Part shown: positions 1-35,678 of the stretch, piece by piece
Layout: every line of letters starts with the position of its first letter
How positions within the stretch are numbered: position 1 is the stretch's first letter
Origin: a virus
Length of the DNA stretch: 35,678 nucleotides
Virus record (IMG/VR): IMGVR_UViG_3300012920_000115
Location: 1-35,678 of that record
Direction: 5' to 3' (one strand)
Notes under the pieces: model-generated
The model's input: the letters and a program-made list of their open reading frames with translations, nothing else
Database searches by the model: none
What the model was told of the DNA's origin: nothing
Position numbers and translations under genes: made by a program

Positions 1-379
1 GGATACGCGCCATAGTACGTGTGTAATACTTACCCGCACAGGTGGCGTAGGTACCTGTGATCTCACCTGTTAGCATCTCGCTCATCTGAAATGCGAAACC
101 ATCTTCAAACGACTTTGACCACAATGGGGGAAGCTCTTCACGAGCACCGTCAAAGTGCTCACGACTTATCTCGGTCCAGTTAGTAACGTAGTGGCCTTCA
201 AGGGCTTGATTGTATTCCTCAATGGTTACCACTTCATAGGTTAATAGTGAGTAAGGTGTAAACTCGGTCCAGAACCCAGTAAAACCACCGCCTTCTTTCT
301 CCTTCAATAAGTCCACACAATGAGGACGACCACTATCATCAACGCGCATCAACACGTGATTGTAATCTGATAAATCCAT
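1..379 (-). CDS. Hypothetical protein, leftward, truncated by the window edge
   Basis: Reading leftward from an ATG at 379-377, the frame stays open to position 1, so about 126 residues are visible and the C-terminus is missing. A good ribosome binding site, AAGGAG at 388-393, lies 8 nt upstream of the start. The protein begins MDLSDYNHVLMRVDD and is acidic and rich in aromatic residues, with segments such as FWTEFTPYSLLTYEVV and GYFCHTIC-free, single-Cys regions. No signal peptide or membrane segment is seen. I do not recognise the family. It is the only leftward gene in the window, so the 380-1192 region is a divergent control region. The short palindromes at 414-425 and 462-479 lie in its upstream leader and could be operator sites, but that is inference. 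Confidence 0.75.
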   Translation of the reverse strand, partial: MDLSDYNHVLMRVDDSGRPHCVDLLKEKEGGGFTGFWTEFTPYSLLTYEVVTIEEYNQALEGHYVTNWTEISREHFDGAREELPPLWSKSFEDGFAFQMSEMLTGEITGTYATCAGKYYTRTMARI

Positions 380-502
380 GAAGAGTTCTCCTTGTTAAGT
401 TGTTCGGGTGTTGAGTTGTTCAACTACAGCCAGACTAAACCATCCAGCACCAGATGGCAACAACTATTCAAAAATAGTTTGAAAATGCGATCTCAAATAA
501 TC

Positions 503-521
503 GGCTACACCTGACAGGTCT
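503..521. promoter_or_regulatory. Shared 19-bp element, copy 1 (palindromic core)
   Basis: The sequence GGCTACACCTGACAGGTCT recurs at 4670-4688 with one mismatch. Its core ACCTGACAGGT (509-519) is a perfect 5+1+5 palindrome, which is typical of a binding site for a dimeric protein. Both copies lie in gene-free control regions. A role as an operator is inference. Confidence 0.5.
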
Positions 522-530
522 GCTGTTTCT

Positions 531-556
531 ACGCGCGCACGCGCCTACGCGCGCGT
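531..556. other. Alternating CG-rich tract beside the 14-bp array
   Basis: A 26-bp stretch of almost alternating purine and pyrimidine, mainly CG steps, directly abuts the left end of the 14-bp repeat array. Such tracts can adopt left-handed DNA under supercoiling. Its sharp change of composition against the AT-rich array suggests a structural boundary. Function is unknown. Confidence 0.4.
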
Positions 557-682
557 AATTCGCGAATCGAAATTCGCGAATAAAAATTCCGGAATTAAAT
601 TTCGTGAATCAGAATTCGCGAAACAGAATTCACGAATCAGAATTCGTGTATTGGAATTTACGAATCAGAATACCGGAAAAAC
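557..682. repeat. Tandem array of nine 14-bp near-palindromic repeats (iteron- or centromere-like)
   Basis: Nine units follow each other with an exact 14-bp period, starting at 557, 571, 585, 599, 613, 627, 641, 655 and 669. The consensus is AATTCGCGAATCAG. The core of each unit is palindromic or nearly so: ATTCGCGAAT in units 1 and 2, AATTCCGGAATT in unit 3, and TTCGTGAA and TTCACGAA in units 4 and 6. A degenerate tenth unit in inverted form may lie at 683-696. Period and phase are exact although the units have diverged, which suggests selection for spacing. Such arrays are known as replication iterons, plasmid centromeres bound by ribbon-helix-helix proteins, or operator arrays. The sequence alone does not decide between them. 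Confidence 0.85.
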
Positions 683-709
683 TTTTCGGGTATTGTGACA
701 TTTTGTCAC
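669..709. repeat. Two adjacent inverted repeats closing the 14-bp array
   Basis: The last array unit AATACCGGAAAA (669-680) pairs with TTTTCGGGTATT (683-694) at 11 of 12 positions across a 2-nt spacer. It is followed at once by GTGACA (695-700), TTT, TGTCAC (704-709), a perfect 6-bp inverted repeat. No T-tract follows, so this is not a normal terminator. The sites are better read as protein-binding or structural DNA. Confidence 0.55.
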
Positions 710-969
710 TCGTTGGCGTTAGTTGGTCTTGTCTGGTAGATGTCAAATCGATTTTAAGGCCCCTAGCAGCCCCGTAGTGACGTTTTGACCCCTTGCCCGT
801 ACCTTACCCCTCAGAAGTCGCTAGGACGCGAAATCGATTTATAGTCCTTCGAACCTACGTTTTCAGCCGGTAAAAAAAGTGCACCAAAGTTGTCAAAAAA
901 ACTTGACCTCCAGAGTGGGACAGACTAGCGCGCGCGAGGGTAACCGCCGCAACCCCCACGAGCGGACGA

Positions 970-1123
970 CCTAAACACGGGGAAGCGTTAGCGCGCCGCG
1001 CCCTAAACACGGCCCAAGTTTAGCGCTAAAAAAAAAGGTTTAGGATGACTAACCGATATGCAAGTTTAAACCTAAACTTTCGAGGATCTTATTAATAGTT
1101 GGTAACTTTCTGCTGTGTTTAGG
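970..1123. repeat. Cluster of CCTAAAC boxes in both orientations
   Basis: CCTAAAC occurs at 970-976, 1002-1008 and 1071-1077, and its reverse complement GTTTAGG at 1038-1044 and 1117-1123. The first two copies extend to an 11-bp perfect direct repeat, CCTAAACACGG, 32 bp apart. The copy at 1071 is part of an 18-bp inverted repeat (1062-1079, arms AAGTTTA and TAAACTT). The cluster sits directly upstream of the early operon and probably binds a regulator. That role is inference. Confidence 0.5.
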
Positions 1124-1192
1124 TGGCATTGGTGCTCATTGGAGTTATACTAACAGCGTTGGCAAGTTAACCCAGCCAACAAGGAGCAACCC

Positions 1193-1840
1193 ATGACAGC
1201 AAACAACCCCCACAACTACACACCCGCGCGCACCGTGCGTAACGTCGACGATTGGCCAATGGTCAACTGGCAAGGGTGCGTCAATATCCTAATCGAGCAC
1301 GGTATTGTTCTATACCATGACATCGGGGACACCCTAGACGATGGTACAGTGGTTGAGCACGCTAACGAGTGCCCGACCTTAGAGCTTGAGGACTTTTTCT
1401 ATACAGTGTATCGCGAGTGGAGCACGGACGACATCATCAAGGGTCAGGCCGACGTATGGATTGACGCGCGCCACGTTTACTTGTGGCTTGACTTACCCGT
1501 TGACGAGTTGGGAGAGATTCAACATCACAAGGATATCCCGTACGTATTCGGAGAGTACACAACGAACCGCCGCAAGCCCTTAACGTATGGCGTGGAGCGG
1601 CGATACCGAGAGGAACAACGCCGCCTCCGGTGGGCGCAGCTTGCACCGCTTAACGTTATGCAGTGCCGTATCATGAAGGTACACCGGCTGGATGAGTTCC
1701 ACCCAGTGTCAGAGTACCCAAGTAGCGTAGAACGTAAACAAGCACGCCGCGCGAGGATGCGTAACGGCGAACGACGGGAACGCATCATCCGTAGACGGCA
1801 ACAATACACCGCAAACGTGCGCGAGCACGCGGCCAAATAA
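1193..1840 (+). CDS. Hypothetical protein with Arg-rich C-terminus, first gene of the early operon
   Basis: A 215-residue protein starts at ATG 1193, with AAGGAG (1181-1186) 6 nt upstream. Residues 1-120 form a mixed acidic region with several Trp and His residues. From about residue 130 the protein turns strongly basic, and residues 178-215 are packed with Arg (for example RKQARRARMRNGERRERIIRRR), a composition that usually binds nucleic acid. I do not recognise a family. It is followed after 38 bp by the DUF932-like gene and is probably co-transcribed with it. Codons are rich in CGC, GCC and AAC, as in the next gene and unlike the late genes. A nucleic-acid-binding early protein is the most that can be inferred. 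Confidence 0.75.
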   Translation: MTANNPHNYTPARTVRNVDDWPMVNWQGCVNILIEHGIVLYHDIGDTLDDGTVVEHANECPTLELEDFFYTVYREWSTDDIIKGQADVWIDARHVYLWLDLPVDELGEIQHHKDIPYVFGEYTTNRRKPLTYGVERRYREEQRRLRWAQLAPLNVMQCRIMKVHRLDEFHPVSEYPSSVERKQARRARMRNGERRERIIRRRQQYTANVREHAAK

Positions 1841-1878
1841 CAACCACACAGCCCCGCAAGGGGCACAAGGAGCAGACA

Positions 1879-3939
1879 ATGACAAACCCAATCAACAACC
1901 CAACCAACCCAACCAACGCCCAAGGAGGCACCATGACAGAACTTGACCAACAACCCGCAACCCTAACGAACACCCAGACCGGCGAAGTCATCCACGGCAC
2001 CGCTGGAGAGCTTGGCCGCCGATTCTACGCGGAAAACATGAGCGCGGATGGATGGAAGTACACCGTCGAGACAAACCGACCGACGGCCACGGAACCCACG
2101 CCAGCGCCTAACGGGTGGGAAACCTTGCCCGGAGCTTTAGAGAGTTACGTCCTAATCGTGGGCGACCGTTGCCCAGAGTGTAAGACGGGCCGAATCATCC
2201 AAGGACGCGCCGGGTTAGGTTGTGCCGGGTTCCGTGACGGGTGCACCGTGCACCAGCGCATAAGAAAAGACGGGCGCTACTTCCCACCCGCCGAGCCTGT
2301 AACCCTTGCGCCCTCGACACCATGGGAGCGCATGAACGCCAACCCAGCGCCAGCGCCCGCCACGGATGAACCCCCGTTTACCCTAGACGATGAACTAAAC
2401 ATCAAAACAGGGGAACTGTACCGCAAAAAGACCGGCGTTTATCCTTCGTGGTGGTTGGCGATGGAGGGTAGGTATAAGGCCCTGAAGGGTGAAAAGGCCT
2501 TATATGAAGCCAAAAAACGCGCGCGTCAACTAGCGGAGCAACTAGCAGAGCAACCGGCACCAACGCCCGCCCCTCAACCTATCATCGAAGTAACCCCTAA
2601 GAAATACAAAGCGGGAGAGGTGGACCCCGAAGCAAAAAAGCGAGTCAAGGACCAGCGCCAATATCTGGAGGGGTTAGGGTTTGCAACCGCCGACACCATA
2701 TATCCACCGGGGACGCAAGTCATCGGCATGGGCCACCAGAACTTCAACCAGCACAAACGCGACCTTGATGCTATGCCCACCATCGAGGAGGAATGCAGCA
2801 ACAAGGCGCAAATCATAGCGGACGAAAACCGCCGAGGGTTCACCGTCGCTATCAAGGACCTATCTTTTGATGGTGACGTGCTGCGGATGCCAAACGGCCA
2901 GCCCTTGCAGCTTGAATGGAACGCCCTCAAGAGTTGGAGCGCCGTACGAAGTGGCAAGCGTGCACGCGATGGGGAGCGCGTCAGCATATCGCCGCCCCTG
3001 TCATACCTACGGCACAGTAGTGCCCAAGAAATAGGGCAAATGTTCGAGGCCCGGAAGGAGCACGCCCAGTTCGTCGAGAAGAAAAACGGACGACCGCAAC
3101 GCGTGCAGCTACTCACACGGGAGGTAAACGACCAAGAGCGGAGCGTATACGCGGTCGTCAGCCCGACATACCAATACTATGGCGGGGACCGCTTCCTCCA
3201 GAACATCGCCAAGGCCGCGCGCCAATTCGGGAGCGACCTTAAAGGCCAAGTCATCTACAACCAAGCAACCACACGTGTGACGGGTGAATTCTGGGCCATG
3301 CCTCCACACATTGAAAATCTCGCCGCTGGCGACGTGTTCAAAGTCGGAACCAAATTCCGAACGGGTGACAATGGGTCAACGTCCCATACAATAGACGCGG
3401 CCTATCTTCGTAATCTCTGCCTGAATCTCTTAATCCTTGACAGGGGAGCGCTTAACCTAATGAAGCGCCGCCACTCTGGGCGCGCCTATAATACAAGCCT
3501 AAAAATCAATCACGAGATAGTGACCGCCATGCGTAAGGCGTTCGAATTCGAGCAGGAGTTTAGAACCCGTTACGGATGGATGAAACAAACCACCGTCGCT
3601 GACCTGTTTGGGACGGATGATATGGAGGAGATTGTAACCGACGTGTTGACCGCCCAACGTCCAAGAGCAGCGATGAAGCCCTATAGCCTCATGGACGGGC
3701 TACCCAGTGAAATCCAGCGAGACTCACTGGTTGAAGCGTTAATGCTAGGCGTAACAGAGACAGCAGCGGAGACGGGCCAGAGAACCATCATCGAACCAAC
3801 CATGGCGGACATCATTAACGTGGTAACCCGCGCGCATGATAAAGTGCCCGTCTTGGCTTACTCTGGCGATAGTGTAGCCGACCACATAGCCCGCCGAGCG
3901 GGTGAAATGGTTACGACCTTCGGCGAGTTGGTAGCATGA
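1879..3939 (+). CDS. Zinc-ribbon protein with a DUF932-like (phage/plasmid-like) C-terminal part
   Basis: A 686-residue protein. Residues 98-122 contain CPEC, then C115 and C122 in the spacing of a topoisomerase-type C4 zinc ribbon. Residues 150-240 are low in complexity and rich in Pro and Ala, with a charged helix near 205-225. From about residue 420 (YAVVSPTYQYYGGDRFL, GEFWAMPPHIE, DAAYLRNLCLNLLILDRG, then helices) the pattern resembles the DUF932 / phage-plasmid-like protein family, found on phages and plasmids with no settled biochemical role. This match is by eye and only moderate. Two starts are possible: ATG 1879 with AAGGAG 6 nt upstream, and ATG 1933 with AAGGAGG 4 nt upstream, which removes an Asn/Thr/Pro-rich leader of 18 residues. 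Its stop overlaps the start of the next gene by 3 nt. Confidence 0.7.
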   Translation: MTNPINNPTNPTNAQGGTMTELDQQPATLTNTQTGEVIHGTAGELGRRFYAENMSADGWKYTVETNRPTATEPTPAPNGWETLPGALESYVLIVGDRCPECKTGRIIQGRAGLGCAGFRDGCTVHQRIRKDGRYFPPAEPVTLAPSTPWERMNANPAPAPATDEPPFTLDDELNIKTGELYRKKTGVYPSWWLAMEGRYKALKGEKALYEAKKRARQLAEQLAEQPAPTPAPQPIIEVTPKKYKAGEVDPEAKKRVKDQRQYLEGLGFATADTIYPPGTQVIGMGHQNFNQHKRDLDAMPTIEEECSNKAQIIADENRRGFTVAIKDLSFDGDVLRMPNGQPLQLEWNALKSWSAVRSGKRARDGERVSISPPLSYLRHSSAQEIGQMFEARKEHAQFVEKKNGRPQRVQLLTREVNDQERSVYAVVSPTYQYYGGDRFLQNIAKAARQFGSDLKGQVIYNQATTRVTGEFWAMPPHIENLAAGDVFKVGTKFRTGDNGSTSHTIDAAYLRNLCLNLLILDRGALNLMKRRHSGRAYNTSLKINHEIVTAMRKAFEFEQEFRTRYGWMKQTTVADLFGTDDMEEIVTDVLTAQRPRAAMKPYSLMDGLPSEIQRDSLVEALMLGVTETAAETGQRTIIEPTMADIINVVTRAHDKVPVLAYSGDSVADHIARRAGEMVTTFGELVA

Positions 3940-4034
3940 AAACCGCAGACGACCGCCGCGAGACCGTCGGAGCAGTTGTGGCCCTGATGCTCTGGGGTGC
4001 CATTTTATACGCCCTGTATATCGGGACACCGTAG
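3936..4034 (+). CDS. Small single-span membrane protein, 32 residues, translationally coupled
   Basis: The ATG at 3936 overlaps the TGA stop of the upstream gene (ATGA), the classical layout for translational coupling. The product has a charged N-terminus (MKTADDRRETV) followed by a hydrophobic stretch, GAVVALMLWGAILYALYI, of about 18 residues, enough for one membrane span. Only four residues follow it. The stop at 4032-4034 lies 36 bp before a strong terminator, so this is the last gene of the early operon. No family is recognisable at this length. Small phage membrane peptides include holins, superinfection factors and inhibitors, but nothing here selects one of these. Confidence 0.6.
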   Translation: MKTADDRRETVGAVVALMLWGAILYALYIGTP

Positions 4035-4070
4035 CGCCCCCACTTCGTACCAAATAAAACCAAACCCGGA

Positions 4071-4102
4071 CCCGGTAGCCCCACAGGTTACCGGGGTTTT
4101 TT
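4071..4102 (+). terminator. Rho-independent terminator of the early operon
   Basis: CCCGGTA (4071-4077) pairs perfectly with TACCGGG (4089-4095) around an 11-nt loop and is followed by a run of six T (4097-4102). It lies just after the micropeptide stop, so it should end the transcript that starts before 1193. Confidence 0.85.
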
Positions 4103-4182
4103 ATGTTCGGCCCTCAACAAATCGCGACGGAACAGCCCACTCCCGCCCACTATCATCACCGGCCCAAATCCAAAAAAAATTT

Positions 4183-4198
4183 CGCCGCTAAAGCGGCG
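4183..4198. terminator. GC hairpin with flanking A- and T-tracts, possible leftward terminator
   Basis: CGCCGC (4183-4188), loop TAAA, GCGGCG (4193-4198). The stem is preceded by a run of eight A, so a leftward transcript would show the hairpin followed by a U-tract. On the rightward strand it is followed only by GATTTT. No leftward gene is seen nearby, so its use is uncertain. Confidence 0.35.
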
Positions 4199-4579
4199 GA
4201 TTTTCCTGAACGGGATTGAGGAGAGGATGGGATTGAGGGGGCTTGGGGTTATCGCGTAGAAAGTTAGTAGATAACCTTACCATGTAGGATAACCTTACCA
4301 TCTTACCCAAGGTTGGCAGTGGTTCGGTTAAGTTAGCTTTCCCAATACCTACAACGTTAGCGGTAAACTTAACCTACACTAGGGGGCAATCGCCTAGCCT
4401 CACCGTCGCACACCGAGCCTTGGTGGTAATAGTACCGTTGGCTACGAATATCCCCCTCGTTTTTCCCTGAAAAACTCACGTGCTATTCTGGACGCGGGCG
4501 GAAGTCTAGGGTGAAGGTACGTTATCAAGCGCTTCCAAGAACGTAGTGTCGAAAAACAAGTCGCCCTGCGGGCATCCCC

Positions 4580-4626
4580 GTTTTTCTCCCGGGGGGGCCT
4601 TATATGCCGGGGGGAGGTAAAAAAAC
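4580..4626. repeat. Imperfect G-rich palindrome
   Basis: GTTTTT (4580-4585) pairs with AAAAAC (4621-4626). CTCCC (4586-4590) pairs with GGGAG (4612-4616), and GGC (4596-4598) with GCC (4606-4608). Runs of seven and six G (4591-4597, 4609-4614) lie inside. It could form a cruciform or a G-rich structure. It has no clear T-tract in terminator position for the rightward strand. Confidence 0.4.
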
Positions 4627-4669
4627 GCACAGCCATTTTTTGACTTTTGAATGGTTAACTTAAAAAGTT

Positions 4670-4688
4670 GGCTACACTTGACAGGTCT
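4670..4688. promoter_or_regulatory. Shared 19-bp element, copy 2
   Basis: GGCTACACTTGACAGGTCT differs from the copy at 503-521 in one base, which here creates TTGACA (4678-4683), identical to a sigma70 -35 box. No matching -10 box is found at 16-18 bp, so it is better read as a protein-binding site than as a promoter. Confidence 0.5.
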
Positions 4689-4764
4689 AAGTTATTGAAT
4701 CAGCCCTTCGTCAATGCGTCGATTCAGACACGCACAGCGTTTAGCCAGTCCGGTTAACTTAAAA

Positions 4765-5070
4765 GGTTACAACTTTACATTTCGTTGACACTCTGTAACC
4801 TCTTTGTAACCTTCGATAATGTAGTTAGTTTCGTTATTATTCTAAAAAAGGTTACAAGTTACAAACTTTTCTAGTTGCGCTATATAAGAGATCACTAACT
4901 ACATACTTTTTTATATACCTACATATATAATTATACTTACTACTACTATTCCCTATATAGCTGTATGCGGAAATTTCTGTAACCTGTAACTTTTTACCCT
5001 CCGACTCTCGCATAACGTAGGTTCAATCGGCATACCTTATAGGTTACAAACTAGGTTACAACAGGTTACA
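4765..5070. repeat. GGTTACA box array flanking an AT-rich core, candidate replication origin
   Basis: GGTTACA-type boxes lie at 4765, 4850, 4858 (GTTACAA), 5042, 5054 and 5064 on the top strand. Inverted TGTAACC/T boxes lie at 4794, 4805, 4978 and 4985. Between the left and right groups, about 4866-4970 is extremely AT-rich with many TA steps, as expected of a DNA unwinding element. Iterons beside an AT-rich unwinding element, next to a helicase-primase gene, is a known origin layout in phages and plasmids. The origin call is inference. The boxes are seen directly. Confidence 0.6.
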
Positions 5071-5115
5071 AGCAGTCAAGAGCATGTTAAGTCTCGAAAC
5101 TACCTTAAGCACTCG

Positions 5116-5145
5116 TTGGTATTTAATGTGACCAAACTTTATAAT
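5116..5145 (+). promoter_or_regulatory. Sigma70-like promoter for the HTH and primase-helicase genes
   Basis: TTGGTA (5116-5121) and a perfect TATAAT (5140-5145) are separated by 18 bp. Transcription would start near 5152, about 90 nt before the HTH gene. The leader contains GCATTGGTGCT (5153-5163), which also occurs at 1126-1136 upstream of the first early gene. Confidence 0.65.
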
Positions 5146-5242
5146 ATAACCTGCATTGGTGCTATTGACACACATTTTTGAGCGCCCTAAAGTAGCAGAA
5201 GGGTCGCCACCAAGCGCGCCCAGAGTTCAACAAGGAGGGCCT

Positions 5243-5521
5243 ATGAGTCACACAGAAGATGAGTTTTACACTATTAAGGACATCGCAGCTAAACTAAAGG
5301 TATGCACGAACACCGTTCGCGCTTTAGTTAAGTCTAAGGAAATCCCTGCATTGAAGGTGGGTCACCAGTGGCGGATTACGGCTGACGATCTAAATACATT
5401 TATTGACCAACGCAAGCAGAGTCACGATGGGTCTAAAAAAGTTGTGCCTTTGACTGGACCTAAACACGCGAGTCAGGGTATCTTTGGCGACGATGCTGAT
5501 CACGACGATCTATTCGCTTAG
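5243..5521 (+). CDS. Excisionase-type helix-turn-helix DNA-binding protein
   Basis: The start is the ATG at 5243, preceded by AAGGAGG at 5232-5238. An upstream TTG-initiated frame from 5156 has no such site. The 92-residue product carries a clear MerR/excisionase-family HTH at about residues 5-60: EFYTIKDIAAKLKVCTNTVRALVKS, then VGHQWRITADDLNTFID. This is the usual 'DNA-binding domain, excisionase family' pattern, with the DNA-contacting helix around VCTNTVRALV and a wing at IPALKVGHQWRI. The short C-terminal tail is polar and acidic. It lies just downstream of the repeat-rich region and 9 bp before the primase-helicase. It is therefore a good candidate to bind those repeats as initiator, repressor or accessory factor. 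A true excisionase role is unsupported, since no integrase is seen. Confidence 0.85.
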   Translation: MSHTEDEFYTIKDIAAKLKVCTNTVRALVKSKEIPALKVGHQWRITADDLNTFIDQRKQSHDGSKKVVPLTGPKHASQGIFGDDADHDDLFA

Positions 5522-5530
5522 GATTACTCA

Positions 5531-8008
5531 ATGGCCCCACACCTATCCGCTAACATTGACGAGATTAGTGCGACCCTGCACGCCCTGTTTGACAAGGGGC
5601 AGGTCGTTGAGTTGCGCGTCATCTCTCCCCCCAAGTACGGGAGCAAGCCCCTCATCAAGTCAGGTTACTTTAACGACTTTGATGCGCTCGCTTCTGCCGC
5701 AGCAGCCTCATCAGACAACGGGGCGAATGGCGTTTACATCACGCCCAATAAGATTAACCCAGCCTTATTCTCCCGCAGTCCGAATAAGTTATCCAACGGG
5801 TTAGCTTCTACCACTGACGACGATGTGATCGAACACACGTACCTGCTCATTGACGTTGACCCCGTTCGACCGTCCCACATTTCAGCTAGTCAAGACGAGA
5901 AACGGTTAGCCTTTAAGGTTGTCCGCACTATTCTGGAAAGCTTGGATGCTGAAGGGTGGCCTCGTCCGATTGTAGGTGACTCCGGTAACGGTGCTCATCT
6001 TATTTACCGAGTGGAACTACCTCCACACCATACGATCATCCGTAGGTTTTACTCTGCGTTGAGCTTATTCTTCGATGTAGAAGGGGTGACCATTGACCAA
6101 AAGGTCTTCAATCCCTCACGGATTTGGAAACTGTATGGTACAGCCGCGCGTAAAGGTGGTGATACGGCAGAACGTCCACACCGTAAAGCCCGACTGCTTA
6201 ACGTTCCTGAAAACTTCCGAAAGGTTTCACGGGCTAAGATTGAGGAGTTCGCTAAACGCGCGCCCTTAGAAGCATCTGGTGGGTTTAACTCTGAACGGGC
6301 GACACGATTAGACACGTGGTTACACGCGCACTTCAAAGGTGCCGACAAACCAGTGGAGATGAAGTGGGGTGACAAGGGCCGTAAGTTTGTATTCGACGTA
6401 TGTCCCTTCGATGAGTCCCACAATGACACGTCCGCGTATATTGTTCAGACGAACTCCGGTGAAATCTTCGCAGGTTGCCAACATAAGAACTGCGTCGGAA
6501 CGGGACGTAAAGGTTGGAAGGCATTTCAGAACAAGTTCGGCAAGATGGGTGGCGGCACGAGTAGCAGTGGAGGAAGTTCATCGCAGCAACAGCCCTCCAG
6601 TGGGGCGATGCCGGGTCTAACTGACTTAGGTAACGCCAAGAGACTCATACAGGGTTTTGGTCAGAACCTAAGATTTGTTTCTAGCTGGAAGAAATGGTTA
6701 TATTATACCGGCAAGCGTTGGGAGACTGACGAGACAGGTCGGGTGATGCGTCTTGCGGAACAAGCTGTGGCGACGATTTTTGCAGAAGCGACAGCAGAGA
6801 GTGATACAGACCGCGCAAATCGGCTGTTCAAACACGCCGTGTCTTCCGAATCGTCAAAGGCGCTTCATTCTATGGTAAATCTAGCTGCCTACGAAGACGG
6901 GGTTTCAGTAACTGTGGGTCAACTGGACAAGGATCCTTGGAAACTAAACGTGTCTAATGGGACAGTGGACTTGAAGACGGGTCAGTTACTTCCTCACGCG
7001 CGTAATCATCTTATTACTAAAATGTGTCCCGTAGAGTACGATACTAATGCGGAATGCCCAACGTGGGATAACTTCTTATACGAGATTTTAGATGGACGAG
7101 TGGATCTTATTGCTTTTTTGTATCGCTATATTGGGTATTCTCTTACAGGTCTTGTAAGCGAACAGAAACTAATCTTCCTATACGGTACAGGTGCGAACGG
7201 TAAATCAACATTCTTGAATACCCTTCAGCATCTTATGGGAGCTTACTCAAAACAAGCTGCCCCTGAACTTCTTCTCTCCTCCAAGAGTGGTCGCCACCCA
7301 ACAGAAGTGGCGGATTTACTTGGGGCTAGATTTGTAGTGAGTTCAGAGATTGACCGTGGACGTGGATTAGCTGAAGCCTCGATTAAACAAATGACCGGGG
7401 GTGACGTAATTAAGGCCCGGTACATGAAAAAGGATTTTTTCGAGTTTCTTCCTACCCATAAGTTGTGGTTAGCCGCGAATCATAAGCCGATTATCAAGGG
7501 TAACGACGAAGGTATCTGGCGACGGGTGCTTTTGGTGCCGTTTGAAGTAAGCATCCCAGAATCAAAGCAGGACAAACAACTCGCGAATAAACTTCTTGCG
7601 GAGTTACCGGGTATTTTGAATCGCTTGGTCGCTGGTTGTTTGGATTGGCAGCGTAACGGACTCAACGCACCCAAGGAAGTAGTCGAGGCCACACAGGAAT
7701 ACCGGGAACAACTCGACCAACTTAAACCGTTTTTCGACGATGTGTGCCTGAAAGAGAAGGAAGCAGAGATTAACCCTAAGATGCTCTACAATGCTTTTCT
7801 CGATTGGTGCGAGGAGAACCATGAGACACCCATGAAGCCGCGATACTTTGCGATGTTGATGCGGGAACGTGGGTTTCGTCAGGGTAAGCCCACTAAGAAG
7901 GGTTCTAAAGTAACCTACCGCCCGTGGTTGGGTATCCGATTACGCGATGTAAAAGACTTAAAACCAAAAGTAAAGGTGATCCCTTTTGCCGAGAAAACAT
8001 CCCAATGA
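5531..8008 (+). CDS. Primase-polymerase fused to D5-type SF3 helicase (phage/plasmid primase, P4 family)
   Basis: An 825-residue replication protein. The N-terminal part (about 95-230) shows primase-polymerase motifs: LIDVDP with metal-binding D108 and D110, DSGNGAHLIY (S151-H156), and a later conserved part around NPSRIWKLYGTAARKG. Residues 289-321 contain CPF, then GCQHKNC, a probable zinc site. A Gly/Ser/Gln linker (about 338-360) leads to the D5 N-terminal domain and the SF3 helicase. The helicase has Walker A GTGANGKST (552-560), Walker B ARFVVSSEID (599-608), sensor LWLAANHKPI (645-654) and the arginine motif GIWRRVLLVPFE (661-672). A C-terminal winged-helix-like region follows. It should unwind and prime DNA at the phage origin. 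ATG 5531 lies 9 bp after the HTH gene with a weak AGGA site, so translation is probably coupled. Confidence 0.92.
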   Translation: MAPHLSANIDEISATLHALFDKGQVVELRVISPPKYGSKPLIKSGYFNDFDALASAAAASSDNGANGVYITPNKINPALFSRSPNKLSNGLASTTDDDVIEHTYLLIDVDPVRPSHISASQDEKRLAFKVVRTILESLDAEGWPRPIVGDSGNGAHLIYRVELPPHHTIIRRFYSALSLFFDVEGVTIDQKVFNPSRIWKLYGTAARKGGDTAERPHRKARLLNVPENFRKVSRAKIEEFAKRAPLEASGGFNSERATRLDTWLHAHFKGADKPVEMKWGDKGRKFVFDVCPFDESHNDTSAYIVQTNSGEIFAGCQHKNCVGTGRKGWKAFQNKFGKMGGGTSSSGGSSSQQQPSSGAMPGLTDLGNAKRLIQGFGQNLRFVSSWKKWLYYTGKRWETDETGRVMRLAEQAVATIFAEATAESDTDRANRLFKHAVSSESSKALHSMVNLAAYEDGVSVTVGQLDKDPWKLNVSNGTVDLKTGQLLPHARNHLITKMCPVEYDTNAECPTWDNFLYEILDGRVDLIAFLYRYIGYSLTGLVSEQKLIFLYGTGANGKSTFLNTLQHLMGAYSKQAAPELLLSSKSGRHPTEVADLLGARFVVSSEIDRGRGLAEASIKQMTGGDVIKARYMKKDFFEFLPTHKLWLAANHKPIIKGNDEGIWRRVLLVPFEVSIPESKQDKQLANKLLAELPGILNRLVAGCLDWQRNGLNAPKEVVEATQEYREQLDQLKPFFDDVCLKEKEAEINPKMLYNAFLDWCEENHETPMKPRYFAMLMRERGFRQGKPTKKGSKVTYRPWLGIRLRDVKDLKPKVKVIPFAEKTSQ

Positions 8009-8900
8009 CAAAGAGCTAGGGAAGTGGCAGTGGCGCACGAGCACCAACACCATTCCCCCTAATCGAGACCCCTACACACACCCAGTCGTCTGGATGGCAG
8101 TCCGATGTGAGAGCGAGTTGGAGCAAATCACGCTGTACCCTAAAGCAGACCGGGAAATCTTAGAGTTCGCACAGAAGTACCGGGGCAACAAGTTTACATG
8201 GGCACCTCGATTACAATCTAATGTCGAGCGGCGAGACTTGATCCGTGAATGGCTTAGTAGAACACCTATGATTCTGGACTGGTTTGTGTCACCCGACGCG
8301 TATCACGCACCACGTACGTACCCTAAATTCTTAAAAGAAGCTTTCGGCAAAGTACCTCCTCCCCGTCCCTACGAATTTGCTTGTATGAAGTGGGGTCGAA
8401 TCGAACGTAGGAAGTTTTTTGCGAAAGGGATTTACTACCTACGCGCCTACTGCTTTGGTTTTACCCTACCTCAAATCGCGCGAATCACGGGTGAGCCGAT
8501 TGGATTCATCAAAACGGAAATGTTTGACGACTTAAAAGCTTTATGTGAAGAACCGGGGTTCGCTTTGTGGTGCCTAAACATAAGCTGGAAAAAAGTTCGC
8601 TGGCCTATTAATGTGGACATCGGTATGCTTAACAAGATTAAGCTGCAACAGCAGTTGGAGGGTGGACCTCAATTTATCCGCCCAAGCGAACTAGATATTC
8701 TACTTGCTTCCGCTAACTTTTGGCGGTTTGCTCAAGAGGGAAAACTTGCTAAACGCGGTGGTTTACGTTTGAAATTACACAAAAATTGGTTGGGAACATA
8801 CTCACACAGGAGAACATCATGTCGTCCGGTAAAGTTACAAGGCAGGGCCGTTCGGCTGGTCAGAGATCCGGGGAAGGCCCGGAGTACAGAAGCTGGTTAG
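7986..8900 (+). CDS. Hypothetical protein with a sigma-region-4-like HTH
   Basis: A 304-residue frame begins with TTG at 7986, overlapping the helicase gene by 23 nt and preceded by AAGGTGAT. The first in-frame ATG is at 8094, and the start is uncertain. Residues 154-185 (YCFGFTLPQIARITGEPIGF and following) have the spacing of a helix-turn-helix like that of sigma-70 region 4 or of small terminase subunits. The protein is basic and rich in Trp and Arg. Its last 27 residues are read from DNA that also encodes the next gene, an unusually long 82-bp overlap, so the true C-terminus deserves checking. Its place between the helicase and the terminase genes fits a late regulator or a DNA-recognition packaging protein. 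Neither is proven. Confidence 0.65.
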   Translation: MPRKHPNDKELGKWQWRTSTNTIPPNRDPYTHPVVWMAVRCESELEQITLYPKADREILEFAQKYRGNKFTWAPRLQSNVERRDLIREWLSRTPMILDWFVSPDAYHAPRTYPKFLKEAFGKVPPPRPYEFACMKWGRIERRKFFAKGIYYLRAYCFGFTLPQIARITGEPIGFIKTEMFDDLKALCEEPGFALWCLNISWKKVRWPINVDIGMLNKIKLQQQLEGGPQFIRPSELDILLASANFWRFAQEGKLAKRGGLRLKLHKNWLGTYSHRRTSCRPVKLQGRAVRLVRDPGKARSTEAG

Positions 8901-9247
8901 CGCTCGTACCGCCCGAAGAACGAGAAGCTATCGCTGCACTCGTTAAGAAACACAAGATTAAAGACTACGATGACCTTGTTGGGTTCAGTCAGATTATTCT
9001 TGCTGAAATGATTGAGGGGAACATTACCCCAGCTATCGCACGTGAAGCCCGCTTGTGGACCGAGATGATGTTTACCGTACTCGCCACTAAGAACAGCGCG
9101 ATGGGCACGCCAGAGGCGGCATACTCTGACGTAATTACCGCGCTTGTCCAAGTAAGACGTGAAGCACCTAAGCTTGAGGCAGCATATACAATCACCGAAG
9201 AAGTGATTGACGTAGAACCAGAGAAAATCGCGGTAAACGATGAGTAA
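8819..9247 (+). CDS. Hypothetical protein directly upstream of large terminase, candidate small terminase subunit
   Basis: The ATG at 8819 has AGGAG 6 nt upstream and is preferred over the TTG at 8786. The 142-residue product begins with a Ser/Gly/Arg-rich tail (SSGKVTRQGRSAGQRSGEG). An alpha-helical middle follows (LALVPPEEREAIAALVKKHK, then helices to about residue 115) with an acidic end. No DNA-binding motif is obvious. The gene overlaps the large terminase by 8 nt (ATGAGTAA). A small ORF in this position is usually the small terminase subunit, which recognises viral DNA for packaging. The call rests on position and helical character only. The HTH-bearing gene upstream is the alternative candidate. 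Confidence 0.6.
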   Translation: MSSGKVTRQGRSAGQRSGEGPEYRSWLALVPPEEREAIAALVKKHKIKDYDDLVGFSQIILAEMIEGNITPAIAREARLWTEMMFTVLATKNSAMGTPEAAYSDVITALVQVRREAPKLEAAYTITEEVIDVEPEKIAVNDE

Positions 9248-10952
9248 TACGGAAGCATCCGACGCACTGGCGGCACTTGCAGACCCAGCATTAAGTTTGC
9301 GGGCTTACGGTAAGGTGCACGATCAGTCAACTGGACGCGAAATAGCCTACGACCCTTTTAAAATTACCGAAAAACTCCAATCAACTGTGGTTTCATACTT
9401 CTCTGAACCGCCTAGAACACAATACGGGCAGACAAAGTGGTTAACTTTGCTTGGGTATCGTCAGGCAGGTAAGTCATTAGTTGCAGAGTTATGCGCCTAT
9501 GCAAAAACAGCCTACACACCCGGCTGGGACCACGTTTGCATAGCGGATACTAAGTCTCGTGCAGAGTATTTACATAGTAGGGTGCACTTTTGCCATGCAA
9601 GATGGCCCGATTCACTCCGTTCACCCACTGTACCTAACCGAGAAAGCCGTCAAATGACCTTTTCAGGCGGTGCCGGGGGCAAAATGCGCGTTTTGTCCGG
9701 TGAATCTGGTGCGGTCGGTATCGGTCAGTCACCTGATAGCTTTCACGGGTCAGAATTACCCTACTGGGCTAACGCGGGTGAGCAATACACGCTGATTTAC
9801 CCTTCGATGGTTAACCGGGACCATGCCTTAATGGTTATGGAGTCCACACCCGCGCCGATGGACGCGCCATCTGCTGAATGGTGGCACGATCAATGCCGTG
9901 ATGCAAAAAAGAACAGTGGGCGCAACCTCTACGCGTTCTTCCCGTTCTGGGATGGCAAACTTAACCGTCGTCCGTGGCCCGAAGACGCATCATTAGACAT
10001 TGATGAACTAAGATTATTAGACAAGTACGGACCTAAAGGACTGCAAAAGGAGAATCTAGCTTTTCGTAGACTTATGATGGAGCTAGACCCGGAGATTCGC
10101 CGTAACCCTGACCTATTTAGTGTATACTATCCATTCGATGATGTTACATGTTGGTTGGCTGCGAGCAGTTCTGTTATCCACCACTCGCTGCTTAAACGGC
10201 ACCAACAAGGCAAATTGGTCGCTTGGTCGGGTCCGTACCTTGAATACGAAAAGCCGGAGCCTGAAGCATTATATGTGATGGGGGTTGATCCAGCGGGGTA
10301 CGCGGCCCGCGACCATGCGGCTTTTCAAGTCCTCAAGCTATACGATGGCGAATGGACACAAGTTGCGTGCTACGCTGACCACACCGAGCCGATTCCGTTT
10401 TCAAAAAAGATTCTGGAGGTTGCCCGCAGATATAATAATGCAACCGTTGCCGTAGAATCGAACGGGGTCGGAGCGGCTGTGATCGCCCTGCTTCAAGAGC
10501 TAGAATGTAAGAATCTATACTATGAAAAACCTTACAGACCGGGGATTACGGCTACGTCTAAGTCCGTTGACCAGATGCTGTCTTGGCTACAAGAAGCCTT
10601 AAAAGATGAACTTATCTTAAAAGACGCGGACACCGTTGACCAATTAACAGGGTACAAACATGATAAACGCGTTGAGCAAAACGCTTCTAGCGAAATTCTA
10701 TACGGTAAAGGCGCAGGTAAGCGCCGTCGTGAGCGTCATCACTGGGATAAAATTTCAGCACTACAAATGGCGGTCACCGCTGCACGCCGCGCACCATCGC
10801 GTAGAAAACAAGTAGAAGATTCAACAAGAACTGATAATATAGTGCTGTTTCGTGATATGACGTGGAACCAAGTGCAGGAACACCGTAAGAAGGTGTCTCA
10901 AGATAAAGCTTCAACGAAGCGTAAACGCGCGCGTTATCGGAGAAAAAAGTAA
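9240..10952 (+). CDS. terL: Terminase large subunit (packaging ATPase and nuclease)
   Basis: A 570-residue packaging motor. The ATPase shows a Walker A of the phage type, LLGYRQAGKSL (70-80), a Walker B ending in the catalytic glutamate, SFHGSELPYW (168-176), and the coupling motif MVMESTP (198-204). The C-terminal RNase H-like nuclease shows MGVDPAGY with D350, AVESNGVG with E406, and HWDKISALQM with D503 as the three metal-binding acids. All key residues are present, so the enzyme looks intact. The tail (about 518-570) is very basic. The protein docks on the portal, drives DNA into the procapsid and cuts it. Its start overlaps the upstream gene by 8 nt and its stop overlaps the next ATG by one base, so it belongs to a tight operon. 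Confidence 0.95.
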   Translation: MSNTEASDALAALADPALSLRAYGKVHDQSTGREIAYDPFKITEKLQSTVVSYFSEPPRTQYGQTKWLTLLGYRQAGKSLVAELCAYAKTAYTPGWDHVCIADTKSRAEYLHSRVHFCHARWPDSLRSPTVPNRESRQMTFSGGAGGKMRVLSGESGAVGIGQSPDSFHGSELPYWANAGEQYTLIYPSMVNRDHALMVMESTPAPMDAPSAEWWHDQCRDAKKNSGRNLYAFFPFWDGKLNRRPWPEDASLDIDELRLLDKYGPKGLQKENLAFRRLMMELDPEIRRNPDLFSVYYPFDDVTCWLAASSSVIHHSLLKRHQQGKLVAWSGPYLEYEKPEPEALYVMGVDPAGYAARDHAAFQVLKLYDGEWTQVACYADHTEPIPFSKKILEVARRYNNATVAVESNGVGAAVIALLQELECKNLYYEKPYRPGITATSKSVDQMLSWLQEALKDELILKDADTVDQLTGYKHDKRVEQNASSEILYGKGAGKRRRERHHWDKISALQMAVTAARRAPSRRKQVEDSTRTDNIVLFRDMTWNQVQEHRKKVSQDKASTKRKRARYRRKK

Positions 10953-11551
10953 TGGCTGATGCAAAGAGTTTAAGAATGGATGCAGCACGCAAAGCTTTAG
11001 CCGAAAAAAGAGGCCGCGCCATTTATCCTCGTTCAAACCCAGATTTTACCCAGAAAGGGTTGTATAATCTTACTTCTGAGGTAAGGAACACTGACAAATC
11101 TTTTGAGGATAATCAGAAAGATGCTTCCGCGATGCGTGCCCTCGAATCGCATAGGCGGGCTACTAAACAGGCCGCACCAGAAGTCCCTTACCCATTTGAA
11201 CAACAATACCAAGACCTTCGTTATTCAGGTAGAGGTATGAAAGATCCATATTATGCAGGAGAAAACTACACATTATCTACTATGGAAGATGATGATTTAG
11301 AATTGTCTAGGTTAATTGATAGGGGGTCATTTGGTGATGTTCGCCCGGAAATGGCTGAAATTGCAAAGCAAGATGCAGACTTTATTCGTCAAACTGACGA
11401 TGCCACACGAAATCTTCGTTATTCAATAGAAAGCGCGGCTGATAACGCTTACGGCGACCAAGAGATTACTGACCTTATAAATGATGCTGAAACGGAAGAC
11501 AAAAAAAGACAGTTAAGAGACAGAGTTAAAAACCAAGTATTAGGGAGATAA
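10952..11551 (+). CDS. Hypothetical protein, charged and helical
   Basis: The start codon shares one base with the terminase stop (TAATG), with GGAG about 9 nt upstream. The 199-residue protein is hydrophilic. It has a basic N-terminal helix (KSLRMDAARKALAEKRGRAI), a Tyr/Pro-rich middle (YPFEQQYQDLRYSGRGMKDPYY) and an acidic helical end (about 105-199). No membrane segment, cysteine motif or known domain is seen. Its position between the terminase and the portal suggests a head-assembly or packaging accessory protein. From this gene on, AT-rich codons (GAT, AAA, TTA) become common compared with the early operon. I do not recognise a family. Confidence 0.7.
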   Translation: MADAKSLRMDAARKALAEKRGRAIYPRSNPDFTQKGLYNLTSEVRNTDKSFEDNQKDASAMRALESHRRATKQAAPEVPYPFEQQYQDLRYSGRGMKDPYYAGENYTLSTMEDDDLELSRLIDRGSFGDVRPEMAEIAKQDADFIRQTDDATRNLRYSIESAADNAYGDQEITDLINDAETEDKKRQLRDRVKNQVLGR

Positions 11552-11552
11552 A

Positions 11553-11894
11553 ATGCCGGGATATACCGCTGCTGATGTGCGTAAAAAAGCCGCTGAAAAA
11601 GCTATGGCTGATTATAAGAAAAAGTCTGAAGCTAAAAAGCAACAGATGTCTGAAGGTCTTAAGCCTAAAAAAATGGAAGCTGAAGACCCTAAGAAAAAGA
11701 AGTCTGACGATGACGACGACGAGGAGGAGTCCAAACCCAAACTAGGGTCGGGTGAACGTTTTAAAAAGCTAAGTGGTGAGCTAAAGTCTAAAGGGGTTAA
11801 AGACCCTGATGCGTTAGCTGCATCTATTGGTCGTAAAAAATATGGGGCCGCTAAGATGGCTAAAATGGCAGCAGCCGGACGTAAGAAGGGGTAA
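11553..11894 (+). CDS. Small Lys-rich phage protein with a conserved-type IGRKKYG C-terminus
   Basis: A 113-residue protein that starts at ATG 11553 after GGGAG. The first 75 residues alternate Lys-rich and Asp/Glu-rich runs (KKKKSDDDDDEEE). The C-terminal part, GVKDPDALAASIGRKKYG, then MAKMAAAGRKK, follows a pattern I know from small uncharacterised phage proteins near terminase and portal genes, in which a 'DP.ALAA.IGRKKYG' helix pair recurs. No function is established. It is probably a virion or assembly component that binds nucleic acid or other head proteins. It lies 2 bp from its upstream neighbour, and AAGGGG within its 3' end serves the next gene. Confidence 0.7.
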   Translation: MPGYTAADVRKKAAEKAMADYKKKSEAKKQQMSEGLKPKKMEAEDPKKKKSDDDDDEEESKPKLGSGERFKKLSGELKSKGVKDPDALAASIGRKKYGAAKMAKMAAAGRKKG

Positions 11895-11896
11895 CC

Positions 11897-12391
11897 ATGG
11901 CAGCACCACTTGTAGGACTAATTGCGAAAAAAGCTCTAGGTAAGATGGCAGCAGCCGCTGCCAGTAATTTAGGCGGTAAAAAAGGTTCGGATAAACAACC
12001 CGTGACCACTACTCCCACTATTTTGTCTGAAACTGCGGATCTTTCAGGTACTTCAGATCCGTTTGCGGAAGAACTTTCTGGTATGAAACGAGGCGAGGTT
12101 CGGTTAGCCGAGTCTGATGCACCTACTAAAACAGTGTCTTCTACTAAAAAAGACAAAAAAGAAACAGCGCCTAAAAAAGACAAAAAACCATTGAACCTTA
12201 AAAAAGGTATTGGCAAAGCTAGTGCTGCTCTAAACGTTATGTCTGAACAAATGAACAAATCTGGTCCTGTAGAAGTCACTCCTACGATTTTAAGTAAGAT
12301 GCCTTCTCAAAACCCTGCAACTGGTCTAACAGACGCATTTGACAAAATTGCACAGCAACGTAATTCAGTAGCTAAAAACTTGATGGGGTAA
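11897..12391 (+). CDS. Hypothetical Ala/Lys-rich protein with internal repeat
   Basis: A 164-residue protein with ATG at 11897. The N-terminus (LVGLIAKKALGKMAAAAASNLGG) could form an amphipathic or weakly hydrophobic helix. The short motif TPTILS occurs twice, at about residues 39-44 and 131-136, and Lys-rich KKDKK also occurs twice (about 85-98). The rest is Ser/Thr-rich and likely disordered. Like its two upstream neighbours it has no recognisable domain and sits just before the portal. It could be a minor head or internal protein. The repeats suggest a short duplicated binding motif rather than an enzyme. Confidence 0.65.
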   Translation: MAAPLVGLIAKKALGKMAAAAASNLGGKKGSDKQPVTTTPTILSETADLSGTSDPFAEELSGMKRGEVRLAESDAPTKTVSSTKKDKKETAPKKDKKPLNLKKGIGKASAALNVMSEQMNKSGPVEVTPTILSKMPSQNPATGLTDAFDKIAQQRNSVAKNLMG

Positions 12392-12395
12392 ATTT

Positions 12396-14213
12396 ATGGG
12401 TCTGACACCAAAGCAAATTTCTGGTATTATCCAAACGCAACGCGCTAAATCCAGAAGGGAGCGAGGTTCTTGGGACAAATGGCGCAGTTGGTATTTGTCT
12501 GAATACTGGCGTTCGTCAGTTGACCTACCTTCGGGTGCTGAACCTACATTGTCTGAAGACGAAGTTAACTTCGAGACAAACTATCCTTATGCTTACATCG
12601 ATACGATGATTGCAAACATTTGCCCGACAAACCCCCAACTCACTGTGATGGCACGGAGGGATAAGCTGCGTGAAGTAGCTCAATTCCGTGAAGCGCTTAT
12701 CAACGACACCTTGAAGCGCAATAAAACGCACACGCTTTTGTGGAAGATGGCTACGAACGCTGCAATTTGTGGTCGTGGGTTTTTAAAAGCTGTCTGGAAC
12801 TTTAACCAAGAAACTGTGGACTTTTTTGTTATTGACCCTCGCTACGTGTTGTACGATCAATCAGCCCCGCGTTGGAACGATATTCGTTATCTGATTGAGG
12901 TAACGGTCCTGACAAAAGCCGAATTTCAACGACGAACAAAACGCAAAGGCAAAAAAGGGGCAACGTACAACGCTAAAGTAGCTGAAAAAGCTCAATTCGG
13001 GGGTTTTCCATCTTGGTTAGCGGATAATGTTCGTAATCAACAGATGATTAACAACGCCTCTAAAGAAGTTTATGATTGGGTAACCGTCTACGAGTTTTAC
13101 GACTTTGAGGGTGACGGTAAGTATTACCATATTTTAGACAATGTAGAGGAGCCTCTATTTGAGGGGGAACTACCTTACCGTTACTTACGTAATCCATTTA
13201 CTCAATTAGTTTTTAATGACAACATGGTAGACTTAGGTGGCGTAAGCGACGTTAAGTTGATCGGGTCTATCCAAGAACGTCTGAACGAGATTGATACCTT
13301 AGAATTGTGGCACGCCCATTCGTCTACCCCTGTAATGCTTGTAAATACTGGTTTAGTGGACAATCCAGAAGTTATTACTACAGCGTTAAGAGATGCGAAT
13401 GAGCCGGGGTCAATGGTCGCCGTAGCGGGCAAAGCCAATGCTCCTTTACGTGATTTAATCGGGCAGACACCTACACCCCAGTTTCAACCTTCATTTTCTA
13501 AAATGCGTGAACGTTGTACTCAAACAATTGAGTTTATTCTTGGTATTCCCCAGTACAGTCGGGGAGTTGTGGGGGTCGCAGATGTTGCTACCGAAGTTGC
13601 ATTGGCAGATACTTCTACTCGTACTCGTAACGGTAGACGGATTAAGGCGATGGAAGACGTTATCAAATCACTCGGAAACGCTGTCATAGGTTTGTATGAA
13701 GAATTTTTAAATCCTGAAACTATTTTGCCTATTCGTTTGACAGATAGTCGTGAGATTTTAGAAGTTACCCGTGAGATGCTTGGCGCGCGCGATGAGCGTA
13801 AGCCTTACGAACATCCAATGGATTACGATTATGAGGCTGTTCCTTACAGCCCGACTGAAAACCATAAGCTTATTCAGCTTCAAAAAATACAGCAGTACAT
13901 GGGCTTGTTAGCGGAGTCACCTCAAGTTGACCGTGAAAAGCTAGTGATGAAGCTACTTGACTTACTTGGTTTAAATGAAGTTTTACGTCGTGATCAACCC
14001 GGCGCGGCGCAACCCCAGCCCCAACAACCCCAGCCCGGAATGATGCCGGGTATGCCCCCCGGTGCTCCCCCTGTTCCTATGGACCCATCTATAATGGGCG
14101 GTGACATGCCTCCCGGTGTTCAGGAACCGCCTCCGGTAGCTATGCCCGCAGGTGGTCCGGGGTCGCCAGCCGCTACAGGTCAAGCTTCTCCTATTCCGGG
14201 GTTACCTATCTAG
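12396..14213 (+). CDS. Portal protein
   Basis: A 605-residue protein whose size and position fit a podovirus-type portal, the dodecameric ring at the capsid vertex that takes DNA from the terminase. Supporting features are the helical N-terminus, the conserved-looking segment ETNYPYAYIDTMIANICP (about 60-77), the wing region with VDFFVIDPRYVLYD (141-154), and the stem and crown helices around SIQERLNEIDTLELWHAHSS. The region SFSKMRERCTQTIEFILGIPQ lies where portal proteins have their tunnel loop. Residues 525-605 form a Pro/Gly/Met-rich tail (PQPQQPQPGMMPGMPPGAPP) that is probably disordered, a common portal ending. I assign it by overall pattern and gene order, not by a catalytic signature. 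Confidence 0.85.
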   Translation: MGLTPKQISGIIQTQRAKSRRERGSWDKWRSWYLSEYWRSSVDLPSGAEPTLSEDEVNFETNYPYAYIDTMIANICPTNPQLTVMARRDKLREVAQFREALINDTLKRNKTHTLLWKMATNAAICGRGFLKAVWNFNQETVDFFVIDPRYVLYDQSAPRWNDIRYLIEVTVLTKAEFQRRTKRKGKKGATYNAKVAEKAQFGGFPSWLADNVRNQQMINNASKEVYDWVTVYEFYDFEGDGKYYHILDNVEEPLFEGELPYRYLRNPFTQLVFNDNMVDLGGVSDVKLIGSIQERLNEIDTLELWHAHSSTPVMLVNTGLVDNPEVITTALRDANEPGSMVAVAGKANAPLRDLIGQTPTPQFQPSFSKMRERCTQTIEFILGIPQYSRGVVGVADVATEVALADTSTRTRNGRRIKAMEDVIKSLGNAVIGLYEEFLNPETILPIRLTDSREILEVTREMLGARDERKPYEHPMDYDYEAVPYSPTENHKLIQLQKIQQYMGLLAESPQVDREKLVMKLLDLLGLNEVLRRDQPGAAQPQPQQPQPGMMPGMPPGAPPVPMDPSIMGGDMPPGVQEPPPVAMPAGGPGSPAATGQASPIPGLPI

Positions 14214-14221
14214 GAGTTTAG

Positions 14222-14824
14222 ATGGACAAGCCTAAATACACTAGAGATTTAAACACCATTGTAACAGATCCAAATCCTCAAAAAAGTTACATAATGATGG
14301 GGCAAAAGGGTCGTGACCCTTTAACTTTATACGTTGGGGATCAAACTCCCGAAGGTGATGTATTAGAGGAGATTGGTGATCGTTCTGCAACTTTCTTACC
14401 TCCATATCAAGAGGGCCTTGAAACCCAACGACCAGCATACACACGCACAATGGGAGATAACCCGCGCCCAACTAAAACTTCTCCCCCCAAACCGGGTTCT
14501 TCTCGGCAAGAAATGGCTGATTGGTCACAAAAGTTTTTTAGTAATCAACGCACTGCGGACCTAATGCAAGAACCTAATATTATTAGTAAAGGTTTACTTC
14601 CTACGGGGCCTTTTTATTTAGAAAAACAAATGGCTGAAGCGGAGTATGACAAACAAGATTATTTTGACAATCAAATCAAAGTTGCTTTAGAAAATGGTGA
14701 TCAAGATTGGGCAGATTTTTTAGCCCGTGAAAAAGAAGAATCTTTATTAAAGCTTAACGACATAATTAACAATGCGGCGACGAGTCAAGATGATGACGAT
14801 TTTATTGACACAAGCGGATTATAA
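14222..14824 (+). CDS. Hypothetical protein between portal and FmdB-like protein
   Basis: A 200-residue protein with ATG 14222 preceded by AGGAG. The N-terminal half (about 1-90) looks beta-rich (SYIMMGQKGRDPLTLYVGDQ), the middle is Pro/Thr-rich (PRPTKTSPPKPGSSRQEM), and the last 70 residues are acidic and helical, ending DDDDFIDTSGL. No known domain is seen. The gene is noticeably AT-rich. By position it should belong to head assembly, for example a minor capsid or portal-associated protein, but the sequence gives no direct clue. Confidence 0.65.
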   Translation: MDKPKYTRDLNTIVTDPNPQKSYIMMGQKGRDPLTLYVGDQTPEGDVLEEIGDRSATFLPPYQEGLETQRPAYTRTMGDNPRPTKTSPPKPGSSRQEMADWSQKFFSNQRTADLMQEPNIISKGLLPTGPFYLEKQMAEAEYDKQDYFDNQIKVALENGDQDWADFLAREKEESLLKLNDIINNAATSQDDDDFIDTSGL

Positions 14825-14836
14825 GGAGAACCCCAG

Positions 14837-15220
14837 ATGCCCCTGTATGATGTAAAGTGCACCAAAGGATGTGGTTATTTTAACGACGTTTTTTGCTTGC
14901 TTGCTGAAGTAGACGAAATGATTTGCCCCGAATGCTCCGCGTCCGTGGTAAGATTAATTAGTCCTGTTAGGACAATTGGTCCGACTTTTTCAAACCCTAT
15001 GGTTGTAGACCAAATAGGTAAAAGTTTTGATTCCAAGAGCGAATGGGATAAGTATCAACGAGCAAATCCTGACACCCAAGTTTTAAGCGCCAACAGTAGG
15101 GCTTGGCGTGATCATGTAGATATGGTAAAGAACAAAGCGGATAAGAAAGCCCGTAAACTGGGTTACCATGACCGTGAAGACATGGGCCGCCAACTTAAAA
15201 AAGAAGCTTCACAAACTTAA
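14837..15220 (+). CDS. FmdB-like zinc-ribbon protein
   Basis: A 127-residue protein with a strong AAGGAG before ATG 14837. The N-terminus, MPLYDVKCTKGCGYFNDVF, followed by MICPECSASVVRLIS, matches the FmdB-type putative regulatory zinc ribbon: two pairs of cysteines (C8 and C12; C31 and C34) that would bind one zinc, after the typical MP.Y.. start. The C-terminal half is basic and helical (KADKKARKLGYHDREDM). In phages this family often lies among head genes with no defined role. Here it is between the portal and the scaffold, so a structural or assembly role is more likely than transcription control. That is inference from context. Confidence 0.75.
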   Translation: MPLYDVKCTKGCGYFNDVFCLLAEVDEMICPECSASVVRLISPVRTIGPTFSNPMVVDQIGKSFDSKSEWDKYQRANPDTQVLSANSRAWRDHVDMVKNKADKKARKLGYHDREDMGRQLKKEASQT

Positions 15221-15229
15221 GGAGTTGTT

Positions 15230-15589
15230 ATGCCCGCTACCCCAGAAAAACGAATGGAACTTGCCAATAAATTAGCTGAAGCAGCTAACGGTGAAGAAGT
15301 TATGTCAATCCTTGAAGAAGCAGGTTACGAACTTGCTGCTGTTGAGGGTGCTTACGATGAGCCTCTTACTATGGACATGGAAGAATCCAAAGAAGAAGAT
15401 ATGGTTGAAGCCGAAGAAGGTATGGAAGCCGCTGAAGCCGGTAAGGAAATGATGGAAGACATGATGGAAGACATGCCTATGCCTATGCCTATGCCAGAAG
15501 ACGGTCCAAAGTTAAACATTGTCGCTGCTCGTTTTCGTGCCGCCGATAATGCTTTAAAGAAGGGGAAGAAGTCTAATGAGCGACGTTAG
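15230..15589 (+). CDS. Small acidic Met-rich protein upstream of scaffold
   Basis: A 119-residue protein with AAGGAG before ATG 15230. Residues 1-40 form a helical region (ELANKLAEAANGEEVMSILE). Residues 40-90 are dominated by Glu, Asp and Met, ending in EMMEDMMEDMPMPMPMPEDG. The end (96-119) is basic. The Met-rich stretch is encoded by a perfect 12-bp tandem duplication (15449-15460, 15461-15472) and four 6-bp units (15473-15496). Its last 14 bp overlap the scaffold start. An acidic small protein beside the scaffold suggests an assembly helper. No family is recognised. Confidence 0.7.
   Translation: MPATPEKRMELANKLAEAANGEEVMSILEEAGYELAAVEGAYDEPLTMDMEESKEEDMVEAEEGMEAAEAGKEMMEDMMEDMPMPMPMPEDGPKLNIVAARFRAADNALKKGKKSNERR
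15473..15496. repeat. Hexanucleotide tandem repeat ATGCCT/A, four units, coding for Met-Pro
   Basis: Three ATGCCT units and one ATGCCA follow directly after a perfect 12-bp tandem duplication (ATGATGGAAGAC at 15449 and 15461). Both keep the reading frame. Such tracts can change length by slippage. Confidence 0.8.
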
Positions 15590-16463
15590 TACCGAAGCAG
15601 CGGCCCCTGTAGCTGAAGTGTCAACTGGGGTTGCTTCAGAAGCTCCAACTTCCTCCGAAGTTACCGCAGAGGCCGCTGCTTCCTCTACCGAGGAAGTACG
15701 GAATGACACAGCAGAAAACGTTACCCAAGCAGAAACTCCTAGTTTTCCCACTGCTGATTCTTTCGGCTGGGATGCTTGGGACGGCAAAAGCGATACGTTG
15801 CCCGAAGAAATTCGTGGCTGGAACGATAGGTTCTCGACGCATTACAAGGACCATTGGGCGAAGCATTACGAAGCCGAAACAAATGAAGCTGAACGTATCC
15901 GGTCTATTTATCAATCTCTCTCTGCGGGTCTTGAAGACCCACGAAACGCAGAGTTAACTCAACAAGTTGGTGAGTGGGAAACGAAATACAACGCACTCAC
16001 TGAAGAACGTCTTGCGCTACAAAATGAATTTGATGCGTACAAAGCTGCGTTAGACAAAGCGCTAGAGCAAGAGGCTGAAGAATATGCTGACTGGTACCAG
16101 AAGCAGTACGCGCATATTTTTGAAGACCCAAAACTTGTTGACAAACTTACCAATTTGTTAGAGTCAGGTTGGGACGTGGACAATGCTCCATCGGCCTTGG
16201 AACTTAGTGACGAAGCTCTAGCAATTGCTAACAAAGCACTAACCGATGGCGTTCCTATGCGATACGCACTTGAATTAGCGCGGAAGACAACGGCTCAACC
16301 TGCCCGCTCTGCTCCGCGTCCCGGCGCTAGGATTACTTCGGGGGCAACGCGCTCGCCTGTTGCTCCGAACCAAGCTCCTAAAGATGCTTTGAGAGAAGCG
16401 AGAAGTTTAGATGATATGCGTTTAGTTGCCGCCCAACGTGCGTTTGGTGGTAAAAGGAGTTAA
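15576..16463 (+). CDS. Capsid scaffolding protein
   Basis: A 295-residue protein directly before the major capsid gene. The order of regions is typical of scaffolds. The N-terminus is acidic, Ala/Ser/Thr/Glu-rich and disordered (1-60). A long charged helical or coiled-coil centre follows (about 95-180, for example YNALTEERLALQNEFDAYKA). The C-terminus is short and basic (ALREARSLDDMRLVAAQRAF, then GGKRS) of the kind that contacts the capsid protein. It would guide procapsid assembly and then leave. The ATG at 15576 lies inside the end of the previous gene, with a purine-rich AAGAAGGGGAAG upstream. A virion-protease role is not supported. Confidence 0.8.
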   Translation: MSDVSTEAAAPVAEVSTGVASEAPTSSEVTAEAAASSTEEVRNDTAENVTQAETPSFPTADSFGWDAWDGKSDTLPEEIRGWNDRFSTHYKDHWAKHYEAETNEAERIRSIYQSLSAGLEDPRNAELTQQVGEWETKYNALTEERLALQNEFDAYKAALDKALEQEAEEYADWYQKQYAHIFEDPKLVDKLTNLLESGWDVDNAPSALELSDEALAIANKALTDGVPMRYALELARKTTAQPARSAPRPGARITSGATRSPVAPNQAPKDALREARSLDDMRLVAAQRAFGGKRS

Positions 16464-16465
16464 CG

Positions 16466-17536
16466 ATGGCTATTTCGCCTGATGTACTTGCAACTGCTTT
16501 GCAAGAGTTGATGCCTTCCTATTCAGAGCTGTTTACCAAATGGCACCCAGTTTTGGATCGGATCGTACTTAAAGGGAACATTGACCGTGATGTTCTAACT
16601 GGTCCATTCCGTGAGTTTGCGGTTGTAACTGACGGACCCGGTACTGTTACTCAAATCCTTACGGGTTCTGAAGTAATCGCTGGTGGACGTAACCAAAATG
16701 CTGTTCGTGGTAACACGTTTGCACCTCGTTTAATTTACGCGTTTGACGTTCCCGGTAAAGACCTTGCCGAAGCTAACGGCGCGATGGACTTGGCGCGTAT
16801 TATTCAGCACTACCCAGAGTTGGCTTTAGGCGACTTCCACGAGCGTATCGCACGTCAGATGGCAGTTGGTGACGGTCTTGATGTGGGTGGGTTCCTTACC
16901 CTTAACGGTGACACCACTTACAATCCTCAAGGCGCTGCACGTCGGGGTGCACTTGAGTTTGCCGCTCCAGCGGCACAGGTTAACACCACGTTTGGCTTGG
17001 CAAAGCCAGCTACAGCAGGGTGGGCAAACCAGTACGGAACGATCACATCGTTTGCGACTAATGGTCGTAGCGAAATGCGCCGTGTGTACTACGCTGCTTC
17101 TCGTCAAGGCAAGACAATGGGTCCAGTGGACTTGTTGCTTGGTGATGAGAACTCTTACCTTAACTACATCGAAGACTTGGACGACCAAGTTCGCGTTGTA
17201 AAGGTAGAGGGCGACAAAGCTCCTGCTAGTATCCGTCAGGGCGTTAAGTTCCTTGATGCTGACTTCTTCCTTGAAGATGCGCTCGACACAAGTGCAGCCG
17301 CGTTCACCAACGCTGATGCTCGTCGTGGAGTTATCTACATGATGAAGTCTGCTTGCTGGTATGCGTACACACTTGGTCATGATGCAAATCGTGAGACGAA
17401 GGGTGACTTCGCTGTACGTGGTCCTTTCCGTATCCCTGAACAAGACGTATTCCGTTACGAAATCGTTTTGAACATGGGTATTCACACTAACCAACTTCGC
17501 GCTAACGGTGTAGTAACCGGCGGCGGAACCCCATAA
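16466..17536 (+). CDS. Major capsid protein
   Basis: A 356-residue protein with a textbook AAGGAG before ATG 16466, directly after the scaffold. Its codons are strongly biased to one form per amino acid (CGT, GGT, GCT, AAC, GTT), as in highly expressed genes. The pattern of a helical N-arm (VLATALQELMPSYSELFTKW), mixed alpha/beta body (DLARIIQHYPELALGDFHERI as spine-like helix) and beta-rich end (GDFAVRGPFRIPEQDVFRYE) fits an HK97-fold capsid subunit. There is no protease cleavage segment I can point to. Position and expression bias carry most of the call. A long frame on the opposite strand is a shadow of this bias. Confidence 0.85.
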   Translation: MAISPDVLATALQELMPSYSELFTKWHPVLDRIVLKGNIDRDVLTGPFREFAVVTDGPGTVTQILTGSEVIAGGRNQNAVRGNTFAPRLIYAFDVPGKDLAEANGAMDLARIIQHYPELALGDFHERIARQMAVGDGLDVGGFLTLNGDTTYNPQGAARRGALEFAAPAAQVNTTFGLAKPATAGWANQYGTITSFATNGRSEMRRVYYAASRQGKTMGPVDLLLGDENSYLNYIEDLDDQVRVVKVEGDKAPASIRQGVKFLDADFFLEDALDTSAAAFTNADARRGVIYMMKSACWYAYTLGHDANRETKGDFAVRGPFRIPEQDVFRYEIVLNMGIHTNQLRANGVVTGGGTP

Positions 17537-17557
17537 TTAGGGTATAAGGAGAATATC

Positions 17558-18136
17558 ATGTCAATGACAGCTATGGGTATTGGACTTACCCAAACAGCCG
17601 GTAAACCTGATGGTAGTGGTGGTTTTGTCGCCATTCCTATCGCAGAAGTTGCCCAGTACACTCAAGCACCGCTTGGATTTACACATATTCAACCTGCATC
17701 ATCTCAAATGACTGCTGTAGATACTGACGTATCTTTTCAGTCAGGTGATCGCGAGTGGATTTATGTCTACAATGCGATGGCCACACCTTTAACTCAAGGT
17801 ATGGTCTGCATTCGTTTTGGTGTTGGAGTAGTTGGAGACGCTATTGTTACGGCTTCAATTGCTGCTGCTCCGATTAACGCTAGTGCTATTATCGGAGTGG
17901 CCCAGCACGAAATTCCTGCGGGTTTCTGTGGCTTTATCTTACGTAAAGGCGCGGGCAACGTAACTATGGAAGCTGGGGCAACACCTTTGGTAGCGTTGCT
18001 ATCTGGTACAGCAAACGATGGGCAAGCCCAATCAGCTAGTGGCGGCGGTGCAGTAGTATCGAATGGTTTCGGTTATGCTCTTGAGGCAACTGCTGCCCCC
18101 GGATTAGTGAAAGCTTACTTAGGTTGTAACGGCTAA
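17558..18136 (+). CDS. Capsid decoration-like protein (DUF2190-type pattern)
   Basis: A 192-residue protein starting 21 bp after the capsid stop, with AAGGAG before ATG 17558. It is almost free of charged residues, is rich in Gly, Ala, Val and Ser, and is predicted all-beta. The stretch SAIIGVAQHEIPAGFCGFIL and the later GATPLVALLSGTANDGQA with GYALEATA resemble capsid decoration or cement proteins of the DUF2190 type, in which a short barrel carries repeated G-x-A turns. Such proteins sit on the capsid surface and stabilise it after expansion. The smaller protein at 35035 has a comparable pattern. Confidence 0.65.
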   Translation: MSMTAMGIGLTQTAGKPDGSGGFVAIPIAEVAQYTQAPLGFTHIQPASSQMTAVDTDVSFQSGDREWIYVYNAMATPLTQGMVCIRFGVGVVGDAIVTASIAAAPINASAIIGVAQHEIPAGFCGFILRKGAGNVTMEAGATPLVALLSGTANDGQAQSASGGGAVVSNGFGYALEATAAPGLVKAYLGCNG

Positions 18137-18150
18137 TTAAGGGGGAGCCT

Positions 18151-19911
18151 TTGAACCTCAAAGATATTAGAAATGCTTTGTTTTCACAAACAGATTGGGC
18201 ACCAACTCAATCTCCTGAAGCAGTTGCGCGTGTTAATCAATTTATTAATCGTGCTTACAACGATATCTGTTTAGAGGCTCCCTTTCTTTTTTTTGAGTCC
18301 CAAGTAAAATTTGCGACTCAAGTTGATGCGGTACCAACAATCCCCGCTGATACTATTTCAGTATCTGTGTTGGACGTAACCGCACCAATGGAAACTGATG
18401 CAGAGAACCCTTGGGTGTTTGAGCAGAATGTAGACGTTGGTACAGCGGGTGCCCTTGTATGGGCTACCGATAGGTCTTGGGATGGCAGGATGCTTGAAAT
18501 ACAGGCGACCGATCCTACGACCAACAAAACAGTTATTTATCGGAATACGATTCGAGCCGTATGGAAAAAAGCCCTTGAGGGTGGAGGCGCACGTTACCGA
18601 TTATCCGTAGTGACCCCGTGGCCTTACCAGAAACTAGGTAAAGGTCCGTTTAAGTACAGAATCTACTCGGACAAATACTACCTTCCCGATGATGTTGTCC
18701 AAGTAAAGTCCATGCGACTTTGTTACGAAAGCCGTAATTGGCCGCTTGATGTACTGGGACAAGAAGAAGCCGAAGAATACTCATTCGCTGATTCACCCCG
18801 TGTTGTTTCGCACGGACTTCCCCGTACTGTTTTTCGACGGGAACACAAACAGATTCAGGGTCCAGCCGTTGCCCCAGATGCGGCCCTTGCTGAAAACAGT
18901 CAGTTATTTAGGTGGATTGGACCGGAACCTGCTGGGACTTTTGAGTATGTAATCACCTATTGTTGGGGTAAACGAGACATACAGTTCAGGAACCCCACGA
19001 TGGGGTATCATTTAGGTTACGCCGACTCTTGGGAAAATGATCAAGAGCCTTTTGAGGGGTCATTAACTGACTTGGGTAGGCCCATAAAAAGTTCTCAAAA
19101 TCGTTTTAGAGAGCCATTATGGGAGTCCGCTCCATCTCCTGTTTCGGCTCAAGTGGTTGTTGCACCCCCGCCAGATCAAGCTGTGGCAACAGCTTCCGTA
19201 AAAATTGTGTTGCCTAACATAGAATACATGCAAGGTTTTTTGAGCACGGGTACGCAATTAACTAACACAGGTCTACAGACGTTTTTACGTCAAAACTTCC
19301 GTGAAAGCGGGTGGCATGTTCGTATCTATCGTAGACGTGTTGCGGCTAACTTTACGAATTACGACTTGATGAAGACGCTTCCTCCGACTGCTCCGGGCAG
19401 AGAAGACGGGGGTGCTGAAATAACGGGTTTACAAAAGTTAGACTTACCTACGGCATTTTTCCTTCTGGCTGAAGTTCGTATTGACGACAACAATAAGGGC
19501 GTGTTTTTTGATGATGGTCGGATTATCCCCGACTACCACCGTAGGTTACGTGATACGCACGGTTATCAAACAATTAAATTGTACCCTTACCCAGATCAAA
19601 GGTATGAAGTAGACGTAAGATGTGTTCGCCGTCCACCTAAGTTAGTTGACGATCAAGATGCGCCTCTCATCCATGCTGAAGCCGTGGGGCTAATTGTGCA
19701 GCGTGCTCTTATGTTCTTATACGAAAATATGGGTAATCCTCAAATGTCGCAGTTAGCTAAAGGGCGCTACGATGAAAAGTTATTTACCCTTTCAAAACGG
19801 TACGGGGATCTACGTCCACCACAAGTTCCTGTACTTAGAAGATTCTCTCGTGCTAAGACTTTTTACGGTCAACGTGGGCATCTAAAACGTTGGTGGACAG
19901 TTAAAAGCTAG
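18151..19911 (+). CDS. Head-tail adaptor-like protein (tail tubular A position), large version
   Basis: A 586-residue protein starting with TTG 18151 close after GGGGGAG. No ATG lies near. The N-terminal helical part, LKDIRNALFSQTDW, then VARVNQFINRAYNDICLEAP, is the pattern of podovirus adaptor proteins, which attach below the portal. The middle is beta-rich with many Tyr and Trp residues (SDKYYLPDDVVQVKSMRLCY). The C-terminal part returns to helices (PLIHAEAVGLIVQRALMFLY, MSQLAKGRYDEKLFTLSKRY) like the C-terminal helical bundle of adaptors. At three times the length of T7 gp11 it must carry inserted domains (about 240-470). It is followed by the nozzle gene, as in T7-like genomes. Confidence 0.65.
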   Translation: MNLKDIRNALFSQTDWAPTQSPEAVARVNQFINRAYNDICLEAPFLFFESQVKFATQVDAVPTIPADTISVSVLDVTAPMETDAENPWVFEQNVDVGTAGALVWATDRSWDGRMLEIQATDPTTNKTVIYRNTIRAVWKKALEGGGARYRLSVVTPWPYQKLGKGPFKYRIYSDKYYLPDDVVQVKSMRLCYESRNWPLDVLGQEEAEEYSFADSPRVVSHGLPRTVFRREHKQIQGPAVAPDAALAENSQLFRWIGPEPAGTFEYVITYCWGKRDIQFRNPTMGYHLGYADSWENDQEPFEGSLTDLGRPIKSSQNRFREPLWESAPSPVSAQVVVAPPPDQAVATASVKIVLPNIEYMQGFLSTGTQLTNTGLQTFLRQNFRESGWHVRIYRRRVAANFTNYDLMKTLPPTAPGREDGGAEITGLQKLDLPTAFFLLAEVRIDDNNKGVFFDDGRIIPDYHRRLRDTHGYQTIKLYPYPDQRYEVDVRCVRRPPKLVDDQDAPLIHAEAVGLIVQRALMFLYENMGNPQMSQLAKGRYDEKLFTLSKRYGDLRPPQVPVLRRFSRAKTFYGQRGHLKRWWTVKS

Positions 19912-19919
19912 GAGCTAAA

Positions 19920-20156
19920 ATGGCTAATAATACCCCAATTATCTGCGGAGCAGTTTACGAAAAAGAAGTTCGTGGCGTTACGCATCATGCACTTTGTGTC
20001 GCCACTCGTATTGAAGCTGGCGGAAAAGTTTTAGGTAACCTTCACGTTTTTGGTTTTGCTATGGAACGTGTTCAAGAGGGCACAGAACAAGCTGACGAGT
20101 TTACTCTGATCGCTTCACCAACGTTTGAGAAGCGGCGTAAGCGAAAGGCTAGTTAG
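19920..20156 (+). CDS. Small hypothetical protein between adaptor and nozzle
   Basis: A 78-residue protein with AGGAGC before ATG 19920. It looks like one compact beta-rich domain (IICGAVYEKEVRGVTHHALC, VFGFAMERVQEG) with two cysteines and two adjacent histidines, and it ends in a basic KRRKRKAS tail. The pattern is too short for a family call. Its stop shares one base with the GTG start of the nozzle gene (TAGTG), so the two are translationally coupled. It may be a tail-assembly helper or minor tail protein. Confidence 0.65.
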   Translation: MANNTPIICGAVYEKEVRGVTHHALCVATRIEAGGKVLGNLHVFGFAMERVQEGTEQADEFTLIASPTFEKRRKRKAS

Positions 20157-22540
20157 TGGCAAATGATGATACGAGAGTAAAAATCGGTACGTTTGCGATT
20201 AGAGTCGCAAGCGGTAGACTGTTTTTGCCCGATGAAGTTGGCTCAAAAGTAGAGAACTTCTACCCTACTGAAGAAGGCACTTTACGTACTGTATCGGGTC
20301 CACTACCGTATCTACCTGATTATGCAACGGGCGGAGCACCCGCAAGTGCTGCGGGCGAAGCTAACATTACTACACCTAGCTACGGGACAATGCACGGCAT
20401 TTTTCATGCGTTAGTGGGCCGTAATGGTGAACGCGACATTCTACTGTGCCAAACAGGTAGTCAGGTTTGGGAATTTGCTGGTTGGTCAAAAGGCTGGTCT
20501 TTACTCATTGGGTCAGCTACGGTACCCGGTGGTCCGGGTGCTTATGAAGATGCGTTTGAAAATACAACTCGACCCCAGTTCCCTACGCAGTTTGAAAGCA
20601 CCTCTACAGGCGTTGTAATCGTTCCTCAAGAGGGTAGAGCCTATTTTTACGACGGAACGACTGTAGCCCCCTTGGGCTACTCCACACGGCCCGGTTCGCC
20701 TATAGGTATGGGACCGAAAAACAGGTTCTCGTTATCTTCGTTTGATGGTGAACTAGAGGAGGGTGATGCCTTCGCTCTAATTGGTCAGACAATTGGTATG
20801 GGCGTTAACGACAGTGACTATGCTTACGATTCACTTCCGGGCCGTAATTCTGGAATGATTGATGCTTATGGTCACGGTCGGGTAGGTACAGTCGTGAATC
20901 CTGTAAATTGGGTAAGCGGTTACCAAACTTTTGAAAACAACAACGATTCTGTCCCGAATAGTAACAAGATTGATTCTTCAAGAGCAGACGCGGCAATTGG
21001 GGGATGGCTTGAAGCGGGTGAGTGGCGTTGCGCGGTGCAGTGGATTGATCAATGGGGTAATCTATCGCCATTGTCTGGACTAAGTAACGAGATCGCCTTT
21101 AACTTCCAGCCTTCTACATATTGGAATTGGTGGGGCTATCAACGTGTTTTAGTCCCTCCTGAAGAAGCGTATATAGGGGAGCCACCTAATTCGTATATTG
21201 CTCAAGCTGACGATGTACGTAAGCAAATTGCTTGGACAGGTATTGACCGAGGACCAGAACGAACGATTGGTCGAATACTTTATAGGACTAAAGACCTCAA
21301 AAATTCAGGTACAACCGAATTGTATCGCTTGACTCAAGACGCTACTTCGTCAGGGATTGCTTTTGCCACTCTACCCGATAACATAACCACAACTTATCCA
21401 GATAATATTCCAGATGCTTGGCTTTTATCGGAAGCTGTTGATGTCGTACCTGTTCCCCAGTTTAAGCTATGTCGAGTTGCTTTTGGTCGTCTTTGGATTG
21501 CGAACACGGCTCAAGCACCGGGATTAGTACGACCTTCTTTAAAAGGTCGATGGGGTTCATTTGGCGTAAACCAAGAGATTTATCCTGATCCAAATGGCGA
21601 TGAAATTTCGGGTTTATGGCGTACGTCAGCCGGTTTGCTTGCTTTTACAAACAAGTCTACATACTTAATCTATCCGAGTGACGGTGGACAAGGGTTTCAA
21701 TCGGTAACAATTAGTGGTGAGCACGGGTGCACTGCACCTAGCTCTTTAGCTACTTTAAAAGATGGTTCCGTTATTTGGTTGGGTGAAGACGGGTTTTACA
21801 TGTTTAGTGGCCAAGAAAGCTACTCTAGGGGTGTTCAACTTATTTCAACGGACATTGAACTGTTTGTGCGGCGTGTTTCGCGTAGTCGAAGAAAACAAGC
21901 TACGGCTATTGTAGACCCTGATACGGGAGAGTATCGCTGTTGGGTATCGCTAGACGGTAACCCTACCAATAACTTTTGTTTTATTTTTGATGGAACAGGT
22001 TGGCGTACGCGCACTGATGTTAACGCAGTTGCGGCGTGTGTGACACGAGATCACAGAGGCTACGTGTTAGCTGCCGGAAATGTGGGGGATGTTCAAGGGG
22101 TCTGGTTGCTTGATCACGAACAACCTAAATTTCAGCCATTAGAACTAACCGCACGTGAATCAGTCATTGAAACAGCGTGGTTATCTACTGCGGAATCGCA
22201 AGAAAAAAGAACAGCACAAGTCCTGTACCTTTGGTTTAGAGAGTCTGAAAATAGCTCAGTTACTATCCAGTCTTTCAGGGATTGGCGGAATACAGTAGTT
22301 GAAACTACTTCGGCAAAACGGTATTCTGGCGACGATGTTCCTCCGTTTTGGGGAACCACTGCTTTGGGTACAACCTCGACGTGGAAGAAACGTCGTCCGT
22401 ATTGGACTCGCGCGGCGGTTTATGTCCCTTCTGCGGAAGTATTTAAATTTAAATTATCAGGGTCGGGAGACTGGGAGTTTGTTGGTATTCAGCTAGACGA
22501 GTCACCTCGTTACGCTGGAGGCGCACGAATCCCGCCATAG
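20156..22540 (+). CDS. Tail nozzle-like protein (tail tubular B / P22 gp10-like position)
   Basis: A 794-residue protein with GTG start 20156. It is almost wholly beta, with repeated blades of the kind seen in the beta-propeller of podovirus nozzles and DNA-stabilisation proteins: LLAFTNKSTYLIYPSDGGQG, then GEHGCTAPSSLATLKDGSVI with WLGEDGFYMFSG, then a YRCWVSLDG blade. The motif 'threshold text, then GS/SL..L.DGSV.WL..DG.Y.F' near residues 520-560 is the most typical part. The N-terminal region, RLFLPDEVGSKVENFYPTEEG, also fits the opening of these proteins. It would plug the portal-adaptor channel and form the tail tip. The call combines visible pattern with gene order. Confidence 0.75.
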   Translation: MANDDTRVKIGTFAIRVASGRLFLPDEVGSKVENFYPTEEGTLRTVSGPLPYLPDYATGGAPASAAGEANITTPSYGTMHGIFHALVGRNGERDILLCQTGSQVWEFAGWSKGWSLLIGSATVPGGPGAYEDAFENTTRPQFPTQFESTSTGVVIVPQEGRAYFYDGTTVAPLGYSTRPGSPIGMGPKNRFSLSSFDGELEEGDAFALIGQTIGMGVNDSDYAYDSLPGRNSGMIDAYGHGRVGTVVNPVNWVSGYQTFENNNDSVPNSNKIDSSRADAAIGGWLEAGEWRCAVQWIDQWGNLSPLSGLSNEIAFNFQPSTYWNWWGYQRVLVPPEEAYIGEPPNSYIAQADDVRKQIAWTGIDRGPERTIGRILYRTKDLKNSGTTELYRLTQDATSSGIAFATLPDNITTTYPDNIPDAWLLSEAVDVVPVPQFKLCRVAFGRLWIANTAQAPGLVRPSLKGRWGSFGVNQEIYPDPNGDEISGLWRTSAGLLAFTNKSTYLIYPSDGGQGFQSVTISGEHGCTAPSSLATLKDGSVIWLGEDGFYMFSGQESYSRGVQLISTDIELFVRRVSRSRRKQATAIVDPDTGEYRCWVSLDGNPTNNFCFIFDGTGWRTRTDVNAVAACVTRDHRGYVLAAGNVGDVQGVWLLDHEQPKFQPLELTARESVIETAWLSTAESQEKRTAQVLYLWFRESENSSVTIQSFRDWRNTVVETTSAKRYSGDDVPPFWGTTALGTTSTWKKRRPYWTRAAVYVPSAEVFKFKLSGSGDWEFVGIQLDESPRYAGGARIPP

Positions 22541-22548
22541 GAGCCATA

Positions 22549-23268
22549 ATGTCTTGGAAATTTCCAGCACGAGCCATAAAAAACCCTGAAGTGGTCGCGA
22601 TGGATGACATTAACCACAACTTTCGAGAAGTTGTGGAAGAAGCATCAGGCGCTTTAAATGAGCACAATTGGAAAACAAACGCATTCCCAGAACGCGGTCA
22701 ATTAGCTGACGACGCAGGTATTGTTATCCATAATAGTGTAGTAGAAGTTAATCCAACTACAGATCCAGACACAACACCTAACGTCCAGTTTGTACAGTAC
22801 GATAGGGATTGGCAACCTCTTAACGGTATCGAAATAACTTTTAATACAACTGGGGGCATTGTTTGGCTTATTGGATCGGTACAAGTTTCTTCACCCTTAA
22901 GTTTTTCTTATTTTGGGAATGGCGGTACGGGCCGTTTTGGTTTGCAGTGTGCCCTAGAATTTAACGGCGCAATTTTAGCTCAATCAATAATCGGTGGGGC
23001 AGATTTAAGTAATGATCAAATCACGGTATTTCGCCCTCCATCTCCCCCTAGAATTGGTTTCCAAGTAATTAGCACTCCGGCTCCGTCTTCGTTGTTTTTA
23101 ACATTTTCGACTGAAGCTATTATTGATGTTCCCCCCGGAAAACACACCGCACGTATTGTTGTTGCTCCTCCGCGAGCTACGTCCGAAACTGTTAAAGGCG
23201 CAACACTAAACAACACTGACAAGTGGATCGGAACACGCGAACTTATTGTGACACAGTTGTTGAGGTAA
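22549..23268 (+). CDS. Putative tail appendage protein 1 (beta-rich)
   Basis: A 239-residue protein with AGGAG before ATG 22549, 8 bp after the nozzle gene. A short helical N-terminus (about 1-45, NHNFREVVEEASGALNEH) could act as an attachment segment. The rest is beta-rich, with jelly-roll-like strands such as GGIVWLIGSVQVSSPLSFSY and PPGKHTARIVVAPP, ending in a final strand, RELIVTQLLR. The motif G-x-H-T-A followed by a strand recurs in the third gene of this group. Position directly after the nozzle suggests a fibre, spike or tail-tip subunit that contacts the host. No family is firmly recognised. Confidence 0.65.
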   Translation: MSWKFPARAIKNPEVVAMDDINHNFREVVEEASGALNEHNWKTNAFPERGQLADDAGIVIHNSVVEVNPTTDPDTTPNVQFVQYDRDWQPLNGIEITFNTTGGIVWLIGSVQVSSPLSFSYFGNGGTGRFGLQCALEFNGAILAQSIIGGADLSNDQITVFRPPSPPRIGFQVISTPAPSSLFLTFSTEAIIDVPPGKHTARIVVAPPRATSETVKGATLNNTDKWIGTRELIVTQLLR

Positions 23269-23270
23269 TT

Positions 23271-24095
23271 ATGCCCGAAATTCAGTACCCATATCTTGAA
23301 GAAGGCACAACGTTTGACGCATCGTCATTAAACACACGTCTGCAAACCGTGACAGATGGTTTAAACGGTTTGACTGAAGTAAGTGTTCAACGCGGCGCTT
23401 TTAGCGATCAACATTTAAGTAATCAAGGTTTATTAGCCGGGGAAGATTTTCCTGCAAGTGGTGTCGCTGGGACAACACGTTATAGCCGAAATATTAGCGG
23501 CAATCATTCTTACACTGTTAAGTACACTACTTGGGGGGGAAACGGTACTTACCCGCTTGTGGGTGATACCGACCGCAACTTAATTACTGATGGTGTCGTC
23601 AGTTTAGAGATTAACTTTGGTGCATCAACGATTCAGCTAGGTATGGGAAACACTGACAAAATAGCTGGCTTACTCGTGCTACTAAATGTCCACCTTCTTC
23701 GCACCTCTCTTGTTAATGAAGAACAACAAACTGATTTTGGAGCAACACAAGGTGCCATGACGTGTATTCAATACACAACTGATAATGTGAATTGGTTTAC
23801 CCTCCGCAAAACAGAACGTTTTCAATGGAACAGAACCGTCAGGGGAGAGGGTCAGGTAGCAATTAACCCGTCTCAAAGGGGTAAGATGACTTCTGATGAT
23901 CAAGACGATGTATACTGTAATCAAGACATCTCTACACGCACGATTATCCTTCCCTCTGATCTGCCTGACCCTAACTTAGCTATCCGAGGTATTAGAGCCG
24001 CGACAGCAGTGTTTGGTGCAGCAACGGGTTCTGCACAAACAATATACTTACGTGAGTCTAATTTTACTGTTATCCCACTGCACGCAGGAAGTTAA
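23271..24095 (+). CDS. Putative tail appendage protein 2 (beta-rich)
   Basis: The ATG at 23271, 2 bp after the upstream stop and with GAGGT nearby, is preferred over a start at 23223 that would overlap the previous gene. The 274-residue product begins PEIQYPYLEEGTTFDASSLN, resembling the opening of the next protein (NLPNFPYVDGATPNGEQLTE). A beta-rich body follows, rich in Thr, Asn and Gly, with strands such as VVSLEINFGASTIQLG. It ends in a terminal strand, IYLRESNFTVIPLHAG. It probably belongs with its two neighbours to one set of virion surface or tail proteins. Divergence is high, so common descent is only suggested. Confidence 0.65.
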   Translation: MPEIQYPYLEEGTTFDASSLNTRLQTVTDGLNGLTEVSVQRGAFSDQHLSNQGLLAGEDFPASGVAGTTRYSRNISGNHSYTVKYTTWGGNGTYPLVGDTDRNLITDGVVSLEINFGASTIQLGMGNTDKIAGLLVLLNVHLLRTSLVNEEQQTDFGATQGAMTCIQYTTDNVNWFTLRKTERFQWNRTVRGEGQVAINPSQRGKMTSDDQDDVYCNQDISTRTIILPSDLPDPNLAIRGIRAATAVFGAATGSAQTIYLRESNFTVIPLHAGS

Positions 24096-24890
24096 ATGCC
24101 CAATATTAACCTACCAAACTTCCCTTATGTTGATGGGGCTACTCCAAATGGGGAGCAGTTAACTGAACAACTTTACGATCCTACAGCGGTAAACGGATCG
24201 TATGAAACAATGAATGGTGGGCTGGACTCGGTTAATGCTGACGTAGCTTGGACTAAAATTCAACAAAATCAAATTCAAGAAGAAACCTTTACTTCAGCTA
24301 AAGCCACGGCGGGCACAGCAAACTTAGACTATTTCCCTGAACAGTGGTTCGGTAATATTGCCGTTGGCCTTACGCCTACTAATGGTACACCTGCAAAATT
24401 TTTCCAACCTGTACCGGGAGCCAATTCCACCTTTTACCTACCGTGGGATGGCTACGTAATATTTACTTGGAGTGTCGTATGGGGAGGAGAACAGTGGGAC
24501 ACTAACCTTCCTGCTTATATGCTTCTTTTTATTGACGATCAATATGATGTAGCAAACGCCTCACAACGTTTTACAACACGTTCATTGTTTTTACCTAGCT
24601 CCACTGGGCCGTATAATCATTGGGCTGAATTAAAAAATAGGCATTGGAATGGTCACTTTACAAAATATTTAACTAAAGGGTGGCACACGGCTGGGTTAAA
24701 TTTACTGACAAACGGGCAAGCAAAAACGCCTAATGTTCCTTCAAACTATGTGCAAAACCCTAGTGATTTAGGTATTCCGGCTCAACCCTCAACGGCTGGT
24801 GGAGTTCCTTTGTTAAATAGACCTAAGAATAGGCAAATCAGGGTGTTTGTCCGCTCGTTTAAACACATCGCGTTTCGAGGTATTGAATAA
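24096..24890 (+). CDS. Putative tail appendage protein 3 (beta-rich)
   Basis: A 264-residue protein whose ATG follows the upstream TAA with no gap. AGGAAG precedes it. It opens with NLPNFPYVDGATPNGEQLTE, followed by a short helical part (about 45-65). A jelly-roll-like body then has many aromatic residues (FYLPWDGYVIFTWSVVWGGE, YMLLFIDDQYDV). KGWHTAGLNLL parallels GKHTARIVV in the first protein of the group. A final strand, RQIRVFVRSFKHIAF, closes it. The aromatic-rich surface would suit sugar binding, so receptor or surface recognition is possible but unproven. Confidence 0.65.
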   Translation: MPNINLPNFPYVDGATPNGEQLTEQLYDPTAVNGSYETMNGGLDSVNADVAWTKIQQNQIQEETFTSAKATAGTANLDYFPEQWFGNIAVGLTPTNGTPAKFFQPVPGANSTFYLPWDGYVIFTWSVVWGGEQWDTNLPAYMLLFIDDQYDVANASQRFTTRSLFLPSSTGPYNHWAELKNRHWNGHFTKYLTKGWHTAGLNLLTNGQAKTPNVPSNYVQNPSDLGIPAQPSTAGGVPLLNRPKNRQIRVFVRSFKHIAFRGIE

Positions 24891-25969
24891 TGGCTACACC
24901 ATCTCCTTATGAAAAGTGGAAAGCACGTCAGGCGGCGACTAAATCTGTAAAGGCGGAAAAAGTTGAGGATACAACTTCTACGGACTCAACAAAAAATCAA
25001 GGTGCCCCTAATAAAATTAAGCCAGCATCGTCGATGCCTTCCATGCAAAACGATCCCCTTACAGGAATACCTTCGGTTGCTCCTGTTCTTGACGGTGGTA
25101 AAGAAGCACCAGAGGATGCGATTACTCTAAAAGGCAGAATGGACGCGGCAATAAAAGCATTAGGGCCGGATTTGTCCAGTTTAAGTGAAGCTGATCGAAA
25201 CGTGGCGGAAGAACAACTACGCCTTTACCCTGACGAAAAACTTGATTTATCTGAGATGGGTTTACAAAATTACCGCCAAGAGCAACTAGAGCGACAGAGA
25301 AATCGGCGAAGCGAGGCGTTACCTGCCCAAAAACGTCGCGAATTAGTGGCACAGTTAGAGAAAATTTACTCTGATAAAGGTTTACCCTTACCTGAAGCCT
25401 ATAATATTCCTACGTCAGAGAGGAGTATAGTCGGGGGATTCAAAGAGGGTATTTCTGATGCCTTATCTTTGCCGTTGAGTATTTCAGAAGCATCGCGCAA
25501 AAGAAAGGTTGACCCGACCATTGAATCTAAAGGAGTCGGAAGTATTTTAGAGCAAGTGAGTGAAGCGGTGACTTACCCTTCGCGAGCGCTAATAGATGCT
25601 TTGACTGGCCTCGAAATATCTCAACCGTACAGTGAGTCTCCGTCAGTCGTAAATCCTGAAACAGGTGAGCGTCGTCAACGAACTGTGCGAGAAATGAGGC
25701 CATCGAGAGTGCGGTCTGAACTTGAGGCTGGGGATCGTATGTACGGTTTACGTCGAACAGACGATCTTGAGGACGAGTTTAACAAGCTTGAAGAACAGAT
25801 TAAAGAATTACAAGATGCACCTTTGCGTGCGCCCTTCAGGTCAATCATCAGTACAGCCTCTGCCCAAGAAATGAGAGACAAAGAAGTCCAGAAACTTAAG
25901 GATCAGCTTGAGGCTTTAACCACCGAGTACGCTTTAATTAAAGAGTACGAAGAACAATTGGAGCAATAA
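24890..25969 (+). CDS. Hypothetical helical protein, first of the proposed internal-virion cassette
   Basis: A 359-residue protein whose ATG shares one base with the previous stop. Residues 1-90 are Ser/Thr/Pro/Lys-rich and probably disordered. Residues 90-165 are charged helices (YRQEQLERQRNRRSEALPAQ). An amphipathic segment, GGFKEGISDALSLPLSISEA, lies near 185. The C-terminal 65 residues form a strongly predicted coiled coil (EDEFNKLEEQIKELQDA, then DKEVQKLKDQLEALTTEY). No enzyme motif is seen. By position between the tail appendages and the ejection proteins it may be a T7 gp13-like assembly factor or another internal protein. Confidence 0.6.
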   Translation: MATPSPYEKWKARQAATKSVKAEKVEDTTSTDSTKNQGAPNKIKPASSMPSMQNDPLTGIPSVAPVLDGGKEAPEDAITLKGRMDAAIKALGPDLSSLSEADRNVAEEQLRLYPDEKLDLSEMGLQNYRQEQLERQRNRRSEALPAQKRRELVAQLEKIYSDKGLPLPEAYNIPTSERSIVGGFKEGISDALSLPLSISEASRKRKVDPTIESKGVGSILEQVSEAVTYPSRALIDALTGLEISQPYSESPSVVNPETGERRQRTVREMRPSRVRSELEAGDRMYGLRRTDDLEDEFNKLEEQIKELQDAPLRAPFRSIISTASAQEMRDKEVQKLKDQLEALTTEYALIKEYEEQLEQ

Positions 25970-26442
25970 TGGCATTATCAGACTACAAAATGACGGCTAC
26001 GGGTGGACTTAGAGCGCCGAGGCGCGCCAAGAGAATGATTCTTGATGACTTAAAGAAAGCTGCTAAATCTCCTCAAGAAATGGGACTAAGTAAATCTGAA
26101 CGGGAACAAATAACTGACGAGGCAAAAGTTGCGGCCACACAACAGGCTAAAACAGCTTCTGAAGACCTCGCGCAAGCGGGACTGGCTGGTGGAGGGTTCA
26201 CAGGGTATAAAGCTGAAGGCGCACGCCAAGCGCAGAAATCATCAGCGGGAGCCGCAGCCGCAGCAAGCGCAGGGGCACAACAGTTAAGCAAACAACTTGC
26301 GAAACAGAAATACGATCAAACTCGTGCTAGATTAGAAGCGCAGCAGGAACGTTCACGACAAAACGCACAGTTTTGGTCACAACAAGGCGTTAATTTAGCG
26401 TCGGGTGTAGCTGGTGCCGCTGACCTGTTAAAGAATTTATAG
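25969..26442 (+). CDS. Ala/Gln-rich internal virion protein, gp14-like by composition and order
   Basis: A 157-residue protein with one-base stop-start overlap with its upstream gene. It is rich in Ala, Gln and Lys with helical repeats (SAGAAAAASAGAQQLSKQLA, then KQKYDQTRARLEAQQERSRQ) and has a short, weakly hydrophobic C-terminus, GVNLASGVAGAADLLKNL. T7 gp14, the smallest ejected core protein, is also short, Ala/Gln-rich and helical, and lies before two very large core proteins as here. The resemblance is of composition and order, not of sequence identity. It may insert into the outer membrane during DNA ejection, as is known for gp14. Confidence 0.55.
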   Translation: MALSDYKMTATGGLRAPRRAKRMILDDLKKAAKSPQEMGLSKSEREQITDEAKVAATQQAKTASEDLAQAGLAGGGFTGYKAEGARQAQKSSAGAAAAASAGAQQLSKQLAKQKYDQTRARLEAQQERSRQNAQFWSQQGVNLASGVAGAADLLKNL

Positions 26443-26454
26443 AGGACAAAAATC

Positions 26455-28500
26455 ATGGCAGAATCTCCTTTATTAGAACAGATGACTCCTGAACAGCGCG
26501 CAAAGTTTATTAACGATGCTCGCGCGTTGAGAAAACTCATCGCTCAATCAGCCAGAAGAGATGTAGCAAGTACGATTGCTAAAGGTATTGAGGGCTATAA
26601 AGGAGTGCCTTTATCTGAATTACGTCGAAGATATAATCGTGGTCCTGACCCCCGCTTGATTGCATCGTATTCAAAGCAACTAAGCGAACTCGCCCAAAAA
26701 GCCTCTAAAATTGACTATGATCGCGCTGCTAAAGTTGGAGAACTGTCAAAGAAAAAAGTCGATTTAATGGTTCCTATGCTTAATATTTTAAACAGAACCG
26801 TTACGGCAGAAGGACAATTTGCGACAGGTGTCGCAAAGGAACGTATTTCTCAAATTGGTGGTGCCTATCGCGAACTTATTAAGACGTTGCAAAACGATTT
26901 TGACAACGTGTACAGCCCTGAAGACAGTGACGCGTATAAAAACATTACTAAAGAAATGCGGGCGATTCGGACTTTAGGTCAGCAAGAGGACGTTAAAGAT
27001 TTAAATCTCGCTGTAAACAACCAGAAGTGGTTAGATGCGGCATTTCAAGCGTTACAAGCCACGGCAAAACCCGGTGACAAGGATCGTTTGTACAAAGGCT
27101 TGGCCTCACAATTTGGTGATCGAGAGGGGATTTCGTTTACCTCTTTATTAGAACAAGCGGCAACAAAAAACGGAACTGCTAAAAGTATCTTAAACTTGCG
27201 TAGAGACTATCAGAAAGCGATAAAAGATTCAGAAGAAAAAATGGTTAGAAGGGCACAACCTGTCGTTGACAAAATGGCAAGTGTTCTCGGTGCAAGAAGA
27301 CCGCAATATGCGAAAGGCATTAAAGAAACATATGATGCCCTAGCTAATTTAGACGGTACTAAGGGTGCTCAACAAGCACTAGACACCGCCATCGCAGGTT
27401 TAATACCTAAAGAAGGTGAGTTAAGTCCTATTCAAAAAGAACAGGAACGTTTGTTAGAAGCTTTAGCCGACGAAAAAGACACGCGCTCTCCAGTTCAAGC
27501 AGCCCGTCAGCAATTTTGGAATACGGAAGGTTTTCAGACATTTGCGACACCTATTGCTGCAAAAGAAGGTAAAACATTTGCCGATTTAACGGACTCTGAC
27601 AAAATTGCGATTACACGTGAAGCTTTCTACGCCGCACGTAAGGCAAATCGATCTAGTAAGTCAGGTATTAAAGAAGCCGCGCGCTCATTTAGGTTTGAAA
27701 AAGAAACGGGTAAAGATCCTGAAGCACGCGTTTTACCTCAAGAACCTAACACAGAACCGTCAGGTAAACCTTCTGCGGAAATTGTACAGCCCCCAGCCGT
27801 AACTGACACTACGCCTGAAGTAGAAGACGTAGCGGACTATAGTAGTGTTCCGGCTCGATGGAATGGGGAGCCAGTTGAAATGAGACTAAAAGAAGAAAAC
27901 GGCGTGTTTTCACTTGAAATCGTAAAAGACGGTGTAGTTGACCAAGTTTTAAACGACGCGTCAGACGATTTTTCTTCAGCGATGGAGACTTTTAGTAAGT
28001 CGGCTGAATATATTGCAGAAACAGGGGAGCAACCTTCTGAACTTTTTGGTATTACTTCAGACGAAGCTGTAAGCAAAATGACTGAACAGCTTGGTCAGAT
28101 GGCCGCTGAAGCTGAAGAACAGCGTTTTCAACAAGACCTGCCGGATGACCCCTTCGGTGATTTTGAGGATAAATTTGAGGCCGATAAGTTCGCTGAAGAA
28201 GCTCGTCAGGTTGAGGGGCTTGCGCCTACACCTACTGCTCCATTAACTGTGGGCGCACCGATTGTAAGTGCAACTATTGAGGATATTACGCCCACTGAAA
28301 AAGTTCCTGAATTTGAAGCTGAAATGGAACGAAGTGTTCAAGGAAGCATGTTGCGAAAGCAGATGGACAAAATTATGTCGGATGAGTTACAACAGGCAGG
28401 TGTTAGCGACGAGCAAGCCAGTCAACTAGAAGGTCCGGCTAGACTCGCTGAAATTCTTCGTAGAAAAATGCAAGTTGATGCAGGTACGGGGCGACAGTAA
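26455..28500 (+). CDS. Large helical internal virion protein, gp15-like by order
   Basis: A 681-residue protein with AGAGGACA before ATG 26455. It is almost wholly helical and charged to about residue 420 (for example SKQLSELAQKASKIDYDRAA, then IRTLGQQEDVKDLNLAVNNQ). A Pro/Glu-rich acidic region follows (about 425-475) and then a small mixed domain (WNGEPVEMRLKEENGVFSLE). The acidic, helical C-terminus has QDLPDDPFGDFEDKFEADKF. Length and place match T7 gp15, the middle ejection protein, but no direct motif proves it. The next ATG follows its TAA with no gap, so the two are made together. Confidence 0.55.
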   Translation: MAESPLLEQMTPEQRAKFINDARALRKLIAQSARRDVASTIAKGIEGYKGVPLSELRRRYNRGPDPRLIASYSKQLSELAQKASKIDYDRAAKVGELSKKKVDLMVPMLNILNRTVTAEGQFATGVAKERISQIGGAYRELIKTLQNDFDNVYSPEDSDAYKNITKEMRAIRTLGQQEDVKDLNLAVNNQKWLDAAFQALQATAKPGDKDRLYKGLASQFGDREGISFTSLLEQAATKNGTAKSILNLRRDYQKAIKDSEEKMVRRAQPVVDKMASVLGARRPQYAKGIKETYDALANLDGTKGAQQALDTAIAGLIPKEGELSPIQKEQERLLEALADEKDTRSPVQAARQQFWNTEGFQTFATPIAAKEGKTFADLTDSDKIAITREAFYAARKANRSSKSGIKEAARSFRFEKETGKDPEARVLPQEPNTEPSGKPSAEIVQPPAVTDTTPEVEDVADYSSVPARWNGEPVEMRLKEENGVFSLEIVKDGVVDQVLNDASDDFSSAMETFSKSAEYIAETGEQPSELFGITSDEAVSKMTEQLGQMAAEAEEQRFQQDLPDDPFGDFEDKFEADKFAEEARQVEGLAPTPTAPLTVGAPIVSATIEDITPTEKVPEFEAEMERSVQGSMLRKQMDKIMSDELQQAGVSDEQASQLEGPARLAEILRRKMQVDAGTGRQ

Positions 28501-31500
28501 ATGGCTGAAACACCTGAACAGACTTTTTCAGATGAAAAAGTGCCCCCAAAAGAGCCGGAATCTACCCTAAGTTTAGCCGAACGTGCGGAAAAAATACTGG
28601 GGTATAAACCGGGAACTTTTGAGTCTCGTAAAAACATAGAAGAAAAGCAAGCAAGAGAGCAAGCACGGGCAACAGGTTCAGCCAATTTACCTAAAGTCGA
28701 AGACTCTTTAAAAACTCTTGTAACAATTTATGGTGATAAGCTTAATGTTAAAACGCCAGAAGCTATGGGGAATTATTTAAAAGAAGAAGCCCTAAAAGAG
28801 GGTCCATTACCCCGAATCTTAAATACTCCTGAAGCCTCAAACTTTTTTAGTACCGTAGCTCGAACAGAGTTCGGTTACGAACCTCGCTCAAATACACCTA
28901 TATACAATTTAGACGCGTATAGAGAAGGTTTCAAACGTAACAAAAAAGAGCAAGACGAAGCTGTCGGACTTATGGAGCAAGCATATCAAAGCGAGGCACC
29001 TCCTGATATTAATTATGTTACTTCGTATGGCGGTCAAACATTAGAGGCTCCTCGGTTTGTGGAGGAGAACAAAGCCCAGCAGCAAGTTTTTAACAATTTA
29101 AATAAAGAATTATCTGGTGGTGCTTTAGGTAATTTGTTTGGTTTAAGTCTGACACCGCAGCAAGTACAGCTTCAACAGCGCGCCGCGAAAGTTTCCCCAG
29201 CCTCGTTGTCAGCGATGGGCCTGTCTGATCACGCGGCTAAGTTAGACGAAATCCGAAACTTAACAATTAGTAGTGATGTTTCTTTTGACAAACAGCCTTA
29301 CCGCACCAATCAAGTGTACGTCCACACTGTGGATGTAGGTAATGGAAGTAAGAACGCTATTAATATGCGGGCATTTCTTAACGACTTTGCGGTCGCGTAC
29401 AATGATATAGCGGCACAAGAGGCAGGGTTTAAAAACTTTGCTGATTTAAGTAGCTCCGATAAGTTTACTAAGGAGGACGTTGAGGCGATCACAGCTAAAT
29501 CAGTTGAAAAAGCTCTTGCAGATATTAAGCAGATTCAGCAACAGTCTCGTCCCGGGACAATTTTTATCGATGACCCAGACAAGCTTGTACGTGCTGTACG
29601 TAAGGGTGAAGACCCTCTTGCCTACACAAGTATTCCAGTCAACATCGCGTCAGGACTAAAAAACATCGGGGCTATTTCTGAAGAAACCTACGATGCTTTT
29701 TTACGTCAACGAGGTCCGTGGGCTGCGATTTGGTACCCACCATCAATGCGCCAGTTTAACATGGGTACTTTGACATATGCCGAGCAGGTTGAGGACATTA
29801 ATCCGGGCACGTTTCAACAGATTATGAACATTGGTCCTTTGAGGGTACTGGGGTCGTGGCTTTTAAGCGACGACAAAGAAATGACTTACGGAAGTTCGGA
29901 TCACCTACGGAATTTGCTCCAATTTGATTGGGGGCAAAACTTAGGTGAAGTGGGTAAAAAAGCCGCAGAATTAACCGGGGCTAAAGGTACTCGTTTTGAA
30001 AAACTAACAGAAGCAACCGGTACCGCATTGGGTACAGGGGTTATGTTTATTGAGCCGGATGTGATTACGTTAGCACTTTTACCTGTAGGATACGCAGGAA
30101 AAGCCGCGAAGTTCGGCGCAAAAACAGCGGCTAAAACTGCTACGGGTGCAGGTAGCGTTGCTGATGCTGCGGTTGTGTACCGGTTAAAACGTTACGAAAA
30201 CCTATTAGATGAAGCGGTTAAAAAAATAGAAGACGGGACGTTTACTAAATCCACTGAAGTAATGGATTTTTTTAGGAAGAACAATGCGTCCGAAATTAGC
30301 TCAATGTATGACCTTGAGCTAATGGGGGAATTGGCTCAATCTATCCGTGCTGGGACAAAAGGTAAGCGAGAATATAGCCCACGTTTTGACAGCTTAACCA
30401 GTAAGCTTTCTGAAACACGGGACAACATAAAAGACTTAACACAAGCCGTCTCTGATGAAACTGCACAGTATATCGATGCCTACGGGAAAGTACCCCCCGG
30501 TGCTGACGCGTCGGCGGTAGCGTTGCTGCGTAAACGTCAAGAAGAAGCGGTTTTAGAGTCTGGTTCAGCTTACGCTGCATTTGTTGGAGAGAGAGAAAAG
30601 CTTGCACGTGCAGCAGAGCAGCGAGGGGTACAACTAAGTCAGTTAAAAAAGCAAGACAGCACTGGAGCCGATTTTACTGATCAAGAGTTGGTTACTCTAG
30701 TAGAGAAAAGTAAAGAGGCCGCAGAAAATTTAGGCAAGCTACAGAATGAGTTTTTAGGTAAGAAATACTACTATGACGCACTGAAGTCGTTTAAAAAACT
30801 GACTAAAAAACAGGCTAGTGATGCGCGTGAGTTGGAGAAAAGCCTACCGAAATTGCGTAAACAAATTCGTGACGCTCAAGAGTTAGTACGTGATCGATGG
30901 GCTGATTCTGCTCTTAAAGCCCAGTATACTAAGTACGCGCGCGCTAAAGAACATTTTGAGGCAAAAGTCGTTGAAACAAGTCGGTTATTTGACGATTTAC
31001 CGTTACAAAAAGACGCGACTACCGGTGCAAAATTTAACCCTGCTACTCGTGTTCGCGAAGCATGGGCGGAGTGGTCCACGTTAAAAAAAGACGTTACGCG
31101 TCATCGTCGAAATTTGAATCGGGCTACGAAACCTAAAACTCAACAGAAACATCTTAAAGCTATTGCAGAGAAATCTGAAGAACTAAAGCAACTCCATAAC
31201 GAATTATTACGTTCGGTTGAGGTATATACGCAAGCGGCTGCAAAAGGCACTCCCGGTCTTGCCGACATTGGGACCAATCTCTATAAAAAGCTCGATAATG
31301 AGATCAAACTAGGGATTATTGAAAACAAGTCCGCTTATATGTTGAACGCTGTAAACCGTATAAAAAGCTCTGTGGGCGCGTATCAAGACGCGATAAAAAC
31401 AAATCGTTTAACTACGCAATCCCCTCTAGTACAAGAGTCTAAGTTTAGTAAGTTAGATCCTAACGATCCTTCGCGTGTTATTTTTGATCGAACCAAGTAC

Positions 31501-34500
31501 GTCGATGAATTACTTAATCGTTATACTGTAGACCTTGATCCAGCTATACACGGCGCAGTTAAAAAAACTATTTTAGATTCACCAGCAATTAGAACGTTAA
31601 ACGACTTGAAGCCTAACCCAAATGGTAGCATTACACTGGGTGCAGAAGAACTACGTAAACTAGCCGACTTTGAGAATACTTATGCAACCCAACGCATAAA
31701 CGAAGCGGGCGCTGTAACAAGTGTTGCTCAAGGGTTGATTCGAGCGTGGGCGAGGCCCCCTATTATCGATAAGGTATTTAGGGGCATGGATGTTACCGAC
31801 CCTAAAACTTGGCTAGACACAGCGTTACGGGCGGGTTTTAGGACTGCTCGCGGCTATCGACGCATGTTTGACCCAATGGCCCATCGGTTTGGTGATTTCA
31901 ACGAGGGAGCCTTAACATCGGCTCAAGTCGCAATTACACGGCAAGGGCGCGCTAACGAAGAACTTACCTTGCTCTCCGATCAATGGATTCGAGAAGGCAA
32001 GGGATACATCAGCAACGTCACTAAATACCTGACAACTGACGAAGCTTTCTTTGTTCAGTTTCGCGGTCAGAAAAAAATGACTGATGAAGGTTTAGGTGTA
32101 GGTGTACCGGCGTTAATGAATCAAGGTGAATTTACCCCTTGGAAAAAATTTAAGTCTTATATTCTGGAACTAGATCGACCTGCTGAAGCTTTAGCTTTAA
32201 AAGCTGTTGCTTATGCCTATGTCCCTAGAGGAGCCAAGTTAGAGGACACTGCTTTCAGTGCACAGGTACTTGACAAGACCATTCAATGGATCAAGGATCT
32301 CGATGATCAGTCTGACATCCTCGATGACGCAGCGCAACTTAAGGAGCTATCCAGAAGAATAAAACGCTACACAAGTGATCAGATTGGAATTGACGTTGAC
32401 GCAAATCGAACGTTCGCTTTTATTGCCAAGGGCATCCTGCACGGAGCAGTTACAAATGACTTTTTAACAGATTTGGCGCGTGCGGGCGGCATTTCTATGT
32501 CAACCAAAGAGGCTCTAGCTGCAAACACTATTTTGGGGCAGGTTAAGGTTGTCACTGAATTTAACCCGAAAACAGGTAAACAAGAGGCTCTTGTAGATTC
32601 ATTATCACCCGGAGGAAAAACAGGCTTTAGTCCTGCTGAAGGCTTTAAGGCATTAGAGCAGTACGGGTTGTCTATGGAAGACCTAGAATTTCAAACGATT
32701 TACCGTAACTTAAATCGAATGGAAAACCTTACGACTAAACTTATTGCGACTAACAAATTAGGGGGTGGGTCTAAAGCATCTTTTGTTCCCCAATCCTTAA
32801 TTACTCAAATCCAAGAAGCAGCGGGTCCAATCGCAAAAGACTTAGGTTCTATAAAAGCGCCCGACAGTATGGTTAGAAAAGCCCTCAATTTAACTGGGAC
32901 TTACCTTCGGGCATGGCGTACAAACATTTTGTTTGGGTCAGTGGTGCCTCGCGCTAGTTTTTTTACTAACCAAGGTTTCGGGGATCTTTCGCAGTTACAC
33001 ACATTTGAAGGTGCGGTAAGTATCCGAGAAGCCCAACTGGGTCGCTATAAAGGTAAAAAATACGCAACAGGTGCCTTACCTTTAATGTTCCAAAACGCAT
33101 TCACTTACGTTCCATATTGGGGGAACTGGGTTCAAGATTTTTTAATTGAACGAACAAAAGACGCTACAAAATCAGGGCGTAGAAATGTTTTAACAACACC
33201 CCTGCAAGCTGCCTTTAATCCTTACTTAACTAGCTTAATGCGTATGTCTGACGAGTTAGTAGAGACAAAAGAAGGTTTTAGATCGACACGACAGTTTATG
33301 GAAGAAGCTTTAGACGATGGTGTCTTCGATACTTTAATGACAGACGACTTGTACAAAATGCTTGATGATGCGAACAAAGCCCATCAAGGCACAATAATGG
33401 ACAAAGTTGACAGGGTACTTACAGGGGTTAGCAACTTTAGTAGCAACTGGACAAACATGATAACAACGATTCAAGCTAGGCAACGTTTAGCTGTATATGC
33501 TGATTACCGCTTGATGCGGGGGGAAGCTCGTTCGGCATCAAAACTAGCTGTTATGGATTCACTGTATGATTGGCGGCATGGGGTCACTGATTGGGAGATG
33601 GCCACACTTGGTCAGTTTGTTGCCTTCTACTCGTTTTTTAGGTTGGGAGCCAAACAGTTTCAGCGAGCCTTACTAGAGGGATTGACTAACCCTAGTTTAG
33701 ATCTAGCCAAGCGCGCTATGGTAGGCAGAAGTAAATTAGCCCGAATGCGTAATCAAGGTCGAATGGTTTATTCAGTTGCGAACTACGTGTTTAATGAAGA
33801 CGTTGACCAAGCGATGAATGAAGCTGAAATGCAGCATGAGATTTATCGTAGATTACGTCCGTGGTGGATCGGATCTAGGCCCGCTCCATCCAATCAACTT
33901 ATGCCCGAAATCGATCAGGTACAGTTTAGACGCGCGGGGCGCGACGAAACTTACTACACGACAGTATACCCAATGTGGACTGCCTTAGACATGGCTGACT
34001 TACACCTTAAACTATTCAACGGTACTGTGGGTAGTATGCTGTATTATGGGAACAAAGGTCAAGTTCGTCCGTCCTTTGATGCGGGTAAAACAATTAACAA
34101 GACCCTAAATGATTTTTCACACCCACTTTTTAAAAGAGTCACAGAAGCTACAACAGGGTTTATTTTTGATGAACCGAGTGCGTATCGCTCACCAAAAGGC
34201 AAGCGATTACGATTGGGCGAAAACGGGGCGTATCTGGCTTACTCAAAAGTCCCTTTTTTAGGTAGCTTAATTAATATTACACCAGACAAGAAAGGGTACT
34301 ACGTTGACAACACTACCGTGGCTATGATTAGAGGTATCCCTATACTTGGGACGGACATCCCTAATCTTTGGCGCGATATCGGCCCTGTATCAATGGGCGG
34401 AGGTAACCCTAAGTGGGCCAGTGAATCGACTGAAGCCATGAAATTTATGTTACGGAACTGGTCTGGAATAGGTAAGCAAATACCTTTTGCGCCCGGTCAA

Positions 34501-34635
34501 GCCCTCGACTACAACCGCAAGCAAGTAGCTGCCGACTTAAAGACAAAAAGGAAGCAGTTGATGGAACGCGCGGCAAGTGAAGGTGGACCAGATACATCGC
34601 GAGAGTCCGAAGCTATTTTATATGATGAGAAATAA
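28501..34635 (+). CDS. Giant internal virion (ejection) protein, gp16-like by order, 2044 residues
   Basis: At 2044 residues this is by far the largest protein in the window. Residues 1-500 are mixed helical. Residues 505-550 hold a hydrophobic, Gly/Ala-rich stretch (GTGVMFIEPDVITLALLPVG and on) that could insert in a membrane. Residues 560-910 are long charged helices, probably coiled coil. The C-terminal third includes the aromatic segment TLGQFVAFYSFFRLGAKQFQ and further hydrophobic parts near the end (PFLGSLINITPDKKGYYVDN). I see no lytic transglycosylase or polymerase motif, unlike T7 gp16 or the N4 virion polymerase. Position as the last and largest gene of the cassette supports ejection into the host to form a DNA channel. 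Polyvalent-protein function is an alternative. Confidence 0.6.
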   Translation: MAETPEQTFSDEKVPPKEPESTLSLAERAEKILGYKPGTFESRKNIEEKQAREQARATGSANLPKVEDSLKTLVTIYGDKLNVKTPEAMGNYLKEEALKEGPLPRILNTPEASNFFSTVARTEFGYEPRSNTPIYNLDAYREGFKRNKKEQDEAVGLMEQAYQSEAPPDINYVTSYGGQTLEAPRFVEENKAQQQVFNNLNKELSGGALGNLFGLSLTPQQVQLQQRAAKVSPASLSAMGLSDHAAKLDEIRNLTISSDVSFDKQPYRTNQVYVHTVDVGNGSKNAINMRAFLNDFAVAYNDIAAQEAGFKNFADLSSSDKFTKEDVEAITAKSVEKALADIKQIQQQSRPGTIFIDDPDKLVRAVRKGEDPLAYTSIPVNIASGLKNIGAISEETYDAFLRQRGPWAAIWYPPSMRQFNMGTLTYAEQVEDINPGTFQQIMNIGPLRVLGSWLLSDDKEMTYGSSDHLRNLLQFDWGQNLGEVGKKAAELTGAKGTRFEKLTEATGTALGTGVMFIEPDVITLALLPVGYAGKAAKFGAKTAAKTATGAGSVADAAVVYRLKRYENLLDEAVKKIEDGTFTKSTEVMDFFRKNNASEISSMYDLELMGELAQSIRAGTKGKREYSPRFDSLTSKLSETRDNIKDLTQAVSDETAQYIDAYGKVPPGADASAVALLRKRQEEAVLESGSAYAAFVGEREKLARAAEQRGVQLSQLKKQDSTGADFTDQELVTLVEKSKEAAENLGKLQNEFLGKKYYYDALKSFKKLTKKQASDARELEKSLPKLRKQIRDAQELVRDRWADSALKAQYTKYARAKEHFEAKVVETSRLFDDLPLQKDATTGAKFNPATRVREAWAEWSTLKKDVTRHRRNLNRATKPKTQQKHLKAIAEKSEELKQLHNELLRSVEVYTQAAAKGTPGLADIGTNLYKKLDNEIKLGIIENKSAYMLNAVNRIKSSVGAYQDAIKTNRLTTQSPLVQESKFSKLDPNDPSRVIFDRTKYVDELLNRYTVDLDPAIHGAVKKTILDSPAIRTLNDLKPNPNGSITLGAEELRKLADFENTYATQRINEAGAVTSVAQGLIRAWARPPIIDKVFRGMDVTDPKTWLDTALRAGFRTARGYRRMFDPMAHRFGDFNEGALTSAQVAITRQGRANEELTLLSDQWIREGKGYISNVTKYLTTDEAFFVQFRGQKKMTDEGLGVGVPALMNQGEFTPWKKFKSYILELDRPAEALALKAVAYAYVPRGAKLEDTAFSAQVLDKTIQWIKDLDDQSDILDDAAQLKELSRRIKRYTSDQIGIDVDANRTFAFIAKGILHGAVTNDFLTDLARAGGISMSTKEALAANTILGQVKVVTEFNPKTGKQEALVDSLSPGGKTGFSPAEGFKALEQYGLSMEDLEFQTIYRNLNRMENLTTKLIATNKLGGGSKASFVPQSLITQIQEAAGPIAKDLGSIKAPDSMVRKALNLTGTYLRAWRTNILFGSVVPRASFFTNQGFGDLSQLHTFEGAVSIREAQLGRYKGKKYATGALPLMFQNAFTYVPYWGNWVQDFLIERTKDATKSGRRNVLTTPLQAAFNPYLTSLMRMSDELVETKEGFRSTRQFMEEALDDGVFDTLMTDDLYKMLDDANKAHQGTIMDKVDRVLTGVSNFSSNWTNMITTIQARQRLAVYADYRLMRGEARSASKLAVMDSLYDWRHGVTDWEMATLGQFVAFYSFFRLGAKQFQRALLEGLTNPSLDLAKRAMVGRSKLARMRNQGRMVYSVANYVFNEDVDQAMNEAEMQHEIYRRLRPWWIGSRPAPSNQLMPEIDQVQFRRAGRDETYYTTVYPMWTALDMADLHLKLFNGTVGSMLYYGNKGQVRPSFDAGKTINKTLNDFSHPLFKRVTEATTGFIFDEPSAYRSPKGKRLRLGENGAYLAYSKVPFLGSLINITPDKKGYYVDNTTVAMIRGIPILGTDIPNLWRDIGPVSMGGGNPKWASESTEAMKFMLRNWSGIGKQIPFAPGQALDYNRKQVAADLKTKRKQLMERAASEGGPDTSRESEAILYDEK

Positions 34636-34703
34636 GTTGAATCAAAACTAACCGTATGGTAAGTGTAAGTTAACGCAGCTAGTGGGCTGAAGAAGCTTAC
34701 GAT

Positions 34704-34726
34704 CTTTAGCTTGAAGAAAGCTAAAG
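34704..34726 (+). other. Perfect 9-bp stem-loop in the spacer after the ejection genes
   Basis: CTTTAGCTT (34704-34712), loop GAAGA, AAGCTAAAG (34718-34726). It sits in the 116-bp gap between 34635 and 34752, the largest gap in the late region. No T-tract follows it, so it is not a standard terminator. It could be an RNA-processing or attenuation site. GAAGAAG motifs repeat three times around it, the last being part of the ribosome binding site. Confidence 0.6.
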
Positions 34727-34751
34727 ACTTCTTGAAGAAGGGAGTAATATT

Positions 34752-35033
34752 GTGTCGTACTTAAAAAAAGATAACCGAGGTTGTGTTATTTACGTCTCTC
34801 TATCATCAACCGATGATGAGGCCGCAAAAAACGGAATAACCGAAGATGCTCCAAAAGCATCTTTAAACCTTGAATTAATCACTAAGACGGTTTCTTCTAT
34901 CAAATCGTGGTTAGAGACTAACCCGACGCAAGAAGAAGCCCAGCAAGTTTTTGACTACGAAGTAGCCAATTCTAACCGTGTGAGCGCAGTCGGTGAAGAT
35001 GGCTGCTTAACTACATTCCTACAAGGAGAATAA
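34752..35033 (+). CDS. Small hypothetical protein
   Basis: A 93-residue protein with GTG start 34752, preceded by GAAGGGAG at proper distance. The N-terminus is polar with beta character (GCVIYVSLSS), followed by two helices (LNLELITKTVSSIKSWLETN, PTQEEAQQVFDYEVAN). It has two cysteines and no known domain. It begins a new gene group after the hairpin spacer and stands 1 bp before the next gene, a decoration-like protein, so it may be an assembly or virion accessory. No function can be given. Confidence 0.65.
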   Translation: MSYLKKDNRGCVIYVSLSSTDDEAAKNGITEDAPKASLNLELITKTVSSIKSWLETNPTQEEAQQVFDYEVANSNRVSAVGEDGCLTTFLQGE

Positions 35034-35034
35034 A

Positions 35035-35472
35035 GTGCCTGTCATAAAAAATAAATCTATCCAACCTGCGGGATCGTTCAACTACGCCGAAGGTATCAAA
35101 GTTTATAACGGAACAGCAGACGACTTTTCTACCAATCAGCTAGTACAAATTAATGATGTTGTTGGTGGGGTTGGGTCTGTCCGCCTTGCGGACTCCGTTA
35201 ATCTTGACGGGATTCAGGGTCGAATTCTTGTTCTCAAGCACGATCTTCCTGCGGGTCGTTATGGTGTTGCGTTACCTTGGAAGATTGTTGAAGGTGTAGA
35301 CACCTTCCGTGCTGGTGCTGGCGCTGTAGGTGATCTGTGGTTTATCGGGCAAAATGCCGATAAAGGTACGCTTCAAGCTGCTCCCGGTGCGGTCGCTAAA
35401 CCTCTGGCTCGGACAATTAAGGTTGATGCAACAAACGGTGCTTACTTAGTTGATTGCCTCACGATGTTATAG
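35035..35472 (+). CDS. Second capsid decoration-like or beta-rich virion protein
   Basis: A 145-residue protein with GTG start 35035 and AAGGAG upstream. It is beta-rich with few charges. The order LVLKHDLPAGRYGVALPWKI, then AGAGAVGDLWFIGQN, then GTLQAAPGAVAKPLARTI resembles the G-x-A barrel turns of the protein at 17558 and of DUF2190-type decoration proteins. It could be a second cement protein or the base of a head or tail fibre. The similarity is weak and by eye. The gene is followed after 12 bp by a further open frame. Confidence 0.6.
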   Translation: MPVIKNKSIQPAGSFNYAEGIKVYNGTADDFSTNQLVQINDVVGGVGSVRLADSVNLDGIQGRILVLKHDLPAGRYGVALPWKIVEGVDTFRAGAGAVGDLWFIGQNADKGTLQAAPGAVAKPLARTIKVDATNGAYLVDCLTML

Positions 35473-35484
35473 AAGGAGGTTTGA

Positions 35485-35678
35485 ATGTCTAATTCAGACT
35501 TTCCAAGGATGCGCTACAGTGATGTGGTAGAAACCGAAGTCCGTGCGTTAGGTGCGTTTAAAGTCGCTGCTAATGCTCCCGCCGCCGAGATCGACTCGGA
35601 CTGTCACACCACTGCGGTTAACATCCAAGGGTGTAAACAGTTGGATATCTTTATTGATGTGGCCACTAATCCCGGCAA
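35485..35678 (+). CDS. Hypothetical virion-type protein, truncated by the window edge
   Basis: The ATG at 35485 follows a very strong AGAAGGAGG site and the frame stays open to the window end, giving 64 complete codons. The visible part begins MSNSDFPRMRYSDVVETEVR and continues beta-rich (LGAFKVAANAPAAEI, VNIQGCKQLDIFIDVAT). The character and codon use match the decoration-like gene before it, so it is probably another structural protein of the same small-gene group. The fold cannot be judged from this part. Confidence 0.7.
   Translation, partial: MSNSDFPRMRYSDVVETEVRALGAFKVAANAPAAEIDSDCHTTAVNIQGCKQLDIFIDVATNPG

Follow-up and report, generated by a model that had tools for sequence, protein, structure and literature searches.

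Where an uncultured marine phage starts to copy its DNA, and which of its proteins recognizes that place, are the questions raised by the locus described here. The window, i.e. the whole stretch of 35,678 nucleotides that was analysed (IMG/VR record IMGVR_UViG_3300012920_000115), contains a 306 bp region at positions 4765–5070 for which a preliminary description had proposed a replication origin, with ten GGTTACA boxes around an AT-rich core. As judged from the sequence, copying of the phage DNA very probably begins in this region, and the array is best interpreted as an origin of the theta type that belongs to the adjacent AEP primase/D5 (SF3) helicase, of the kind known from phage P4 and the SaPIs.

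The box array and its genomic setting

The ten boxes were confirmed as eight exact copies of GGTTACA and two of AGTTACA, and the core between them as a segment of 114 bp with 72% A+T, in which the richest 60 bp reach 80% A+T. The spacing of 12 and 10 bp given for the direct copies on the right was likewise correct. The window contains GGTTACA 11 times, and 8 of these copies fall into the 306 bp. No other 6-mer of the window is as clustered as GTTACA. It occurs ten times in 306 bp, as compared with no more than 4 times when the whole window was shuffled (n=200) and no more than 5 times when the local 641 bp of AT-rich DNA were shuffled (n=5,000). The array lies in a 1.3-kb gap between an ORF of 686 aa on one side and an HTH_17 gene on the other, and thus consists, as in P4/SaPI-type origins, of short iterons in non-coding DNA that adjoins the region of the initiator-helicase gene. 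The features of the locus are as follows, where members are the window and its ten compared relatives:

4765–4771, plus strand: box A, GGTTACA, outer left; present in 7 of 11 members and replaced in 4 by a third minus-strand box
4785–4790, plus strand: TTGACA element of the left arm, in helical phase with the boxes
4794–4800, minus strand: box B, exact GGTTACA
4805–4811, minus strand: box C, GGTTACA, 11 bp from B
4850–4856, plus strand: box D, exact GGTTACA
4857–4863, plus strand: box E, AGTTACA, in tandem with D
4864–4977, no strand: AT-rich core, candidate unwinding element
4978–4984, minus strand: box F, GGTTACA
4985–4991, minus strand: box G, AGTTACA, in tandem with F; degenerate in L006, L007, L008, L010 and L015
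5042–5048, plus strand: box H, exact GGTTACA
5054–5060, plus strand: box I, GGTTACA
5064–5070, plus strand: box J, GGTTACA
5075–5079, minus strand: GTCAA element past box J, mirroring the left TTGACA
5165–5193, plus strand: sigma-70-like promoter TTGACA-17-TAAAGT of the HTH/primase-helicase operon; TTGAC hexamer kept in relatives
5243–5521, plus strand: HTH_17 (MerR/Xis/BldC-like) protein of 92 aa with an acidic D/E-D-L-F tail
5531–8008, plus strand: protein of 825 aa with AEP primase, D5/SF3 helicase and C-terminal winged helix (residues ~731–808), the proposed initiator

Further repeats were observed upstream of the array. A direct repeat, GGTTAACTTAAAA(A/G)GTT, occurs at 4653–4669 and 4752–4768, 99 bp apart, with the second copy running into box A, and has counterparts in the close relatives L001–L003 and L005. 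The stretch 4565–4640 contains a C-rich/G-rich hairpin followed by (A)GGAGGTAAAAAAACGCAC and is also found in L001–L005, L007 and L010; this conserved GC-rich stretch folds no better than its shuffles, and an Rfam search that included it gave no match. A second repeat family, (A)TAAACATTACC / AACCTTACC, at 4259–4320 perhaps represents operators; these motifs are also present in L001 (201–290), L002 (1385–1480) and L003 (95–170), and one extra copy lies directly ahead of the HTH promoter in L001–L003.

In the window as well as in G046, G047 and G049, the proposed check by GC skew placed the cumulative minimum at a distance of 0.8–1.6 kb from the boxes; it was farther off in G051 (3.5 kb) and G050 (4.9 kb) and uninformative in G048. 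Where both sides of the array could be seen, genes on its left tend to point leftwards and those on its right rightwards, and since the skew is confounded by this divergent orientation, its weight as evidence is low. In G048, the arm that runs leftwards contains genes for a family-A DNA polymerase, an SNF2-type helicase, a PD-(D/E)XK nuclease and an AAA_24 protein; the polymerase is part of a single 818-aa protein (L289, 260–2713) that combines an N-terminal uracil-DNA-glycosylase-superfamily domain, a 3'-5' exonuclease and the family-A polymerase. At 28501–34635, the window contains an ORF of 2044 aa, which is very large for the size of the genome and measures ~1900–2050 aa in relatives.

Conservation and geometry of the array in relatives

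Relatives with the primase-helicase were collected from IMG/VR scans (67–84% identity), and the ten with upstream DNA (L001–L008, L010 and L015) were compared with the window. The boxes are retained by all ten of these relatives with the same helicase, so that the loss of boxes for which the preliminary description had proposed to look did not occur; its view that the arrangement is specific to this phage was mistaken, because the layout is kept in all ten as well. Together with the nearby skew minimum, this conservation supports the interpretation of the region as a putative origin.

Several distances are invariant in all 11 members, namely 7 bp between D and E, 64 bp from the start of F to H, 12 bp between H and I and 10 bp between I and J. 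The spacing of B and C is 11 or 12 bp, and that of C and D is 45 bp in 10 of 11 members and 67 bp, i.e. two helical turns longer, in L005. The 50 bp spacer between G and H is constant in length while its sequence is little conserved. Similarly, the AT-rich segment bounded by iterons, a feature of P4/SaPI-type origins, is present in all 11 members, where it drifts in sequence and length (105–118 bp) while its A+T content stays at 64–81%; its edges carry CTATA/TATAG motifs. Since the spacings are rigid while the sequences of spacer and core drift, the layout is a trait of the family, and it is its geometry that is constrained.

In L004, L005, L006 and L008, the left arm consists of three minus-strand boxes at 10 and 11–12 bp, which is the mirror image of the right triplet. 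The mirror continues outward into the TTGAC sites, as illustrated by L004, in which the left arm reads CTTGACATGTTCTTGACTGCTTGTAACCCTTTGTAACCTCTTTGTAACC and the right arm, when reverse-complemented, CTTGACAACTTCTTGACGGTCTGTAACCTTCTGTAACCTAGTTTGTAACC. When the two arms (60 bp each) were scored for local dyad symmetry, the 11 members reached 18–31, compared to shuffle means of 7.3–7.7. With outer arms that are inverted copies of each other, the whole array forms a dyad.

More distant relatives (44–51% identity) also possess a non-coding box region upstream, with other words: ACTACGC in L142, AGTGAA in L145 and GTCCTC in L138. GTCCTC repeats in L137 and L141 were recognized by eye and were not significant in a shuffle test. 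As these five phages carry other words, GGTTACA itself is a feature of the clade. In L142, at least 12 copies of CTTGACA were noticed at 400–800 (about –1096 to –700 from D5), upstream of the ACTACGC boxes, several of them as pairs 11 bp apart like in the outer arms of L004.

Among GenBank phages, no DNA match to the window phage was found. Other GTTACA triplets in IMG/VR belong mostly to unrelated arrays, and as only 1 of 45 non-family records with such a triplet (L020) had a D5_N match, the triplet alone is no marker of the system. L020 carries ~10 GTTACA boxes in both orientations at 5400–5760, just downstream of a D5 gene whose helicase is only 22% similar. The genome-contig relatives were mainly Methanomicrobiales, and the GTTACA array was absent from all 13 that were checked.

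The putative initiator and the recognition of the boxes

The 825-aa protein matches the D5_N and DUF5906 profiles, and its AlphaFold model has a mean pLDDT of 85.6. The model, which predicts a D5/SF3 helicase fold as in P4/SaPI-type initiators, aligned in VIA-align with AsfvPrimPol (Z 31.8), the SaPI5 primase-helicase (Z 30.6), MPXV E5/vaccinia D5 (Z ~28) and NrS-1 polymerase (Z 21). Its N-terminal domain is AEP-like, as it aligned with primases of this family (S-2L PrimPol, Z 17.1), and not of the Toprim type that characterizes phage P4 sensu stricto. Residues ~731–808 are modelled with the order of elements of a winged helix, and the alignment to AsfvPrimPol extends through residue 808. In a profile comparison, this C-terminus weakly matched RFX5 (E 0.005), and phmmer with the isolated C-terminus returned nothing meaningful. 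The tail of the ASFV homologue has been likened to the origin-binding domain of P4 and to RFX1 (PMC10516667), and the RFX half-site is RGYAAC (PMC2375033); the resemblance of GTTAC/GTAAC to this half-site is a lead only.

A natural experiment on box recognition is offered by phi105-type Bacillus phages, to which box words were assigned from DNA alone as TGTTACT, GGGTTAAT or GGGTTAYT, the latter merged by sequence inspection from the automatic classes GGTTACT and GGGTTA. L325, L330, L337–L340 and L344, with degenerate or other boxes, were excluded from the final pair counts. For pairs with a helicase identity of 0.90–1.0, which are not independent of each other, the winged-helix stretch (phi105 residues 735–772) was 0.84–1.00 identical when the box was the same (n=120) and 0.58–0.74 identical when it differed (n=205), without overlap. 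L321 and L322, for example, are 99% identical in the helicase and 61% identical in the winged-helix stretch, and their boxes differ, while L324 combines the winged helix (93%) and the box of the L313 group with a body as in the L322 group (96% and 99%), its helicase being 99% identical to that of L322. The differences cluster in the wing. This joint change of box word and C-terminal winged helix in helicases that are >90% identical points to the winged helix as reader. In these phages, the winged helix adjoins the boxes, so that a single recombination could transfer both and linkage alone could explain the coupling; this caveat does not apply to the window family, in which a distance of 2.7 kb separates the winged helix from the boxes and conservation extends to both. 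Considering also that no HTH_17 protein was found among the phi105 neighbours scanned, and that SaPI Rep and Cch2 bind their iterons via the C-terminal domain (PMC7581432), the boxes are probably read by the C-terminal winged helix of the neighbouring primase-helicase.

The HTH_17 protein, whose gene separates the boxes from the helicase gene in all complete members, would be the other candidate, in which case the region would still be an origin and the acidic tail would recruit the helicase. Its model shows a winged helix of the MerR/Xis/BldC-like type and an acidic tail that is disordered, its nearest folds are RacA, BldC and Xis, its recognition helix V-x-x-N-T-V-R is invariant, and the 10–12 bp phasing of the boxes would agree with the ability of BldC/Xis-like proteins to bind direct repeats head-to-tail. 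However, equivalent arrays in phi105, L020 (with GTTACA boxes) and L145 have no adjoining HTH_17 gene, the identity of the HTH protein decreases to 30–37% where boxes and D5 winged helix are conserved, and the box word of the Bacillus phages follows the D5 winged helix, all of which makes recognition by HTH_17 unlikely. This protein is probably a co-factor or helper, or a regulator of initiation or of the operon, rather than the main reader of the boxes. Its C-terminus (window 5492–5518) shows a conserved acidic tip (DDLFA, DDLFD, EEDLFGE; LDLF in L142) behind an unconserved linker; the tip resembles an SSB tail and may contact the helicase or the replisome.

Two further explanations would deprive the boxes of a role as initiator sites. 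As operators of the HTH/primase operon promoter, outside of any origin, they would be close to a promoter-like site and the HTH gene; yet the promoter begins 95 bp past box J and hence does not overlap with the boxes, which are arranged symmetrically over 306 bp in both orientations with an AT-rich core inside, and the equivalent arrays of other phages sit downstream of the helicase gene, so that we regard this explanation as quite improbable. Even less credit is given to a cruciform or stem-loop origin, in which the boxes would be mere stem sequence. D/E are complementary to F/G and could pair, and a stem-loop origin has been proposed for pRN1 with its comparable AEP-SF3-winged-helix initiator (PMC4234260). 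Against this stand a single-strand fold with a z of –1.6 that was equalled by 15 of 200 shuffles, the degeneration of box G, and thereby of its pairing, in five members, and the position of the outer boxes outside of any D/E-F/G stem.

The origin model and its relation to known systems

In the model that we prefer, with a probability of roughly 0.78 for the explanation as a whole, 4765–5091 constitutes the origin, and the C-terminal winged helix of the primase-helicase would bind the GTTACA boxes on two inverted arms. The oppositely oriented direct triplets and the tandem pairs would position two helicase rings face to face over the AT-rich core, the core would melt, the AEP domain would prime, and a family-A DNA polymerase, such as that found in one longer relative, would extend, resulting in bidirectional theta replication. 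A more elaborate version is tentative and rather doubtful: it supposes a geometry-locked dyad in which each arm consists of five ~10-bp-phased sites (three GGTTACA and two TTGAC-type) and the 64 and 45 bp arm-core distances may act as docking ruler for two D5 hexamers, together with a swappable RFX-like wing exchanged along with the boxes and the HTH_17 acidic-tail protein as dedicated loader of this lineage.

Inverted iteron arrays, each with its own word, were found beside D5 in most of the D5 phages checked (phi105, AcaML1, Listeria, Staphylococcus and others). Repeats in both orientations lie just downstream of D5 in the cultured phages phi105, A9Y, Wrath, EV3, PLM26, DS11, AcaML1, R18.1 and ZoeJ, mostly with 9–12 bp spacing and mostly around AT-rich DNA; in JuneStar and L4768, the stretch downstream of D5 contained no clear array. 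At 28 of 48 D5 loci, an array on one side or on both exceeded every one of 30 shuffles (~3 expected by chance), and at the other 20 no significant array was detected in the stretches tested. Many D5-type phages would thus share one origin design in which box word and C-terminal winged helix vary jointly, making the specificity code of self-loading phage helicases testable via domain swaps. The uncultured phage group described here gains a defined candidate origin, whose strict geometry is directly testable.

Among known systems, pRN1 ORF904 and NrS-1 PrimPol resemble the window initiator in uniting primase, SF3 helicase and C-terminal domain in one protein, but the origin of pRN1 has the form of a stem-loop and lacks iterons, in contrast to the iteron array of the window. 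The D5 region of phi105 is similar to the window in having TGTTACT/AGTAACA pairs 9 bp apart that lie beside D5, in inverted orientation on the two sides of an AT-rich core; it differs in that its origin is downstream, no HTH_17 gene adjoins it and the N-terminal region is only ~21% identical. Rep/Pri-Rep of SaPI5 and SaPIbov1 and Cch2 of SCCmec are self-loading helicases with iterons read by the C-terminal domain (PMC7581432), and SaPI5 Pri-Rep, among the closest solved folds to the window initiator, has an AEP primase too. SaPI and SCCmec origins are located directly downstream of the helicase gene, and most other D5 systems also have their origin on the downstream side, whereas that of the window lies upstream with the HTH gene in between, which counts against the model; word and geometry differ as well. 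Phage P4 requires a distant second region, crr, of which no counterpart was found in the window; its primase is of the Toprim type and its box word is different. Its ori, on the other hand, contains TGTTCACC iterons (annotated as type I repeats) that are directly repeated with spacings of 10 and 11 bp and, as in the window, surround AT-rich DNA in both orientations, and its alpha protein combines an SF3 helicase with a C-terminal winged-helix origin-binding domain in the way predicted for the window initiator (PMC10516667, PMC4234260). An origin of the P4/SaPI kind is therefore known in principle, and what the window adds, as a convincing prediction, is its unusual place upstream of the helicase gene and behind the HTH gene, and an unusually rigid dyad.
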